A stretch of DNA of 64,000 nucleotides from an uncultured Planctomycetales bacterium. GTDB taxonomy: Bacteria > Planctomycetota > Planctomycetia > Isosphaerales > Isosphaeraceae. Shown here one piece after another: positions 1 through 64,000 of this stretch (positions within the stretch are counted from its first letter, which is position 1; every line of letters begins with the position of its first letter). Where the stretch lies: the NCBI GenBank assembly GCA_903926465.1, contig CAIYJE010000141.1:1-64000 (forward strand), in the 5' to 3' direction. Made by a program: the position numbers and the translations under genes. Below the pieces are notes generated by a model. That model searched no databases. It was given only the letters and a program-made list of their open reading frames with translations, and was not told the DNA's origin.

Positions 1-546
1 AGCGAGCAACCCTGTGCCAGGCAAACCGCGTTCGATTGGCTCGGGCAAGCGCGGTGCCGTGGCGACATGCGCCTGACAGTCCTCGCAGGCATATTTGAGC
101 CGGATGTGCTCGACAACATGGAGGCTCGCGGGCTTGTAGTCAAGTTGCTCACGGGTTTCTTGACCAATTTCCTTACGCTGCTTGCCACAACAGGGACAGG
201 CACGAGCCTCTTCATCCAAGACGTGGATCTTCGGCACACGTGGCAGGGTCGCGGGCAGCTTTTTGCGACCATGAGAGCGGGCCGTCGCCGGAATCTCCGC
301 AGCCTCTGGGGCTACCAGTAAATCGACCTGAGGAACTTCCTCAGAGGCATTTGTGAAAAACAGCATTTGAGCAGGATCGAGCTTTTCACTTTTCTTGCCG
401 TACCGCTCCCGGAGCAGTTGTGCGAGCTGATGCTGCATTCGCTCGATGAGAAGCTGCTGTTTGCGCAGTTCCTCGGCCTGATCGCGAATCTGGCGATGGG
501 CCGTGGCAAGATCGTCAGGAAGTGGGCTGTCTACCGGATGAGTCAT
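1..546 (-). CDS. tnpC: IS66 transposase TnpC, N-terminal part (runs off window)
   Basis: This is the DDE transposase of IS66. The 182 codons present cover the N-terminal region: a Gln/Glu-rich coiled-coil-like stretch (about residues 15-45), the family motif RYGKKSEKLDP, then a zinc-binding domain with CPCCG followed by YACEDC. The catalytic domain lies beyond position 1. I chose the ATG at 546, which reads MTHPVDSPLPDDLA. No good ribosome-binding site precedes it, so the start is provisional. The frame is open throughout, consistent with an intact gene continuing leftward. Confidence 0.9.
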   Translation of the reverse strand, partial: MTHPVDSPLPDDLATAHRQIRDQAEELRKQQLLIERMQHQLAQLLRERYGKKSEKLDPAQMLFFTNASEEVPQVDLLVAPEAAEIPATARSHGRKKLPATLPRVPKIHVLDEEARACPCCGKQRKEIGQETREQLDYKPASLHVVEHIRLKYACEDCQAHVATAPRLPEPIERGLPGTGLLA

Positions 547-599
547 ACTATTTCATACGGTAAAACAAGCTCTTTTGTTTGCACTATCACGAAATAATT

Positions 600-947
600 C
601 TATTTTTCGAGCGAGAAACGCGGTCTGTGTCGTGCTCCCTTGAGATCGATGCCTCCCAGAACGGCCGCAAGTTCGGCCGTGCTCCATTCAACCTGCTGAG
701 CCTCAGCGCTAGGCCAGCGGAACGTGCCTTGCTCCAGGCGTTTCATCCAGACGGCCAATCCATCTCGATCCCAGTACAGGATCTTCACGCGGTCTCGCCG
801 CCGGTTGGAGAAGACGAACAGGTGCCCCGAGAGGGGATCTTGCTTGATCACATCGCGTGTCAGTTGAGCAAGCCCATCAAACCCATTGCGAAAATCGATT
901 GGAACAACCGCCACGAAAATCCTCACGGTGGCCGGAAGACCGATCAT
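600..947 (-). CDS. tnpB: IS66 Orf2 accessory protein TnpB
   Basis: This 115-residue protein belongs to the IS66 Orf2 (TnpB) family, an accessory protein required for transposition of many IS66 elements; its biochemical role is unknown. Family hallmarks are visible: PIDFRNGFDGLAQL near the N terminus, then LSGHLFVFSNRRRDRVKILY and the WDRDGLAVWMKRLEQGTF segment. The ATG at 947 has GGAGGAG upstream and overlaps the tnpA stop codon in an ATGA arrangement (944-947), implying translational coupling. A longer frame reaching 992 would run into tnpA and is unlikely. Confidence 0.93.
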   Translation of the reverse strand: MIGLPATVRIFVAVVPIDFRNGFDGLAQLTRDVIKQDPLSGHLFVFSNRRRDRVKILYWDRDGLAVWMKRLEQGTFRWPSAEAQQVEWSTAELAAVLGGIDLKGARHRPRFSLEK

Positions 948-1276
948 CGTCGCTCCTCCAGTACGTCGAGGAGGCGTTCCAGAGTGTAACAATCGAACCC
1001 CGCAGATACAGCGAGGCGACGACCAGCGGGAAGAATCAGGACGAGGGCGTTGTTGGGCTCCGGATGATACTGGGGGATCGGCTTGACGATCACGGGAAGA
1101 AAAGTGGGTGGTGTCTCGGCCTTTTTCGCTCGATGGACTCGGTTGTAGCGGTGATAAATGAAACTGGGTAACGAGAGGCTTTCACGTAGGCAGAAGGCCT
1201 TCTGGGACAGACCACTGTCCTGAAAACGACTGAGGACCTTGGGCCATTCCGAAACAGAAATCTTTCGCAGTTGCAT
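944..1276 (-). CDS. tnpA: IS66 Orf1 protein TnpA
   Basis: This is the small IS66 Orf1 (TnpA) protein, 110 residues. It has an N-terminal helix-turn-helix-like part (WPKVLSRFQDSGLSQKAFC, typical of the family) and a C-terminal tail ending CYTLERLLDVLEERR, similar to the 'L..ll..L' ending of other TnpA proteins. The ATG at 1276 is preceded by AAGGAG at a 7-base spacing, so I prefer it to the TTG one codon upstream. It lies just inside the terminal repeat and is coupled to tnpB. Confidence 0.88.
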   Translation of the reverse strand: MQLRKISVSEWPKVLSRFQDSGLSQKAFCLRESLSLPSFIYHRYNRVHRAKKAETPPTFLPVIVKPIPQYHPEPNNALVLILPAGRRLAVSAGFDCYTLERLLDVLEERR

Positions 1277-1358
1277 CAATGATCTCCTTCAAGCCCAGAA
1301 CCATCGGGCATGGAGGGATCGTCGCGACTCATCAGCCGGTTCGCCAGATGCGGTTCAT

Positions 1359-1369
1359 CGGACGCTTAC
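1359..1369 (-). repeat. IS66 terminal inverted repeat (outer end)
   Basis: Read on the minus strand, the sequence begins GTAAGCGTCCGATGAACC, matching the conserved GTAAGCG start of IS66-family terminal repeats. It sits about 80 bases upstream of tnpA. The partner repeat is outside the window. Confidence 0.75.
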
Positions 1370-2011
1370 ATTCGTTGGGGGTCACGCCCATGTTTGGCAG
1401 GCGAAGTCTATGGCAGGGCTCTGGGTAAGAACCGATGGTTTGTGGAATGAACTATCGCTTGGTTCCACAGTTTCAGGTGTCTGCGGCACCGACTGGACCG
1501 ACCCACCGAACTTGAGAAGGCATTCCTTGAATTAGCGTGTGGACTCATTTGGTTGAGGTTCCTGGTCGATCCCCAAACTCATTTACTCTCGACGCTCGCA
1601 AACCGAGCTGGCCATACCAATTGTCTTGGGCAAGCCGCTTAGTGTTAATTGACAAGCTGGCCAACGATACCTTCTGCTGGATCAGATCATAACCGCATGA
1701 AACACACACGAACCATTGCTCTTCCATATCCCGTACGCAGGTGGTGAATTTCACCACCTGCGTGATTTAGCGTCTGAGTGCCGGGCTCAATGCAGTCGCC
1801 GATGGTCCGTCAAATTATTGCGTGAGGAATATCTGAACTGTCAGAGTGCTTATCAAAACGGTCAGAGGCTGCTGAGCATTCAACCGCCTCTGACCGTTTG
1901 TTCGTACAAGTTTGATAGCTCAATTAGATCTTCAACGATCATTTGTTATTGAGGGTCTCAACAGCACGCGATGCCGAGTGAGAATAAACTCAGTGAAATG
2001 AAAATGATTCT
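1370..2011. other. Gene-poor stretch between IS66 and the FxLYD gene
   Basis: No convincing gene is seen in these 642 bases. The short open frames have no family resemblance, no ribosome-binding site and atypical composition. The only clear structure is the hairpin at 1856-1899. The stretch may be remnant DNA left of an older gene disrupted near the IS66 insertion, but nothing recognisable remains. Confidence 0.6.
1856..1899 (-). terminator. Perfect 14-bp hairpin, probable terminator of the gene at 2012-2668
   Basis: The arms AAACGGTCAGAGGC (1856-1869) and GCCTCTGACCGTTT (1886-1899) pair perfectly around a 16-base loop. It lies about 110 bases past the stop codon of the minus-strand gene ending at 2012. 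On that strand the stem ends in four T residues, a weak U-tract. The symmetry means it could act in both directions. Confidence 0.5.
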
Positions 2012-2668
2012 CTACCGCCTTACCTGACCCGCAGTTGGGCCGAAGGCTGGAGCAAATGGCACGCTTGATTGGTCCATGATGAACTTGATGTTGAAATGGT
2101 CAAACCTCTGATTAACAGGTTCCCTTACGAGAAAACTTGCCGTTTCGTCTGGTGCCAATTCCAATGGCGAAATGCCTCCCATGGTCTCCGCAACCATCTG
2201 CCCATTCAAGTCTTCAATCGTGACGTTGGCGCGGATGGATTTGAGTGGTAGGCCTGACACATTCCGAACCCGGCCCTGAATGATCACATATTGCCCACTC
2301 TCAGTGAATGACCATCCAGCATCGATTAACAAGAGTTTTGCTTTCTCTCGGGTCGGAGTGTTCGTACCGTTGTTCTGACCTCCACGCGTCACCGGAGCAG
2401 TTGGACCGGTGGCACCTGCGGTTGCCATGGGAACACCTGAATAAGGCGGGACGGGCATGCTCGTCGAAACTTGCCTGTTACGCTGTGGTCCGAACATGTT
2501 CACTACACCATTGAGCCGGCTCGCTTCCTGAGCAGCAAGAGCACCAACTTGAGACTCGATATCAGGATCTTGGCCATTCCGGGCGTAGTACTGAGCGAGC
2601 CTTGCTTTGGAAGCATTACTCGGATCTCCCAGGCAAACCAGGCAAGCACTAATGATGGAAAGTAGCAT
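2012..2668 (-). CDS. Probable secreted protein with FxLYD-like domain
   Basis: This is a 218-residue protein of unknown role. A short hydrophobic N terminus (MLLSIISACLVCLG) looks like a signal peptide. A Pro/Gly/Thr-rich linker (about residues 70-110) leads to a beta-rich domain from about residue 113 with the pattern GQYVIIQGRVRNVSGLPLKS followed by ANVTIEDLNGQMV, which resembles FxLYD domains (extracytoplasmic, function unknown). No other catalytic motif is seen. The ATG at 2668 is preceded by the purine-rich GAAGAAAGGGAAAG. It is transcribed towards the IS66 element and seems to be a single-gene unit. The domain call is by pattern only. Confidence 0.7.
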   Translation of the reverse strand: MLLSIISACLVCLGDPSNASKARLAQYYARNGQDPDIESQVGALAAQEASRLNGVVNMFGPQRNRQVSTSMPVPPYSGVPMATAGATGPTAPVTRGGQNNGTNTPTREKAKLLLIDAGWSFTESGQYVIIQGRVRNVSGLPLKSIRANVTIEDLNGQMVAETMGGISPLELAPDETASFLVREPVNQRFDHFNIKFIMDQSSVPFAPAFGPTAGQVRR

Positions 2669-3059
2669 TATGATTCTTCGCTTTCCCTTTCTTCACTGAG
2701 TAGCAGCCATGAGCCGCTATAAACGTAATACCCACCTACGCCTACTATAGAATTCGACAACAACAGTAAGATTACCGATGTCGAAAAACTGATAAGAGGC
2801 GTAGATTCCCCTAAACGACCTTACCCTACGTCCTGACTATACCTTTGTCAATGGTATATATAAAGTGATTCTGGCAGATTTTCAAAGTTATCGTTAAGCA
2901 TTCAGCTTGGTAAGGCGGAGACGAACTCACATAACTTGGTAGCAAGGATGAACATCTTGATGGACCGCCATTTGACTGTCTGAGGTCACACGAATTAGGA
3001 TGCAACGGTCTGGTCTAAAAATTCCAGGTTCTCAGTTAGGATCAAGAGGAGGATTCATC
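2669..3059. other. Divergent intergenic region
   Basis: This region separates two divergent genes (2668 minus, 3060 plus), so it should hold promoters for both. A TATAGT motif on the minus strand (around 2745) could be a -10 box for the FxLYD gene, but no good -35 box is spaced from it. I see no RNA gene or repeat. Confidence 0.4.
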
Positions 3060-3695
3060 ATGACTCCAGGCCCCATCCTGATCAAGCAATGCAAGCGCTG
3101 CCTGAAATCATTTTCTGAATCGACCCTCGGGTCGGGCAATACATTTGGCGCGACTTTCTGGACCGACGGGAAGATAGAAGGACCGATGCTTCCCGATACC
3201 CCAGATCTGGTCAAATGCCCCCACTGTGGTCAGTTCTTATGGATCGCTAAAGCTTCTGTAGTCGAGGAGATCGATCCGTTTCATTCCGGCGATGCTTGGC
3301 CCGACATACCCAGTTACGAAGAATTGACAGAGGCCGAATATCTTGAGGCCCTGAAAATGGGGATCGCGAAGACGAAATCCCAGCAGATTCGCACGCGCAT
3401 CTGCGCCTGGTGGAAAGCTAACGACCCGCTTCGTGATAGTCATTCCCCAGAGCAAACAGGCCACTCTGCGGCTACCGTCGAGAATATGAGGGCTCTCTTT
3501 CAACTTCTTGCCAAAGAAGAAGGAGATTACCAGAGAATCACCATGGCTGAGCTGGCCCGCGAACTTGGTGACTTTCAAGCGGCTCAACAAATACTGACGG
3601 CCCGTTTCAGCGATGATAAACAAGACATCGTACGGAAAATTTCTGAGCTGATCACAAAGCGCGACACACGCGTTGCCAGTCTCGAATTTGATTGA
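3060..3695 (+). CDS. Unknown protein with zinc-ribbon-like cysteine pairs
   Basis: This 211-residue protein has no function I recognise. Two cysteine pairs, CKRC (about residue 10) and CPHC (about residue 48), are spaced like a zinc ribbon. The rest is mainly helical and charged, with a C-terminal part (AELARELGDFQAAQQIL) resembling a single TPR-like helical hairpin. There is no signal peptide or membrane segment, so it is probably cytoplasmic. The ATG at 3060 is chosen because AGAGGAGGA ends 7-8 bases upstream; the frame is open 60 bases further up but there the ribosome-binding site would lie inside the gene. It stands alone between oppositely oriented neighbours. Confidence 0.7.
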   Translation: MTPGPILIKQCKRCLKSFSESTLGSGNTFGATFWTDGKIEGPMLPDTPDLVKCPHCGQFLWIAKASVVEEIDPFHSGDAWPDIPSYEELTEAEYLEALKMGIAKTKSQQIRTRICAWWKANDPLRDSHSPEQTGHSAATVENMRALFQLLAKEEGDYQRITMAELARELGDFQAAQQILTARFSDDKQDIVRKISELITKRDTRVASLEFD

Positions 3696-3782
3696 GCATC
3701 CCCGCCGGAATCTGGCAAACATATGATTGTCCGGTGAGGGGAGAAGTGAATTCGTCTACGAGCCACTCAGCGTGATTGCCCT

Positions 3783-4412
3783 TTACCTGTCTTCCGCCCG
3801 CTCGAACGCTTCCAGGAACGTTTGCGGGTGTTGCGCACCTGACAGTGTGACCTTCTGATTGACGATGAAGAACGGTACGCCGTTGACCTGGTGCAATCCA
3901 GAGTGGTCGCCTGCTTCTTTCAACGCCTCCAGTCCGTCATTGCCATGCAGCAAAGCCTCGGCTTTTTCCTGGTTCAGCCCCGCCTCGACAACCACTTCAA
4001 CCAGTGATGGCAGGGCACAGATGTCACGCCCCTCAATGAAATACGCCCTGAACAACCTTTCCACGACCAGGTCCTGAACCCCTTCCTTTTCAGCAAGCCA
4101 GATCAGGCGGTGGGCAGCCAGGGTATTGGGTGTTCGCTCAATCCGGTCGAATGCGAACGCAATTCCTTCCTCCTTCCCAACTCCGATGACTCGTGCATCA
4201 AGTTCCTGGGAGCGTTCCCAGCTACCGAATTTCTGGATGCGATACTCTCGCCTGCTGATCCCTTCCTTTGGCATCGTTGGGTTGAGCTGGAACGGTCGCC
4301 AGCGGACTTTGATCGGCTTCCCATGCGTGGCTATCGCACGCTCCAATCGCCTTTTGCCGATGAAGCACCAAGGGCAGATCACATCTGAAATCACTTCAAC
4401 GGTAAGGCTCAT
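3783..4412 (-). CDS. DsbA-family oxidoreductase, FrnE-like
   Basis: This is a 209-residue thioredoxin-fold protein of the cytoplasmic DsbA/FrnE group (2-hydroxychromene-2-carboxylate isomerase/DsbA-like). After the first strand it carries the redox motif CPWC (residues 13-16, context VICPWCFIGKRRLE), an inserted helical domain, and the cis-Pro loop NGVPFFIVNQ near the C terminus. Members act in thiol-disulphide exchange or stress responses; the substrate is unknown. There is no signal sequence, which agrees with a cytoplasmic place. Length is normal for the family. It converges on the zinc-ribbon gene and is not in an obvious operon. Confidence 0.9.
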   Translation of the reverse strand: MSLTVEVISDVICPWCFIGKRRLERAIATHGKPIKVRWRPFQLNPTMPKEGISRREYRIQKFGSWERSQELDARVIGVGKEEGIAFAFDRIERTPNTLAAHRLIWLAEKEGVQDLVVERLFRAYFIEGRDICALPSLVEVVVEAGLNQEKAEALLHGNDGLEALKEAGDHSGLHQVNGVPFFIVNQKVTLSGAQHPQTFLEAFERAEDR

Positions 4413-4750
4413 CTTCGCTCCAAAATCTTCCGGTAGGCGAGGTCGGTCCGTTCGTACACGGGTTCAGGCTATAGGACGGCCAGCCCCGTGTGATCTAAAA
4501 GCGGATGCGGTATTCCACGCTGAAGCTACCAGCCCAGCACACACATCCACGCATCCATGGCCTGGCGAAGGCGGTTGGGCTGCCTGCCAGCCTGGCCCTA
4601 CCTAAGATTGAAAGCCTGAGTCCTGCGGCAACTGAACCGTAAATGCTCAACGGCGGTTGCTTCTCGCCGCCATCGGAACGGTTTTGCTCGCCTTGGCCCC
4701 GTGCGGAAGCGGGGCCAAGGGGTGGCACAGTCCTGGGATGCAGGTTCAGC
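4413..4750. other. Intergenic stretch with one strong hairpin
   Basis: No gene is supported here. The notable structure is a perfect 11-bp inverted repeat, CCTTGGCCCCG (4691-4701) and CGGGGCCAAGG (4710-4720) with an 8-base loop. It has no T-tract on either side, so it is not a standard intrinsic terminator. Confidence 0.5.
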
Positions 4751-4786
4751 CAAAAAAAACAAAGCCCGCACCGTTTCCGTGCGGGC
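4751..4786 (-). terminator. Intrinsic terminator of tRNA-Met
   Basis: Read on the minus strand, the stem GCCCGCAC / GTGCGGGC (4786-4779 and 4771-4764) with a 7-base loop is followed by TTTGTTTTTTTT. It sits about 27 bases beyond the 3' end of the tRNA gene. This is a textbook rho-independent terminator. Confidence 0.92.
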
Positions 4787-4812
4787 CTGTTCAGAATCAT
4801 TCTATCTATAAA

Positions 4813-4886
4813 TGGCGGCGAGGAGACTTGAACTCCTGACCTGCGGGTTATGAATCCGCCGCTCTAGCCAGCTGAGCTACACCGCC
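4813..4886 (-). tRNA. tRNA-Met (CAT anticodon, elongator type)
   Basis: The minus strand folds into a full cloverleaf: acceptor GGCGGTG/CGCCGCC (one U-G pair), D arm with GCTCAGCTGGCTAGAGC, anticodon loop TTCATAA, variable loop AGGTC, T arm AGGAG-TTCAAGT-CTCCT and discriminator A. The anticodon is CAT. A paired G1-C72 argues against initiator tRNA, whose first pair is mismatched. The last anticodon-stem pair (A31-C39) looks mismatched. A tRNA-Ile with lysidine at the wobble position also has a CAT gene anticodon and cannot be ruled out. CCA is not encoded. Confidence 0.95.
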
Positions 4887-5085
4887 AATCAAACTAACTT
4901 GACTGATCCCCGAGGGGCATTCCCAAGTCAGTTGTGATAAGATTACCGGCTGGAGGGCAGGGTTTCAAGCCGAGGCCGGTCGTATCTGGTCTTTTACGGT
5001 CAAATCCCCTCGCCGCACGCGGATTTCGTTCGATCCGCCTTCTCACTGGACGTATCTACTCGTTTGTTCTCACGGATAGGGCCTC

Positions 5086-6759
5086 ATGCCTCCCCAGTAC
5101 ATCTTCACGATCGAGAACCTGACCAAAGCGCACTATAAAAAAGAGGTTCTCAAAAATATCTGGCTGTCGTTCTACCCCGGAGCCAAAATCGGCGTTCTGG
5201 GCAACAACGGGGCCGGCAAAAGCACGCTGCTCAGAATCATGGCCGGGGTTGATAAAGATTTTCAGGGAATCGCCAGGCCGGCCGCCGGGACCCGAATTGG
5301 GTTTCTGACCCAGGAACCAGAACTCAACCCAGACAAAACCGTGCTGGAAAACGTTGAGGAAGCGGTCGCAGCCACCCGTTCCCTGCTGAACCGGTTCGAA
5401 ACGATCAATAACCGGCTTGCAGAAGGGCCAGACGAAGACGAAATGAACGCCCTCCTGGACGAACAGGCAAACGTTCAAGACGCCATCGACCATGCCGAAG
5501 GCTGGGAGCTAGACCGGCACCTGGAAATTGCCATGGATGCCATGCGGTTGCCACCGGGAGACTCGGCCGTCACAAACCTCTCGGGTGGTGAAAAACGCCG
5601 GGTGGCTCTTTGCAAATTGCTGCTGGAACGGCCCGATATCCTTCTGCTCGACGAACCCACCAACCACCTCGATGCCGACAGCGTGGCCTGGCTAGAGCGA
5701 TACCTGGAAGACTATTCAGGCACCGTGGTGGCCGTAACCCACGACCGCTACTTCCTGGATAACGTGGCCAAGTGGATTCTGGAACTCGATCGCGGCTCAG
5801 GCATTCCCTGGGAAGGTAACTACACCTCCTGGCTTGAGCAGAAGAAAGCTCGGTTCGAGAAGGAAGAGCGTGCGACAGACGCCAAACGCAAAACCCTCGA
5901 AAAAGAACTCGAATGGGTGCGAATGTCGCCCAGAGCCCGCGTGGCCAAAAATAAGGCCAGGCTCCAGCGCTATGAGCAAATGGCCGCAGAACAGTCTGAA
6001 CGCCGGGATGAGGCCATCACCATCCAGATCCCACCCGGCCCACACCTGGGCACCCTGGTGGTTGAAGCCGAAAAGATCAGCAAGGCGTTTGGCGATCGCC
6101 TTCTGTTTGAAGACATGACCTTCCGGCTGCCGCCCGGCGGTATCGTGGGCGTTATCGGGCCCAACGGAGCAGGCAAAACCACCCTGTTCCGAATGATCGT
6201 GGGACTGGAAAAGCCAGATTCCGGCATCCTGCGGGTTGGCGAGACCGTGGTCCCCTCTTACGTAGACCAGAGCCGAGAGAGCCTGAACGGCGAAAATACG
6301 GTCTTTCAAGAGATTAGCGGCGGAAAAGATATCGTCGAGATCGGGAAACGCAAAATCCCGTCCCGCGGCTATGTCTCTTGGTTCAACTTCAAAGGGGCCG
6401 ATCAAGAGAAGAAGGTCGTCAACCTTTCCGGTGGAGAGCGGAACCGCGTCCACCTGGCCAAGGTGCTCAAGAGCGGCGGCAACCTCATGCTGCTAGACGA
6501 ACCTACCAACGACCTTGATATTGATACCCTGCGTGCGCTCGAAGACGCACTGCTGGAATTCTCTGGCTGCGCCGTGGTCATTAGCCACGACCGCTGGTTC
6601 CTAGACCGGATCGCCACCCATATTCTTGCCTTCGAAGGAGATAGCAAGGTGGTTTGGTGCGAAGGAAACTACCACGCCTACGAAGTTCAGCGCAAAGAGC
6701 GGCTCGGGATGGAAGCCGACCAGCCGCACCGCGTCAAGTACAAGTCACTCACCAGATAA
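5086..6759 (+). CDS. ettA: Energy-dependent translational throttle protein EttA (ABC-F)
   Basis: This is a 557-residue ABC-F ATPase with two nucleotide-binding domains and no membrane segment. Domain 1 has Walker [10 protein letters not shown] (39-47), signature LSGGE (165-169) and Walker [12 protein letters not shown] (187-197). Domain 2 has GPNGAGKTT (about 358), a second LSGGE and DEPTNDLD. A charged linker about 80 residues long (about 240-325) joins them. The C-terminal ending [12 protein letters not shown] is typical of EttA rather than Uup or YbiT. EttA binds the ribosomal E site and gates entry into elongation according to the ATP/ADP ratio. It is a single-gene unit closed by the terminator at 6796. 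Confidence 0.96.
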
Positions 6760-6795
6760 CGGGTCGACGTTCACGCTCCCCCGCTTATGGACAAG

Positions 6796-6834
6796 AAGAC
6801 CACAGTCGCTTACGGGCGGCTGTGGTCTTTTTGT
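6796..6834 (+). terminator. Intrinsic terminator of ettA
   Basis: The arms AAGACCACAG (6796-6805) and CTGTGGTCTT (6820-6829) pair perfectly and are followed by TTTGTTT. It is 37 bases past the ettA stop codon. Confidence 0.9.
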
Positions 6835-6880
6835 TTGGCCAGCAATCGACTGGTGAGGAATTCCTAAATCAAGAATTATA

Positions 6881-6905
6881 CGCTTTCTAGTCTGAAATAG
6901 CGCGT
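6881..6905 (+). repeat. IS630 left terminal inverted repeat
   Basis: It begins CGCTTTCTAG directly after a TA dinucleotide and matches the inward reading of the other end imperfectly, with the tip CGCTT conserved in both. Confidence 0.75.
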
Positions 6906-6936
6906 TTTGCGTACGAATTGGCACATACCGTTTTCA

Positions 6937-7938
6937 TCAATAAGCGTTCATCGCGACTCTTCGCCAGCTCTGCATGGCTTTCTCCTCCAGTGCCTCGTAG
7001 TCCCGGTAGAAGTTGTTCGACCAGTCGTGGCTCTTGAGGTAATGCCACAGATTCTCGATCGGATTTAGCTCAGGGCTGTATGGTGGCAATTTCACGATGG
7101 TTATGTTGCCCGGGATTTTTAGTTTCAAACTGGTATGAAATCCCGCTTGGTCCCAGATTAGAACAGCGTGTTCATCTGCCCCAATTTGCTTCGAGAACTG
7201 ATCGAGAAAGACGTTGATAACCTCGGCATTCAGACACGGACTTATCAGGCCGTCACCCTTGCCCGTTTCCGGGCAAATCGCGGCTAGAACCCACAGATAT
7301 TGGTACGCCGTTTGTCGAATAGCTGTCGGCCGGCTTCCTTTTTTTGCCCAGACATGCGTGATCGTTCCCTGTTGGCCAAAACGGGCATCATCTTCGAAAT
7401 AGACACAAAGCCTTTTGTCCGGATGAGTTTCAGCAATAGATTTCAGTTTCGCAGGCAACTCCTGCCGGAAAGTCTCCTGTGCGGTGTGGTCCGATTTGGG
7501 ATGTTTGGGCCTTGGTTTCAGACATGAGTAGCCAAGCTTATGCAGGAGCGAATAAACGGTGGCTAGGGACCGGAGTACACCGAATTCCTTCTCAAGAATT
7601 CGTCGAAAATCAACGCCCCGCAGCGCACAGACTTCATCTTCGGGAGTCGGTCCTGTTTCAATGCGCTGACGAAATTTCTCAGTATCTTCTGATCCGAGGC
7701 AGGATGCGATCACGTTGCCTCGTCGATCATCCAGGCCATCCAGACCTTCCTCATTATAGCGGTAAACCCAGCGTTGGCAGATACGGCGAGAAAGTCCAAC
7801 CGCCTGGCTGATGGCGGGAGCCGTGTAACCCTTGAGCGCGAGCAGCACAACGCGAATGTGTTTCGCTTTGTGAGCATCTTTCTCGGTGCGTTCGAGCCGC
7901 TCAAGTTCTTCCAGCGTATGACGGTCTTTAACCCGCAT
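6937..7938 (-). CDS. IS630-family transposase
   Basis: This is a 333-residue DDE transposase. The N-terminal half has a helix-turn-helix region (YTAPAISQAVGLSRRICQRW, about residues 38-57). The catalytic acidic residues sit in FEDDARFGQ (first Asp), LIWDQAGFH (second Asp) and LNPIENLWH (Glu), with the preceding LPPYSPELNP typical of IS630. The length fits a single-frame IS630 enzyme, and all three acidic residues are present, so it is probably active. The start ATG (7938) follows the purine-rich AGGAGATCCCC. Confidence 0.95.
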   Translation of the reverse strand: MRVKDRHTLEELERLERTEKDAHKAKHIRVVLLALKGYTAPAISQAVGLSRRICQRWVYRYNEEGLDGLDDRRGNVIASCLGSEDTEKFRQRIETGPTPEDEVCALRGVDFRRILEKEFGVLRSLATVYSLLHKLGYSCLKPRPKHPKSDHTAQETFRQELPAKLKSIAETHPDKRLCVYFEDDARFGQQGTITHVWAKKGSRPTAIRQTAYQYLWVLAAICPETGKGDGLISPCLNAEVINVFLDQFSKQIGADEHAVLIWDQAGFHTSLKLKIPGNITIVKLPPYSPELNPIENLWHYLKSHDWSNNFYRDYEALEEKAMQSWRRVAMNAY

Positions 7939-8006
7939 GGGGATCTCCTATGAAAGACGGACGATCCCAATATCATCATAGGTAAGATAGGCAGGCGCAA
8001 AGGGAT

Positions 8007-8031
8007 GCGCGCCAGTTTGAGCTGGGAAGCG
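8007..8031 (-). repeat. IS630 right terminal inverted repeat
   Basis: This is the counterpart of the repeat at 6881. It ends GGGAAGCG directly before a TA dinucleotide. Confidence 0.75.
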
Positions 8032-8181
8032 TATTATGGCTGTTTTTTAGGGTGGAAAGCCCGTTTCAAGATAGACCAGGGCGTTACCCGTTGTTCTACT
8101 CAAGTCCATTCGCCGCTCGTGAGTGCAGGCGGATGTTGTGATCTTGTGAGCGTGTTCTAGATCGGCCCGGTCCCCCATCTG

Positions 8182-8223
8182 ATCCGGCCGTGCCGGCCAC
8201 CTTCTCCCGCAGTGCGGGAGAAG
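8182..8223. repeat. 42-bp palindromic repeat, copy 1
   Basis: The unit contains two palindromes: CCGGCCGTGCCGG and a near-perfect CTTCTCCCGCA-G-TGCGGGAGAAG. It is identical to 8487-8528. This is the structure expected of REP-like intergenic elements. Confidence 0.85.
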
Positions 8224-8486
8224 CGGTTAAGAGCCTGAACCAACTCTCTTACATCGCCGCCCGGGGGCCAGGAACACCTGGTTAATCGCATGCGCGGAAG
8301 TGCTCCTAAAGAGCCCGGAACGTTAGTGACGGGGCAATCTGGAAGGTGTTAGCGCGGCCTGGAACAATACGAGCCCGAAGCGTGAGCGAGTGGATCTCTG
8401 GGGGCTTTCTCTTACACCCTCACCACAACCCGCAACCGACGTCCAACTCGAAGCCGGCGCGGGTAAGAACCGGGCCGGTCTCCCTC

Positions 8487-8528
8487 ATCCGGCCGTGCCG
8501 GCCACCTTCTCCCGCAGTGCGGGAGAAG
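8487..8528. repeat. 42-bp palindromic repeat, copy 2
   Basis: It is identical to 8182-8223 in the same orientation, about 305 bases apart. The flanks also share short similarity (CCCATCTG versus TCCCTC before the unit). Confidence 0.85.
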
Positions 8529-8721
8529 CCCTTTTGCGCTCTTGCCTCACGTTGGTCCGGCTCACCGGTAGGTTCGCCCTCCAGGGTATTTATTTTGCCC
8601 ATGTTTACACGCGTAGTCGGCGCAGATAAGAACCGGACCGGTATCGGCCCTACAGGGCTCAACCGAGTCCGTCTTGCGGGTTTGGGCCGAATTCGGCTGA
8701 AGAGTTACCAGAAATTCTCGC

Positions 8722-9357
8722 TCAGGGAGCGAGCCGCTCAATCGACCAGCTCTCACCCACCTTACGATATCGGAACCGGTCATGGAGCCGGCTGGGCCGC
8801 CCCTGCCAGAATTCAATGGCGTCCGGGACCAGGCGGTACCCACCCCAGTGCGGCGGCCGGTCAATATCTCCTTCGGGATGCTCTTTCACCAAACGCTCCA
8901 TCTCTGCTTCCAAGACCCTACGGTCTGGCAAGGCGTGGCTCTGGCGAGATGCCCAAGCCCCAAGCCGAGATCCCGGCGGTCGGCTATGAAAGTAGTTGTC
9001 AGATTCCATCGGGGTGGTTCGCTCCACAAGCCCTTCAATACGCACCTGACGCTCAAGGTCATGCCAGTAGAACACGAGCGCCGCGAACGGATTCTCCGCC
9101 AGCTCCGCCCCCTTGCGGCTATCATAGTTGGTAAAAAACGTGAACCCGCGTTCATCAACACCGCGAAGCAGAACCATGCGGGCGGAAGGACGCCCCGCTC
9201 GATCGGCCGTTGCCAGGGTCATTGCCTCTGGTTCGGGCACATTGGCGGCCACGGCCACATCGAACCAAAGCCTAAACTGCTCAAGTGGCTCGCGCGTAAG
9301 GTCGTCAATCTCCATGTATCCACGGTTGTATTCCTTGCGTCGTTCAGAGATTTCCAT
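8722..9357 (-). CDS. pdxH: Pyridoxamine 5'-phosphate oxidase
   Basis: This is an FMN-dependent enzyme of 211 residues that oxidises pyridoxamine or pyridoxine 5'-phosphate to pyridoxal 5'-phosphate, the last step of vitamin B6 synthesis and salvage. It aligns end to end with the family: [12 protein letters not shown] at the N terminus, [30 protein letters not shown], the substrate segment [15 protein letters not shown], and the C-terminal [16 protein letters not shown]. All FMN-contact segments are present and the length is normal. The ATG at 9357 fits the family start. It reads leftward as a single gene; the SDR gene ends 62 bases upstream. Confidence 0.97.
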
Positions 9358-9418
9358 GGATGGAATGGCCTCGACTGGGTTCTTGAAGTTGGGACAGGTT
9401 TGAATTTTGAGCGGGGGA

Positions 9419-10267
9419 TCAAATGTTTACACCGGTCATCTGGGCCGTCAATTCCCAGAGCCGGCCGGCTGCGGCCAGGTCGGTTGCCTGACGCGCAGGT
9501 TGAATCGGTTGGCAGCGGTAGAAGTACTCTCCAGAGTGACCAGCCGCATCCGGCGAACTTGCCAGAAAGATCGAGGTCTGGGCCCCTCGCTCTGGCGAGA
9601 TGGCAAACAGACTGGCCGTCATCCGGGTTGCGGCGCCTGGAATTCCAGGCCATGCAAAAAAGTTGGACGCCACAAAGCCTGGGTGCAGGCAGTTGGCCGT
9701 GATCGAAGAACCAAGCAACTTCCGGCTCAACTCTTTAGTGAACAAGATGTTGGCAAGCTTGGACTGGCAATAGGCAAAAAATGGCCGGTAACGGGCCCGT
9801 TCGTACTGCAGGTCGTCCCAGTTCAGGCCCCGGCGGGCGCCGCGATGCGCATCTGAGGCCACATTCACAATGCGGGCGGCCGGTGCGGCCTGTAACAGCG
9901 GCAGCAAGCCACAGGTCAGCCGAAAATAACCCAGGTGGTTCAGTGCCCAGGTCAATTCATTGCCGTCGGGGCTCAAGCATTTCTTCAAATACATGGCTCC
10001 CGCATTATTCACCAGCACGTCGAGCCGGTCATACCGCGTGCGAACTTCGGAAACCAGGTTATCAATTGATCGGGGATCGGCCAGATCGGCCGCATGGTAA
10101 GTCATTGTGGCCGGTACGCCGGCCCCCAGTTCTTCGGCAACCCGTTTGCAACGGTCCAGACTCCGGCTCACAAGCACCAGGTCTGCACCTTGCTTAGCCA
10201 GTGCTTTGGCGGTTTCCAGGCCAATGCCAGAGGTGGCTCCGGTAATCAGGCAGCGCTTTCCTTGCAT
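9419..10267 (-). CDS. Short-chain dehydrogenase/reductase (retinol-dehydrogenase-like)
   Basis: This is a classical SDR of 282 residues. The NAD(P)-binding motif TGATSGIG is near residue 9, NNAG near residue 88, the catalytic Ser in IVNVASDAH and the YxxxK motif as YCQSK. The Tyr-Cys-Gln-Ser-Lys-Leu-Ala-Asn pattern resembles the retinol dehydrogenase/WW-domain oxidoreductase subgroup. The substrate is unknown. I start at the ATG at 10267, giving [11 protein letters not shown]; an ATG ten codons upstream (10297) has a better purine stretch and is the alternative. The frame is open even further upstream but without similarity. It is divergent from ffh. Confidence 0.9.
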
Positions 10268-10481
10268 GTTGGTCTCTTTAAATTCGCCTGCTGCCATGAT
10301 CTGCCCCCCAGGTCGCCGGTCTTTGGCTTGTATCCTCTCATGATAGGCACCAGCCCGCGATCCGACGAGCCACGATGGCCTGGACTTGTAAGGCGGGATC
10401 CTGGTTACCTTGCCGCCGCCGACGGCATTCCGTACGCTAGTAGATTCAAGAGTGAATTGATACGCGCCTGGACTCCCGCAC

Positions 10482-11984
10482 ATGTTTGATGACATCCAGA
10501 AACGGCTTACATCGGCTATCGGAAAGTTTCGCCCCCGGGGCTTGCTGACCGAGGCCAATATTCAGGACGGCTTGCGCGAGGTTCGGACAGCGCTTTTGGA
10601 AGCCGACGTCAACTATAAAGTTGTCCAAGACTTCATGGCCCGGATCAGCGAAAAGGCTGTCGGCCAGCAACTGATCAAGAGCGTTCGCCCAGACCAGCAG
10701 TTCGTGAAGATTGTGCACGACGAGCTGCTGGCCTTGATGGGGCCCACAGATCCGTCGATCCGTTTTGAAAAGAGCGGAACCACGGTCTTGATGTTGTGCG
10801 GTCTTCAGGGGGCCGGCAAAACGACCACCTGCGGTAAGCTGGCCAAGGCGTTGGTGGCCCAGGGGCGTCGGCCAATCTTGGTTGCGGCCGACCTACAGCG
10901 GCCGGCCGCCGTTGAGCAACTCAAGGTTCTTGGCCAGCAACTTGAGATCCCGGTTTATAGCGAGACCGACTCGAATCCGGTCAAGGTTTGCCAGAATGCG
11001 CTGGTGGAAGCCAACCGCCAGAACCGCGATACGATCATTCTGGATACCGCGGGCCGATTGCACATTGACGATGAGCTCATGGGAGAGCTCAAGCAGATTG
11101 AGAAGAAGGTCAAGCCGCACCACGTCTTCCTGGTTTGCGACTCGCTGACGGGCCAAGACGCGGTCCAAAGTGCCCAGGCTTTTAACGAAGCTCTGGAACT
11201 GGACGGCGTGATTTTGACCAAGCTCGATGGCGATGCCCGCGGTGGAGCCGCGCTCTCCATCCGGCAGGTGACCGGCGTACCGATCAAGTTCGTCGGCATG
11301 GGTGAGAAGCTGGACAAGCTCCAGCCATTCGATCCCCAGCGGCTGGTTGGCCAGATGCTGGGCATGGGAGACATTGTTGGCCTGGTAGAGGCTGCGCAAG
11401 GGGCCGTTGATCAGGAAGAAGCGGAACGCCAGCAAGAAAAGCTTTCCAAGGGGAAATTTGATCTCAACGATTTCCGCAAGCAGATCGTGATGATCAAGAA
11501 GATGGGGTCGGTGAATGACCTCATGGGCAAGATTCCGGGGATGAGCCAGTTCAAGGAGAAGATGGAAGACGTTGATGCGGATATGGAGGTGAAGCGAATT
11601 CAGGGGATCATCGACAGCATGACCCAGAAGGAGCGAGCCAACCCCAACCTCATCGACATCTCTCGGCGGCGGCGAATTGCCCAGGGCGCGGGCGTGGAAG
11701 CGGCCGACGTTTCCGGCCTGGTCAAGCAGTTTGACGGCATGGCCGCCATGGTCCGGCAAATCTCCCAGCTCTCGATGATGGACCGGCTGAAAGCACTCAC
11801 CGGCCTGGGCCAGGCGGCGGCGTTTAACCCCAACGCCAGGCTGATTTCCCCCAAGCAAGGGACGGGCAAGCGTCTGACCCCCAAGGAAAAGGCCAAGCTG
11901 CAAAAGCAGCGTGAGAAAGACGAACGCAAGGCCCGCAAAGAAGTTCGGGATCAGCGGAAGCAATCGCCGGGGTCTCCAGAATGA
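10482..11984 (+). CDS. ffh: Signal recognition particle protein Ffh
   Basis: This is the SRP54 GTPase, 500 residues, which binds signal peptides on ribosomes and delivers them to FtsY at the membrane. It has an N domain (MFDDIQKRLTSAIGKFRP), a G domain with GLQGAGKTT (107-115), DTAGRLHID and TKLDGDARGG, and a Met-rich M domain from about residue 330 with the RNA-binding helix region SRRRRIAQGAG. A basic tail follows. It heads a co-directional run (small membrane protein, rpsP, trmD, rplS). The stop codon overlaps the next start (ATGA, 11981-11984). Confidence 0.98.
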   Translation: MFDDIQKRLTSAIGKFRPRGLLTEANIQDGLREVRTALLEADVNYKVVQDFMARISEKAVGQQLIKSVRPDQQFVKIVHDELLALMGPTDPSIRFEKSGTTVLMLCGLQGAGKTTTCGKLAKALVAQGRRPILVAADLQRPAAVEQLKVLGQQLEIPVYSETDSNPVKVCQNALVEANRQNRDTIILDTAGRLHIDDELMGELKQIEKKVKPHHVFLVCDSLTGQDAVQSAQAFNEALELDGVILTKLDGDARGGAALSIRQVTGVPIKFVGMGEKLDKLQPFDPQRLVGQMLGMGDIVGLVEAAQGAVDQEEAERQQEKLSKGKFDLNDFRKQIVMIKKMGSVNDLMGKIPGMSQFKEKMEDVDADMEVKRIQGIIDSMTQKERANPNLIDISRRRRIAQGAGVEAADVSGLVKQFDGMAAMVRQISQLSMMDRLKALTGLGQAAAFNPNARLISPKQGTGKRLTPKEKAKLQKQREKDERKARKEVRDQRKQSPGSPE

Positions 11985-12457
11985 GCAAGCCCAACCCTGG
12001 TCCAAGCTACAAACCGGCCCCCGCGTTTTCCCCGAATGAACCCATTGAGCAGGTTCGAGCCCGGGTTCATGGCCGCCTGCTGCTGATGCTCATGGCCTTG
12101 GTGGCCGTGCTGGCCAGCTTTTTGATCAGTATGTTCATTGGCCGTCCCCGGACAGACCTGACCGTGGCCGATTGCTTGCCTCCGGGCGTTTCGCTGGAAA
12201 CACGGCTTGGTTCCGAAAATCCGGGGATGAACGTTGGTCAGCAACTTGAGGCCCTGGGGGTTCAGGTCCAGAATGGTGTGCTGATTGACCGTGATGGCGT
12301 TCCGATCGGGTTCTCTTCGGAGGAACTCAAGCCCAGAGAGCCGGAAGGGCTCTCGAAAAAATCTGGGGCTTCCAAGAATAAAATGGGGATGCAATCGGCT
12401 TACAGAGTCATTACAATCTCCAAATTCGATCCCGCAAAACCGTCTGAAGCACCCTGA
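11981..12457 (+). CDS. Unknown small membrane protein coupled to ffh
   Basis: This is a 158-residue protein I do not recognise. A Pro-rich N terminus is followed by a basic patch and one membrane helix (about residues 34-54, LLLMLMALVAVLASFLISMF), then a soluble C-terminal half without clear motifs. By charge the N terminus should be cytoplasmic. Its ATG overlaps the ffh stop (ATGA), so the two are translationally coupled and expressed together. The position between ffh and rpsP hints at a link to protein export or membrane-bound translation, but this is inference from context only. Confidence 0.75.
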   Translation: MSKPNPGPSYKPAPAFSPNEPIEQVRARVHGRLLLMLMALVAVLASFLISMFIGRPRTDLTVADCLPPGVSLETRLGSENPGMNVGQQLEALGVQVQNGVLIDRDGVPIGFSSEELKPREPEGLSKKSGASKNKMGMQSAYRVITISKFDPAKPSEAP

Positions 12458-12643
12458 ATGGGGTGTGTCAACCGTTTTTCGGTGTTCGCTCGACCTGGTT
12501 TGTCCGTTGACAGGGTTTATTCCAGCCTCTGGCGCTGGAATGCGGAATCGCCGTAGGCCCGGGACCGATTCTGCCCCCAGTACTGGGGTTCACAAAGCAA
12601 ACCCGCTGGACTCGCCATGCCTCCGGGCCGGAGGAAGTGGTTC

Positions 12644-12964
12644 GTGGTTCGTATACGCATGAAGTCGATGGGTCGTCGTCACCGTCCGTTTTTCCGCATT
12701 TGCGCCATGGATTCTCGCACCCCACGCGATGGGCGAACGATCGAGGAACTCGGGTGGTATGACCCGATGGTCCGCAATGAAGCCGCCCGTGAGTTTCTGG
12801 AAGCCAACCGCATTCGTTACTGGCTTTCGGTGGGCGCTCAGCCTAGCGATAAGGTCGCTGCCATGCTCAAGCGGCACGGCATCTTGAAGCCAGGCCCAGG
12901 CGAGCCCTGGGAACTGCCCACCCCACCCGCTGCAGCAGCCGCTCCCACGACTCCCGAAGCCTGA
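12644..12964 (+). CDS. rpsP: 30S ribosomal protein S16
   Basis: This is S16, a structural protein of the small ribosomal subunit. It reads VRIRMKSMGRRHRPFFRIC, then MDSRTPRDGRTIEELGWYDP and a region ending KVAAMLKRHGILKPGP. The start is GTG at 12644: GGAGGAAG ends 6 bases upstream, and the product then begins exactly where S16 proteins do. An ATG at 12617 would put the ribosome-binding site inside the gene. The 106-residue product carries a short Ala/Pro-rich C-terminal tail beyond the conserved domain. It is followed by trmD and rplS, the common rpsP-trmD-rplS order. Confidence 0.95.
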   Translation: MVRIRMKSMGRRHRPFFRICAMDSRTPRDGRTIEELGWYDPMVRNEAAREFLEANRIRYWLSVGAQPSDKVAAMLKRHGILKPGPGEPWELPTPPAAAAAPTTPEA

Positions 12965-13005
12965 ACCTGAGGAGATCCCGCTCTCGTGGCGAGGACTTTT
13001 CAACC

Positions 13006-13758
13006 ATGGACCTTGAACCGGAACGCGAGGAACGGCCCGAGCCGTCTCTGGATCCATTACGGATTCAGTTCGATGTGCTAACGCTGTTCCCCGGCCTGTT
13101 CGGTGGGTTTCTGGACGAGAGCATTCTCAGCCGTGCTATTGAGCGTGGATTGGTGCAGGTCAGGACCTGGAATATTCGAGACTGGGCCGAAGGGAAGCAT
13201 CTGCAAGTCGACGACCGCCCGTTTGGTGGCGGTCCAGGCATGGTTCTCATGGCTCCTCCGGTGGTTTCGGCGGTGGAAGCTGTGCAAGCCAAAGCAGAAA
13301 AACCCGGCCGGCTCATTGCTCTCTCGCCTCGTGGTCGTCGCTTGGATCAGGCTTTTGTCCAAGAACTGGCTCAAGAATCTCGGATCGTGCTGCTTTGCGG
13401 CCGGTATGAGGGGTTCGATGAGCGGATCATTGAAGTTCTTGGCCCAGAACTGGTCTCCATTGGCGATTACGTGCTTTCTGGAGGCGAGGTGGCTGCCATG
13501 GTTGTTATCGACGCTGTGATGAGACTCATCCCCGGCGTTCTTGGAGACGACCAAAGCGCTCTCGATGAATCTTTTGGTCCCGACGGCGGTCTGGAATATC
13601 CCCACTACACCCGGCCTCGGCTTTTCCGCGGACTCGCGGTGCCCGAGGTCTTGCTCGGCGGCAACCACAAGGCAATTGCTAGCTGGCGCCTGAGCAATCG
13701 TTCCCAACAACCGACCGAATCACCCGGATGCCCAACATCGCATCCGATCGATCCATGA
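13006..13758 (+). CDS. trmD: tRNA (guanine-37-N1)-methyltransferase TrmD
   Basis: This is a SPOUT-class methyltransferase of 250 residues, which makes m1G37 next to the anticodon of tRNAs reading CNN codons and so prevents frameshifting. The trefoil-knot signatures are clear: DDRPFGGGPGMVL, LLCGRYEGFDERI and SIGDYVLSGGEVAAM. Substrate-contact residues follow in HYTRPRLFRGLAVPEVLLGG. A non-conserved N-terminal extension of about 18 charged residues precedes IQFDVLTLFPG. It lies between rpsP and rplS as in most bacteria. Confidence 0.97.
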   Translation: MDLEPEREERPEPSLDPLRIQFDVLTLFPGLFGGFLDESILSRAIERGLVQVRTWNIRDWAEGKHLQVDDRPFGGGPGMVLMAPPVVSAVEAVQAKAEKPGRLIALSPRGRRLDQAFVQELAQESRIVLLCGRYEGFDERIIEVLGPELVSIGDYVLSGGEVAAMVVIDAVMRLIPGVLGDDQSALDESFGPDGGLEYPHYTRPRLFRGLAVPEVLLGGNHKAIASWRLSNRSQQPTESPGCPTSHPIDP

Positions 13759-13779
13759 CCTGAAAGGACCTTGACCGCC

Positions 13780-14277
13780 ATGCAAAACAAATTCATGGAA
13801 CACGTCGAATCTGCGTGCCTGAAAGAAAAGGTACCCAGCTTCGAAATCGGCGATACCGTCGATGTTCACGTGAGAATTCTCGAAGGCGAGAAAGAACGTA
13901 TTCAGATTTTCAACGGCGTGGTGATTGCCCGTTCGGGCAGCAGCACCCGTGAGATGTTCGTCGTCAGACGCATCGTGCAGGGCGAAGGCGTGGAGCGTAA
14001 GTTCCCACTGCAGTCTCCCCGCATCGCCGACATTGTGGTGAAGCGGTCTGGCAAGGTTCGTCGCGCCAAGCTGTACTTCCTCCGCGACCGTACCGGCAAG
14101 GCCGTACGGCTCAAGGAACGGGCTCCAGCGAAGCTCACGGCTGCTCAGGCACAGGCTGTCAAGCAGGAGAAGCGCGAAATCCGCAAGACCAACAAGAAGG
14201 CCAAGGCCGACGCCAAGGTGGCTCGCGCCGCCGCTGCCGCCGACTCCAAGGCCAACTCCGCCGAATCCGATTCCTGA
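13780..14277 (+). CDS. rplS: 50S ribosomal protein L19
   Basis: This is L19, located at the subunit interface of the ribosome; 165 residues. The conserved part (about residues 1-115) contains FEIGDTVDVHVRI, ERIQIFNGVVIARSG, TFRRI-like EMFVVRRIVQGEGVER, and RSGKVRRAKLYFLRDRTGKA. A Lys/Ala-rich tail of about 50 residues follows, unusual for most bacteria. I choose the ATG at 13780, with AAAGGACC about 9 bases upstream, over the TTG at 13771, which would be too close to the ribosome-binding site. It is the last gene of the operon and precedes the terminator at 14313. Confidence 0.96.
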   Translation: MQNKFMEHVESACLKEKVPSFEIGDTVDVHVRILEGEKERIQIFNGVVIARSGSSTREMFVVRRIVQGEGVERKFPLQSPRIADIVVKRSGKVRRAKLYFLRDRTGKAVRLKERAPAKLTAAQAQAVKQEKREIRKTNKKAKADAKVARAAAAADSKANSAESDS

Positions 14278-14312
14278 GCAACGCTCGGGGTCGATTTTTG
14301 CAAGGTATCCAG

Positions 14313-14351
14313 AAACGCCCGGGCCCCAAACGGCCCGGGCGTTTCTGTTTC
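14313..14351 (+). terminator. Intrinsic terminator of the ffh-rplS operon
   Basis: The stem AAACGCCCGGGCC / GGCCCGGGCGTTT (arms 14313-14325 and 14332-14344) is followed by CTGTTT. It is 35 bases after the rplS stop. Confidence 0.92.
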
Positions 14352-14827
14352 CCGGCTGAGCCGTTTTGGCACCAATCAGCCAAATTCAGAAGCATTGAGA
14401 TCCGAGAGTTCCCGTCTTGTCAGAACGATTCTTTTAGCCCAGGGACCAAGAAATCCTGAGAAAGCCGCACGGCTCTTACGAGCCTTGAACTGCGTTCATC
14501 GAGGCTCATCTTTGCAGGAACAAGAACTCGCCTCGGAGAGGCGAGCGACTTTATCAGACCCGCTCCTCCAAGGTGTGAGGCATGGGCAGCCCATCAACCC
14601 AGCCCTTTGATCTGGGCTCTTGGAACCGGGCCTTCAAGTCCGGAAAAGAGCGAGGTGACCTGGAGAAGCTCGGGGCATTCCTAAAGTGATGGTCCGCTCG
14701 CTCGCGTAACGGAACCTTTCGGCGCTTTGAGGGTTGGCTTGCTTCAAACTCCAATTCGCCGCAAGCCTGGGGCGCGTTCTGAAACGTTCGCCCGCTTCTG
14801 GAGACCCAGACAGATCATTGCGGGGCC
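14352..14827. other. Intergenic region with a dispersed repeat
   Basis: No gene is supported between the rplS terminator and the membrane protein gene ending at 14828. It holds copy A (14403-14559) of a degenerate repeat whose second copy is at 60799-60905. Confidence 0.55.
14403..14559. repeat. Dispersed repeat, copy A
   Basis: The 5' part starts CGAGAGTTCCCGTC and the 3' part contains GAACTCGCCTCGGAGAGGC and GCGACTTT-TCAGA; both blocks recur at 60799-60905. Copy A carries about 50 extra bases between the blocks. A perfect 8-bp hairpin, CTCGCCTC-GGA-GAGGCGAG (14527-14545), lies in the 3' block. Confidence 0.65.
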
Positions 14828-16195
14828 TCACCAGTTTCGAGGCCTGATCCCCTCGCTGAGCCCACGGCTGACCTCGGTATCTCCCCAGTCCCAGAGCCGG
14901 GCATGGTCCAGATCCGAGTTTGTGGGCTGGCCGTGCCATGTGCTTGGGTAACAGAGAAACCCGACAGCCTGAAGCGATCCGGCAATCAGCAAAGAGGCCC
15001 AGAACAGGGTCAGCCGAAACCGTGTCCAGCCGGTTCTGCAATCGAGACCGTAGGCCAGCAAGAGCGCCAGGATGGGCGTGGCGTCGATCCAGAACCGGGG
15101 CCCAAAGCAGTGCCCTGCCCACCAGCAGGAATACTTGGAGAGCAGCCCAAGGTTTGCAACCAGGCCAAGGACCAAGGCCCCCTCAAGTGATTTCCAGCCT
15201 CGCAGGCGGAGCACCTGGGGAATGGCAAAAACGGCAATCAGGACCCAGGGGCAGTAAACCAGCAACCCGTGGCTCGGGCTGAGCAGCGTTCCCAGCAGGC
15301 CGGTGCCAAGGTTCCCGGTCCAGGTTCCTCTTACTCCGTGGGCCCAGGGGTGCATTTGCTCAATCTGGGCATAGCCGCCGGTCAGCGTTTTGAAGAACCA
15401 AACGTTGTAAAAGGCTAGCGGGAGCGCCACCAAGAGGCCGGCCAGCATGAACGCCAGGAACCGACTGCGACCAAAGGCCCACCGCACCCAGCCAGCCAGG
15501 GGGACCACAAACACCAGGTCGATGGGGCGGCACGCCACCATCATGGCCAGGAAGAAGCCACTCAGGCCCATGGGCAGGCGTCCTGGATTCGGCAGGCTGA
15601 GTGCCAGCAACGCCAGCGAGAAACAGAGCATGGCGGGGCCATGCTGCCAGAGCGCCTGGCTGCCGGTTGACCACTGGTCTGAACCTAGTGAAGCGGTCAG
15701 CACAACCGGGAGCGCCACCCGCCCGAGCCCTATCCGCTGGAGCCAGAACCAAAGCACCACGGCCGTGAGCGCGGCCATGGCGGCGGCCGCGTTTTTGCCC
15801 AGAAATGTGGCCATTTCAATAGCCTGTGCGGGCGCTGCATCCCAGCCTGGGCGAACAAGATCGAGCAGCAGAATCTGGGGCCACTCAAACGGCAAGGCCA
15901 CAAGCGCAGGCCCAAGTGGGTAGCGGGAGACCGCATGCCCGCGTACCTCGGTGCCGTAGCCGGGAATTCGGCCCAAGGGATCTCGAATGGCGGACGCAAA
16001 CCGATCGAGGTAGGGCCCGTCGCCTCGTACGATCGCCAGCGGTAGAAGCGTGGCGGGGACCGTGTCTCCGCCGCCAACTTCTCGCCCATTCAAGCAGTAA
16101 ATCAGAAACAGGTTGAGCCCCAGAAGCCAGGGGACCAGCCAGCGCTGGTGGCTCTGAGTTCCTGGAGTCTGGCGTCTCTCGGGTTGCTTGATCAT
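14828..16195 (-). CDS. Polytopic membrane protein, possible glycosyltransferase
   Basis: This is a 455-residue protein with roughly ten predicted membrane helices. A hydrophobic N-terminal helix (LVPWLLGLNLFLIYCLNG) is followed by an extracytoplasmic-looking loop with GGGDTVPATLLPLAI and YGTEVRGHAVSRYPLGPAL, reminiscent of the first loop of GT-C membrane glycosyltransferases (GT39/ArnT type), in which an acidic residue acts. LLSPSHGLLVYCPWVLIA in the second half is also seen in such proteins. Donor and acceptor are unknown. It reads leftward alone, with the next upstream gene on the same strand 55 bases away (VIT protein). Confidence 0.65.
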   Translation of the reverse strand: MIKQPERRQTPGTQSHQRWLVPWLLGLNLFLIYCLNGREVGGGDTVPATLLPLAIVRGDGPYLDRFASAIRDPLGRIPGYGTEVRGHAVSRYPLGPALVALPFEWPQILLLDLVRPGWDAAPAQAIEMATFLGKNAAAAMAALTAVVLWFWLQRIGLGRVALPVVLTASLGSDQWSTGSQALWQHGPAMLCFSLALLALSLPNPGRLPMGLSGFFLAMMVACRPIDLVFVVPLAGWVRWAFGRSRFLAFMLAGLLVALPLAFYNVWFFKTLTGGYAQIEQMHPWAHGVRGTWTGNLGTGLLGTLLSPSHGLLVYCPWVLIAVFAIPQVLRLRGWKSLEGALVLGLVANLGLLSKYSCWWAGHCFGPRFWIDATPILALLLAYGLDCRTGWTRFRLTLFWASLLIAGSLQAVGFLCYPSTWHGQPTNSDLDHARLWDWGDTEVSRGLSEGIRPRNW

Positions 16196-16250
16196 CCCTG
16201 ATCACTCCTGACTTCCGTGAGTGTTGCGAACACAGAAGCCGCGTTCGAAC

Positions 16251-16943
16251 TCAGCCGAGCAACTTTGCCAGCGTGAAGGCCGCGGTGGCCGCGAGCCCCC
16301 CCACGCCCACCGTTTGCCAGGCGCTTCGGAATGGCGTGCTGCCCGTGAACCGCCCCTTGATGTAGCCAAACACCGCCAGGGCCAGCAACGTGACCAGCAC
16401 CGAAACCAGCAACGCGTTGTGCAGTGAATTGATGAAAAAGTAGGGCGAAAGGGGGATCATGCCACCGGCGATGTACGAGATTGCAATCGTCAGGGCGCTG
16501 TTCAGGGCTCGACCGCGATCTGGTTTTTCCAGGCCAAGCTCAAAGCGCATCATGAAGTCGACCCAGCGGTCCCGATCGCCGCTGATCCCGTCGACCACTT
16601 CTTGCACGGTGGTTTCTGGTAGGCCGTACTGCCTGAAGACGATCGCAACCTCTTCACGCTCTTTCTCAGGGATGTCGTACGTTTCCCTGATCTCGATTTC
16701 TCGCTCATTGTCGTAATGTTCAGCGTCTGTCTTGGCGGCCAGGTAGCCGCCCAGGCCCATTGCAATGGCGCCGGCCGCCACTTCGGCCAGACCGGCCGTG
16801 ATGATCACGGTGGTGGAATCCACTGCGCCAGAGAGCCCGGCCGCCAGCGCAAACGGAACGGTCAGGCCATCAGACATCCCAATCACCACGTCGCGAACAC
16901 TCTCTGACGCTGTGAAATGCTTCTCTACGTGGTGATGAATCAC
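16251..16943 (-). CDS. VIT-family iron/manganese transporter
   Basis: This 230-residue membrane protein belongs to the VIT1/CCC1 family, which exports or sequesters Fe2+ and Mn2+. It has TM1 with VIGMSDGLTVPFALAAGL, TM2 AGLAEVAAGAIAMGLGGYLA, a cytoplasmic acidic segment (IREIEIRETYDIPEKEREEV region, about 80-130) that in VIT1 binds metal, and three further helices. Length and helix count fit. The start MIHHHVEKHFTASESVRDVV fits the family. No iron regulator site is evident. It may be cotranscribed with the membrane protein downstream (55-base gap). Confidence 0.93.
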   Translation of the reverse strand: MIHHHVEKHFTASESVRDVVIGMSDGLTVPFALAAGLSGAVDSTTVIITAGLAEVAAGAIAMGLGGYLAAKTDAEHYDNEREIEIRETYDIPEKEREEVAIVFRQYGLPETTVQEVVDGISGDRDRWVDFMMRFELGLEKPDRGRALNSALTIAISYIAGGMIPLSPYFFINSLHNALLVSVLVTLLALAVFGYIKGRFTGSTPFRSAWQTVGVGGLAATAAFTLAKLLG

Positions 16944-17094
16944 AGGTCTCTCATCTTCTCAATCTGTTGAAACGCGGGGCCAGAATCCTTTTTTCCAACG
17001 GCAGCACAGGACTCACATCTTGCCGGGGAAAGGGCATTCGTTGCAAGCTCACCACAAGGTCGTGCGCTGAATTCGGCTGACTGTTGACGTTTTT

Positions 17095-17895
17095 TCAGTT
17101 GCGGAGAACGCTGCCGCCGCTCAGCGTTTCGACCGTAGCTTCCGTCCGAACCCGGATCCGACCCCACTCGTCTATTCCTGCTCCCACCCCTTCAACTAGC
17201 CGATCCGGCAGTTGAATCCGCACCGGCTGATCCAAAAGTAGGTCCAGTGAACTCCAGAGTGCGGGCAGTTCTTGATCTTGGCTGGCCAAGCGATGAATTG
17301 CCTCGTCCAGCGTTTCAAGAACCAAGACGCGATATTCTGCGAGTCCGGAAATCGTTTGAGTATCGCTGGCCCTTGGTTCGGGACCGTTGCCAGCCTGTAG
17401 CCTGGCCAGCGAGGTGGCCATTCGGGCCACCTCTGGAGGAGCAGCATTCAAGTTTGTGTGGATGTTGAGTCCGATTCCGAGCAAGATCCTGGGCCCTTGC
17501 GAGGTCTGGATTCGCTCGGGAAGCAGGCCACCAAATTTCAATCCGCCGGCTTCTAGATCATTGGGCCAGCGCATGCCGGCCGCGTAGGGCGGAATCTGGC
17601 CAGATCGCTCCAGGTGCCGGATCAGAATTGCGCCGAAGGCAAGGCTAAGACACGGTTCTCGCTCGGGGCTCAGGCCACGCGCCACCGGATCAAAGGCAAT
17701 CGTTAAACCGAGGCTACCAGCATCGGAATACCAGCGGTTGCTGCCGCGGCCACGGCCAGCCGTTTGCAAGTCTGCAGAGACCACAAACGGGACGACCTGC
17801 TGGTCCACGGCCAGCAGCATCTGGCGCGCGGTTGCACTGGTAGAGGCCAGCGTATGATGATGAAAACATGGGGCTTGCAGGAACCGCTCTGTCAT
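17095..17895 (-). CDS. birA: Biotin--protein ligase
   Basis: It makes biotinyl-5'-AMP and attaches biotin to a lysine of carboxylases. The 266-residue product shows the biotin/ATP loop GRGRGSNRW (about residues 46-54), then RWPNDLEAGGLKFGGLL with the catalytic Lys, and GIGLNIHTN. The C-terminal SH3-like domain ends LSGGSVLRN. There is no N-terminal helix-turn-helix, so unlike E. coli BirA it should not act as a repressor. It starts 10 bases after the stop of the pyruvate carboxylase gene on the same strand, so the modifying enzyme and its substrate are coexpressed. Confidence 0.94.
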   Translation of the reverse strand: MTERFLQAPCFHHHTLASTSATARQMLLAVDQQVVPFVVSADLQTAGRGRGSNRWYSDAGSLGLTIAFDPVARGLSPEREPCLSLAFGAILIRHLERSGQIPPYAAGMRWPNDLEAGGLKFGGLLPERIQTSQGPRILLGIGLNIHTNLNAAPPEVARMATSLARLQAGNGPEPRASDTQTISGLAEYRVLVLETLDEAIHRLASQDQELPALWSSLDLLLDQPVRIQLPDRLVEGVGAGIDEWGRIRVRTEATVETLSGGSVLRN

Positions 17896-17905
17896 CGGAT
17901 GGGGC

Positions 17906-20900
17906 TCACTCGGGAGCCAGGCGGATTAAAAGTTCACCGGTTTCAACCTGGCGTCCCACTGCGGCAAGAACCTCGACAACCCGCCCTGCCCGTTCGGCAT
18001 AGAGGGTGGTTTCCATCTTCATGGCTTCGAGCGAAAGCAACTTCTGCCCCTTGCGCACCGGGTCTCCAACATTCACCGCCACCCCCACAACAAGCCCTGG
18101 CAGTGGAGCACCAAGCTGGTTGGAGTCACCTGGATCGGCCTTGATTACTTCTCGTACGGAACCGGCCAGCGAACGGTCGGCAACCGTGACTTCACGAGGC
18201 TGACCATTCAGCTCAAAGAAGACGGTCCGTTTGCCGTCCAGGTGCGGCTCACCCACCGCCAGTAATTTCACGATCAGCGTTTTGCCTGGCTCAATCTCAA
18301 TCGCGTGCTCGACCCCCTTCTCTGGGCCGAAGAAGAAGACCGGCGTTGGCAGTACGGAGGTGTCTCCGTAGCTTCTCTGATGGCTTGCCAGGTCTGGGAA
18401 CACGCGGGGATACATGAGGTAGCTCATGACGTCGCGATCTGAAGCTGGGGCCCCCAGCAACGCGGCAACCTTCTCTCGGGTGGCCTCAAGATCAATGGGC
18501 GGCTGGGTTGCACCTGGGCGTACGGTCAGCGGCGTGCGACCCTTGAGCACTCGTTCCTGAAGGACGCGTGGGAAACCGCCGGGGGGCTGGCCAAGCCGCC
18601 CCTCAAAGAACTCAACAACACTCTCGGGAAACGCCAGCTCTCGCGAGGGGTCAAGCACATCGTCAGGGGTCAGGTTGTTGGCCACCATGAACAGGGCCAT
18701 GTCACCCACCACCTTGGAGCTGGGTGTAACCTTGACGATGTCGCCAAAGAGCTGGTTCACCTGGGCGTACGCCTCGCACACGTTCACCCACTTGGCCTCT
18801 AGCCCCAGCGCCTTGGCTTGCTGGAACAGGTTGGTGTACTGACCGCCCGGCATTTCATAGGCGTAAACTTCGGCCGAGGGGGCCTGCAGACCTGTTTCAA
18901 AGGCTGTATACTGCGTACGGACCTGCTCCCAGTAACGGCTCAGCTCCATGAGCTTCGCCGGGTCGAGCCCGGTCTCGCGGTCCGAGAACCGCATCATCTC
19001 CACGATGGCGTTCAGGTTTGGCTGACTGGTGAGCCCAGACATGCTGGCCATGGCCCCGTCTGCAATTTCCAGCCCCACTTCGGCAGCCTGGAGAACACTG
19101 GAGACCTGCCCAGCGCTGATGTCATGGGTGTGGAAGTGGACCGGCAGGCCAACCTCTTCCCGGAGCGCCTTGACCAGGGCCCGAGCGGCAAACGGCTTGC
19201 ACAAGCCGGCCATATCCTTGATGGCGATGGTGTGGGCACCATGCTTGGCAACCTGACGCGCCATCTCAACATAGTAATTCAGGCTGTACTTGGTCCGTTT
19301 GGGATCAAGAATATCACCGGTGTAGCAGAGGGCAGCCTCGCAAATGGCTCCACTTTCTCGCACGGCTTCCAGGGCCACGGCCATGTTCGGCACCCAGTTG
19401 AGGCTATCGAACACCCGGAAGATGTCGATGCCCGCCGATGCCGCTTCCTTGACGAAGGCCTTCACCACATTGTCTGGGTAACTGGTGTAGCCCACGGCGT
19501 TGGCACCACGGAACAGCATCTGGAACAAGATGTTGGGAATCCGCTCACGCAACTGGGCAAGCCGATCCCACGGATCCTCTTTGAGGAACCGCATGGAGGT
19601 GTCAAAGGTAGCCCCACCCCACATTTCCAGCGAGAACAAGCCAGGAGCCAGCCGCGCATAATGGTCGGCAATTCGGAGCATGTCGCGGGTTCGCAACCGT
19701 GTGGCCAACAAACTCTGGTGTGCATCTCGGAACGTCGTATCGGTGAGCAGAAGCCCTTTCTGCTTACGAATCCAGGCGATGAGTGCTTCTGGGCCACCCT
19801 CCAGCAGAATCTGACGGGTGCCGGCGGGGGCCGGGGCCGCAAGGTCGCACGCGGGGGCAACCGGATCGAGATTCGAGACAATACCCGCAGGGCGTTTTAC
19901 CCCGGGGAAGCCGTTGATATTGACCTCTGCCAGGTAGCCGAGCAGCCTGGTGGCGCGGTCCTGACGAATGGAGAACTGGAAGAGGGACGGCGTCTCGTCT
20001 ATGAACCGGGTGGTGCAGCGTCCCTCAAGGAACGCGGGATGGGTAACCACGTTGAGCAGGAATGGGATATTGGTTTTGACGCCCCTCACTCGGAATTCCT
20101 GAAGTGCCCGCTCCATCCGGAGCGCAGCCTCTGAAAAATTCCGTCCCGATGCAGACACCTTCACCAGCAACGAGTCATAGAAGGGGGTAACCAGTGCCCC
20201 GGTCATGGCCGAGCCGCCGTCCAGGCGAATTCCCAGGCCACCAGGCGAGCGGTAGTGGGTCACTCGGCCGTAATCGGGCGTGAACTTATTCTGAGGATCT
20301 TCGGTCGTAATTCGGCACTGGAACGCTGCGCCTGAGATCTGGACCGATTCTTGGTTTGGAATGCCGATCCGTGGGTCGGCCAGCGGGAACTTTGCGGCGA
20401 TCAGGATCTGGCTCTTCACCAGGTCCACGCCTGTCACGATCTCGGTGACCGTGTGTTCCACCTGGATGCGAGGGTTGACCTCAATGAAGTAAAAGGAGCC
20501 GGTCTCTGCGTCAAGCAAGAACTCGACCGTGCCGGCATTGTCATAGCCAACCTGCTTGCCAATCGCCAGCGCGGCATCGCAGATACGGTGGCGGATCGCG
20601 GGGTCTAGAAACACGGCAGGCGCAATTTCAACGACCTTCTGATGCCTGCGCTGGATCGAGCAATCTCGCTCGAACAGGTGCACAAGGCCGCCAGAGCGAT
20701 CGCCCAGCAGTTGCACTTCGATATGCTTGGCGGCGCGGATGAACTTTTCCAGGAAAACCGCGGGGTCGCCAAACGCCGTCTGGGCTTCTCGGCGTGCTTG
20801 GTCGAGCGCTGCATCTAGCTGTTCGGCCGACTCCACCACCCGCATACCTCGTCCACCGCCTCCCATGGCGGCTTTGACGATGACTGGGTAGCCCAGTTTG

Positions 20901-21415
20901 CTGGCCAGTTCATGGGCGGCCGGCCCCGGCTCGATGGCTTCTGGGCTGCCGGGAAGGATGGGGACGCCGGCTTCATGCGCCACGCGCCGAGCGGCCGTTT
21001 TGTCTCCCAGAATATCGAGCAGCTCGGGACGAGGCCCTACAAAGACAATACCGGCCGATTCACAGGCTCGGGCAAAGGCTGCGTTCTCGGAGAGAAATCC
21101 GTATCCGGGATGGATCGCGTCCACTTTTTTCGCCCGGGCCAGATCCACAATCGACTGAATATCCAGGTAGCTCCGGATTGGCTCACCGGAACGGCCAACC
21201 TGGTAGGCTTCATCAGCCTTGAGCCGATGCATGGCGAACCGGTCTTCGTGCGAATAGATGGCGACCGTGCGAATTCCAAGCTCGTGCGCCGAACGGAATA
21301 CGCGAATGGCAATCTCGCCACGATTGGCCACCAGCAGTTTCTTGAACGGAGATTGTTTGGCAGGACGGGCAGAGTCGGCGGAGGCCGTGCCGACTGGGGA
21401 GGACGGTAGGCTCAT
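17906..21415 (-). CDS. pyc: Pyruvate carboxylase
   Basis: This biotin enzyme carboxylates pyruvate to oxaloacetate with ATP and bicarbonate. One 1169-residue chain contains all parts: biotin carboxylase (from KKLLVANRGEIAIRVFRSA, ATP-grasp loop MGGGGRGMRVV), carboxyltransferase (LLTDTTFRDAHQSLLATRLR, about residue 545 on) and C-terminal biotin carrier with EAMKMET, biotinyl-Lys near 1133. The length matches the single-chain alpha4 type. I chose the ATG at 21415; a TTG at 21475 gives a longer, unlike N terminus. birA follows at once, as expected for its modifying enzyme. Confidence 0.97.
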   Translation of the reverse strand: MSLPSSPVGTASADSARPAKQSPFKKLLVANRGEIAIRVFRSAHELGIRTVAIYSHEDRFAMHRLKADEAYQVGRSGEPIRSYLDIQSIVDLARAKKVDAIHPGYGFLSENAAFARACESAGIVFVGPRPELLDILGDKTAARRVAHEAGVPILPGSPEAIEPGPAAHELASKLGYPVIVKAAMGGGGRGMRVVESAEQLDAALDQARREAQTAFGDPAVFLEKFIRAAKHIEVQLLGDRSGGLVHLFERDCSIQRRHQKVVEIAPAVFLDPAIRHRICDAALAIGKQVGYDNAGTVEFLLDAETGSFYFIEVNPRIQVEHTVTEIVTGVDLVKSQILIAAKFPLADPRIGIPNQESVQISGAAFQCRITTEDPQNKFTPDYGRVTHYRSPGGLGIRLDGGSAMTGALVTPFYDSLLVKVSASGRNFSEAALRMERALQEFRVRGVKTNIPFLLNVVTHPAFLEGRCTTRFIDETPSLFQFSIRQDRATRLLGYLAEVNINGFPGVKRPAGIVSNLDPVAPACDLAAPAPAGTRQILLEGGPEALIAWIRKQKGLLLTDTTFRDAHQSLLATRLRTRDMLRIADHYARLAPGLFSLEMWGGATFDTSMRFLKEDPWDRLAQLRERIPNILFQMLFRGANAVGYTSYPDNVVKAFVKEAASAGIDIFRVFDSLNWVPNMAVALEAVRESGAICEAALCYTGDILDPKRTKYSLNYYVEMARQVAKHGAHTIAIKDMAGLCKPFAARALVKALREEVGLPVHFHTHDISAGQVSSVLQAAEVGLEIADGAMASMSGLTSQPNLNAIVEMMRFSDRETGLDPAKLMELSRYWEQVRTQYTAFETGLQAPSAEVYAYEMPGGQYTNLFQQAKALGLEAKWVNVCEAYAQVNQLFGDIVKVTPSSKVVGDMALFMVANNLTPDDVLDPSRELAFPESVVEFFEGRLGQPPGGFPRVLQERVLKGRTPLTVRPGATQPPIDLEATREKVAALLGAPASDRDVMSYLMYPRVFPDLASHQRSYGDTSVLPTPVFFFGPEKGVEHAIEIEPGKTLIVKLLAVGEPHLDGKRTVFFELNGQPREVTVADRSLAGSVREVIKADPGDSNQLGAPLPGLVVGVAVNVGDPVRKGQKLLSLEAMKMETTLYAERAGRVVEVLAAVGRQVETGELLIRLAPE

Positions 21416-21732
21416 AGAAGTCACGATTCCGGTGGGCGTGCAACCCGGCGACTGGGTTGGTCGGAGAGCGGCCAAACCGATGCAGGACTTGCTATTCTAG
21501 CTCATCAAATGGTCGGCCGCGAGGTCGGAGGTCGAGATGCTGCAAGTCACGAGCTGGAGCGACGATTCTGCAACTCGGCTCAACCCGGTCCCGTGCTCGC
21601 CAAACGGATACAATCAGGAGAATCCGCCCACGGAACCGGCGAGGTCTCTGGCCGAATACGCCCAGAGATCCGCCTGACGTGGGAGATGGTGTTCCAGGGC
21701 CTTGAATCACGCAATCGGCTGCGTGAGTCAAT
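21416..21732. other. Intergenic region between apgM-like gene and pyc
   Basis: No gene is seen in these 317 bases. An imperfect hairpin GAATCACGCA / TGCGTGAGTC (21704-21713 and 21720-21729) lies directly after the stop of the ApgM-like gene on the minus strand, but no T-tract follows, so a terminator role is uncertain. The pyc promoter should lie here. Confidence 0.4.
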
Positions 21733-22947
21733 TCAATTCTTGATCAGGAACCGTTCCATCAAGCGCCAGCCTTCTTCCAAAAACGGGCCATTGACCTCTG
21801 CGGCGGAGACTTCGTTGTAGGTACCGCCCGAGGCGGCAAGCCCGTTACCGCACATCGCCCAGGCCACGGGTGCCCGGTCGTGGGCTTTGGTTCGAACCAG
21901 CGTGGAATGGTCTGGGGAAATTAAGAGCCGAAAATCCCCTTGTTTCCTGAGCGCTTCCAGCATCGGGCCCACGATCTCGGCGTCTATCCGCTCCAGCGCT
22001 TCAACCTTGGCGTCTGCGCGGCCCTCGTGGCTCGCCTCGTCTGGGGCTTCCACATGAACGCACACCAGATCGTGCGTTTTCAAGGCGTCGATCCCGGCCC
22101 GACCTTTGGCCGCGTAATCGGTATCCAGGTAGCCGGTGGCCGTGGGAACATCGATCCGATCCCAGCCGGCAAGCTGGCCGGTCCCACGCACCAGGTCAAC
22201 CGCCGAGATGATCGCCCCTCGCAGTCCGTGCAGCTCACGGAACGCAGGAACACGAGGCGCTTTGCCTTGCCCCCACAGCCAGATTGCATTGGCCGGGCGA
22301 TGTCCTTCGGCTTCACGCACGCGGTTGTAGGGATGATCCCTCAAGACCTCGGCCCCAGCCGCCATCAGGGCACGCAACCAGTCGCCCCCTTGGCCTTTGG
22401 GCAGGAACTCCGCAACCAGCTGATCGGGGATGTCATGCGGCGGCGTGGTGTGGGTGGTTTCACCCAGGTGGGGGGTGCCCCCCTCAGCCTCACGCACAAT
22501 CATGATATTGCGGTAGCTCACGCCAGGATGGAACTCGATTCCGGTGAACTGAGCGAGCAGCTCTTTCTGAATCGCATCAATGAACACGGCGGCTTCCGGA
22601 CTGGTCACGTGTCCGGCCGTGAAATCGGTCATCCGGTTGTCGGTAATGTTCACAAGGTTGCAACGAACCGCCCAGTCCAGCGAACCCAGCGGCAGCCCCA
22701 TGGCCACAACCTCCAGGGGCGCCCGACCCGTGTAGTAACGCACCGGGTCATAACCGAACAGGCTGAGCGTTGCCACATCGCTGGCCGGGATGAACCGATC
22801 TGGCACGTTCCGAGATCGGCCCAGTAATCCGTTGCGAGCCACCTCGTCCATGTGTGGAATTTTGGCCGCCTGCAGGGGCGTGCGCCCGCCAAGTGCAGCA
22901 CAGGCCTCATCCGTGGCTCCGTCGGGAATGATCATCGCATACTTCAT
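21733..22947 (-). CDS. ApgM-family phosphotransferase (2,3-BPG-independent phosphoglycerate mutase-like; possible homoserine kinase)
   Basis: This 404-residue alkaline-phosphatase-fold protein resembles archaeal-type cofactor-independent phosphoglycerate mutase. It has IIPDGATDE at the N terminus (metal/nucleophile region), ASDVATLSLFGYDP with the likely phospho-Ser, HVEAPDEASHEGRADAKV and LLISPDHST. By homology it would interconvert 3- and 2-phosphoglycerate. However it starts 36 bases after the homoserine dehydrogenase gene on the same strand, and a bacterial branch of this family has been proposed to be the missing homoserine kinase because of such neighbours. I favour threonine synthesis from context, unproven. 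Confidence 0.85.
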   Translation of the reverse strand: MKYAMIIPDGATDEACAALGGRTPLQAAKIPHMDEVARNGLLGRSRNVPDRFIPASDVATLSLFGYDPVRYYTGRAPLEVVAMGLPLGSLDWAVRCNLVNITDNRMTDFTAGHVTSPEAAVFIDAIQKELLAQFTGIEFHPGVSYRNIMIVREAEGGTPHLGETTHTTPPHDIPDQLVAEFLPKGQGGDWLRALMAAGAEVLRDHPYNRVREAEGHRPANAIWLWGQGKAPRVPAFRELHGLRGAIISAVDLVRGTGQLAGWDRIDVPTATGYLDTDYAAKGRAGIDALKTHDLVCVHVEAPDEASHEGRADAKVEALERIDAEIVGPMLEALRKQGDFRLLISPDHSTLVRTKAHDRAPVAWAMCGNGLAASGGTYNEVSAAEVNGPFLEEGWRLMERFLIKN

Positions 22948-22983
22948 GACACAAACTCCCGTTCAACGGCCGTAGCCGGGGAA

Positions 22984-24291
22984 TCACTCATCCACGCCCA
23001 GGCAGACGCTCGGGGCCCGCACGACTTCGAGTTGATCAATCTCAACGAGAGCAGCACTCATGGCCGATTCCTGCGCGCAATGAGTCATCAGAATCAACGA
23101 GACCGGAGCATCGGGTGAGTCATCTCGCCCGGTATCGTGCTGAATAATGCTCGCGATACTGATCCCGCAGCGGCCCAGAATCATGGCAATCTGGCCGATG
23201 ACCCCCGGTTGGTCCGCAATGTTGAAACGAAGATAATACCGGCTGGAGGCCTGATCTGGATGTGCCAGCCGGGTCTGACCGCGATCGGATTTCCAGAGGT
23301 TCTGGGTCTCGAACGTCGGATTGGCTCGACCGCAAACCACGTCAATGATATCGCTAACCACAGCCGAGGCCGTGGGCATGGCCCCTGCCCCTCGACCGTA
23401 AAACAAGGTGTCGCCCACGTAATCACCCACCACCCGGATGGCGTTGTAGGCATCCTTCACGTCAGCCAGCGGAGTTCCCTGCTTGACCAGGCGGGGGGCA
23501 ACCCGCAGTTCAATCGAGCCATCCGGGGCCAGCTTGGCTCGCGCCAGGAGTTTAATAGTATACCCCAGTTCACCTGCACAGCGAATATCGGCGATATCGA
23601 GCCGGTCGATTCCCTGTCGGGGGATATCGGAAGTGACCACCGTGGCATCGAACGCGAGCTGGGCCAGGACCGCCAGTTTGTGCGCGGTATCTGTGCCGTC
23701 CACGTCGAGCGTGGGGTCGGCTTCGGCGTACCCCAGCTGCTGTGCCTGGGCCAAAGCCGTCTGGTAGGTGATTCCTCGCAACGTCATCGCCGAAAGGATG
23801 TAATTGCATGTGCCGTTAAGGATTGCGGAAATACTTTGGATCTGGTTGGCGGCCAAGCCAATCGAAACGGCCTGGACTATTGGGATTCCACCTGCCACAC
23901 TAGCTTCGAACGCAACCACCTGCCTCGCGCTTCGGGCGGAGCCAAAAATCTCCCACCCTCGCTCCGCAAGAAGCGCCTTGTTTGCCGTGACGACCGGTTT
24001 ACCCGCCTCCAGCGCCGCCTGCACGTAGCCTACCGTTGGTTCCACGCCGCCCATGAGTTCAACCACGAGATCGACTTCCGGGTCGTTGACGACACTCCGC
24101 CAGTCGGTGGTGAGTTTGTTTCCATCAAGGGAAACAGACCGAACTCGTGCCAGGTCACGCACCAGAACTCGCTGGATTACTAGCGGACGGCCGGCCCTCC
24201 GGGTAATTCGCTCCGCGGATCGTTCCAGGATTGTGGCAACGCCTTGGCCCACGGTGCCAAAGCCAAGCATTCCGATTCGCACCGGTTGCAT
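22984..24291 (-). CDS. hom: Homoserine dehydrogenase
   Basis: It reduces aspartate semialdehyde to homoserine with NAD(P)H, the branch to threonine and methionine. The 435-residue chain has a Rossmann motif GFGTVGQG (residues 10-17), the catalytic region with GGIPIVQAVSIGLAANQI and ILNGTCNYIL, then AQQLGYAEADPTLDVDGTD. The C-terminal ACT domain (YYLRFNIADQPGVIGQIA, about 345 onward) is the usual site of threonine feedback. I take the ATG at 24291, preceded by GAGAAA; an upstream start at 24363 adds an unlike N terminus. It is followed by the ApgM-like gene after 36 bases. Confidence 0.96.
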   Translation of the reverse strand: MQPVRIGMLGFGTVGQGVATILERSAERITRRAGRPLVIQRVLVRDLARVRSVSLDGNKLTTDWRSVVNDPEVDLVVELMGGVEPTVGYVQAALEAGKPVVTANKALLAERGWEIFGSARSARQVVAFEASVAGGIPIVQAVSIGLAANQIQSISAILNGTCNYILSAMTLRGITYQTALAQAQQLGYAEADPTLDVDGTDTAHKLAVLAQLAFDATVVTSDIPRQGIDRLDIADIRCAGELGYTIKLLARAKLAPDGSIELRVAPRLVKQGTPLADVKDAYNAIRVVGDYVGDTLFYGRGAGAMPTASAVVSDIIDVVCGRANPTFETQNLWKSDRGQTRLAHPDQASSRYYLRFNIADQPGVIGQIAMILGRCGISIASIIQHDTGRDDSPDAPVSLILMTHCAQESAMSAALVEIDQLEVVRAPSVCLGVDE

Positions 24292-24631
24292 CAATATTTC
24301 TCGTACCGAGGACTCGCTTTCAATGAGATTCCAAGAGTAGCCAAAAAAGAACGCTATCCGCAACCAAACCCCTGAACATCATTGCCGGACTATAGCGATT
24401 GAAACGATCTTTCCTGTTAGTCACCAATGAGACCCAGCGCATGAGCCGGGCCACCGGTCGCAAAGTTGCGGACGTCGAACAAATGTTTTACAATCAAGAT
24501 CATACGCTTACTCAGGGCAAAAAAACTGACCTCAAGCAGCCAGTTAAGGGTGCCTGAATTCAGACGGCTCTATCCGGTTCATCTCAACGACCTGGAACAG
24601 ACCGTTTGCCGCGAGCTAAGGAGACTCTCCA
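24292..24631. other. Divergent promoter region between hom and the HlyD-type gene
   Basis: This region has no gene. It carries a candidate promoter for the rightward genes (24466-24494) and a strong ribosome-binding site, AAGGAG (24618-24623), ahead of the TTG start. A short 60-codon frame (24466-24648) overlaps that start and lacks support. Confidence 0.5.
24466..24494 (+). promoter_or_regulatory. Candidate sigma-70-type promoter for the HlyD-type gene
   Basis: TTGCGG (24466-24471) and TACAAT (24489-24494) are separated by exactly 17 bases. They lie about 140 bases upstream of the TTG start at 24632. The match is seen directly; activity is inferred. Confidence 0.45.
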
Positions 24632-26134
24632 TTGAATACGGAATCTAAGAGCAGGATGCGCCTTTTCAGTCTCTCACTTTTGACGATCGCTGGGTTTGGC
24701 GGTGTCTTTTTCCTGGCTAACGATGTCTGGACCAGGCTTCAACCGGAAAGCCTACTTGACCGACTTCCACGCTCGGTGGCCACGCGAAGTGACCTGTACA
24801 CCAAGATCAATGCTGGCGGCCAGATTGAGAGCGTGGATAAGACTCTCATCGAGTGCGAACTCGAAAGCATGAGCCTTTACAGCGGCGGCCGGGTTCTGAC
24901 CGCTCGAAACGCCTCGACCATCATCGAGCTGGTGCCCGAAGGCACTCGTGTGAAGGAAGGCGACATTCTCTGCCGGCTCGACTCGTCCGATTTTGAAGAA
25001 CTGGTCCGGCAGCAGGAAATCAAACTGCAAGAATCTCTGGCAGAGCAGCAAAAGGCCATTTACGACGTCAAAGCCGCTGAAGTATCTCTGCTCGAATATC
25101 GCGAAGGCACCTTGGTTCAGCTACGACAGGGAATTGAAGGCCGGCTGACCCTGGCCATGTCTGACATCCAACGCCAGCGAGACCGTGTTGCCTGGGCTGA
25201 AAAGATGGTCAAGAACAGCTACATGGCCGAAGGTCAGCTAATCATGGAGCGGGAATACCTGCTGCGTAGTGAAATCACCTTGCGTCGGGTCCAGGGAGAA
25301 AAGCGACACCTGGAAAACTACGTTTCCATTGCAACTCTGGCTCGTCTTGAATCCTCCGTGAATCGAACCACCACGGAGTTGGAATTCCAGAAGATGCGGC
25401 ACAGGATGCGTGAAAAGCAGATGGAGAAGTTCAAGGAGCAGGTGGATCGCTGCACCATCCGTGCCCCTCATGACGGGTTGGTGGTTTACGCCACCAGTCC
25501 AGACAGCAAGATCCGCATCGAACAGGGAAGTGAAGTCCACCAGAAGATGGACCTCTTCTATCTGCCCAATTTCAAGGCCATGGAAGTTTTAACGGTTGTG
25601 AACGAGTCATTCCTGAGCAAGATCGCCTCGGGAATGCCGTCGTTGATCCGCCTGGAAGCGATGCCCGATGAGCAACTTGAGGGCCAAGTGGTGTCGATTT
25701 CGCCCCTGCCCCTCCCCCCATCGGGCCCCCGAGCAGGAAATGACGTCAAGAATTTCCTGGCCATCATCAAGCTGGTCGATACCCCTGAAGGGGTGATGCC
25801 TGGAATGACTGCCGAGGTCGAGATTGAAACCGGGCACCACACCCAGGCCCTGGTCATTCCATCCAGCGCCGTCAAGGTGGAGGATGGCACCGAGATTTGC
25901 TACGTGGCCATGTCTGACAACACGGTTGAACGCAGACAAGTCGATGTTGAACCAGCGACTCAGGACCTTGTGGAAGTGACCGCAGGCCTTGAGGAAGGCG
26001 ATGAGGTCATCAGTCAGCCTTACATGATTGATGAGTCTATCACCATTGTCGATCGGGTTCGGAAACCGGTGGTCACCGCTGTGAACCGCGCCTGGAATAC
26101 TCAACCGGTGGCCTGGGGCACCCAGGGACATTAA
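24632..26134 (+). CDS. HlyD/RND-type membrane fusion (adaptor) protein
   Basis: This 500-residue protein resembles periplasmic adaptors that link inner-membrane exporters to outer parts. It has an N-terminal membrane anchor (about residues 11-30), a barrel-sandwich half (ELVPEGTRVKEGDILCRLD), a long coiled coil (about 120-270, rich in Glu/Gln/Arg), the second sandwich half (CTIRAPHDGLVVYA), and a beta-barrel with LEGQVVSISPL and GMTAEVEIETG. The start is TTG at 24632, with AAGGAG 8 bases before it; the ATG at 24656 is the alternative. No ABC or RND pump gene is adjacent, only two membrane proteins, so its exporter is unknown. Confidence 0.88.
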   Translation: MNTESKSRMRLFSLSLLTIAGFGGVFFLANDVWTRLQPESLLDRLPRSVATRSDLYTKINAGGQIESVDKTLIECELESMSLYSGGRVLTARNASTIIELVPEGTRVKEGDILCRLDSSDFEELVRQQEIKLQESLAEQQKAIYDVKAAEVSLLEYREGTLVQLRQGIEGRLTLAMSDIQRQRDRVAWAEKMVKNSYMAEGQLIMEREYLLRSEITLRRVQGEKRHLENYVSIATLARLESSVNRTTTELEFQKMRHRMREKQMEKFKEQVDRCTIRAPHDGLVVYATSPDSKIRIEQGSEVHQKMDLFYLPNFKAMEVLTVVNESFLSKIASGMPSLIRLEAMPDEQLEGQVVSISPLPLPPSGPRAGNDVKNFLAIIKLVDTPEGVMPGMTAEVEIETGHHTQALVIPSSAVKVEDGTEICYVAMSDNTVERRQVDVEPATQDLVEVTAGLEEGDEVISQPYMIDESITIVDRVRKPVVTAVNRAWNTQPVAWGTQGH

Positions 26135-26255
26135 CGGCGGTCTGGGCCTTGGAGGTTTTTCCTCAACTGGCAGTGGTGAAGCTGACGATGATGCTAGGTG
26201 AGACACACCGATAGATCGGCTGTACAACCTTGAGCTCAGATTCAGGTATTTCACC

Positions 26256-26771
26256 ATGGCTGCCACCGGCTCCTCCAAGGCCAACTCCGTTCGGTCGTCA
26301 CAAGGGTCAACGGCCCTCTTCAATGCCGTGCTGCTTTCTGGAGCCATGACTCTGGGCCTCTGGTTGCTCGTTTCCAGAGGCCTGATTTCATGGCCCCCTA
26401 CCAGACTGATGGGCTCTTTGGCAACGGTGGCCGGCTGTGTGGCCGCCTGTGGGCCCATTGTATTAATTCGCCGGGGCCGGACCGAACTTGCTACGGGCGA
26501 CCTGCTGTGGATGGTGGGCGGAATCTTGGTTTGGTTGCACGCTGCGCTGGCTTTGATGGCGGGCAACTTTCAGATTGAGGTGGTTCCCACGCCGCTGGCC
26601 CCCAAAGTCTTGGCAACATTCATGGGCACCGTTCTGATTGCAGCCTGGTTGCTGAATGGAACTGGCCGAAACTGGACCTGGACCAATATCTTGGGCTGGC
26701 TTCTGGGATCTTTCTGGGTTGGACTTGGCGTGGCCTCCGTGATGGGTGTGAGCCCGGTCCCAACTCGTTGA
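26256..26771 (+). CDS. Unknown four- to five-helix membrane protein
   Basis: This 171-residue protein is hydrophobic with about five predicted helices (NAVLLSGAMTLGLWLLVS, LMGSLATVAGCVAACGPIVL, LLWMVGGILVWLHAALALMA, VLATFMGTVLIAAWLL, ILGWLLGSFWVGLGVASV). I recognise no family. It lies 121 bases after the HlyD-type gene in the same direction, so it may be part of the same unit. The ATG at 26256 has no strong ribosome-binding site. Confidence 0.6.
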   Translation: MAATGSSKANSVRSSQGSTALFNAVLLSGAMTLGLWLLVSRGLISWPPTRLMGSLATVAGCVAACGPIVLIRRGRTELATGDLLWMVGGILVWLHAALALMAGNFQIEVVPTPLAPKVLATFMGTVLIAAWLLNGTGRNWTWTNILGWLLGSFWVGLGVASVMGVSPVPTR

Positions 26772-26892
26772 TTGTCATGCTGTGGACTCCTTGACGCACC
26801 AAGAGGCCGCGTGTACCGTTCAATAATCTGATTTTGCTTGATCAAGCCTTATTCTCAACGAGACGAGCTAACTCGTGGGAACCCACAGCACC

Positions 26893-27756
26893 ATGTCTAC
26901 GCTCGGGTCTGAGATCTCATCACTCGATCGCCCCGATAATGAGCTTTCCTCTTATCGTGCGATTACCCCGCCAGCCGTCATCTCCCTTTTGCTGGGAGTG
27001 CTTTCGGCCCTCTCATTCGTTAGCCATACGTTCTGGATTGCGGCTGTATTTGCCGTGATTCTAGGCGTTCTGGCAATCCGAGCGATCTCACGCCAACCCG
27101 ATGCCCTTACGGGTGCCACCATGGCGCACGCTGGCATTGCCTTGGGTTTGATCTTCGGGCTGTCATCCTTGGTCTGGGGCGTTGTCGACAACCTGATGCT
27201 ACAGCGGAGAGCCAGCACCTTTATGGTGGACCGGTTGCTTCCCATTTTGAATGAGCGAGACCTGAACGCCGCCCTTTACTACAAGGAAGAACCTGCGACC
27301 CGTCGCGGTGTAACCCCTGAAGAATTCCGAGCCAAGATCGAGCGTGAAATTGGTCCCAATAACCAGATGATGTTTGAGCAACAGGCCGGGGCCGTGGCCA
27401 AGCTCAACCGCCATCTTCTGGAAGAAAAAGACGCCAAGCTCAGCTTCAAGAAAATCGAGACCACGGTCATCGAAGGCACAACTCCCGTGGCACTTGCGCT
27501 TGTGCAGATCAACTGGCCGCAAGAAGCAGCCCACGATCATGGGGAAGCTGGGCATGACTCTGAAGCCGAGAAAGCCCACGAAGAGATGCTGCGAGAGCGG
27601 GGCGAAATGCTCGGGGTCGTTCTTAAAAATCGCCGCGAAGGTCGGCGGGATAGCTGGTGGGTGGAATCCTACATCTATCCCTACAAAGGCCAGGGATACG
27701 TGGCCACGGTCAAACCCGTGGATGACGGCCACGGGCATGGACCTGGCGGCCACTGA
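26893..27756 (+). CDS. DUF4190-like membrane protein with His-rich tail
   Basis: This 287-residue protein has two predicted helices in the first third (PPAVISLLLGVLSALSFVSH; FWIAAVFAVILGVLAIRAIS) and a third, with Gly-rich turns (GATMAHAGIALGLIFGLSSL), as in DUF4190 proteins. A soluble domain follows, and the C terminus has His-rich patches (HDHGEAGHDSE and GHGHGPGGH) that might bind metal. The function is unknown. The ATG at 26893 is chosen; the GTG at 26875 is possible and both lack a strong ribosome-binding site. It is the third gene in the HlyD-led run. Confidence 0.65.
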   Translation: MSTLGSEISSLDRPDNELSSYRAITPPAVISLLLGVLSALSFVSHTFWIAAVFAVILGVLAIRAISRQPDALTGATMAHAGIALGLIFGLSSLVWGVVDNLMLQRRASTFMVDRLLPILNERDLNAALYYKEEPATRRGVTPEEFRAKIEREIGPNNQMMFEQQAGAVAKLNRHLLEEKDAKLSFKKIETTVIEGTTPVALALVQINWPQEAAHDHGEAGHDSEAEKAHEEMLRERGEMLGVVLKNRREGRRDSWWVESYIYPYKGQGYVATVKPVDDGHGHGPGGH

Positions 27757-27780
27757 GTAATCATCGCTTTTGACTTGGGT

Positions 27781-28200
27781 TCACACGCCTCGGCGGGGAT
27801 GCTCGGAATACGAGGCCTGATTCTTCTCGGTTTCCCAGAAGATCACCTCAACTACGGGCAGCCCCACCTTTTTGGCGTAATTGAACACAAGTTTTGCCAG
27901 GTTTTCCGCGGTCGGGTTGTCATCCATGACAAACACCCGTTCTCCACGATCACGAAGAACCGGGAGCAGCGGATCTTCACGGCTCAGGATCATGGTGTGA
28001 TCCAGAGACTCATCCACCCAGGTCTGCACCAGTTCCTTGATCAAACTGATATCGAGCAGCATTCCATTGGGGTCGAGCTGATCTCCCTCGACCACAATCC
28101 TGGCGATTCCGTTATGTCCATGAAGGTTACGGCACTTCCCCGAATAGTTCATGAGCCGATGGCCGTAACAAAATGGAATGTCGCGGCTGAGTTGAAACAT
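27781..28200 (-). CDS. queD: 6-carboxytetrahydropterin synthase-type enzyme (QueD family)
   Basis: QueD turns dihydroneopterin triphosphate into 6-carboxytetrahydropterin, the second step of queuosine/7-deazapurine synthesis. This 139-residue protein shows HRLMNY (zinc His), CRNLHGHN with the catalytic Cys and two zinc His, LDHTMIL (usual LDH motif) and NPTAENLA. The family also includes 6-pyruvoyl-tetrahydropterin synthases; QueD is more likely in a bacterium. I start at the ATG at 28200, since TCAGGAACG precedes it and the product then begins as the family does. It is divergent from the alpha-CTD gene, with tgt, another queuosine gene, about 2 kb away. Confidence 0.86.
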   Translation of the reverse strand: MFQLSRDIPFCYGHRLMNYSGKCRNLHGHNGIARIVVEGDQLDPNGMLLDISLIKELVQTWVDESLDHTMILSREDPLLPVLRDRGERVFVMDDNPTAENLAKLVFNYAKKVGLPVVEVIFWETEKNQASYSEHPRRGV

Positions 28201-28306
28201 CGTTCCTGACACCTTTTCAAAAGACAGATCACGCGAAGTTCTCAGAAGTATAGGCACCAAGACCGGTGTCCAGGCAAGATCACACGGGGCGACTTCAGAC
28301 GATGGT

Positions 28307-28335
28307 TTGCGTCAACGTCGAGATTTTGCTAAAAT
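28307..28335 (+). promoter_or_regulatory. Candidate promoter of the TPR/alpha-CTD gene
   Basis: TTGCGT (28307-28312) and TAAAAT (28330-28335) are spaced by 17 bases, 86 bases upstream of the ATG at 28422. The -35 box resembles that proposed at 24466. Confidence 0.5.
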
Positions 28336-28421
28336 AATTTCCCTTAAGAAAACCTAACGCCCCGTGGCCCGGTTCAGACGGGGCTAACGGCTTGAACGTG
28401 CGTGCAGCGAGGACAGTTCCG

Positions 28422-29759
28422 ATGCCTGAGCAGATGACCACCGATGTGCGGACATTGCTGGACCGAGATCCTTTTGATGCTTCGGCAGTAGCGGACCTTC
28501 GGGAAGTTCTCGGACGCGACCCCTCTCGATACGTCACGCTTCGTGACGCGGCATCCGCGATCATGGATCGCGAGCGAGGCAAGATGACTCCCACCAGTCA
28601 TCTTCGCCTGGGAATTGCCGACTGCTTGCTGGGTCGGTACCGAAGTTCCCTGGAACACCTGGAAAAGACCAGCGACCTGGGCCTGGCCCAGTACTTTCGC
28701 GGGATCGCTTTCGAGAATCTCCAGCGTTGGCCTGAGGCGGAAGAAGCCTTTGGCGAGGCGGCACGACTGGGCTATGAGGTCAAGCGGTCGGAACTTCGCC
28801 GAATTGGAGCCATGAGACGGTCCGGTAAGGTTGAAGAGGCCCGCAAACATCTTGATAAATCTGCCGCCAAGGCAAGCCCTATCGCCGAATACTACTACCA
28901 GGTAGGCAGCCTGCATGTGTCCGATGGTGATCTCAAGCTGGCAAGCGAAAGCCTTGAGAAGGCCGTGGAACTGGACGGCGATCACACCGAAGCGCTGTTC
29001 GAACTGGCCTACATTAATGACCTGTACGGCAACGATGACTATGCCGTTGACCTTTACAAGCGTTGCATGCAGAAACCACCGGTTCCGGTGGCCGCTTATA
29101 TCAACCTTGGCATTCTTTACGAAGACGATAACAAGTATCGGGATGCCGAAACCTGCTATCGCCGCGTGCTTCAAACTCATCCGAACCATCCCCGTGCTCG
29201 CTTGTTCTCCAAAGACGTTCAAGCTAGCAAGCAGATGTTTGTGGATGAAGATTCCGAACGCTTCAGCGACCAGATGCAGAAGGTGATGCAGGTCCCTGTT
29301 ACCGATTTCGAACTGTCTGTCCGAAGCCGGAACTGCCTGAAGAAGATGAACATCAGGACTCTGGGCGATCTGGCCAGAACGACTGAAGCTCAGCTTCTTT
29401 CCAGCAAGAATTTTGGAGAGACCTCGCTCTCCGAGATCAAAGAGATCATGGGGGCCAAGGGGCTTCGACTGGGCTTGGCCCTTGAAGGAAGCGAACGGCC
29501 AAGCGGTCCGTCTTTCCAGCAGCCTGCCTACGATGACGTTAGCCCCGAAGAACGGGCCCTGCTCTCCAAGTCGATCAGCGAACTGGCGTTCTCTGTTCGT
29601 GCTCGCAAGTGCATGCAGCGCCTGAATATCCAGGCCGTTTCTGACCTTGTTCGCCGCAGCGGTGACGAACTGCTGGAAACCAAGAACTTTGGTGTAACGT
29701 CCCTGAATGAGGTACGCGAACGCCTGAACGAACTCGGTCTCAAGCTCAAGGGTGACTGA
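28422..29759 (+). CDS. TPR protein with two RNA polymerase alpha C-terminal domains
   Basis: The 445-residue protein starts with helical TPR-like repeats (about residues 65-275, e.g. SIAEYYYQVGSLHVSDGD-type units and AAYINLGILYEDDNKYRDAE) and ends in two tandem copies of the alpha-CTD fold, 294-352 and 386-445. Domain 1 has ELSVRSRNCLKK then KNFGETSLSEIKE; domain 2 has AFSVRARKCMQRL then KNFGVTSLNEVRE. By E. coli alpha numbering, Arg265, Asn294, Gly296, Ser299 and Glu302, which contact UP-element DNA, are kept in both; Asn268 only in the first; Lys298 is Thr in both. Hence DNA or regulator binding is plausible. Alpha's assembly domain is absent. Start ATG 28422 follows GAGGACAG. Confidence 0.9.
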   Translation: MPEQMTTDVRTLLDRDPFDASAVADLREVLGRDPSRYVTLRDAASAIMDRERGKMTPTSHLRLGIADCLLGRYRSSLEHLEKTSDLGLAQYFRGIAFENLQRWPEAEEAFGEAARLGYEVKRSELRRIGAMRRSGKVEEARKHLDKSAAKASPIAEYYYQVGSLHVSDGDLKLASESLEKAVELDGDHTEALFELAYINDLYGNDDYAVDLYKRCMQKPPVPVAAYINLGILYEDDNKYRDAETCYRRVLQTHPNHPRARLFSKDVQASKQMFVDEDSERFSDQMQKVMQVPVTDFELSVRSRNCLKKMNIRTLGDLARTTEAQLLSSKNFGETSLSEIKEIMGAKGLRLGLALEGSERPSGPSFQQPAYDDVSPEERALLSKSISELAFSVRARKCMQRLNIQAVSDLVRRSGDELLETKNFGVTSLNEVRERLNELGLKLKGD

Positions 29760-29816
29760 TCAGGATCTCCTGATCGCACGTCGACCTTGACTAATAGCCT
29801 CGTGTTCATCCATGAC

Positions 29817-29858
29817 ATGCCCTGAGTTCAAGGACTCTTGAAATCTCAGGGCATTTCG
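29817..29858 (+). terminator. Terminator of the TPR/alpha-CTD gene
   Basis: ATGCCCTGAG (29817-29826) pairs with CTCAGGGCAT (29845-29854). The loop holds a second inverted repeat, TTCAAG/CTTGAA. It is followed by TTCGTT, a weak T-tract. Confidence 0.8.
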
Positions 29859-29884
29859 TTGTTTATGAGTCTCAGGGCCCTTCT

Positions 29885-31000
29885 GTGACATCCCCGGTTC
29901 ATTTTGAGTTGCTGACGCAGGATCTGGGCACCGCTGGCCGTTTCGGGCGGCTCTACACTCCGCACGGATCGCTGGAAACCCCGGCTTTCATGCCGGTGGG
30001 CACCCAGGCGACGGTTAAAGGCCTGACCCCAGACTGGCTCACGCAACTCGGCACCCGCATGCTTCTGGGCAACACCTATCACCTGGCGCTCAGGCCGGGT
30101 GCTGACGTGGTTGCACAACTGGGTGGGCTTCATTGCTTCATGGGGTGGGATGGCCCAATTCTGACCGACTCTGGCGGCTTTCAAGCCTTCAGTCTGGCCG
30201 CTCGGAACAAGCTGACCGAGGAAGGTGTGACCTTCCGCTCGCACATTGATGGCCGCCAGTTGCAGCTCACACCGGAATCGGCCGTCGAGATCCAGCAGAA
30301 GCTTGGCGCAGATGTGGCCATGTGTCTGGACCAGTGCCCCGCGCTGCCGGCCTCCAAGGAAGAAATCGCCAAGGCCACCCAGCGAACCATACGCTGGGCC
30401 CAGCGCTGCCGCGATGCTCACACACGGGCCGATCAGGCACTCTTTGGCATCGTTCAGGGAGGCAGCCATGCTGACCTTCGGGCCGAATGCGCGGAACGCC
30501 TGATTGAGATGGACTTTCCCGGATACGCCATTGGCGGGGTGAGCGTGGGTGAAAGCCGTGAGGAAGTCCTCAAGGCGCTGGAAGTAACAGCCCCGTTCCT
30601 GCCTGCGAACCGCCCCCGTTACTTGATGGGGGTGGGGCGACCGCAAGACATTCTGGCCGCTGTGGTTCGCGGTATTGACCTGTTTGATTGCGTGTTGCCG
30701 ACGCGGAACGGTCGCAATGCCAGTTGCCTCACCAGCCAGGGGCAGGTCAAACTCAGGAACGCTCAATACAAGCTAGATGATCGTCCGGTGGAAGAAGGCT
30801 GCCCCTGTCCAACTTGCAGCCGATTCAGCCGGGCTTACCTCAGACACCTGTTCATGGCCAACGAAATGCTTGGCCCAATTCTTGCCTCGGCGCATAACCT
30901 GGCCTACATCCATCGCCTGATGGAGCAGGTCCGGCAGGCCATCCGCGACTCTCGGCTTCGCGAGTTCGTGGCCGAAACCCTTGAAGCAATTGGGCCTTGA
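29885..31000 (+). CDS. tgt: Queuine tRNA-ribosyltransferase (tRNA-guanine transglycosylase)
   Basis: Tgt exchanges G34 for preQ1 in tRNAs with GUN anticodons (Asp, Asn, His, Tyr). The 371-residue protein has VGTQATVKGLTPDWL, LGNTYHLALRPG, the DSGGFQ motif with an active Asp, LFDCVLPTRNGRNA with the nucleophilic Asp, and a zinc site CPCPTCSRFSRAYLRHLF near the C terminus. The start appears to be GTG at 29885, since no in-frame ATG fits; the ribosome-binding site is weak (CAGGGCCC). It is 26 bases after the terminator at 29817 and upstream of yajC and secDF, the same order as in many bacteria. Confidence 0.97.
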   Translation: MTSPVHFELLTQDLGTAGRFGRLYTPHGSLETPAFMPVGTQATVKGLTPDWLTQLGTRMLLGNTYHLALRPGADVVAQLGGLHCFMGWDGPILTDSGGFQAFSLAARNKLTEEGVTFRSHIDGRQLQLTPESAVEIQQKLGADVAMCLDQCPALPASKEEIAKATQRTIRWAQRCRDAHTRADQALFGIVQGGSHADLRAECAERLIEMDFPGYAIGGVSVGESREEVLKALEVTAPFLPANRPRYLMGVGRPQDILAAVVRGIDLFDCVLPTRNGRNASCLTSQGQVKLRNAQYKLDDRPVEEGCPCPTCSRFSRAYLRHLFMANEMLGPILASAHNLAYIHRLMEQVRQAIRDSRLREFVAETLEAIGP

Positions 31001-31092
31001 GCATTAGATTGATGTTAAGCAGACCAGGAATTTCGAAACTCTTTTCGGATTTCTGACCTCACGTTCTGACTTTGATTGGGCGAAAGGAACCG

Positions 31093-31503
31093 ATGACCGG
31101 GCTTGCAAACCTTGCGACAATGGTAGTTTCTCAGCAGGCAGCCACGACTAAAACTCCCCCCGCTGGCGCGAAGCCCGGAGCCGACACAGGAGGGAATATA
31201 CTCGTCAACCTGCTGCCGTTTCTGCCCATGGCTCTGCTGTTTTATGTGATGTTATGGCGGCCCCAGCAGCGCCAGGAAAAATTGCGCCGTGAGATGATCT
31301 CGGCTCTCAAGAAGAACGACCGAGTGTTGACCTCTGCCGGCATCTACGGCACGATTGTCCAGATTGACTCGGATAGCGATAAAGTTGTCGTTCGGGTGGA
31401 CGACGACAAGGGGCTGAAACTCACTTTCACACGCAGTAGCATTGTTCGGCGGGCCGATTCCGAGGAATCGAACTCAGGCTCAGCCGGCAGCACGAAGTCG
31501 TGA
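31093..31503 (+). CDS. yajC: Preprotein translocase subunit YajC
   Basis: YajC is the small partner of SecDF in the Sec holotranslocon. The 136-residue product has a signal-like N terminus, one membrane helix (about residues 36-57, LVNLLPFLPMALLFYVMLWR), the RPQQRQEKLRREMI motif after it, and a beta-rich domain with LKKNDRVLTSAGIYGTI and GLKLTFTRSSIVRR. Start ATG 31093 has AAAGGAA 4 bases upstream. It precedes secDF by 196 bases. Confidence 0.95.
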   Translation: MTGLANLATMVVSQQAATTKTPPAGAKPGADTGGNILVNLLPFLPMALLFYVMLWRPQQRQEKLRREMISALKKNDRVLTSAGIYGTIVQIDSDSDKVVVRVDDDKGLKLTFTRSSIVRRADSEESNSGSAGSTKS

Positions 31504-31699
31504 GCTCGCCTAGCGATCTCACACGACGACTCGTCCCATTGTTGATGAACGGTTCCCGCTCGGAGGCGGTCATCGTACCCGCATCTTTTTTGACAGAACC
31601 ACCGGACAAAACCGGGTCATTGTATCTCTCCATCCTTCGACCTGGGCTGGGGTCGGCCGCGCCGGCAGTCCTCGCTGGGCGGATCGCTAGGAATCCCTC

Positions 31700-34600
31700 A
31701 TGAAGAGCTTTGTGCGTCCATTTGTGCTGATCGGGATCACGGCCCTGCTGGGCTTGCTGGCCGCGTTGCCACCCTCTGAGAAGGTCAAGCTCGGCATTGA
31801 CCTCTCTGGCGGGACGATCCTGGTCTACCAGGCCAAGGAAACGGCCGACAAGACGTTCAACATGGACGATCTGATCACGGCCCTGAAAAAGCGAATCAAT
31901 CCTGAAGGATTGAAAGACATTGTGGTCCGAAAGGTTGGCAACAACCGGGTCGAGATCATTCTGCCCAAGGCCGCCCCGGAAGAAGTTGAAGACATCAAGC
32001 GGCGCATGACGGCCGTGGGCTCCATGCAGTTCCGGATCCTGGCCGACTCTCGTGACGACAACGACGAGCAACCGATTCAGCGAGCGATGGGGGACGGCGG
32101 CCTGCTCAATCCTCCGGCCAAGTATCGCTGGGGCAAGCTGGCCGAAATCGTGGAACGCTCCAGGAAAGATGCGAGCGATACCGCCTGGGCTCGGCTCGAA
32201 AGCAACCGGCTGAGCGATCCTGGCCAGTCTTGGGAGCGAGACCATTACGCCGGCGCCATGGTCACCCTGAAGGGGAAGAGCGCGAACGGAACCCGCATTG
32301 TCTCCTACCCGGTCCTGAGCAACGACCTCACCTCCCTTTTGCTCGATCCTGATCGTGCCACGGTGATGAGCGCAGGCCAAGAATCGGTCAGCCGCCGCCC
32401 TTCGGTTTCTGGTGACTTCACCGAAATTGAGTCTTACACGATCAACCTCAATCCCAGCCGGATCCTTTCAGATCCCAACCTGGCAATTCGTTCAGTTCCG
32501 CGCGGGAATGGTGTGGAAGAGCGGTTCGTTTTGTACAAGGTGGAGCCGGAAAGCCGCAGTGTGACCGGCGACATGCTTGAAAGCGTGTATCCCACCACCG
32601 ACGAAAAGATCCAGCCGGCGGTTGGCTTCATCTTCAAGCCCCAAGGTGCCAACCGGTTCGGTCGCCTCACCCGCGAGTTTTCACCCGGAAACCGCGGTGG
32701 CGACTTTGCCTACCATCTGGCCATTTTGCTAGACGACCAGGTGATGTCTGCTCCCGTGATCCGTCAAGAGATCAGCAATCAGGGGATCATTGAAGGGATG
32801 CCCCTGAAGCAGAGAGACGATCTGATCGACATCCTGCGGGCCGGTAAGCTGCCCGCCAGTATTGATCCGATTCCGCTCCAGCAGGCCAATATCGGTCCAA
32901 CCCTTGGCCGCGACACTATTGAAAAGGGTGTACGAGCGATCGGCTGGTCGATGCTGGTCGTGCCGATTTTCATGATCATCTACTACCGGTTCGCCGGTGT
33001 GGTCTCTGTGATCGCCCTGGTCTTGAACATGATCTTGCTGATCGGTTCACTGGCTTTCACGAATAGCTCGATCACGCTGCCGGGCCTTGCCGGTTTAGCT
33101 TTGACCATTGGTATGGCGGTCGATGCCAACGTGCTCGTATTCGAGCGTATGCGTGAAGAGAAGGAACGGGGTGCCAATCTGGCAACCCAGATCAGGAACG
33201 GCTTCGACCGGGCCTGGACCACCATTCTGGACTCTCACGTAACGACCCTGGTCTCAGGCATGGTGATGTGGTTGATTGGCACCGAAGAAGTGAAGGGGTT
33301 TGCCCTGACGCTGATCATCGGTTTGGCCTGGAACCTGTTCACGGCCGTCTACGTCTCTCGCGTGATCTTTGAATTCGCTTACCGTCAGGGGTGGATCAAA
33401 GAGCTCTCGATGATGAAGCTCATGGGGAACACGAACATCGACTTCGTGGGACCAAGACGATACCTGATGGCTGGGTCACTCGCCCTGATCTTGTTCGGCC
33501 TGTTCGCCTTCTTCAACAACGTCAAGAACAAGTTCAACATCGACTTCACCGGCGGCACCTTGGTGACCGTGGCCCTCGACCCGACCGACTCCAAAATTGC
33601 GTCTCTCGATGACGCAGCCAGGGTCGAATTCGTGCGTGATCAGGCTACCACCTCTGGGCTGCCTAACGTCTCGGTTGAAAGCCTTTCGCTGGAAGGTGAA
33701 AAGAGCGGTACCCGGTTCAACATTCGTACCACCGATGTGAATCCAGGCTCTGTGCAGCAAGCGGTTCTGAAGCAGTTTGGCTCTGCGCTTTCTCGCCTGA
33801 CGATGCAGGTTGGGGCAGCCCAGCCAATTGCCAAGGCCGACACGGCCAAGGCCGATCAGGCCGACCGGTTCGCCGGCGGGACCAGCTATCCGCTCACGTT
33901 TAGCCGTGAAGTTGACCCGGAATTGCTCCGGATCAATTTTGCGAACTACATTCGAGCCATGAATACGGGTCGGCCAGAGGATACCATCACCAATCCCGAG
34001 AGCCGATTCGAGGTGACCCGGGTTCGTAAGGCCGATCAGCCAAGCCCAACCGCTTCGAGCGAAGAATTGATCTTCCGCACGAACATGGATCCAGCGCAGG
34101 CTCAACGGGTGCTGGGTGACCTGGCCACCAGCCTGCCCAATGACCCGGCTCTCAACTTCCTGCGGCTTGAGAACTTTGGTGCCGCTGTGGCCGGAGACAC
34201 TCAGCTCATCGCCATTCTGGCCATTGTGACAAGCTGGGCCGCGATCATCATTTACCTGTGGTTCCGGTTCAAGTCGATCACCTTCGGTATGGCGGCAGTT
34301 ATCGCCCTGGTGCATGACGTGCTCATCGCGCTGGGTGCGGTTGCCCTTTCGCCTTACAAGATTGACCTGCCGATGATCGCCGCCTTCCTGACGATCATTG
34401 GGTTCTCGGTCAACGACACCATCGTCATTTTCGATCGAATCCGTGAAATCAAGGGAAAGACCCCTTATCTCACCGAGGGGATCATCAATGCCGCTGTGAA
34501 CCAGACGCTGAGCCGGACGATTCTGACCTCGTTCACCGCCCTGCTCGTCGTCTTGATCATGTACCTCTTTGGTGGTGAAGCACTCCGAGGATTCTCGTTC

Positions 34601-34738
34601 TGCCTCCTCGTGGGCTTCATCTCAGGTATTTACAGCACGGTCTACATCGCCAGCCCAATCTTGATCGACTGGATGGGCAAGAAGGAAACCTCAGAGCCAG
34701 CCTCGCCAAAAGGCTCGCTGGCCACTGCCGGCAAGTAA
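31700..34738 (+). CDS. secDF: Fused protein translocase subunit SecDF
   Basis: This 1012-residue chain contains both halves of the proton-driven export helper SecD-SecF. SecD part: first helix, LGIDLSGGT (residues 32-39), periplasmic P1 domain, then helices with GLAGLALTIGMAVDANVLVFERMREE. SecF part from about residue 575: NTNIDFVGPRRYLMAGSL, the second first-loop NIDFTGGTLV, and FLTIIGFSVNDTIVIFDRIRE near the C terminus. The conserved Asp and Arg for proton coupling are visible in D/R-rich motifs DANVLVFERMRE and NDTIVIFDRIRE. AGGAA before ATG 31700 supports the start. Fused SecDF also occurs in Gram-positives; here it is one gene. Confidence 0.97.
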   Translation: MKSFVRPFVLIGITALLGLLAALPPSEKVKLGIDLSGGTILVYQAKETADKTFNMDDLITALKKRINPEGLKDIVVRKVGNNRVEIILPKAAPEEVEDIKRRMTAVGSMQFRILADSRDDNDEQPIQRAMGDGGLLNPPAKYRWGKLAEIVERSRKDASDTAWARLESNRLSDPGQSWERDHYAGAMVTLKGKSANGTRIVSYPVLSNDLTSLLLDPDRATVMSAGQESVSRRPSVSGDFTEIESYTINLNPSRILSDPNLAIRSVPRGNGVEERFVLYKVEPESRSVTGDMLESVYPTTDEKIQPAVGFIFKPQGANRFGRLTREFSPGNRGGDFAYHLAILLDDQVMSAPVIRQEISNQGIIEGMPLKQRDDLIDILRAGKLPASIDPIPLQQANIGPTLGRDTIEKGVRAIGWSMLVVPIFMIIYYRFAGVVSVIALVLNMILLIGSLAFTNSSITLPGLAGLALTIGMAVDANVLVFERMREEKERGANLATQIRNGFDRAWTTILDSHVTTLVSGMVMWLIGTEEVKGFALTLIIGLAWNLFTAVYVSRVIFEFAYRQGWIKELSMMKLMGNTNIDFVGPRRYLMAGSLALILFGLFAFFNNVKNKFNIDFTGGTLVTVALDPTDSKIASLDDAARVEFVRDQATTSGLPNVSVESLSLEGEKSGTRFNIRTTDVNPGSVQQAVLKQFGSALSRLTMQVGAAQPIAKADTAKADQADRFAGGTSYPLTFSREVDPELLRINFANYIRAMNTGRPEDTITNPESRFEVTRVRKADQPSPTASSEELIFRTNMDPAQAQRVLGDLATSLPNDPALNFLRLENFGAAVAGDTQLIAILAIVTSWAAIIIYLWFRFKSITFGMAAVIALVHDVLIALGAVALSPYKIDLPMIAAFLTIIGFSVNDTIVIFDRIREIKGKTPYLTEGIINAAVNQTLSRTILTSFTALLVVLIMYLFGGEALRGFSFCLLVGFISGIYSTVYIASPILIDWMGKKETSEPASPKGSLATAGK

Positions 34739-34768
34739 GACCTGAACGGTCTTCTCTGCGATAAAATC

Positions 34769-34810
34769 AGAAGGCTCTTACCTCGTTCTCATGCGGGGTA
34801 AGAGCCTTCT
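34769..34810 (+). terminator. Bidirectional hairpin between secDF and the pentapeptide gene
   Basis: AGAAGGCTCTTACC and GGTAAGAGCCTTCT (34769-34782 and 34797-34810) pair perfectly. Only short T-runs flank it: TTTAT on the minus strand just beyond and TTTC later on the plus strand. It separates converging genes, a usual site for a two-way terminator. Confidence 0.75.
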
Positions 34811-34881
34811 GGCATTTCTGGCCCAACGGGAAATGGACGGAATGGACTGGGGTTCCTGGATTCCACCCAAGGCACCTGGGA

Positions 34882-35259
34882 TCAGGGAAAATCATCGCCT
34901 GGCTTGATCGTGTTGCTGTAACAATACGCCCCCACGAACTCGTCACCGCGATACGTTGCCCCTTCGAATCGTGTTGCTTCAACCATTGCCCCTTCGAAGC
35001 AGGCCCTTCTCACGTCTGCATTCCGGAAATCCGCGCATTTGATATCCGTCAACCGGAAGCTCGCGCCCCTGAGATCCGCATCGCTGAAATTTGCCTCGTA
35101 CAAAACCGATCCGTCAAAAACGGCATCAACGAGAGTGACGCCTTGGAATATCGATCGTTCCAATGCGAGATCCAGATCCGTGAATCGTCGCTCACCCAGG
35201 GCATAGCGACGAATCACCTCCTGGGCAGATTGCGCAGGCACATAGTTGGAATCTGTCAT
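34882..35259 (-). CDS. Pentapeptide-repeat protein
   Basis: This 125-residue protein carries about ten A(D/N)LXX-type pentapeptides between residues 30 and 115 (e.g. LYEANFSDADLRGASF, CADFRNADVRRACFEGA), which form a right-handed beta-helix. Some pentapeptide proteins mimic DNA and inhibit gyrase, others have unknown roles; this one is short and has a non-repeat N terminus of about 28 residues. It lies 9 bases after the CCA-enzyme gene and may be cotranscribed with it and rsmD. Confidence 0.88.
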   Translation of the reverse strand: MTDSNYVPAQSAQEVIRRYALGERRFTDLDLALERSIFQGVTLVDAVFDGSVLYEANFSDADLRGASFRLTDIKCADFRNADVRRACFEGAMVEATRFEGATYRGDEFVGAYCYSNTIKPGDDFP

Positions 35260-35268
35260 GGTCGCACC

Positions 35269-36639
35269 TCAGGATATTCCGTGCTGATTCCTGACCCACG
35301 CTAGAGCCTGCTCGTGCGTGGTCAGACTGCCGTTGAGCTGCTCATCCCGAACCTGCTCCAGCAGGTGCTTGAAGATGGGCCCGGCAGGAATCCCCAGGCT
35401 CTGAAGATCTCGCCCGTTAAGCAATGCAGGCGGATCGAGCGGGCCCTCTGGCAACGTTCCCAGGTAATGCTCAGCGAACTCCACTTGCCGTGTGGTTTGC
35501 TGCTCTGATTCGGCGTGAGCCCTGGTCAAACAGATCAAGTCGCAGATTCCAGGATGATGCAATAACCGCTTCCGGACGGCGGGCATAACCTCGGCAATTC
35601 TTTCAATCGCAGCCTGATTTTCAACCAGCCAGCTCATTCGTTCGCAATCGGCACGAGAGAGTTTGAGCCTGAGCCCTACCAGGCCGGCTCGTTCTGCACC
35701 CCAATGATCTTTCTGCACCAGTGGGCTTTCTCCGGGCGATCGCGGGGCCAGATCGCATGAGTCTCTCCCAAGTTCGTGCAGCAGCGCAGCCAGCCCCAGA
35801 ACCGGGCTGGTTCCCGGTTCGGGCACCAAACGCTCCAAGACCCGTTCCAGATGCTGGCCGATGCTGGATTCTTCAGTGCCCGCATTCCCAGCCTGGGGCC
35901 AGCCGTACATTCGATCCACTTCGGGAAGGATGGCCGCAAGCAGACCCGTTTGCTGAGCAAGGCGAATTCCATACGCGCGTGAGGGGTGCTGAAGGATTTT
36001 GAGAAGCTCCTGAGCAATCCGCTCGGCCGCCACCACGGCAATCTCGGCCGCATGCGTTTCCATGGCAATCTGGGTCTGGGTCTCGATCTGAAAACCAAAC
36101 CGCGCGGCAAACCGGACCGCCCGTAGCAACCGGAGCTTGTCTTCTGCAAAGCGTTTGTGAGGGTCGCCAATGGCCCGGACGATGCCGGCTTCAAGGTCAT
36201 TACGGCCGCCCACGTAATCAATGATCTCGCCCGAAATCGGGTCCAGGAACATCCCGTTAATCGAGAAGTCTCGCCTGGCCGCATCCTCGGAAGCGGAACC
36301 GAACTTCACATCCTCGGGCCGCCGGCCGTCCAGGTAACGCCCATCGGACCGGAACGTTGCCACCTCAATCTCTGTGCCCCGCGTGGCACCCAGCACCCGC
36401 ACCACACCAAAGCTCAACCCCACGGGCACGGTTCTCCTGAACAGCTTCATCACCTGTTCAGGGACAGCGTCTGTGGCAACGTCATAATCACTAGGGCTCT
36501 TTCCCAGGAACAGGTCCCGAACACAGCCTCCGGCCCACAACGCCTGGAAACCTTCCGAGCGCAAACGTTGCACAACCTCGATCGCAAACCGATTCGCGGC
36601 CGAACCGTTGCGCCAGGCTCCATTGACGGCTGATTCCAT
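35269..36639 (-). CDS. CCA tRNA nucleotidyltransferase / poly(A) polymerase family
   Basis: This is a class II nucleotidyltransferase of 456 residues. The catalytic head is WAGGCVRDLFLGKSPSDYDV (about residues 35-54), with DYD as the metal-binding carboxylates; the second motif GTEIEVATFRSDG and RRDFSINGMFLDP follow. The middle holds the RNA-binding neck (RFAEDKLRLLRAVRFAARFG) and the C-terminal half is helical with an HD-like region (ALLHELGRDS). It adds CCA to tRNA or A tails to RNA; the two are hard to tell apart by sequence. CCA is not encoded in the two tRNA genes here, so a CCA enzyme is needed. Start ATG 36639 is chosen over TTG 36660. Confidence 0.9.
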   Translation of the reverse strand: MESAVNGAWRNGSAANRFAIEVVQRLRSEGFQALWAGGCVRDLFLGKSPSDYDVATDAVPEQVMKLFRRTVPVGLSFGVVRVLGATRGTEIEVATFRSDGRYLDGRRPEDVKFGSASEDAARRDFSINGMFLDPISGEIIDYVGGRNDLEAGIVRAIGDPHKRFAEDKLRLLRAVRFAARFGFQIETQTQIAMETHAAEIAVVAAERIAQELLKILQHPSRAYGIRLAQQTGLLAAILPEVDRMYGWPQAGNAGTEESSIGQHLERVLERLVPEPGTSPVLGLAALLHELGRDSCDLAPRSPGESPLVQKDHWGAERAGLVGLRLKLSRADCERMSWLVENQAAIERIAEVMPAVRKRLLHHPGICDLICLTRAHAESEQQTTRQVEFAEHYLGTLPEGPLDPPALLNGRDLQSLGIPAGPIFKHLLEQVRDEQLNGSLTTHEQALAWVRNQHGIS

Positions 36640-36663
36640 GATCAAACTCGGTACTCGCAAGCT

Positions 36664-37314
36664 TCAGGTCAGGTTGGAATCCAGTGGCTCGGCTGGTAAG
36701 ACGTCCTCGGATACGGCTGGGCCAGGCTCGGTGGCCCGGGCTTCTTCGGATGCGGCTGGGCCAGGAACCTGGCCAACGGCAATCATCGTCCCGCCGTAAT
36801 ACCTGACATCCCATTCCACACCCTCGTTCAGGCACTCCGCGGCGCCATGTTCGGGGCCCTCCACAACCACCATCGATTCCTGAGGCAGGCGGGCCATCAG
36901 GTTGGCAATCACCCCGCTTAACCGCTTTGCCTGATTCTCATAGTCTCGGTAGGGCGGATCGACAAAAACTACCATCGGCACTGCGCTGGAAATCTCGCCC
37001 GTCTTGGCCCATTTGTAGGCATCGCTCATCAATACAGTCGACCGATCCTCGTAGCGTAGGTGGCTGATGTTCCGACGAATCACCTCAGCGTTGCCTCGAT
37101 CTCGCTCAACGAATATCGCCTGAGATGCGCCTCGACTCAAGGCTTCCAGACCAAGCGCGCCCGTGCCCGCAAACAGATCAACCACCGGTCGGTCGCTCAC
37201 CGTGTCGGAAAGGATATTGAAAATCGATTCCCGAACCAGATCGCTAGTAGGCTTTGCCTTCCGATTTGGTCCCTCAAGCTTGTGCCCCCGTCGCTCTCCC
37301 GAAATGATTCGCAT
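36664..37314 (-). CDS. rsmD: 16S rRNA (guanine966-N2)-methyltransferase RsmD
   Basis: RsmD methylates G966 of 16S rRNA. The 216-residue protein begins MRIISGERRGHKLEGP, has the SAM-binding motif VVDLFAGTGALGLEALSRG and the catalytic DPPYRDY. The conserved domain ends near residue 185; a Pro/Glu-rich tail follows with two copies of a 13-residue unit, GPAASEEARATEP / GPAVSEDVLPAEP. At DNA level these are a 39-bp tandem duplication (36704-36726 and 36743-36765 nearly identical). The gene is 24 bases upstream of the CCA-enzyme start and probably cotranscribed. Confidence 0.93.
   Translation of the reverse strand: MRIISGERRGHKLEGPNRKAKPTSDLVRESIFNILSDTVSDRPVVDLFAGTGALGLEALSRGASQAIFVERDRGNAEVIRRNISHLRYEDRSTVLMSDAYKWAKTGEISSAVPMVVFVDPPYRDYENQAKRLSGVIANLMARLPQESMVVVEGPEHGAAECLNEGVEWDVRYYGGTMIAVGQVPGPAASEEARATEPGPAVSEDVLPAEPLDSNLT
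36704..36765. repeat. Tandem 39-bp repeat inside rsmD tail
   Basis: TCCTCGGATACGGCTGGGCC at 36704 and TCTTCGGATGCGGCTGGGCC at 36743 differ at two of the first 20 positions and are offset by 39 bases, exactly 13 codons. They encode the repeated Pro/Ala/Glu units of the RsmD tail. Confidence 0.85.
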
Positions 37315-37326
37315 CGCGCCATCCAC

Positions 37327-37620
37327 TCAAACATTGCCATCGAACTTCCATGCGTTCCTGATGTTCAGTATAGCGAGACCGGCGTCGATCTCAGTGATGT
37401 CTCGCACAGGACCAGTCCGGAACCAGGTCTGATCTAGCCATTTTTGAACACTTGACCACTTGTGGTTGCAGGGCTCGAACCCAACCGGGGTTGACGCGAC
37501 TGGGCTGCCGAACCATACTCCGCCCGCTCTCTTGCACCTGCGCCAAAGCTGGTTGAACTCTGCTTCCCATGAGGCCAGCACCACCGATGGAACGGTCGAT
37601 CCGTCATGATTCCCAGCCAT
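37327..37620 (-). CDS. Doubtful small ORF upstream of rsmD
   Basis: This is a possible 97-residue gene, rich in Trp (seven) and with codons like those of its neighbours (AAC, ATC, CTG, AAG, TTC common). The stop lies just before the rsmD start. No family is recognised, and the start ATG 37620 has only a weak ribosome-binding site. It overlaps the 5' end of the plus-strand gene at 37587 by 34 bases. It may be real or a non-coding stretch of the divergent promoter region. Confidence 0.3.
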   Translation of the reverse strand: MAGNHDGSTVPSVVLASWEAEFNQLWRRCKRAGGVWFGSPVASTPVGFEPCNHKWSSVQKWLDQTWFRTGPVRDITEIDAGLAILNIRNAWKFDGNV

Positions 37621-38921
37621 CAGCCCGATCGCGATCAGGGAGGGACTCGTTGCAACGCGCACTCTGTCACGCCCTGATCTTCGTGGCGGTACTGGCTCAG
37701 GCCCAAGCGGTCGAGGAACCAGGATCCGGGAACGCGTCCGCAAACCGCGTGGTTGCCAGCGTTCGCACATGCCTGGATCAGGGGCAAGGAAAACGTGCCG
37801 TCCAGCTCATCGAGGATGAACTGGCCAGCAACCCGGGAAGTCGAACCGAGCTGGTCGATTGGCTTAAAAAATCTTACGAAGTCGCCATCAATGAGGCGGC
37901 CAGGAACGGTCGAACGGCCGAGGCTACCGATTTCCGAGAATGCCTTGCCATTCTTAATCGACGGCCCAAACGCGCGGAACCTGTCCGCCCCCAAACCACT
38001 CAGCCGCCGCAGACAAGCACAGCCCCGAGTCCTGTTTCCACCCCGCCCGTGAAAACCGTAGCGCCAACCGCCTCCACCAATTCAAGCACCAAACCGCCCA
38101 CGGGATCGCCACTCCCAAAGCCCGACAACCTGCTGATTCACGAGCCGGAAGAGCTAGCCGGACTGAACCCTTTGCCAGCCCCTGCGGAATCCAGGCCATT
38201 ATCAGATCAGGCCCCACCCAGCTCCACGCTCGATCCGTCTGCACCGGCTGGTAAGTCTGCCAAAAACTCCACCGTGAAAGACGTTTCGGTGGAAAAGGTG
38301 GTTCGAGAGCAATCAGAAAACCCAATTGCTGGCAAAGCAGACGCAAATCCAGCGCCAGCCGTTACGGACGAGCACGAAGCCGACCCGATGGCCCAGGCCG
38401 ATGCCCTCTTCCGGGATAAGAAATACGAAGAAGCGGGCCTGATTTATAGCGCACTTTATCGAGACGAAAAACTGCCGGAAAGCCGGAATCCGATCTGGGC
38501 GTACTGCCGCCGATTCACCGTGGTGAAACGAATTAATGCTGGGCCCAGATCCGCAGCTGAATGGCAGTCTATTCGCGAAGAAATTCTGCGGATTCAGCAG
38601 TTTTCTCCCAAACACTGGTATGACCAGTACCTGCTTGAGTTCGTGCAAGAAAACGCCCGCCGCACCGAAGCCGGTCAGCGACCCGCCACCATTCGTGGCG
38701 CCTCGCCTGAAGAACCGAACCGCAAGGGAACAGGTAAGAGTTCTCGCTCACCTGCCGGCAACCCCGGAACTGGCCGGGTTCAGCCAAAGCCCCAGAAGGG
38801 GAACCTCGACTCCGAGGAACCACCGACCGAATTGACGGTATTCCCTCAGGAAACCAGCTATCAGGGCACCCAAGATTCCTCGCTGATCTCACTCCGTGAC
38901 CTGGGCATCATCCGCCGATAA
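37587..38921 (+). CDS. Unknown exported Pro/Ser/Thr-rich protein
   Basis: This is a 444-residue protein without a recognised family. A basic N terminus leads to a hydrophobic signal-like helix (LCHALIFVAVLAQAQA, about residues 26-41) that probably directs it across the membrane. A long low-complexity segment rich in Pro, Ser and Thr (about 120-210) is followed by a helical domain near 260-360 with a TPR-like unit (DALFRDKKYEEAGLIYSALY). I prefer the ATG at 37587 (GAGG upstream) to 37569. Its 3' end overlaps the end of addA by 14 bases, tail to tail. Confidence 0.65.
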   Translation: MERSIRHDSQPSARSRSGRDSLQRALCHALIFVAVLAQAQAVEEPGSGNASANRVVASVRTCLDQGQGKRAVQLIEDELASNPGSRTELVDWLKKSYEVAINEAARNGRTAEATDFRECLAILNRRPKRAEPVRPQTTQPPQTSTAPSPVSTPPVKTVAPTASTNSSTKPPTGSPLPKPDNLLIHEPEELAGLNPLPAPAESRPLSDQAPPSSTLDPSAPAGKSAKNSTVKDVSVEKVVREQSENPIAGKADANPAPAVTDEHEADPMAQADALFRDKKYEEAGLIYSALYRDEKLPESRNPIWAYCRRFTVVKRINAGPRSAAEWQSIREEILRIQQFSPKHWYDQYLLEFVQENARRTEAGQRPATIRGASPEEPNRKGTGKSSRSPAGNPGTGRVQPKPQKGNLDSEEPPTELTVFPQETSYQGTQDSSLISLRDLGIIRR

Positions 38922-41900
38922 GCCCCGCCCCAGAAACGTGATACTCCAACGCACGTGCTTCGAGCACCCGCCGCAGCTCGGCATCCAGTGCCGTACCAGC
39001 GCAGTCTGGCACCGTTTCCTCATCCCAGGAACCGTCTTCACCCAGGCTCAGAATCATCCCCTTGACCGGCTCACCCGTTTGTTTCATCAGCCGCTCGATC
39101 ATAAGCTGGGCCTGAAGCTGAGCCAGCTCCAGACACGTCTCACGCAACTCACTCAACAGCGGCACCACAATTCGTAATTCACCACCAAGGTCACGGGTCA
39201 ACACCAGGCTCGGAACCCGAAGCTCGACCGCCATCGACCCGCTGGCCTCACCCAGGGTTCGGTGGCCAATCCAGTCTTTGGCCCATCGTCTAAGGGCCGG
39301 CTCGGCGCACCGCACTTCCGCATCCGGAATCCAGCGCGTCAGCCGTGGCACAGCCCGCTGAATTTGCCTGACCGATGCACGCGGAACCACACGACCGGCG
39401 GCTCGTTCAAGGATCGCCTCAATCGCTTCCTCACCAACCGTGAAAATCTCTGGATCTCCGAGCGCCTGAGTCAGAAGCTGTAGAAGTTGCTGGTCTCGCA
39501 AGCCCACACCGGGTTGTACGCCAAGATCCAGAACCTCAGGAACGAGCCGATCCAGATCCGGTTCGTCCTGCTGAGCATCGCTGGCCAGGGTGCGATCAAT
39601 GGCCGCGGCCACGGCAATGCCGGCGGCATAACGTGACCGTCTCTGCTGCGTCCGGTCCAATTCCGACTCAATGACCTGCGGTGGAGTATTCACCGTTCCC
39701 AGCATGGGCGGAGCTTGTGCGAAGGCCTGGTCCTCCTTCTGATGGCCCGTCACCCGGTCAAAACGCTCGTCCATCAGCCGCATCGCATGAGACTGAGCCT
39801 TTTCTCCCGTTCCCATGCCGGCCGATAAGATCAGGTAATCTCGGGCACGCGTTGTGGCCACATAGAACAGGCGTTGAGATTCCTGCTCCTCTTCCAATGC
39901 CCGCAACGCGCGGCTAAGAACCCAGCCCAGGCTTTGCTGAACGTCTCCAGAGCCGCTAGCCTCGCCACCATCTGGACCCTCGTGCTCATTCTCTGCCTGC
40001 AGTTCCACTTTGGTACTGGCGACCAGGCCAAGCTCTACATGAAAATCCACGCTTCCACGTGGCCCAACGTTCTTCCTGTTCAAATCTGGCACCACCACAA
40101 TGGGGAACTCCAGCCCCTTGGACTGGTGAATGGTCATCAGCCGGACCGCATTCCCGTATTCATCCGTGGTGCTGGCCAGTTGCTCTCTGGGCGGCCGTTT
40201 ACGATCGGCAATCAGCCGGGACACCAGATCGGCCAGACTCCATCCCCCCTGCCGATCAAACTGCCGAGCTTGCTCCACAAGCTTCCGGCAATTCGCCCGC
40301 TTCCGTTCACCCATCGGTTCCGCCAGCAAAGGAACTTCATATCCCGAATCCTCAAGCACCCGCTCCACCAACCGCGCCATCGGTACGCTGTCTTTGATCT
40401 CGCGCCACTCGGCAAATAATCGCCGGGCCCTGGCCGCTCGCTCAAGGTCTCTCCCACGCAGTTCGGGAATCTCAACGAGCCTGGCAAGCCCACGCGGAAG
40501 GCTGCCAAATTCCGAAGTCGAGAGCCAGAACAAGCCGTCGTCACTCACACCAAACGCAGGACTTCGAAGCGACCCCAGCAACGCAAGTTCGTCAGACTCA
40601 TCCTCAATGGCCGACAGCAGGTTGATCATATCAATGATCTCCTGCTGCGCAAAAAACGCGGCACCGCCCACCAGGTAGAACTCTAACCCGGCGTCTGCCA
40701 GTGCACGCTCATAAATTGCAGAGTCGTTCAGTGTCCTGAACAAGAACACCACGTCGCCGGCATGGGCATTCCGGTAAACCCGTGCACTAGAATCATAAAT
40801 CGTCCACCCGTTCTGGAGTCGGTCGGCAACCAACCTGGCCAGCCAGCTTGCTTCGGTCACGCGCGCATCGCGTACCCGCGTGGTCACGCCTGGTTCGTCG
40901 CTTTCAGTGGCCCACACACGCTCAACACGCGGCCCAACGGAACCAGGGGTCCGCTTGCGGGTTGCACTCAAGCGATGCTCATCGCCCGGAAACACCGGTT
41001 CAAACAGGGTGTTCACAAAGTCGATGATCTCTGGCTCACTTCGAAAGTTTTCCGTGAGGCCAAGCCGACCGGTTTGCGGGAACTCTTCGCGGAAATCGGT
41101 CAGTAGCTTTGGCCGTGCGCCTCGGAATCCATAAATTGACTGCTTGGCATCTCCCACCAAAAACAGCCGCCCATCACCAAACCCCGCACCCGCCAAAGCG
41201 CGAAGGATCTCTGCCTGCACAGGGTCTGTATCTTGAAATTCATCAACGAGCAAGAACAGAAACTCACCCCGAATCCGATCCAGTAGCGCAGAATCTCCGT
41301 CGCGAACCAGTTTCAGAAGTCGGTCCTGAAGGTCGGTGAAGTCTAGCACCCCGCGCTCGGATTTCTGGTGGTCATACACCGCCACACATTCTGCGGCCAG
41401 ACGAGCCAGCGTGCGTCCTTGCTCGGCCAGTATATGATCGGCTTCCGGACTCGATTTCAGGTACTTCAAGGTCGAGTCGATCTCGTCTTTCAAATCGCGC
41501 AATGCGGCTTTGACCAACTCCCAGACCTCGGGCGAAGGCCAGTGCTTTGCCTGGACACCTGTCAGAATGAGTAGCTTCCGGACCTCCTCCAAAAATTCTT
41601 CCGTTAACCGGCCATTCAAAAGCTGGTCACCCGAAGCCCGGAGCTGGCTCATTCGCACGATCATGGTCTTGAGTGAGCAGGGATGTGACGCGATTAGACT
41701 CTGGCATACTTCGTATTTTTGCCTCAGCTTCACCTGGCACGCAGGGATAAGCTGCTCATCGCGAAGGCGAGCCCACGATTCCAAAATCTCTTCGATCGGT
41801 TTTTCCGCGAGCGCCTGATAATCTCGACCTGCCCGATCCGAGAGTAAGTCGGCCAAAACTTCCTGCATACCAGTCAGCCCAAGCCTGAGCGCCTGATCCA

Positions 41901-42387
41901 GAAATCCAGGGTCACTGGCCGCCAGCCACTTGCGCAGGCAAATACGAACCGCAGCCTCACGTAACGACGCGGAGATGGTTTCATCGGCCACCCGGAAGCC
42001 GGGCTCCACGCCAGCCTCCAGTGGGTAGCGTCTCAGCAGGGTGGTGCAATAACTATGGAAGGTATTGATGGGGGCCGCTTCGAGCGCCCACAAGATGGTG
42101 CGCCAGTCATGATCGGACGAACCTTGCTCAAGTTTACGCCGGCATTGAGCCCGCACGCGATCACGCAACTCACGGGCCGCTTTTTCGGTGAATGTGAGTG
42201 CCACCACCTGCTGAACCCACTGAAGTTCCGTAGATTCCAGATGGCCGAGATACCGATCCGTGAGCACCTTTGTTTTGCCGCTACCAGCGCCGGCCACCAC
42301 GGCCACGCTAACCCCCTGGGCATCAAGGGCGGCACGCTGTTGCGCGGTGGGCGGATTCAGGGGAACGGGGTGACCTGTCGGGTTCAT
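38908..42387 (-). CDS. addA: AddA-type helicase subunit, apparently lacking the nuclease motif
   Basis: This 1159-residue UvrD/Rep-type superfamily 1 helicase resembles AddA, which with AddB resects double-strand breaks for RecA recombination. Motifs: Q region TAQQRAALDAQG, Walker A AGAGSGKT (32-39), LVDEFQDTDPVQ (motif II), GDAKQSIYGFRGA (III), IHQSKGLEFPIVV (V) and FYVATTRARDYLIL (VI). AddA normally ends in a PD-(D/E)XK nuclease with a DYK(T) motif; I find no such motif in the last 250 residues. The start ATG 42387 lies 2 bases after the addB stop, with GGAGGGG inside the addB end, so the two are translated together. Confidence 0.9.
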   Translation of the reverse strand: MNPTGHPVPLNPPTAQQRAALDAQGVSVAVVAGAGSGKTKVLTDRYLGHLESTELQWVQQVVALTFTEKAARELRDRVRAQCRRKLEQGSSDHDWRTILWALEAAPINTFHSYCTTLLRRYPLEAGVEPGFRVADETISASLREAAVRICLRKWLAASDPGFLDQALRLGLTGMQEVLADLLSDRAGRDYQALAEKPIEEILESWARLRDEQLIPACQVKLRQKYEVCQSLIASHPCSLKTMIVRMSQLRASGDQLLNGRLTEEFLEEVRKLLILTGVQAKHWPSPEVWELVKAALRDLKDEIDSTLKYLKSSPEADHILAEQGRTLARLAAECVAVYDHQKSERGVLDFTDLQDRLLKLVRDGDSALLDRIRGEFLFLLVDEFQDTDPVQAEILRALAGAGFGDGRLFLVGDAKQSIYGFRGARPKLLTDFREEFPQTGRLGLTENFRSEPEIIDFVNTLFEPVFPGDEHRLSATRKRTPGSVGPRVERVWATESDEPGVTTRVRDARVTEASWLARLVADRLQNGWTIYDSSARVYRNAHAGDVVFLFRTLNDSAIYERALADAGLEFYLVGGAAFFAQQEIIDMINLLSAIEDESDELALLGSLRSPAFGVSDDGLFWLSTSEFGSLPRGLARLVEIPELRGRDLERAARARRLFAEWREIKDSVPMARLVERVLEDSGYEVPLLAEPMGERKRANCRKLVEQARQFDRQGGWSLADLVSRLIADRKRPPREQLASTTDEYGNAVRLMTIHQSKGLEFPIVVVPDLNRKNVGPRGSVDFHVELGLVASTKVELQAENEHEGPDGGEASGSGDVQQSLGWVLSRALRALEEEQESQRLFYVATTRARDYLILSAGMGTGEKAQSHAMRLMDERFDRVTGHQKEDQAFAQAPPMLGTVNTPPQVIESELDRTQQRRSRYAAGIAVAAAIDRTLASDAQQDEPDLDRLVPEVLDLGVQPGVGLRDQQLLQLLTQALGDPEIFTVGEEAIEAILERAAGRVVPRASVRQIQRAVPRLTRWIPDAEVRCAEPALRRWAKDWIGHRTLGEASGSMAVELRVPSLVLTRDLGGELRIVVPLLSELRETCLELAQLQAQLMIERLMKQTGEPVKGMILSLGEDGSWDEETVPDCAGTALDAELRRVLEARALEYHVSGAGLIGG

Positions 42388-42389
42388 CT

Positions 42390-45300
42390 TCAATCCCCTC
42401 CCTGCAAGATAGGTAATGCGCGGTCGAACGTCTTCGGCTGCTTCAACGACCTCAGTTGCCGGATGCGGCAAACCGAGCCGAAATCGCAACGGCTTTCACA
42501 GTGATCTTGCCGGGGGGCCACCACAAACGCGCCAGACTTCATGAGCTCATACAGCTCCAGCAGAAACCGCGTGAGCTGCTCCTCCATCGCCTGCCAGAGT
42601 TCCTTCGGATCTTCGGAACTCCGCTTCTTGGGTGGATACAACACACCAAAGCCTTTCCCCTTGAGCGACCAGTACGCCACATCCAAGGGCAAGTATTCGA
42701 CATCGGTTTTCAGAAACTGACTGGCCGCCAGCAGGTAAAGCGGAAGCTGTAACGCCATCCCTTGGTCAAGCTCTTTACGCCCGGGTGCCGTTCCTGTTTT
42801 GTAATCAATAATTCGCACATATTCAGCGTCATCTCGACGAACCAGATCCAGCCGATCGATGCGGCCCGCTAGCCGGATCTCGCCGGTCTCTGGCGTGCCC
42901 AGAGTCAACGGCGGGAACGGGTCGTTGGACTTGCCAAACGCGAGTTCAAACCTGAACGGCTCTGCCCCTTGGTTTTTGGCCCGATAATCCATCCATTGAT
43001 CCACATACTTGAGACAGATCTGCTTCAGCTGATCCGCTTCAAGCTGCTGTAACCCGGCTTCGAGATCGGTTCTCGGTTGCGGGCCGGCGGACCGTAAACC
43101 GTCCAGGATCAGATTCAGGCGTTCCCGGAGCGTTGCAGGTACCGCGTCAGGCGGCAAACTGCCGCCCTGAATCTGGTCATGGAACTGCTCAAGTGCCTGG
43201 TGAATGTTGAACCCTCGTACCGTTCGATCCTCCACAAACTCGTCATTCACGGGCACCGGCCTGAGCCTGAGCACGTTTCCCACGTAGTACTGGAATGGAC
43301 AGGTCGAGAACGTCTCAAGTTCGCTGATACTGTAACTGCGATTTCCCAGCAGCTTGGAACTGATCTGCTGTACCACAGCCGGATCTTTCAACAGCCCATC
43401 AAACTGCCCAAAACGCTTCCTCCGGACCCGCAGATGGTTCACGCGAATGCCATTGGAGATGGCCGCAAGTACCGGGCGATGACCAGGCTTCCGGGCCAGC
43501 GAACGGACCGCCGCCAGAACATCATTCTCCAGATCGGCATTCTGAACCTTCAGCGCCTGCGCAATTGTGCTGAGCCTCTCATCATGAAGCGAGCCCTGAA
43601 GTGAGCTGTTCAGCGTTGGACTCAACCGGGCAAGCTCGGTCAGGCCGGCCTTCCACGCCCCAGGGATGAACAGCCGCCTTAGCTCTTCCAGAAACCCGGC
43701 GGGTAACAGGCGTTGCCCATCAGCGGAGGTGGATGGGTAGACCAGGGCCAGGGTTTGCTGTGCGCAGGCCAGTACAGAGACGAATCGCCGCATCTCTCTG
43801 GCCAGTGAGCAAGGATCCAGCCAGCGCTCTTGCACGGGCGCTTCCGGATCTTCCTCCAACGCGCTGACCAGGGGCTTTTCAAGAACCTGACGGTCTGGGA
43901 ATGAACCCTCAACCAGCCCCGCCAGGATCAGGTGCGGCACGGAATCGCCGGCAACCTGATCGGCGGTTGCCAGCATTACCCCAGGACGGACAGGTGCCGT
44001 CCAGGTCTGCTCGGCGGCGATCTGCTCAACCTCTACCAAGAACCGAGCGGTTGTCCAGGGGGCGTCAGGCAATTCCGCCCTGCCCCTGATCTCATCCTGA
44101 TCATCAAGCGCCAGGTATAACGCATCAAGCGTCAGCACCGATTCTTGCCGGGTCAGGCCCAGCGCCGCGGCAAGATTCTCTAGCCGGTCGCAATGCTCAG
44201 ACCAGGCCGCCGGCTCCTCGAACGGCTCAAGCAACAACGTCAGCCGCTCCAGCACCTCGCGGGCAGACACGCGCCAGCGTTTGCGTTCGGCCTGACGGGC
44301 CTCTGCACGCTTGGAAGTCTCTTCAGGAAGCTCCTTCTCAAGAATTGATTCGAGCGCCTGGCGGCCTCGAAAAACCTGCGTCTCTCGGAGCCCACAGGCC
44401 GCTTCGGCCAGAACCTCTCGCGTACCGAACTCCGCCCATTCTGGCGCAATCAAGCCGTGCCGAAGCAAATGGACCAGCTCCGAGGTTTCCCAGCCGCTCA
44501 CCGGAATTCTTAACGCCCTGAGTAAGAGCGCGACCGCGGGATCACGCGAGAGGGGCCGAGCCCAAGACCGAGCCACCGGAATGCCCCATGAGGTCAGCGT
44601 CTCCTCGATCCGATCTACCAGCTCCCCTTCCTGGGGGTATGTCACCAGAATCTCATGGGGAGAGGCCCCCGCCACCAACCGACTTCGGACCGCGCTTGCC
44701 ACCGCGCGAGCCTCTCCCTCTCCTTCAGGCATCCCCCACGCCTCAATGCTTGCAAAGGCCGGAAGCGTTCCTTCCCTCTCGACCTGAAACAATGACGACG
44801 TCACGTCCGTCATGGCAGACTCAGCCACGGAATCAAAGGCCGGAAGCTCCACACGCTCAAGCCCCCAGTCCAGCAACTTCCGCTCGATCGGTTGGAGATC
44901 CGCAAGCATCTCTGGACGCGCTCCCTCCTGACCCGGGAGCCAAACGCCAAACGATCGGGTATGCCGTTGAAGCACGCCCATAGCTCGCCAGGCCAGCGGT
45001 CCAGAGCGAGAGGGGTCAATCACCAGAACAGAGGGATAACTGGTGAGAAATGAGCCCGAGTTGGTGCCAATCTGGGAAATGGCCCAGAGCGCTGCTCCCA
45101 GTTCATCTTCGCCACCAGCTAAGGCAAGTAGCTCACGATCTCTCAGGTAGCAGGCCCACACATCGGGGTCGGACCCGGCCGGTTGCTCTTGCTCGGCAGT
45201 AAGACCAGCCAGCCGCCAGGCTGAGAACTGCTCCAATAAGTACGTGCGAAATCCCACGGTGTGGCTGATCTGGGCAGACTGGACGAATCCACCCTCAGCC

Positions 45301-45599
45301 CGGATTTGCCGCACCGCTTCGCATAATGCGGCTCGACGCGCAGCTTTGGACAGAAAGCCGGGTCCAACCTCTGAAGCTTCACGCACCCTGGCCCATACAT
45401 CGGGCCAGGTGACAAAGCGAGCCTTGAACCGCAGCCCCGAACCCCACTGGGTGGTCCAACGCTCACGCAGAAATGCAGACGGTGCAATGCACAGAATTGG
45501 CCCTCGGCCAATTTCCATCAGCAGTTGCAGTATCGGCACGCTGCCGCACCGACTGACCCAAACCCTGCGGAGCGGCTTCTGTGGACTTGTGGGTGCCAT
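42390..45599 (-). CDS. addB: AddB-like nuclease subunit with degenerate Walker A
   Basis: This 1069-residue protein resembles AddB. The N terminus RVWVSRCGSVPILQLL stands where AddB has a Walker A, but lacks GKT/S, so ATP binding is probably lost. The C-terminal RecB-type nuclease is intact: His in FNIHQALEQF (about 800), GRID (Asp 915), DYK (Asp 932, Lys 934). Four cysteines fit the AddB iron-sulphur cluster: CPFQYY (767) and C-x3-C-x5-C (1034, 1038, 1044). It overlaps the 3' end of uppP by 137 bases; an ATG at 45518 would reduce this but drop the conserved first strand. addA follows directly. Confidence 0.88.
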   Translation of the reverse strand: MAPTSPQKPLRRVWVSRCGSVPILQLLMEIGRGPILCIAPSAFLRERWTTQWGSGLRFKARFVTWPDVWARVREASEVGPGFLSKAARRAALCEAVRQIRAEGGFVQSAQISHTVGFRTYLLEQFSAWRLAGLTAEQEQPAGSDPDVWACYLRDRELLALAGGEDELGAALWAISQIGTNSGSFLTSYPSVLVIDPSRSGPLAWRAMGVLQRHTRSFGVWLPGQEGARPEMLADLQPIERKLLDWGLERVELPAFDSVAESAMTDVTSSLFQVEREGTLPAFASIEAWGMPEGEGEARAVASAVRSRLVAGASPHEILVTYPQEGELVDRIEETLTSWGIPVARSWARPLSRDPAVALLLRALRIPVSGWETSELVHLLRHGLIAPEWAEFGTREVLAEAACGLRETQVFRGRQALESILEKELPEETSKRAEARQAERKRWRVSAREVLERLTLLLEPFEEPAAWSEHCDRLENLAAALGLTRQESVLTLDALYLALDDQDEIRGRAELPDAPWTTARFLVEVEQIAAEQTWTAPVRPGVMLATADQVAGDSVPHLILAGLVEGSFPDRQVLEKPLVSALEEDPEAPVQERWLDPCSLAREMRRFVSVLACAQQTLALVYPSTSADGQRLLPAGFLEELRRLFIPGAWKAGLTELARLSPTLNSSLQGSLHDERLSTIAQALKVQNADLENDVLAAVRSLARKPGHRPVLAAISNGIRVNHLRVRRKRFGQFDGLLKDPAVVQQISSKLLGNRSYSISELETFSTCPFQYYVGNVLRLRPVPVNDEFVEDRTVRGFNIHQALEQFHDQIQGGSLPPDAVPATLRERLNLILDGLRSAGPQPRTDLEAGLQQLEADQLKQICLKYVDQWMDYRAKNQGAEPFRFELAFGKSNDPFPPLTLGTPETGEIRLAGRIDRLDLVRRDDAEYVRIIDYKTGTAPGRKELDQGMALQLPLYLLAASQFLKTDVEYLPLDVAYWSLKGKGFGVLYPPKKRSSEDPKELWQAMEEQLTRFLLELYELMKSGAFVVAPRQDHCESRCDFGSVCRIRQLRSLKQPKTFDRALPILQGGD

Positions 45600-46437
45600 G
45601 GCGGGGTGCCAACCAGAACAGGATTACAGCGGACAAAACGAATAGGTATACAGAAAAATACCATAGGCGTTCCGAGCGAACAATCCTCAGCAGCCAGAGG
45701 ATGGCCACATAGCCGACCAGTCCAGCGATGGTGGATGCCAGCAAGATCTGTGCAATCTGAGAAGAACTGAGTTCCATATGCAGCAATTTACGAAGCTGGA
45801 GCAGCGTGGCCCCACCAATTGCGGGAACCGCGATGGCCAGGCTAAAGCCAACCGACCAGCTTTTGGTGCAGCCGCGCATCAGTGCGGCGGCAATGGTAAG
45901 CCCGCTCCGACTCACACCCGGAAGTGGCGCCAGGGCCTGCGCACACCCGATCAGCAGCGCATCGACCCAGGTCATGGTATCTGGACCCTTCTTGCCACCG
46001 CTCAGGAAGTGGGTAACCAGCAATACCACCGCCGTGGTCAGGAATCCAAAACCAACCACATACAGGTTTTCATAGGTCTCTTCGATCTTGTCCTTGACCA
46101 GTACCACGGGCAAAAGCGGCAGAAGCGCCACAAAGACCAGCCCGGCGAGCCGAAAAAGCGCGGGTCGCACGTAAAAGTCTGGAACGTGCGGATCGCCCAG
46201 GAATCCTTTGATGCCAGCCGCAATCTGCTTGCGGTAATGGACCAGGATCGCCACCGTGGTTCCCACGTGCAGCATCACATCGAAGAACACATGGTAAGGG
46301 CCGGTTTCTTGGGATTTCTCACCCCATCCCTGGGAAAGGATTTGCAGCAACGAAAGGTGACCATCGCTGGAAATCGGCAGGAATTCCGTAACACCTTGAA
46401 TTAGACCCAGAAGGATGGCGCGAACCCATTCAAGCAT
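45463..46437 (-). CDS. uppP: Undecaprenyl-diphosphatase UppP
   Basis: UppP (BacA) removes a phosphate from undecaprenyl diphosphate so the lipid carrier can be reused for cell-wall and glycan synthesis. The 324-residue membrane protein has LGLIQGVTEFLPISSDGHL at the N terminus (usual SSSGHL) and APLPGVSRSGLTIAAALMRG in the middle, both active-site regions, with about eight helices. A soluble tail of about 45 residues after APRHGTHKS is not typical and lies where addB overlaps. I take ATG 46437, with TGAGG upstream; a TTG two codons earlier is not needed. Confidence 0.95.
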   Translation of the reverse strand: MLEWVRAILLGLIQGVTEFLPISSDGHLSLLQILSQGWGEKSQETGPYHVFFDVMLHVGTTVAILVHYRKQIAAGIKGFLGDPHVPDFYVRPALFRLAGLVFVALLPLLPVVLVKDKIEETYENLYVVGFGFLTTAVVLLVTHFLSGGKKGPDTMTWVDALLIGCAQALAPLPGVSRSGLTIAAALMRGCTKSWSVGFSLAIAVPAIGGATLLQLRKLLHMELSSSQIAQILLASTIAGLVGYVAILWLLRIVRSERLWYFSVYLFVLSAVILFWLAPRHGTHKSTEAAPQGLGQSVRQRADTATADGNWPRANSVHCTVCISA

Positions 46438-46547
46438 GACCAAAACCTCAAAAGAACACGCTGGATTGATGCGAACAAAAACTGGCTTGGAAACAAACGA
46501 GGCAATGCCCCTGAACCGAAGAGACCAGATCCTTTAGACAGGAAGCA

Positions 46548-47162
46548 TTAACTATCCGTCGAGGATTCCGCTTGCAGCAGGGGCCATGCGGCAGCCACAT
46601 ACACCAGCCCGCTGTAAACCGTGAGCAGCACAGTGATCCAGATCAGGCCATCACGAACCCAGGCAAATTCCGCAGGTAGCTGCCAACCAAGCCCCAGCAA
46701 GACGGCAAAGATCGCAAGGCATTGGAACGTGGTTTTAAGCTTCCCGGCCATACGCGCACCGAAGGCAATACCGCGTCCTTCAACCAGGCTGCGCAGGGCT
46801 TGCACCACCAGTTCTCGAACCACTATCAAAGTGACCGCCCAGGCCGCCAACCCACTCTCTGGAATGGGTAACAAATAGATCATGGTGCCGGCCACGATCA
46901 CCTTATCAACCAGTGGATCAAGCTGGCGGCCCAAGGCCGAGGTTTGGCCAAGTGCGCGGGCCAGATAACCATCCATGGCATCGGTCAGGGCGGCAATGCT
47001 GAACACAACCAGGGCCGACCGATACCACTGAAATTCGATGAGCGCAAAAACCACGGCCGACAGAAAGAGCCGCCCCATAGTGAACGTGTTCGGTACGTTC
47101 CAGAACCGCGGCTTACGCCGATTCGACTCTGCTTGATGCACGCCCGAGAGCACCTCGGCCAT
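46548..47162 (-). CDS. pgsA: CDP-diacylglycerol--glycerol-3-phosphate 3-phosphatidyltransferase
   Basis: PgsA makes phosphatidylglycerol phosphate from CDP-diacylglycerol and glycerol 3-phosphate. This 204-residue membrane protein contains the CDP-alcohol phosphotransferase motif D-x2-DG-x2-AR-x8-G-x3-D-x3-D as DAMDGYLARALGQTSALGRQ followed by LDPLVDK. An N-terminal segment RRKPRFWNVPNTFTMGRL is typical, preceded by about 15 extra residues. Several hydrophobic helices follow. Start ATG 47162 has GAAGAAAG upstream. It is followed by uppP at 110 bases. Confidence 0.94.
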   Translation of the reverse strand: MAEVLSGVHQAESNRRKPRFWNVPNTFTMGRLFLSAVVFALIEFQWYRSALVVFSIAALTDAMDGYLARALGQTSALGRQLDPLVDKVIVAGTMIYLLPIPESGLAAWAVTLIVVRELVVQALRSLVEGRGIAFGARMAGKLKTTFQCLAIFAVLLGLGWQLPAEFAWVRDGLIWITVLLTVYSGLVYVAAAWPLLQAESSTDS

Positions 47163-47303
47163 TGGATGAACTTTCTTCGCTTTGAAACCGTTTCAAAATC
47201 AGGACAGGCCTGGTGTCTGTGCCAGGCCCGGCCCTCGTTTTGAACTTATCTCTCAAATCCGATCACACGTATGAACCGCCTCGAACGAACTGGGATCCCT
47301 CGA

Positions 47304-48737
47304 TCACGAAATGATCGGAAGAATGCTGGAGTTCAGGGATCGGCCCTTGCCGGTGCGAGCCGCTTGGCCGCCACGAACCGGCGTGCCGATGGCTTTGGCA
47401 GCCAGATCATATCCCTGAGACTCGGTGATCTCCGCTTTCACCATGTCGCCAGGCCGGAGCCCCTTGCCACGCAGTGAGACCACGCCATCAATATCAGGCG
47501 CATCCGCATAGGTCCGACCAATCCAGCGCCCCTTCTGGTTCGGATCCGCCCGGTCGATCAGAACATCCAGTTCACGCCCAACCAGAGATTGATTGAATGC
47601 GAACGCAATGGGCTGCTGCTCGGCCATGATCTGGTCACGACGCGCAAGCTTCACATCCTGATCCAGGTGCCCAGGAAGACGGGCCGACGGAGTATCGGAT
47701 TCATAGGAGTAAGGGAAAACGCCCAGCCGCTCAAACCGGGTGGATTTGACAAACTCACGCAACTCTTCGAACTCGGCCTCCGTCTCGCCAGGAAATCCCA
47801 CGATGAACGTGGTTCGAAGCACCAGGCCCGGAATCTCCGAACGAAGCCGATCAATAATCTCAACCGTCTCTGCCCGAGAGTGCCGGCGATTCATCATTTT
47901 AAGGACCCGGTCACTGATATGCTGCAAGGGCATATCCAGGTACGGGACCACCTTGGACGATTCTCGGATGGCCATCACCAGGTCCGTGGTGAAGTGCTGT
48001 GGATAGTTGTACAGCACCCGGATCCAGTCGATCCCTTCCACCTCTTCAAGCGCATTGAGCAGGTCGGCCAGGCGGGTTCGGCCATACAGATCGAGCCCAT
48101 AATAGGTCATGTCCTGAGCCACCAGGCTCAGCTCTCGTACCCCGTCGGCCGCAAGTTCCTTGGCCTCTTTGACCACCTCTTCAATAGGCTTGGTCACATG
48201 CTTACCACGCATGTACGGGATGGCGCAAAAGGTGCAAAGGCGGTCGCAGCCTTCAGAAACCTTGAGGTATGCCAGGTGCCTGGGGGTGATCCGGAGCCTG
48301 GCGGTATCGTCCATGGCCCGGATTGCGGCCGGCCTGAAGAGGGACCGCTGTTCGTGAATTTCTCCCAGAATCCGCTCGGCCACGCGGGCAATCTCTTCTC
48401 GGCCGAAGACGCCGATGATCTGATCGACCTCGGGGACCTCCTCAAGAAGCCGATCACGCTCACGCTCGGCCAGGCAGCCGGCCACAACAATACCCTTGAT
48501 CAGACCCGCTTTTTTGCGGTCGATCATCTCTCGAATCACGCCAAGGGATTCCTGGCGGGCCGAGTCTATGAACCCGCAGGTATTCACAATAACCAGGTCT
48601 GCCAGCTCGGAATCTGGCACCAGCGAGTAGCCATCCTGGGCCAGCAAGCCCAGCATGCGCTCGGAATCGACCAGGTTCTTGGGGCAACCCAGGCTTATGA
48701 AGGAAAAAGTGCCTTTCACGCGGTCATTTTCGGACAT
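47304..48737 (-). CDS. rimO: Ribosomal protein S12 methylthiotransferase RimO
   Basis: RimO is a radical-SAM enzyme that methylthiolates Asp88 of S12. The 477-residue chain has the N-terminal domain with three cysteines (SLGCPKNLVDSE, VNTCGFIDSA, VAGCLAERER), then the radical-SAM CxxxCxxC as GCDRLCTFCAIPYMRG, and a C-terminal TRAM-like domain. SLGCPKNLVDSERM and the length separate it from MiaB. The frame is open to 48932, but the N terminus before 48737 has no similarity, so I start at ATG 48737. It heads the rimO-pgsA-uppP-addB-addA run. Confidence 0.95.
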   Translation of the reverse strand: MSENDRVKGTFSFISLGCPKNLVDSERMLGLLAQDGYSLVPDSELADLVIVNTCGFIDSARQESLGVIREMIDRKKAGLIKGIVVAGCLAERERDRLLEEVPEVDQIIGVFGREEIARVAERILGEIHEQRSLFRPAAIRAMDDTARLRITPRHLAYLKVSEGCDRLCTFCAIPYMRGKHVTKPIEEVVKEAKELAADGVRELSLVAQDMTYYGLDLYGRTRLADLLNALEEVEGIDWIRVLYNYPQHFTTDLVMAIRESSKVVPYLDMPLQHISDRVLKMMNRRHSRAETVEIIDRLRSEIPGLVLRTTFIVGFPGETEAEFEELREFVKSTRFERLGVFPYSYESDTPSARLPGHLDQDVKLARRDQIMAEQQPIAFAFNQSLVGRELDVLIDRADPNQKGRWIGRTYADAPDIDGVVSLRGKGLRPGDMVKAEITESQGYDLAAKAIGTPVRGGQAARTGKGRSLNSSILPIIS

Positions 48738-48917
48738 GGATGCATTCCAAGCAGAGATCAAGGCCTGGCGAACCGACCAGGGCGGGACACAGCGTTCGCC
48801 ACCTGATGGAGAGAAACTCGGGATTCTTCTTCCCGGAATCGCTTCCCCCCGATAAAACTGTTCGCTATAGTATGACCTAGGGCGTGCCCAACGCATAAGG
48901 GGTTCGCCCGACAGAAT

Positions 48918-48991
48918 GCACCCGTAGCTCAATTGGATAGAGCATCAGTCTTCGGAACTGAAGGTTATAGGTTCGAGTCCTATCGGGTGTA
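48918..48991 (+). tRNA. tRNA-Arg (TCG anticodon)
   Basis: The plus strand folds as a cloverleaf: acceptor GCACCCG/CGGGTGT, D arm GCTCAATTGGATAGAGC, anticodon stem TCAGT/ACTGA around CTTCGGA (anticodon TCG), variable loop AGGTT, T arm ATAGG-TTCGAGT-CCTAT and discriminator A. The first acceptor pair is G1-U72, where tRNA-Arg usually has G-C. It reads CGA and related CGN codons. CCA is not encoded. A TATAGT -10-like box lies about 60 bases upstream. Confidence 0.95.
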
Positions 48992-49731
48992 CTGCATTCA
49001 GCCTGCGAACTTTGGGGAAGACGCCAGTTCGCGATTTCAGAGTTTTTCTTCTTTGAAGATTTTCGATTAATAGAAAATCTTTTTGGTGGACTCTATCGTT
49101 TTCGTCAATGCGAGATTTTGGGTAGCCGTTCTTCTTGCGACCTCAAAATATACCGCAGCTTCACTCAGTGAACCCAAACTTAGATTGCGATTCACTGTTG
49201 CGTTGGACAGGCGGAATTGAGAAGTCTTCGCTTCAGGGTCTGGAACTCTGAAGCAGCGGTTCCAAGATTGCCCAGCCCAGTGGGCAGGGTAACCCGGTTT
49301 TAACACCAAACATCGCATTTTTCAGACGTCTGTGGGCTCAAGCGTTTTTCTTGGGGGGACCCTTTACCCAGCCCATTGGGCTCGTTGCATTACACAAGTC
49401 AGAAGGACCGTGAAGAAAAGAAACTATGGATCGTACGGCTGGAAGAGAAGAATGGACGGTATGGACCAGAATCCGCGATGGCTGGCGGTGTTCCCGGTCC
49501 ATCACTCCTGTCCACTCCGTCCATCAGGTCCATTCCTATCCTGACCTGTGCAGGCCATCACCCTGCTTCCAGAAAAGCAGATCAGACTTGTGTCGAACAT
49601 CGAGCCTGTTGAGATGGGCTATGTTGATCCGCCACTAGCGTTTCAAACCTGATTTTTGAAATCGATCCCTGAACAACCCGGCAATCTTGCTATAGTCTCG
49701 ATTTTTTTGAAAGCATTACCAGGGGCACAGG
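48992..49731. other. Long intergenic region between tRNA-Arg and selO
   Basis: No gene is supported in these 740 bases; the short frames lack family motifs and ribosome-binding sites. It contains short repeated phrases, CCCAGCCCAGTGGGC (near 49274) and CCCAGCCCATTGGGC (near 49367), and a GGACGGTATGGAC stretch that resembles GGACGGAATGGAC near 34836. A TATAGT box (49691) may serve selO. Confidence 0.6.
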
Positions 49732-51213
49732 ATGGTTACGCCGACCGCATCGGGAGCGGGCACAGACAAGATTGGCTGGCGGTTCGAGAACACGTACTCG
49801 CGGCTGCCAGACGTTTTCTTCAGTCCGGTCAACCCGGCCGAGTCGCGAGATCCACGCGTATCGATCCTGAACAACAGGCTGGCCAAGGATCTCGGCCTTG
49901 ACCTAACGTCCCTTTCGCCAAAAGCTGCGGCAGCCCTTTTTGCGGGCCAGGACTTGCCGGCCGGTTCCTTGCCAATCGCCCAGGCTTACGCGGGGCATCA
50001 GTTCGGCGGCTTCACAATGCTGGGCGATGGGCGGGCCATCCTGCTGGGCGAGCATCGAACACCGGGTGGCCAGCTTGTTGATATTCAGTTCAAGGGATCG
50101 GGACGAACGCAATTCTCGCGCGGGGGCGATGGGCGTGCTGCCCTCGGGCCGATGCTCCGCGAATATATTGTCAGCGAAGCGATGGCTGCACTTGGCATCC
50201 CCACCACCCGCAGCCTTGCAGTGGTCACCACCGGCGAGCCAGTTTACCGGGAATCGATTCGGCGAGGCGCGATTCTGACCCGCGTGGCCGCCAGCCACAT
50301 CCGGGTCGGCACCTTCGAGTATGCTGCGCGTCGGGGAGTATCGCCGCTCCAAGAGCTGGCAGACTATGCCATTGCCAGACACTATCCGGGACTTTCCGAG
50401 AATCCGCAAAAGTACCTGGAGTTCTTACGAGAGGTCACCAACCGCCAGGCCGCGCTCGTCGCACGCTGGCAACTGGTCGGGTTCATTCACGGAGTGATGA
50501 ATACCGACAACGTGGCAATCTCTGGAGAGACGATCGACTACGGTCCTTGCGCATTCATGAACACTTATGATCCCGCCACGGTGTTTAGCTCGATCGACCG
50601 TTCAGGCCGGTATGCCTACCGCAACCAAGCGAACATCATGCAGTGGAACCTGGCCCGGTTCGCCGAGACCCTGCTTCCGCTCCTCGATCTCGAACCAGAC
50701 AAGGCAGTGGCGGTCGCCATGGAAGTGCTCGATGCCTTCCCTGACCTCTATGAGCAGTACTGGCTTGACGGGATGCGGCAAAAACTGGGGCTCCAGACAG
50801 TCGAGGCCGACGACTTCGAGTTCATCGCAGCTCTGCTTGAATGGATGCAGAAATCCCGTGCCGATTTCACCAACACGTTCCGCGACCTGTCGGCGGAAGA
50901 GCCGTTAACCGATGACCGTTACCAGGACACAGACTTTCAAGCTTGGTATTCCCGTTGGCAGGAACGGCTTGACCGTAACGGGCAGCCGAAATCAACCGCC
51001 TATTCCCTGATGCAATCCGTGAATCCAGCCGTCATCCCCAGGAACCATCGGGTAGAGGAAGCCTTGCTGGCTGCAGAAGAGGACGAGAATTTTTCGTATC
51101 TGCACAAATTGCTGGCGGCGTTGGCGCAACCGTTTGAGGAAAAGGCTGAGATGGCCGACTACCGAGACCCGTCCCCCGACGATGGTACATACCGTACGTT
51201 CTGCGGGACATAA
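49732..51213 (+). CDS. selO: SelO/YdiU-type protein AMPylase
   Basis: SelO is a pseudokinase-fold enzyme that transfers AMP to Ser, Thr or Tyr of proteins, tied to redox stress. The 493-residue protein has the family motifs AQAYAGHQFGGF, LGDGRAILLGE, DIQFKGSGRTQFSRGGDGRA (ATP-binding Lys), REYIVSEAMAALGIPTTRSL, GFIHGVMNTDNV and IDYGPCAFMNTYDP (metal-binding Asn/Asp), and ends YRTFCGT, with the cysteine near the C terminus kept in the family. Length is typical of bacterial SelO. ATG 49732 follows GGGCACAGG. Expressed alone. Confidence 0.95.
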   Translation: MVTPTASGAGTDKIGWRFENTYSRLPDVFFSPVNPAESRDPRVSILNNRLAKDLGLDLTSLSPKAAAALFAGQDLPAGSLPIAQAYAGHQFGGFTMLGDGRAILLGEHRTPGGQLVDIQFKGSGRTQFSRGGDGRAALGPMLREYIVSEAMAALGIPTTRSLAVVTTGEPVYRESIRRGAILTRVAASHIRVGTFEYAARRGVSPLQELADYAIARHYPGLSENPQKYLEFLREVTNRQAALVARWQLVGFIHGVMNTDNVAISGETIDYGPCAFMNTYDPATVFSSIDRSGRYAYRNQANIMQWNLARFAETLLPLLDLEPDKAVAVAMEVLDAFPDLYEQYWLDGMRQKLGLQTVEADDFEFIAALLEWMQKSRADFTNTFRDLSAEEPLTDDRYQDTDFQAWYSRWQERLDRNGQPKSTAYSLMQSVNPAVIPRNHRVEEALLAAEEDENFSYLHKLLAALAQPFEEKAEMADYRDPSPDDGTYRTFCGT

Positions 51214-51253
51214 CACCGCAACAGATCGGTAATTCTTAAAGCTAAAAAGAGCT

Positions 51254-51276
51254 CTTCCCCCAACAATCAGGGGGGA
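51254..51276. other. Short hairpin after selO
   Basis: TCCCCC and GGGGGA pair around an AACAATCA loop about 45 bases past the selO stop. There is no T-tract. It could slow transcription but is not a clear terminator. Confidence 0.3.
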
Positions 51277-51360
51277 GGATGAGTTGCGATTCAGGAACTC
51301 TCAGGAACCAACGCAGCACCCAACGCTTGTTAACTTTTGTATGTACGGCGTTGAACAGAA

Positions 51361-51396
51361 AAGCCGACCCCGAAAGCATGCTTCCGAGGTCGGCTT
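51361..51396 (-). terminator. Intrinsic terminator of the quinone-oxidoreductase gene
   Basis: On the minus strand AAGCCGACCTCGGAAGC and the opposing arm pair almost over their whole length, ending in CTTTTCTG. It lies about 40 bases after the stop at 51438. Confidence 0.85.
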
Positions 51397-51437
51397 CTCA
51401 AGAATGGCGACAGCTCAAGACTGGCAAGACCAAGCAC

Positions 51438-52436
51438 TCAGGAGTTCACGCTGATCACAACCTTACCGGTCAGTTGACCAGCCCCGCCGAGCGTGTTTTG
51501 CTCAAGGTATTGTTGAGCCTCGGCCGTTTTCTCAAGCGGGAAAACCTTGCCGATGATCGGTTTCAACCGCCCCTCAGCGGACCAGCGGTTCATGTCTTCC
51601 GCACAGACACGCTGGGCGTCGGCCGAGAAGTTGAACATTGCGAACCCGAGAATGGAACAATTGCGCGTGTAAAACGAACCGAGCGGCAGGGTTGGCTTTG
51701 CGGTCCGGCCGGCCATCAGGATCATTCTTCCCCAGCGCTTGAGCAGGGGGATGTTCCGTTCCAGGTCTGGCTCACGCAGGGTCTCAAACCAGACGTCAAT
51801 TCCTTCCTCGGAAAAGGATCGAAGGCCGGCAACCAGGTCATCCGTTTTGTAATTCAGAACAAGATCCGCCCCCAGAGATCGACAGAGTTCCATCTTTTCT
51901 GCGGAACCTGCCGTGGTGGCCACACGCGCTCCAGCGGCCTTGGCGATCTGGATAACCATCGAGCCCACACCGCCACTGCCACCCGAAACGTAGACCGTTT
52001 CACCCGGCTTGAGAGCCGCCCGGTTGAACAGGCCCAGGTGGGCCGTCAAACCGGTCAGGGCCAGCGCGGCCGCCTCGGCATCGGTGAGGTTGGCGGGAAT
52101 GGGGTAAAGCCAGTCTTCACTCACAACGGCCAGCTCTGAGGTTACACCTGGGCGGCCCAGCAGCCCCTGATTCGAACCCCAGACTCGATCTCCCACCTTG
52201 AAACGGCTGGCTCCTGGCCCCACCTTTTCCACGGTTCCAGCCAGGTCGCACCCCACCACGTAGGGAAACCGCATCGGCATGGTCACAATGCCCGCGCGGA
52301 TGTAGAGGTCGATCGGGTTGAGCGAGGTCGCCCCCACCGCAACACGGACCTCACCAGCACCTGGCTCAGGATCGGGAAGCTCCGCCACCCGGATCACGTC
52401 TGGGCCACCGGTCGCTTCAAAGAATGCTGCTCTCAT
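51438..52436 (-). CDS. Quinone oxidoreductase-like MDR protein
   Basis: This 332-residue medium-chain dehydrogenase/reductase uses NADPH and resembles quinone/zeta-crystallin reductases. It has TSLNPIDLYIRAG near the N terminus, GCDLAGTVEKVG, the nucleotide motif YVSGGSGGVGSMVIQIAK and TTAGSAEKME. It lacks the cysteine ligands of zinc alcohol dehydrogenases. The substrate is unknown. The Rieske gene lies 35 bases upstream in the same direction, so they may form a small unit. Confidence 0.92.
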   Translation of the reverse strand: MRAAFFEATGGPDVIRVAELPDPEPGAGEVRVAVGATSLNPIDLYIRAGIVTMPMRFPYVVGCDLAGTVEKVGPGASRFKVGDRVWGSNQGLLGRPGVTSELAVVSEDWLYPIPANLTDAEAAALALTGLTAHLGLFNRAALKPGETVYVSGGSGGVGSMVIQIAKAAGARVATTAGSAEKMELCRSLGADLVLNYKTDDLVAGLRSFSEEGIDVWFETLREPDLERNIPLLKRWGRMILMAGRTAKPTLPLGSFYTRNCSILGFAMFNFSADAQRVCAEDMNRWSAEGRLKPIIGKVFPLEKTAEAQQYLEQNTLGGAGQLTGKVVISVNS

Positions 52437-52471
52437 GGTTCAGGCTCCTGAGAAAACGTGACGGGGGGGGG

Positions 52472-52783
52472 TCAGGGAAGGCCAATCTCAATCGAGTCAT
52501 CCACCACACGAACAGGATAGGTGGCGACCTTGCATTTGGATCCTTCGATGTGCCGGCCATCCTCCAGGCTGAACCGCCAGCCGTGCCAGGTACAGGTGAC
52601 CGCTTTGTCTTCCACAATGCCGTCACTCAGGGGGGCACCCTGGTGGGGGCATGCGTCGTCGATGGCGTAATACTGCCCTTGGGCCAGGAACAAGGCGATC
52701 AGCCGATCGTCAACCTCGACAAGTCGGCCTTCCCCTTCGTACACATCTCCGACCTTCGCAACACTCACAAACCGCTGGGACAC
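52472..52783 (-). CDS. Rieske [2Fe-2S] ferredoxin (NirD-like)
   Basis: This 103-residue protein is a Rieske ferredoxin that holds a [2Fe-2S] cluster by two Cys and two His: CPHQGAPL and CTWHGWRF. It is like the ferredoxin parts of nitrite reductase NirD and of aromatic-ring dioxygenases. The start is GTG at 52783 (reads MSQRFVSVAKVGDV), because GGGGAGGG lies just before it; the longer frame to 52828 puts that site inside the gene. It may donate electrons to the oxidoreductase gene 35 bases downstream, a guess from position. Confidence 0.93.
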   Translation of the reverse strand: MSQRFVSVAKVGDVYEGEGRLVEVDDRLIALFLAQGQYYAIDDACPHQGAPLSDGIVEDKAVTCTWHGWRFSLEDGRHIEGSKCKVATYPVRVVDDSIEIGLP

Positions 52784-52968
52784 CGATCCCTCCCCTCTCA
52801 AATCACAAAAGCCGTCAGTCCAAAGCATGTCGTCACGCGGCGGACCTTTTCAGGCTATCATAATGAGGGATCTCTGCTCCTGCGAAGGGGCCGATCGAGC
52901 CAAATTCCAGAGGCTTGTCTGATGACACTCCCACACAAGCCCCGTTTTGATGGTGGAAAGGCCAGGAC

Positions 52969-53571
52969 TTGGAATCTCCAAAACCTGATTTTCGTATTTG
53001 CGTATTTTGCGGCTCAAGGTCCGGTACTCGCCCAGCCTACATCGAGCTGGCTCAGCATCTTGGCAAGGCCATCGCCAGCGCGGGGTTTGGCCTGGTGTAT
53101 GGCGGCGGCCGGGTGGGCCTGATGGGCGAGGCTGCCAACGCGGCGCTTGCGGCGGGCGGTGAGGTGATCGGGGTCATTCCCGAACCGCTTGCACGCAAAG
53201 AAGTTGCGCACAACGAGGTGACCGAGCTGATCATTGTCCCAGACATGCATCAGCGTAAGGCTCTGATGGCGGCTCGCTCTGATGCCTTTATTACGATGCC
53301 TGGCGGAATTGGCACTTATGAGGAATTCTTTGAGATTCTGACCTGGTCGGTGCTGGGCCTGCATGCCAAACCGATCGGCCTGTTGAACGTGGATGGCTAT
53401 TTTGATCCCCTGCTCGCACTCATGGAACATGGAGTGGAAGAGGGGTTCATGAAACCGACCGATCTTCAGCGGATCCTGGTTTCCACCGATCCCGCGGATC
53501 TGGTTCAGCGGTTGCCGAGTTTTGAAGTGGCCCCGCTCGGCCCGCGCTGGATCAACTCAGACCAAACCTGA
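52969..53571 (+). CDS. LOG-family phosphoribohydrolase
   Basis: This 200-residue Rossmann-type protein belongs to the LOG family, which splits nucleotide 5'-monophosphates (originally cytokinin ribotides) into base and ribose 5-phosphate; many bacterial members are mislabelled lysine decarboxylases. The motif PGGIGTYEEFFE is present, with YGGGRVGLMG and HQRKALMAARSDAF before it. The start is TTG at 52969, since GGAAAGG lies 8 bases upstream. The in vivo substrate is unknown; AMP-type nucleotides are likely. Confidence 0.9.
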   Translation: MESPKPDFRICVFCGSRSGTRPAYIELAQHLGKAIASAGFGLVYGGGRVGLMGEAANAALAAGGEVIGVIPEPLARKEVAHNEVTELIIVPDMHQRKALMAARSDAFITMPGGIGTYEEFFEILTWSVLGLHAKPIGLLNVDGYFDPLLALMEHGVEEGFMKPTDLQRILVSTDPADLVQRLPSFEVAPLGPRWINSDQT

Positions 53572-54012
53572 GCGAGCGCAAATGGCTGAGGCCTGGATGG
53601 CGAAGCCTGGGACGCACATCTTATTGTACTACACAAATCTGAATCACGCCTAAAAATAGGGTTGCCTGGCACGCGGTAGGTCTGGAGGGCTGAAGGCCCG
53701 AACCCATGTGAGCCCAGCCCAACGAGCTCGGTAAGATAAGCCCCGAAAAAACTCTTGGGCTCAACGGGCGATCCAATTCCACTGGATCGCCCATGGAGCC
53801 AAAAACACCTAAGAATAAAAGGTATACGTTGGGATCCCGATTACCCAGGGCGTTACCCTGGGCTAATATCAACGCGCCCCTTCAGGGCTCTCGGATCCAC
53901 GCCTGGCACAACTCTATTGCCTGCGTGGGACATAGGCTCTAGGCCCTGTTCTTGGACTTGTGTAGTACGACGAGGGCGCACATACCGGCGTGATGAGCGT
54001 ATTCCAGACTTG
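53572..54012. other. Intergenic region with hairpins and repeat-like motifs
   Basis: No gene is seen. It has a strong hairpin at 53766-53792, CCCAGGGCGTTACCCTGGGCTAA (near 53845), and a CCCAGCCCAACGAGCTCG phrase (near 53715) like that at 49367. Such motifs suggest fragments of intergenic repeat families. Confidence 0.6.
53747..53792 (-). terminator. Possible terminator of the membrane-protein gene at 54013
   Basis: GGGCGATCC and GGATCGCCC (53766-53774 and 53784-53792) pair perfectly. On the minus strand the stem is followed about ten bases later by AAGAGTTTTTT. It is 220 bases past the stop codon, so its use is uncertain. Confidence 0.5.
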
Positions 54013-54918
54013 CTACTCACGGTTCCCTTGAGAAACCTCAGGGGCCGTGGGTGGCTGATCTTGGCCAGGCCCGGCATCCTGATCGAGCCAGGCTTTGAGG
54101 TCTTCTGGCTCGATATGATCGGTTACCGGCACCGAACTGCGAGCCTTCCAGCCTGGCTTGCGTCCAAAGGCCGTTCTGGCAAACATCCACCATCGCAACA
54201 AGCCGAAGACCAGAAGGGCACCCAGCGCCAGCAGCCACCACGGTTTGATAGGCCATCCACTGGGCTCACCACTTTGCGCTGCGGGCACGGCCACGGGCCT
54301 GATCCGGCCGATTAGCAGGGGAGCGAACCGAAAAGCGTCGCCCGCCCTGTACCCCATCAGCTTGAGAAAATAGCCGTCGAAAACTACAGGCTGAAAGATA
54401 TTATCCCCCAGCGTGAGCCCTGAGGGCGCGTCCTCAAACGCCACCCACCAGGGAAATCCCTGGCTATCGCCGGTAAAGATGAACGCTTCATAGTAATCGG
54501 TGTTGGGCCAGATGCTCGATCCCTCGGCCGATTGCCGAACAATCCGGCGCGCGGTGCCTTGAATATGAACCGGCAACCCCCGATAGCGGGCCGGATGGTC
54601 AAGGAACTGGCTGAAAACCAGGTCGTTCCGACTCTCGGCATACAACTGCTCAACGGGCGTTTCTCGGACCCTGTCGACCAGTAACTTGTAAGCGGGATTT
54701 TCTCTGGGGTTCAGGGCTCGCTTATCTTGAACCCCCTGAAATTCAACCCGGTCATCGGCGGGCGGCACCGGATCCAGATTCGCAATCAGCGGTGCAGGTC
54801 GCTCGACCTGGCGGCTCTGCCAGCTCAGAAAGGCAACCCAGCCGATGACCATGAACGAGGCAAGCATCAGCAGGCGGGGTAGTTCGGAACCACGAAACAG
54901 GCCTTTGTTCCTGGTCAA
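54013..54918 (-). CDS. Unknown membrane protein next to exbD
   Basis: This 301-residue protein has one N-terminal membrane helix (about 14-32, LPRLLMLASFMVIGWVAFLS), a soluble part facing out (33-220) with no known motif, and a second helix near residues 226-245 (PWWLLALGALLVFGLLRWWM). A charged, Gln/Pro-rich end follows. No family is recognised. It is 12 bases after exbD in the same direction, so it is probably part of the ExbB/ExbD unit. Confidence 0.65.
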   Translation of the reverse strand: MTRNKGLFRGSELPRLLMLASFMVIGWVAFLSWQSRQVERPAPLIANLDPVPPADDRVEFQGVQDKRALNPRENPAYKLLVDRVRETPVEQLYAESRNDLVFSQFLDHPARYRGLPVHIQGTARRIVRQSAEGSSIWPNTDYYEAFIFTGDSQGFPWWVAFEDAPSGLTLGDNIFQPVVFDGYFLKLMGYRAGDAFRFAPLLIGRIRPVAVPAAQSGEPSGWPIKPWWLLALGALLVFGLLRWWMFARTAFGRKPGWKARSSVPVTDHIEPEDLKAWLDQDAGPGQDQPPTAPEVSQGNRE

Positions 54919-54930
54919 AATTCAGATTCC

Positions 54931-55410
54931 TCAAACACCGCTCATCTCATTGAAACTGAGCTTGGTAATACCGACCTCCGGGCCTGCAAACACATCAATC
55001 ACGCGCATCAGGTCTTCATAACGCAGACCGGGGTCAGACTGAATCACAGCCTGGTCGAATGGCAGCGTTTTATCGGCCACAATTTCCTTGAGACGGGTTT
55101 TAAGCTGCTCAAGAGACTGGAAGTCATTCTCACCAATCGACATCTCGGCAAGCGAGCCATCCAGGTTGGACTTCAACTGAACTGTCAGGGTGCGCAAAAA
55201 GGCCGGCGTTTCGGAACTGTCGGTTGCGTCGGTCGTTTTATCGGTCTTTGCCATGTCGATGGAAGGCGAACTGGGAAGCAGATTCATGGAAAACTGGCCT
55301 TCGGTCGGCATCGGCCGGAAGGTCAGAATGAAGAAGGTCAGAAGCTGGAACGCCATGTCGAGCATGGGCGTGATCTGGACCTCAACCTCTTCATGCTTCA
55401 TTTTCTTCAT
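54931..55410 (-). CDS. ExbD/TolR-type biopolymer transport protein (second copy)
   Basis: This 159-residue protein is of the ExbD/TolR type, with a single N-terminal membrane helix carrying the proton-sensing Asp in ITPMLDMAFQLLTFFI, and a periplasmic domain that follows. It transduces the proton motive force with ExbB. The start is preceded by GGGAGGG. It is 4 bases after the first exbD. Two unlike copies may form a mixed pair in one complex. Confidence 0.92.
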   Translation of the reverse strand: MKKMKHEEVEVQITPMLDMAFQLLTFFILTFRPMPTEGQFSMNLLPSSPSIDMAKTDKTTDATDSSETPAFLRTLTVQLKSNLDGSLAEMSIGENDFQSLEQLKTRLKEIVADKTLPFDQAVIQSDPGLRYEDLMRVIDVFAGPEVGITKLSFNEMSGV

Positions 55411-55414
55411 GGGA

Positions 55415-55882
55415 TCAGCCCTCCCCGCTCATGGCCTTGAGGGCAAACTTCACAAACCCCTGGGTCTGACAGGCCGTGATATACCGATAGATTTGCGTGA
55501 ACGGCACATTCTTATCGGCGCGAAAGACGACGGTGGTCGGCAACGGTTCGCCGTCTGCTACTTCTTTCTTCTGAATCTTGAGGTTCAGGCGAACAAGCTG
55601 GGACTGAGTCCTTAGTTCTTTCATCGCCCGGTCGATGTCCAGCGACTCGCCGTTCCACAAGAGCTGGCCTTTACCATCAATGTTCAAGATCAAGCGGTCT
55701 TCGGCCGGCTTCCCCTCAACCGGCCTGGCCGAACCGGCCACCGGCAGCCGCACACGCTGATCATAATTCTCGCCGCTGATCTTGAAGACCATCATGAAGA
55801 AAGTGATGAGCTGAAACACCACGTCCAGTAGGGGAGTCATGTTGGGCTCAGCCTTGATCTCTCCCGAAGCGCTTCCGCCCAT
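55415..55882 (-). CDS. ExbD/TolR-type biopolymer transport protein (first copy)
   Basis: This 155-residue ExbD/TolR protein has EPNMTPLLDVVFQLITFFMM with the conserved Asp in the membrane helix and an 'ADKNVPFTQIYRYITACQ'-like end in the periplasmic domain. It lies between exbB (65-base gap) and the second exbD (4-base gap), in one operon. Confidence 0.93.
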   Translation of the reverse strand: MGGSASGEIKAEPNMTPLLDVVFQLITFFMMVFKISGENYDQRVRLPVAGSARPVEGKPAEDRLILNIDGKGQLLWNGESLDIDRAMKELRTQSQLVRLNLKIQKKEVADGEPLPTTVVFRADKNVPFTQIYRYITACQTQGFVKFALKAMSGEG

Positions 55883-55947
55883 CGGTCTGATTCTCCGCTA
55901 CGGCCATGAGACAAAGGGACTAGCCAGAAGACTCGAAGCAACCTTGA

Positions 55948-56841
55948 TCAGGCTTTGACGGAAGGAGCGGCCGGAGCCGGTTGCTGCTGCTGCTTGGCGG
56001 CCGACCAAAACGCGCTGATGGTGCGGTCTGCAATCTTGGTGGCTTCCATGGCAAGCTGTGCGATCCGGTTCCGGAAGTAAGCATAGAAGAAGATGGCGGG
56101 TACGGAGATTGAGATCCCTTCCAGGGTGATAAAAAGGGCGGTGGCAATACCACCGGCCACCTTATCGGCGGCTGGCTGCTGGCCACTGGCGGTTGCAATC
56201 TCCTGGAAGCTATGAATCATGCCCCAGATCGTACCGACGAGCCCAATCATGGGACCAAGCGTGCCGATGGTGGCCAGGTAACTGGTTCTGGCTTCCATAG
56301 AGGTCACCAGTTCCTCGGCCGTGGTGTTCATGGCTTCCTTGGCTTCCGCGCGGCCGTTGGGCAGGTTCGCAATTCCCGTACGAAGCAATCGGGCCAGGAA
56401 CGAATTGTCGTCTTTGCAGGCGTCATACGCCTCCTGAAACTTCCGTTCTTTGATTGAGGCTTCAATCTTGTCTACCAGGGCGGGCGGAGCAGCCTCTTCA
56501 ACCCGAAATTCCATGAAGAAGCGAATGACCTGGGCAAAGAAGTAAATGGAGATACCCAGCAGGCTCAACCCGATGAACGCGGCCAGCGGGTCGCTGTGCG
56601 CTCGAATCAGGTAAGCAAGCATCGACACTTTCTGCGGGGCCACGGCTTCTGTGCCGGCAGCCTTGGCGGGCGCGGGGGCCGCAGGTGCAGCAGCGGCAGG
56701 TGCTTCGGCTTCCTTGGGCTCATCTTGCCCAAAAGCCTGCATCATCGGCAGGAGAATCATCACAAGCCACGTCGCCGCGAAGAACCGGAGCACGGCCGAC
56801 CTTGGGGTGGGCTGGCCAAGTCCCTGGACGAGCAGAGGCAT
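55948..56841 (-). CDS. MotA/TolQ/ExbB-type proton channel protein
   Basis: This is the ExbB/TolQ-like proton channel, 297 residues. A signal-like N terminus and an Ala/Pro-rich stretch (about 45-70) precede three helices: LAAFIGLSLLGISIYFFAQV, YLATIGTLGPMIGLVGTIWG and ISISVPAIFFYAYFRNRIAQ. The G-x-L-G-P-M-I-G-L-x-G-T motif is the hallmark of the family. I start at ATG 56841 with AAGGAGAT just before it. It is followed by two exbD genes. Confidence 0.93.
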   Translation of the reverse strand: MPLLVQGLGQPTPRSAVLRFFAATWLVMILLPMMQAFGQDEPKEAEAPAAAAPAAPAPAKAAGTEAVAPQKVSMLAYLIRAHSDPLAAFIGLSLLGISIYFFAQVIRFFMEFRVEEAAPPALVDKIEASIKERKFQEAYDACKDDNSFLARLLRTGIANLPNGRAEAKEAMNTTAEELVTSMEARTSYLATIGTLGPMIGLVGTIWGMIHSFQEIATASGQQPAADKVAGGIATALFITLEGISISVPAIFFYAYFRNRIAQLAMEATKIADRTISAFWSAAKQQQQPAPAAPSVKA

Positions 56842-57048
56842 ATGCAATCTCCTTGAGGAATGCAGGAACGAGAGGAAGGGTGAGACAATGACCGCGGTGG
56901 GCCATGAAGTGAGGGGCCAAACCAGGTCTCGGTCTGAATTCCATTCGAACTCAAGACCACCCGATTAGCCTATAACACTCTCGGCCGTTCACGCGGGCGT
57001 GTCAATGGGCCGAAAGAGAGACTTTACCCAAGTTTGGGAGGCACGACC

Positions 57049-58377
57049 TCAGTTGGCCGGAATCGACCGCTGAGGTTGGGTCAGGAATTGGGGTAGTGGC
57101 AGATGCCGCAGAACTCGACTCTCGGCGGTGGCCGGCACCAGCACATCGTCATCCCAGGGCAGCAGCACTTTCCAGAGACCACGCACCGAAGCGGTCCCTT
57201 CTGGCTGCCGGACCAGCGGAGATTCGGGATTCCCGGCCGTGATCACCACGTCTTCAGACTGGGTATTGCCAAGACCACCAGAGAGCCTGAGCTCGCCATC
57301 GGCATTGAGTGCAAACCCAAGCCCAAGGGTTTGAAACGCCACAACTTCCGTGTTCGATGACACGGGCATGATCGGTCGGAAGTTGAGTTCATCCACCAAA
57401 CCGGCCAGCAGTTCGGGACCAATCGAACCTGCGCCTGCTTCAATCTGGCCCTGGGCCTGGGCCCAGCCCCGTCCCTGAGTGCCGGGCAAGTCCGACCAAA
57501 CAGCGGATTCGATCTGGAGCCGAGCTTGGCCACGCAGTCTTCGACCTGGAAAATGCTGTTCAACAAGCTGTTGCAGCGAGACCGCGCGAATTTCTCCCTG
57601 AAATTCCAGGGTCTCCGGCGCACGAGGGCCCCAAAACGCCCGCAATTCGCCCCGCATCCGGGCGTTCGGGCCAAACCACTTCTCACCATCAACCAGCGGA
57701 GCAAGCACCGAAATGGGCAAGTCTCCCTCCATCGTCTGGATCGAGAGTTCGGTTCGCGGCAGTGCGCCTGACCCATGCTGAGCCAAACGCAGTTCACAGC
57801 GGCTACCGCCGGCCTCAACACTGGAACCGTGCCGATAGCTGGTAGAGAGATCGAAGTCTGCCCCCTTGAACTCGGCCACGGCTGCCACGTCATGAACGGT
57901 CATGGTGGTGGCGCGGTCCGCCCCTTGAAAATGGATGCGAACCTCTGGGGCAATCAGTTCCAAACGCCCATCTTTGGCAAGTGGACGCGTGAGCGCCAGC
58001 CACTCATCGGCAATCTCGCCTGGATTGTCGCCGTGAAGCTGCAAACCATCGGCCCGAACGATCAGCCGGTCCTTCTCACGTTCCAAGGTCAGCCGATCAA
58101 CCCGCACCAGCTCCACAAGCCTGGATCCCCCAGACGCTTGCTCACGGCGCAAAATGACGCCCGTGAATTCGTCGGTGTCTGGCTTCGGGTGCCGAACCGC
58201 CGATACGGTCACGTGCAGGCCGAGTAATCGGCCCAGGGCCGTTTCCACCTCACGAAGGTGCCCCGGTTGGTTCACTTTCCAGATGTAAGCGAACACACCG
58301 ATGGTTGGCACAATCGTTGTGATCGCAAGCAGCAGCGTCACGGCAATCGAGCGGGCGGGTCGAGGCAGGGGGAACAT
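57049..58377 (-). CDS. Large exported protein, AsmA-like architecture
   Basis: This 442-residue protein has one N-terminal helix (about 11-32, VTLLLAITTIVPTIGVFAYI) and a long beta-rich extracytoplasmic part, similar in layout to AsmA-type membrane proteins that hold lipids. I see no specific motif to name a family; the call rests on layout only. It lies between aroC (48 bases upstream) and exbB (207 bases downstream) in the same direction. Confidence 0.6.
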   Translation of the reverse strand: MFPLPRPARSIAVTLLLAITTIVPTIGVFAYIWKVNQPGHLREVETALGRLLGLHVTVSAVRHPKPDTDEFTGVILRREQASGGSRLVELVRVDRLTLEREKDRLIVRADGLQLHGDNPGEIADEWLALTRPLAKDGRLELIAPEVRIHFQGADRATTMTVHDVAAVAEFKGADFDLSTSYRHGSSVEAGGSRCELRLAQHGSGALPRTELSIQTMEGDLPISVLAPLVDGEKWFGPNARMRGELRAFWGPRAPETLEFQGEIRAVSLQQLVEQHFPGRRLRGQARLQIESAVWSDLPGTQGRGWAQAQGQIEAGAGSIGPELLAGLVDELNFRPIMPVSSNTEVVAFQTLGLGFALNADGELRLSGGLGNTQSEDVVITAGNPESPLVRQPEGTASVRGLWKVLLPWDDDVLVPATAESRVLRHLPLPQFLTQPQRSIPAN

Positions 58378-58425
58378 CCATGTCTCCCAAGATTGCTGAA
58401 CAATGGCCTGGAGTGGGTGGTCGAA

Positions 58426-59586
58426 TTAGCGGGACGGGCTGGACCAATTCTGGGCCAGGTGCGTGCGCTGGAGGTCGTGAATGGCAGCCATGCTGGCCTT
58501 GAGCGCGTCGAGACTGGTGCTGACGTACCGATCCAGCAAAGCCGCGGCAATTTCGAAAGCGACCACACTTTCCAGAATCACGCTGGCAGCCGGCACGGCA
58601 CAAACGTCTGATCGCTCATAGGTGGCGGGGTGCGGTTGCTTGGTGGCCATGTTGATGGAAGGCCCACGCGCAGCCAGGGTACTGATCGGCTTCTTGGCCG
58701 CCCGCACCACAATCGGCTCGCCATTCGAGGTCCCGCCCTCAATTCCGCCTGCATTGTTCGTAGGCCTGCGAAAGCCCTGCCGCCGATCATCGGCCGCATG
58801 ATTGGCGTTGTATTCGATGGGGTCCATCACCTGAGAGCCTGGCCGTCTGGCAGCCTCAAGACCGAGCCCGATCTCAACCCCCTTGATGGCCTGAATACTC
58901 ATGACCGCCGCCGCCAGCCGTGCATCCAGCTTGCGATCCCACTGAACATGGGTGCCAAGGCCAATTGGGCAGCCGGTCACCACGGTCTCCAGCATCCCAC
59001 CCAGGGTATCGCCGGTCGCACGGGCGTGATCAATGGCCGCGATAATGGCCGGGTCGGCGGCGGGATTGAGGGTATAAACAGCGCTGGCGTCACGAACGCT
59101 CTGGTCCAAGCTCTGGGGTGGAGCCGCCACGCCGCCGAGTTCGGTGACGTAGCCTATGACCTCAATTCCCACCTCTCGCAGCAACCCCTTGGCAAGTGCT
59201 CCCGCGGCAACCCTCATGGCCGTTTCGCGGGCACTCGCCCGCTCAAGCACCTGACGGATTCCGGTCTGGTAGCTGATCGAGCCTGAAAGGTCGATATGAC
59301 CGCCTCGGGGTGAGGCTGGCTCGTGAAGCCGCTCTAGCTTGGCATCTCGATTCACAAGCCGCAAGGTGATGGGAGCCCCGGTGGAAACACCATGAAAAAC
59401 CCCCGAGTCAATGATCACCTGATCATCTTCCAGGGTTTGCCGCTTGCCGCGGCCGTATCCACCCTGACGACGCTTGAGTTCTTTATTGATCAGGTCCACG
59501 TCAATGCGCACGCCGGAAGGGAACCCCTCAACCAGGGTGGTAAGGGCCGGCCCATGACTTTCCCCAGCCGTCAAATAGCGAAGCAT
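58426..59586 (-). CDS. aroC: Chorismate synthase
   Basis: AroC makes chorismate from EPSP with reduced FMN, the last step of the common aromatic pathway. The 386-residue protein reads YLTAGESHGPALTTLVEGFP at the start, then GYGRGKRQTLEDDQV, then SARETAMRVAAGALAKGLL and GGIEGGTSNGEPIVVRAAKKP, all hallmarks. The start is ATG 59586 (MLRYLTAGESHG); an upstream start adds 17 unlike residues. No strong ribosome-binding site. It lies between purC and the AsmA-like gene. Confidence 0.97.
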   Translation of the reverse strand: MLRYLTAGESHGPALTTLVEGFPSGVRIDVDLINKELKRRQGGYGRGKRQTLEDDQVIIDSGVFHGVSTGAPITLRLVNRDAKLERLHEPASPRGGHIDLSGSISYQTGIRQVLERASARETAMRVAAGALAKGLLREVGIEVIGYVTELGGVAAPPQSLDQSVRDASAVYTLNPAADPAIIAAIDHARATGDTLGGMLETVVTGCPIGLGTHVQWDRKLDARLAAAVMSIQAIKGVEIGLGLEAARRPGSQVMDPIEYNANHAADDRRQGFRRPTNNAGGIEGGTSNGEPIVVRAAKKPISTLAARGPSINMATKQPHPATYERSDVCAVPAASVILESVVAFEIAAALLDRYVSTSLDALKASMAAIHDLQRTHLAQNWSSPSR

Positions 59587-59717
59587 GGTGGGATGATGCG
59601 GCAAAACCGCCGGTTTGAACAGGTGAAGTTGCAGCAAGGCCAGGCCCCTTTTGAGTGGCCCTCAGCCTGGGTTCGGCAACAGGCCGAACCGATCCGCGTG
59701 AACCGTCCAGAAGGCGG

Positions 59718-60608
59718 TCACCACGCAAAAGTTTGCCCACTGATCCGCTCGTAGCATTCCACGTACTTTTCAAGCGTGCGAGAAACCACCTCGGCTGGCA
59801 ATTCAGGCGGTGGGCTAGACTTATCCCAGCCCGTGGTTTCCAGCCAGTCTCTCACGAACTGCTTGTCAAAAGAGGCCTGGGCACCGCCCGGCTTGTAGGC
59901 CGAGGCCTCCCAGTATCGTGAACTGTCTGGCGTAAGCACCTCATCAATCAGCAGAATTTCGTCCGTCTTGGGATCTCGGCCAAACTCAAATTTGGTATCG
60001 GCCAAAATCAGGCCGCGCCCTTCGGCATGCTTGGCAGCCATCTGATAAAGACCGAGGCTAGAGTCCCTCAAAATCTCGGCATCGGCATGCCCGAGCGCAT
60101 CTGCCATGACATCGTAAGACACGTTTTCGTCGTGTCCGGTTTCCGCCTTGGTGGCCGGGGTGAAAATTGGCTCCGGAAGCCGATCACTTTCCCGCAACCC
60201 CGGCGGCAGCGGCTGACCACACACGGTCCCGGAAGCCTTGTACTCTTTCCAGCCACTGCCGGAAAGGTATCCGCGAACCACGCACTCAAACGGGAAGACC
60301 ACGGTCTTGCGGGCGATCATCGAACGGCCGCGCAGGGGGTCGAGTTCGTCGGCCGTAAGTCCCAGACCCGCCGTAGCGACATCGGTACAGATCAGGTGAT
60401 GAGTCAGCGGGCACTTGCCAAACCAGAAAGCGCTCAATCCGGTGAGAATTCGCCCCTTGTCGGGTATACCGGTGGGCAAAACCCAGTCAAAGGCACTGAT
60501 GCGGTCGGTGGCAATCAGCAGCAGTCGGTCGCCCAGGTCATAAACGTCTCGAACCTTGCCCTGTCGCTTTGGATAGCCAGCCAGGTGCGTTTCAAGCAAG
60601 CAGGACAT
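59718..60608 (-). CDS. purC: Phosphoribosylaminoimidazole-succinocarboxamide synthase
   Basis: PurC makes SAICAR from CAIR, aspartate and ATP in purine synthesis. The 296-residue protein carries RQGKVRDVYDLGDRLLLIAT, DRISAFDWVLPTGIPDKGRI, RGYLSGSGWKEYKASGTVCG and DEVLTPDSSRYW, all conserved in the family. Length is usual for the type with an inserted loop. It lies upstream of aroC (131 bases), same strand. Confidence 0.97.
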   Translation of the reverse strand: MSCLLETHLAGYPKRQGKVRDVYDLGDRLLLIATDRISAFDWVLPTGIPDKGRILTGLSAFWFGKCPLTHHLICTDVATAGLGLTADELDPLRGRSMIARKTVVFPFECVVRGYLSGSGWKEYKASGTVCGQPLPPGLRESDRLPEPIFTPATKAETGHDENVSYDVMADALGHADAEILRDSSLGLYQMAAKHAEGRGLILADTKFEFGRDPKTDEILLIDEVLTPDSSRYWEASAYKPGGAQASFDKQFVRDWLETTGWDKSSPPPELPAEVVSRTLEKYVECYERISGQTFAW

Positions 60609-60798
60609 CTGTCATCCATCCTCGTCAAGTACAGGCGAACGAAGTTGTCTTATCTTAACGAACAGCCATCGAGGTACAAGAATCAGACGCAATCTGGGTC
60701 CAGTCGACAGGTGGATGAAACGGCTTTCGGAACGCCGGGACTGGCCCTGAACCTGGAGCAAACGTAACCATTTCGCCAAATCCAGGAACATCGAGCTC

Positions 60799-60905
60799 CG
60801 ACAGTTCCCGTCCCGATAAGCACGGTTCTGTCAGCCCGGGTACCAAGGCCAATCCTTTTCTGAGAGCAAGAACTCGCCTCGGAGAGGCCAGCGACTTTGT
60901 CAGAA
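60799..60905. repeat. Dispersed repeat, copy B
   Basis: This copy shares CGACAGTTCCCGTC at its start and GAACTCGCCTCGGAGAGGC plus GCGACTTTGTCAGA at its end with 14403-14559, and is about 50 bases shorter. Its inner hairpin arm differs from copy A by one base, so the palindrome is less perfect. Confidence 0.65.
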
Positions 60906-60978
60906 AAATCACTCACCTGAAAAGGCCAGCAAAGCTTTCCGTTAGTCTTGGCCCCTGAATAAGTTAAGGCTCTACACT

Positions 60979-61007
60979 TGCCGTACCACCGTGTATCTGG
61001 TAATTTA
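60979..61007 (+). promoter_or_regulatory. Candidate promoter of the small basic protein gene
   Basis: TTGCCG (60979-60984) and TAATTT (61002-61007) are spaced by 17 bases, 67 bases upstream of the ATG at 61074. Confidence 0.4.
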
Positions 61008-61073
61008 TTAAGAATATGCCAACAGGCTTGAACCCTTGTTGAACCAGTGTGCTTCGTTGCAAGGACAGTTTCG

Positions 61074-61274
61074 ATGTCGATGGATAAGAGTCTGAAAAAA
61101 GGTGGCGGTCTGGCACGGGTTCGCAACGTTCTGACTCGGGCCGAACGGCTCGCAGTTCTTCAGATCGACGACAAGTGGACCGCCGAGAAGGGTGTTTTCA
61201 ACATCCCTAAAACCAAATACGCCGTTCTGCCCCCCGGCTACACCGGCCCCAAGCGGCCCGGTTCTGACGACTGA
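61074..61274 (+). CDS. PVC-type small basic protein
   Basis: The 66-residue basic protein MSMDKSLKKGGGLARVRNVL, then TRAERLAVLQ, matches the family of small basic proteins found across Planctomycetes, Verrucomicrobia and Chlamydiae, used as a signature of that group. The role is unknown; nucleic-acid or ribosome association has been suggested because of its charge. The start ATG 61074 has AAGGAC about 8 bases upstream; a frame open to 61047 is not like the family. It has its own candidate promoter and a strong terminator, so it seems to be a highly expressed single gene. Confidence 0.88.
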   Translation: MSMDKSLKKGGGLARVRNVLTRAERLAVLQIDDKWTAEKGVFNIPKTKYAVLPPGYTGPKRPGSDD

Positions 61275-61284
61275 GCGAGTTCCA

Positions 61285-61316
61285 CCGGGCGGGTTTTCCC
61301 GCCCGGTTCGCTTTTC
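61285..61316 (+). terminator. Intrinsic terminator of the small basic protein gene
   Basis: CCGGGCGGG (61285-61293) and CCCGCCCGG (61298-61306) pair around TTTT and are followed by TTCGCTTTT. It is 10 bases past the stop. Confidence 0.93.
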
Positions 61317-61708
61317 CCTATGGTCAACCGGCCAACCTCGTTAGCCTTTCCGAATTTGCGTGGTCCGGTTTTGATCTTTGAATTCGCCACCAAAGTGCTT
61401 CAAGCTTTTATTCGAGCTTGAGCGAGGCAAAATCTACTCGTTCGCCTTGGTGCTTCTGCCGGGACGGGTTGATTTGGCTTGGTTCGCAGGCACAAGATTT
61501 TCAGCGTCCGAGATTTTGTTTTTTCCAAGCACTGGTGTTGGAAAAAAACATTGAATTATTCGGACAGAGTCCCCTGCCCGCTTTTGAACAGCCAAGGGTT
61601 GCGTGCGAACTGGCTTGGCGGGCTTGATGACTTCCTTCCTCAACCAGGAACACCTCGGCAGCAGGTCGCAGACGGCTGCGGTTTCCGCCTGCTCTGGATG
61701 ATTCGCGA
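61317..61708. other. Intergenic region before the ZIP transporter gene
   Basis: No gene or clear repeat is seen in these 392 bases. The short open frames have no family resemblance. The promoter of the ZIP gene is presumably here but I cannot point to a clear one. Confidence 0.5.
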
Positions 61709-62530
61709 ATGGTCGTCTATCTGACGCTGTCTTGTATCGCGATTGCTGGAGCGAGCGTGGCTGGTGGACTTGCGCCGCTGGCCACCGTGTTAACCCACAC
61801 GCGGTTGCAGCTTTATCTGAGCTTTGCCGCCGGGACCATGTTGGGTGCGGTTTTTTTTCACATGCTGCCCGAGGCGGTCGAGTCTGGCGGTCCCGCGATA
61901 TTACAGTGGGTCTCTTTTGGCCTGCTCTCGCTGTTCTTTCTCGAACGATTCTTTTCATTCCACCATCACGAAGCCCCCGACGAGTCCTCTACGCCGGCTT
62001 GTGGTCATGAACACAGTGAACATCACCATGGCCATGCCACAAATATCTCTACCCATTCGGCTTTGAACTGGGGGGCGGCCGCCATTGGGCTGGCCATTCA
62101 TACCTTTGTGGGCGGGTTTGCACTTGCCAGCGCAGTGGCGCTTGACCAGGGGTCTCCGGCGGAGCATGGCACCTCAATTGGAGTATTGCTGGCCACCCTG
62201 GTCCACAAGCCGGCCGACGCCCTGACCATTGTTAGCCTCATGGTAAGAGCGGGGGTTTCTCGAACCAGTGCGCACCTGGTTAACCTGGCCTTCTCACTAC
62301 TCTTACCACTGGGTGTTGTCGGCTTCTTTGTCAGCCGAGCCCTGATTGGCGGCGATGCGGGAACCCGGTTCACCAGCGCGGCTTTGGCCTTCTCTGCCGG
62401 TACGTTTCTCTGCATCGCGCTCAGTGACCTGCTTCCCGAGCTTCACTTCCACGAGCATGACCGCTGGAAGCTTTCGGTCTCGCTCCTCGCCGGCTTTGGC
62501 CTGATGGCCGGCACGGCTTATATTGGATGA
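61709..62530 (+). CDS. ZIP-family metal transporter
   Basis: This 273-residue protein is a ZIP family transporter of divalent cations such as Zn2+. It has eight hydrophobic segments; a His-rich cytoplasmic loop (FHHHEAPDES and CGHEHSEHHHGHA, about 86-113) after helix 3; and two metal-site regions: IGLAIHTFVGGFALAS in helix 4 and LLATLVHKPADALTIV in helix 5. The His and Glu/Asp residues of the family's metal sites are mostly kept. No neighbouring regulator is seen. Confidence 0.92.
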   Translation: MVVYLTLSCIAIAGASVAGGLAPLATVLTHTRLQLYLSFAAGTMLGAVFFHMLPEAVESGGPAILQWVSFGLLSLFFLERFFSFHHHEAPDESSTPACGHEHSEHHHGHATNISTHSALNWGAAAIGLAIHTFVGGFALASAVALDQGSPAEHGTSIGVLLATLVHKPADALTIVSLMVRAGVSRTSAHLVNLAFSLLLPLGVVGFFVSRALIGGDAGTRFTSAALAFSAGTFLCIALSDLLPELHFHEHDRWKLSVSLLAGFGLMAGTAYIG

Positions 62531-62729
62531 CAGTGTTCTGGAATCCTGCTCCTGTGCAGCCTGGTCGATCGTCACTCTCTTGAAGCCGCTTCCTCGTGCC
62601 GCACCCGTTCAGCAGAGTTTGCGAGCCAAAACTCTCAAACCTTTTGCCTGACGCCCTACAATACTTTTTCAATGTTTGCATCTACCCGGATTCGCTTCAA
62701 TTGGGAATCCCTCGCCTGGGAGCAAGCGC

Positions 62730-64000
62730 ATGGTCATTCCGCTTCTGGCCAGTCTCTGGCTGTCTATGATTCCTGGGGCCTTTGAGGACAAGCCCTCAAC
62801 CGATCAGGGAACGATGGCAACGGTGCTGACCGACGTTTATCGTGGGCCCGATGGGCAAATTGTCACCTTGCAGCCCCCTATCGGTGGTGCCACGGTTCTG
62901 CTCGTTTACTCCACCGAATGCCCCATTTCCAATTACTTCAGCGCCACCTTGAACAGCCTGGTGGAGCGGTTTGGCGAAAGCCGAGTCCGCTGGGCGGGCC
63001 TCTGCGTTGATCCCGAAATCACACCAGAAAACCAGCAGAAACATGCCGCAGAGTATAAGCTCGCATTCCCGGTAATCGCCGATCGAACGGGACAGATCGC
63101 CCGCCAGATTGGGGCCACCGTTACCCCCGAGGTGTTCGTTTTCAGCCCGAACGGGGAAGTGGCCTACCACGGCCGAATTGACGACCAGTACGCAGCGCGA
63201 ACCGTCAAAACCACCGCACCCAAAACCCACGATCTGGCCGCTGCGCTTGAGGCGGTACTGGCCGGCAAGAACCCAGAGATCCGCGAGGCCAAGGCCGTAG
63301 GCTGCCCGCTACCCGAACCCGCCAAGGTTTCCGGACAGGCCGTGACCTACGCCCGTGACGTGGCCCCAATCCTTTTCAACAACTGCCTGGAATGCCATCG
63401 CCAGACCCAGATGGGCCCATTCACACTCGGAACCTACGAACAGGCTCGCCAGCGAGCGGCCGACCTTGCCGCCGTGGCTGAGAATCGGCAAATGCCACCG
63501 TTCCGGCCCCGGTCCGGTTTTGGCCAGCGGTTTGCGCACGATCGCTCGCTCTCAACCCAGGAAATTGCCACGCTCAAAGCCTGGGCCGACACCGGCGCAC
63601 CGGAAGGAGACCCGGCCGACCTCCCCAAAATGCCAACCTTCTCTGATGACTGGGCCATGGGCACACCCGACCTGATTATCGAGATGCCTGAAGACTTCCA
63701 GCTTCCCGCCACCGGAGCAGACATTTACCGCTGCTTTGTGATTCCCACGGAGCTTGGCAAAGATCAGTTCGTGTCGGGGATTGAGTACAAGCCGGGGAAC
63801 CCCCGCGTGGTTCACCACATTCTGGGTTTTGTGGATACCTCGGGCGAGGCTACAAAAAAGGACCAGGCCGAGGATGGACCTGGCTACACCTGTTTCAGTG
63901 GCCCCGGAATTCGTCCTCGTGCAGACCTGGGTGGCTGGGCGCCCGGAGTGACCGCCAGTCAGTTGCCAGCGGGGCTGGGGCGGCCCATGCCCAACAATTC
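62730..64000 (+). CDS. Redoxin / c-type-heme-motif / monooxygenase-like fusion (runs off window)
   Basis: This is a protein of more than 423 residues, truncated by the window edge. A signal peptide (MVIPLLASLWLSMIPGAFE) is followed by a thioredoxin-like redoxin domain (about 30-180) with STECPISNYF, only one Cys of the usual CxxC. Then ARDVAPILFNNCLECHRQTQ carries the heme motif CxxCH (about residue 213), typical of the cytochrome-like segment of planctomycete exported enzymes. From about 300 it looks like copper ascorbate-dependent monooxygenases (GIEYKPGNPRVVHHIL, with His-His). Such fusions are frequent in planctomycetes; the substrate is unknown. ATG 62730 has GGGAGCAAG just upstream. Confidence 0.8.
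   Translation, partial: MVIPLLASLWLSMIPGAFEDKPSTDQGTMATVLTDVYRGPDGQIVTLQPPIGGATVLLVYSTECPISNYFSATLNSLVERFGESRVRWAGLCVDPEITPENQQKHAAEYKLAFPVIADRTGQIARQIGATVTPEVFVFSPNGEVAYHGRIDDQYAARTVKTTAPKTHDLAAALEAVLAGKNPEIREAKAVGCPLPEPAKVSGQAVTYARDVAPILFNNCLECHRQTQMGPFTLGTYEQARQRAADLAAVAENRQMPPFRPRSGFGQRFAHDRSLSTQEIATLKAWADTGAPEGDPADLPKMPTFSDDWAMGTPDLIIEMPEDFQLPATGADIYRCFVIPTELGKDQFVSGIEYKPGNPRVVHHILGFVDTSGEATKKDQAEDGPGYTCFSGPGIRPRADLGGWAPGVTASQLPAGLGRPMPNN

What the first reader, a model, noticed from the sequence alone, without database searches (positions are those of the whole stretch)
28422..29759. TPR protein with two RNA polymerase alpha C-terminal domains and no alpha assembly domain
Two alpha-CTD folds (residues 294-352 and 386-445) sit behind a TPR-like helical part. 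Arg265, Asn294, Gly296, Ser299 and Glu302 (E. coli alpha numbering), which contact UP-element DNA, are kept in both copies; Asn268 is kept in one and Lys298 in neither. The N-terminal part would bind proteins. This looks like a stand-alone DNA-binding module that could compete with, or replace, alpha at promoters, or tether a partner to promoter DNA. Its own promoter and terminator are visible, so it is a separate transcription unit. I know of no described function.
Basis: partly seen in the sequence, partly recalled or inferred. Interest (0 to 1): 0.8.

Follow-up and report, generated by a model that had tools for sequence, protein, structure and literature searches.

The report
Planctomycete TPR protein with paired αCTDs
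Almost every planctomycete genome sampled encodes a helical scaffold protein carrying two copies of the DNA-gripping tail of RNA polymerase's alpha subunit, with the DNA-contact residues preserved, which points to an undescribed helper that could bring this tail to DNA separately from the polymerase.

Summary
The 445-aa ORF at 28422-29759 has about seven TPR-like helical hairpins followed by two RNA polymerase alpha C-terminal domains (Pfam E 1.6e-42), and no alpha assembly domain. AlphaFold gives mean pLDDT 92.9. The C-terminal part superposes on an alpha-CTD bound to AT-rich DNA at 0.7 Å. It is not a curiosity of one genome: 277 of 294 sampled Planctomycetota genomes, and 153 of the 155 best, hold a strong match. 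In 75 proteins spread over the phylum, the residues that contact UP-element DNA are among the most conserved in both CTDs, kept about as strictly as in the phylum's real alpha subunits. CTD1 also keeps the acidic D259/E261 pair that touches sigma region 4 in E. coli. The last two TPRs have a conserved groove. The genomes keep a normal rpoA with its own CTD, so the protein adds to alpha rather than replacing it. In about half of the phylum-wide loci it lies directly upstream of ruvA. Best reading: a core accessory factor that delivers a pair of alpha-CTDs in trans to promoter DNA and docks a partner through its TPRs. DNA binding is well supported by sequence; the promoter role and partner are inferred. 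I found no described function.

The parts
28422..29759 (+). TPR plus double alpha-CTD protein, 445 aa, whole gene
28409..28413 (+). GAGGA, probable Shine-Dalgarno, 8 nt before the ATG
   Evidence: read from the sequence
28307..28335 (+). weak promoter-like pair TTGCGT-17 nt-TAAAAT
   Evidence: read by eye; the consensus scan found nothing
28479..29234 (+). TPR-like helical hairpins, residues 20-271; the last two canonical TPRs (189-256) have conserved groove positions
29247..29288 (+). helix 276-289 joining the TPR part to CTD1, moderately conserved
29292..29474 (+). CTD1, residues 291-351: R301, N304, N330, G332, S335, E338 = Ec R265, N268, N294, G296, S299, E302; D295/E297 = D259/E261
29490..29546 (+). 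flexible linker between the CTDs, residues 357-375 (14-47 aa in the family, measured from residue 356 to 382)
   Evidence: low pLDDT; lengths
29568..29750 (+). CTD2, residues 383-443: R393, K396, N422, G424, S427, E430 = Ec R265, N268, N294, G296, S299, E302
29817..29854 (+). terminator-like hairpin followed by a T-rich stretch, about 30 nt before tgt
27781..28260 (-). divergent neighbour, 6-pyruvoyl tetrahydropterin synthase / QueD family
29885..31000 (+). tgt, queuine tRNA-ribosyltransferase, a conserved downstream neighbour
31072..31503 (+). yajC
31700..34738 (+). secDF fusion

Best explanation
A phylum-wide core accessory transcription factor of Planctomycetota. It is a cytoplasmic TPR scaffold carrying two alpha-CTDs on a flexible linker, so that the pair can grip two neighbouring A+T-rich minor-groove sites, as the two alpha-CTDs of RNA polymerase do on an UP element, but in trans. 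CTD1 also keeps the acidic pair that can touch sigma region 4, so it could sit next to the -35 element. The groove of the last two TPRs holds a conserved but unidentified protein partner, which is thereby brought to promoters. Shown here: architecture, predicted fold, near-universality in the phylum, selection on the DNA-contact residues, and retention of a normal RpoA. Inferred: DNA binding, promoter location, sigma contact, and the partner and its effect.
For: Two alpha-CTDs by profile. The structure model superposes on Caulobacter alpha-CTD bound to AT-rich DNA (9zum, 0.7 A, 50% identity) and matches the alpha-CTD/sigma4/UP-DNA complex 3n97. Across 75 diverse members, DNA-contact positions are 72-75 of 75 in CTD1; in CTD2 R265 is 75 and E302 is 74 of 75. 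Contact sets are more conserved than random sets of the same domain: P = 1.5e-4 (CTD1), 4.5e-4 (CTD2), against 8e-4 for real RpoA. Arg at 265 in both CTDs is among only seven invariant columns of the protein. Position 259 is acidic in 75 of 75 and 261 in 72 of 75 in CTD1. The own sigma-A keeps the partner Arg of sigma70 R603 (contact described in PMC5511352). TPR groove positions N228 75/75, E234 69/75, D235 71/75. Strong match in 277 of 294 genomes.
Against: No DNA-binding, expression or interaction data were found for it. The 261-determinant set is not significantly conserved as a set (P 0.45). Alpha-CTD also binds proteins such as NusA AR2 in E. coli, so conserved contacts do not prove DNA as the ligand. 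The gene neighbourhood (ruvAB, queH, tgt, yajC, secDF) is not about transcription.
Confidence: 0.5

Rival explanations
1. Protein-binding mimic: the two alpha-CTDs are decoys or docking points for factors that normally bind RNA polymerase alpha-CTD (NusA acidic repeat, activators), and the TPR part sequesters or delivers them.
For: In E. coli NusA-AR2 binds alpha-CTD (PMC4642336). The own NusA has one AR-like repeat (TIGR01954 E 4.5e-5, below its cut-off) and an acidic tail. The same conserved residues could serve this.
Against: The whole DNA-contact set is kept, with a basic K/R at 268 in CTD2. The activator-facing 287 determinant shows no special conservation.
Confidence: 0.17
2. DNA-repair or recombination factor working with RuvAB: a helix-hairpin-helix DNA-binding scaffold at branched or A+T-rich DNA.
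For: Directly upstream of ruvA on the same strand in 31 of 58 phylum-wide loci, in some with ruvB next; RuvA also carries helix-hairpin-helix domains.
Against: In Isosphaerales, Gemmatales and many Phycisphaerae the gene left ruvA but kept tgt-yajC-secDF or spoIID, while the CTD residues stay conserved. This cluster mixes unrelated functions. RuvC is present in 55 of 59 genomes, so no Ruv part is being replaced.
Confidence: 0.15
3. A general nucleoid-organising protein or a transcription-elongation/translation coupler: non-specific A+T-rich DNA binding by the CTDs, with the TPRs holding a ribosome- or membrane-associated partner.
For: Near-universality and single copy; TPR groove conservation; neighbours tgt, yajC and secDF.
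Against: Nothing specific. Sigma-facing acids in CTD1 would be unneeded.
Confidence: 0.13

Closest known systems
RNA polymerase alpha subunit (RpoA) C-terminal domain
   Same: Fold, profile (PF03118), DNA-contact residues, and a flexible tether
   Different: No alpha N-terminal assembly domain; two CTDs in one chain; TPR scaffold instead; CTD1 and CTD2 group apart from RpoA CTDs (weak deep support)
Stand-alone or short accessory 'RNA polymerase subunit alpha' CTD proteins (for example NCBIfam PRK07758, and copies on Sinorhizobium replicons)
   Same: Alpha-CTD outside a full alpha subunit
   Different: No TPR part seen; the short replicon hits cover one CTD length only; not a universal phylum gene as far as seen here
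Phage sigma-region-4 plus alpha-CTD fusion (IMG/VR contigs, L213/L214)
   Same: An alpha-CTD moved onto another protein
   Different: Partner is a sigma4 helix-turn-helix, single CTD, on a viral contig
TPR-containing transcription activators such as AfsR (SARP-NOD-TPR)
   Same: TPR part joined to a transcription module
   Different: AfsR activates through a SARP domain (PMC10936776), not alpha-CTDs

Membership tests
RNA polymerase alpha subunit | alpha N-terminal dimerisation/assembly domain | tested here: not met
   rpoA models match only with their C-terminal part; residues 20-271 are TPR-like helices
RNA polymerase alpha subunit | is the genome's alpha subunit gene | tested here: not met
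   the own full-length rpoA is a separate gene on contig C188; the neighbours here are tgt, yajC, secDF
alpha-CTD domain family (PF03118) | profile match above gathering score | tested here: met
   143.5 bits against 23.8, two stretches; all 74 aligned members match
alpha-CTD domain family (PF03118) | helix-hairpin-helix fold of alpha-CTD | tested here: met
   Foldseek best hit 9zum, 0.7 A over 66 columns; prediction, not experiment
UP-element-binding alpha-CTD | Arg265, Asn268, Asn294, Gly296, Lys298, Ser299, Glu302 surface | tested here: met
   all but K298 in CTD1, all but N268/K298 in CTD2; T298 is the phylum norm in RpoA
UP-element-binding alpha-CTD | binds A+T-rich DNA | not testable with these tools
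   needs EMSA or footprinting
TPR proteins | 34-residue repeats with the TPR consensus | tested here: met
   TPR_2 E 5.6e-20; consensus and conserved groove positions in 189-256
RuvABC system component | conserved linkage with ruvA | tested here: inconclusive
   adjacent in 31 of 58 loci, unlinked elsewhere in the phylum

The most novel reading that the evidence does not exclude
Planctomycetota carry a phylum-specific general transcription factor that supplies a second, polymerase-independent pair of alpha-CTDs in trans to UP elements and sigma region 4, coupling basal promoter strength to a TPR-bound partner.
Probability: 0.35. Interest if true: 0.85.

Novelty: new variant of a known kind. 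Interest (0 to 1): 0.66.

Why it matters
Alpha-CTD is the part of RNA polymerase through which UP elements and many activators act, and in the systems described it comes attached to alpha. A whole phylum that keeps a second, detached pair on a protein-binding scaffold, with the DNA surface under selection about as strict as in alpha, suggests an unrecognised layer of promoter control in a group whose transcription is poorly studied. It gives a single-copy target that can be tested directly in Planctopirus limnophila, where transposon libraries exist (PMC10632474).

Tried and rejected
RuvC replacement (RuvC is found elsewhere in 55 of 59 genomes). Replacement of alpha (RpoA CTDs intact). Loss of DNA binding from the missing K298 (T is normal in the phylum). 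Plasmid or phage spread of the architecture (no TPR-plus-CTD match; viral contigs gave only matches to the CTD part). The origin of the CTDs by tree stays open: CTD1, CTD2 and RpoA CTDs form three groups, but with 61 columns the deep branches are weakly supported. A search of other phyla was not possible with genome handles; in the one scan of genome contigs nearly all of the 80 best hits carry Planctomycetota labels (two say only 'uncultured bacterium'), and weaker hits were not shown. Literature searches for a described function found none; the library is incomplete.

Full report
What is there. The ORF at 28422-29759 encodes 445 aa. Pfam gives RNA_pol_A_CTD twice (E 1.6e-42) and a set of TPR models over residues 130-261. 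NCBIfam rpoA models match only with their C-terminal part. AlphaFold2 on an alignment of 74 family members gives mean pLDDT 92.9: helical hairpins to residue 271, a joining helix 276-289, CTD1 to about 356, a low-confidence linker, and CTD2 to 443. A separate model of residues 272-445 has as its best PDB match Caulobacter alpha-CTD on AT-rich DNA (9zum, 0.7 Å over 66 columns, 50% identity), and also matches 3n97, alpha-CTD with sigma region 4 on UP/-35 DNA.

How widespread it is. The own genome has three PF03118 matches: these two and rpoA. In 294 genomes drawn over the phylum all have some match. Counting by hand from that table, 17 have only weak matches (E above 1e-30, the level an RpoA CTD alone can give). 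So 277 of 294 are strong, and 153 of the 155 genomes of at least 90% completeness and at most 5% contamination; the two exceptions are fragmented assemblies. The pattern of one rpoA CTD plus two CTDs in a second frame recurs genome after genome. A scan of GTDB genome contigs returned 241 relatives. The 80 best carry Planctomycetota labels, apart from two named only 'uncultured bacterium'. Plasmid and phage collections gave no place that joins TPR and CTDs. Restriction to the phylum is therefore likely but not proven.

Selection on the DNA surface. In 75 proteins from across the phylum CTD1 has R265 75/75, N268 72, N294 75, G296 75, S299 74, E302 74. CTD2 has R265 75/75, N294 69, G296 70, S299 66, E302 74, with K or R at 268 in 63. 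Only seven columns of the 74-row alignment are invariant, and they include the Arg265 equivalents of both copies. The contact set is more conserved than random sets of positions in the same domain (P 1.5e-4 for CTD1, 4.5e-4 for CTD2); the phylum's real RpoA CTDs give 8e-4. CTD1 is more conserved (mean pairwise identity 71%) than the RpoA CTDs sampled (55%) or CTD2 (46%).

Sigma contact. In E. coli alpha D259/E261 touch sigma70 R603 (PMC5511352). CTD1 has D or E at 259 in 75 of 75 and at 261 in 72 of 75. The own sigma-A ends ...RQIEAKAVRKLQHPVRSRQLEGFLESTG, which keeps the arginine at the R603 place (alignment by eye). As a set the 261 determinant (258, 259, 261) is not significantly conserved (P 0.45), so this is a lead only.

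TPR part. N-terminal repeats are variable, and some lineages carry much shorter N-terminal parts (340-370 aa frames). In the last two canonical repeats the concave-surface positions are conserved beyond the TPR consensus: F193 72/75, D at 200 58/75, N228 75/75, E234 69/75, D235 71/75. This points to one conserved partner.

Neighbourhood. In several lineages, among them L184, L192 and L202, the order is TPR-CTD, ruvA, ruvB, queH, spoIID-like, tgt, yajC, secDF. Many lineages keep only TPR-CTD followed by ruvA. Many Phycisphaerae keep TPR-CTD, spoIID-like, tgt, yajC, secDF. Isosphaerales and Gemmatales, including this window, keep TPR-CTD, tgt, yajC, secDF. By profile, ruvA is directly downstream in 31 of 58 phylum-wide loci; a looser clustering put a ruvA-cluster ORF downstream in 36 of 60 loci. 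RuvC is present elsewhere. Because this cluster mixes functions and the gene is kept when ruvA moves away, a Ruv role is a rival rather than the leading view.

Expression in this genome. A strong hairpin followed by a T-rich stretch lies at 29817-29854, only about 30 nt before tgt. The -35/-10 pair at 28307-28335 is poor (3 of 6 and 5 of 6) and was not found by the consensus scan.

Mechanism. Two alpha-CTDs on a flexible linker of 14-47 aa can occupy two neighbouring A+T-rich minor-groove sites, as the pair in RNA polymerase does. Since RpoA keeps its own CTD, this would be an additional pair brought in trans, with CTD1 possibly beside sigma region 4 and the TPR groove holding a partner. Architecture, conservation and predicted fold are shown; DNA binding is strongly suggested; promoter location, partner and regulatory effect are inferred. 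The main rivals are a protein-binding mimic (NusA AR2 binds alpha-CTD in E. coli, PMC4642336; the own NusA has one AR-like repeat), a RuvAB partner, and a general nucleoid or coupling protein.

Novelty. Alpha-CTDs outside alpha are known as short stand-alone proteins, and a viral contig fuses one to sigma region 4, so the kind exists. A phylum-wide, single-copy TPR protein with a conserved pair is a new variant for which I found no described function.

Noticed in passing
L214:2776-3399 (also L213), IMG/VR contigs: A viral-contig protein of 207 aa fuses sigma-70 region 4 (E 3.9e-14) to an RNA polymerase alpha-CTD (E 3.7e-16): a sigma4-alphaCTD regulator beside a gene that looks like S-adenosylmethionine synthetase.
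   Followed up: partly
phylum-wide loci L146-L203; L184:5752-13182: Conserved cluster ruvA-ruvB-queH-spoIID-like-tgt-yajC-secDF behind the TPR-CTD gene in some planctomycete lineages; shorter versions in other groups.
   Followed up: partly
window:27781-31000: Queuosine-type genes on both sides: a 6-pyruvoyl tetrahydropterin synthase (QueD family) divergently upstream and tgt downstream, with queH in the same cluster in other planctomycetes.
   Followed up: no
window:29817-29885: Strong terminator-like hairpin ends only about 30 nt before the tgt start, leaving little room for a tgt promoter; perhaps an attenuator or read-through site.
   Followed up: no
plasmid hits H5-H8 (Sinorhizobium replicons): Short alpha-CTD-like matches of about 70 codons, one annotated as RNA polymerase subunit alpha, on large Sinorhizobium replicons.
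   Followed up: no
G058 contigs C343 and C26: One planctomycete assembly has two full-length rpoA matches over the cut-off; a second alpha or contamination.
   Followed up: no
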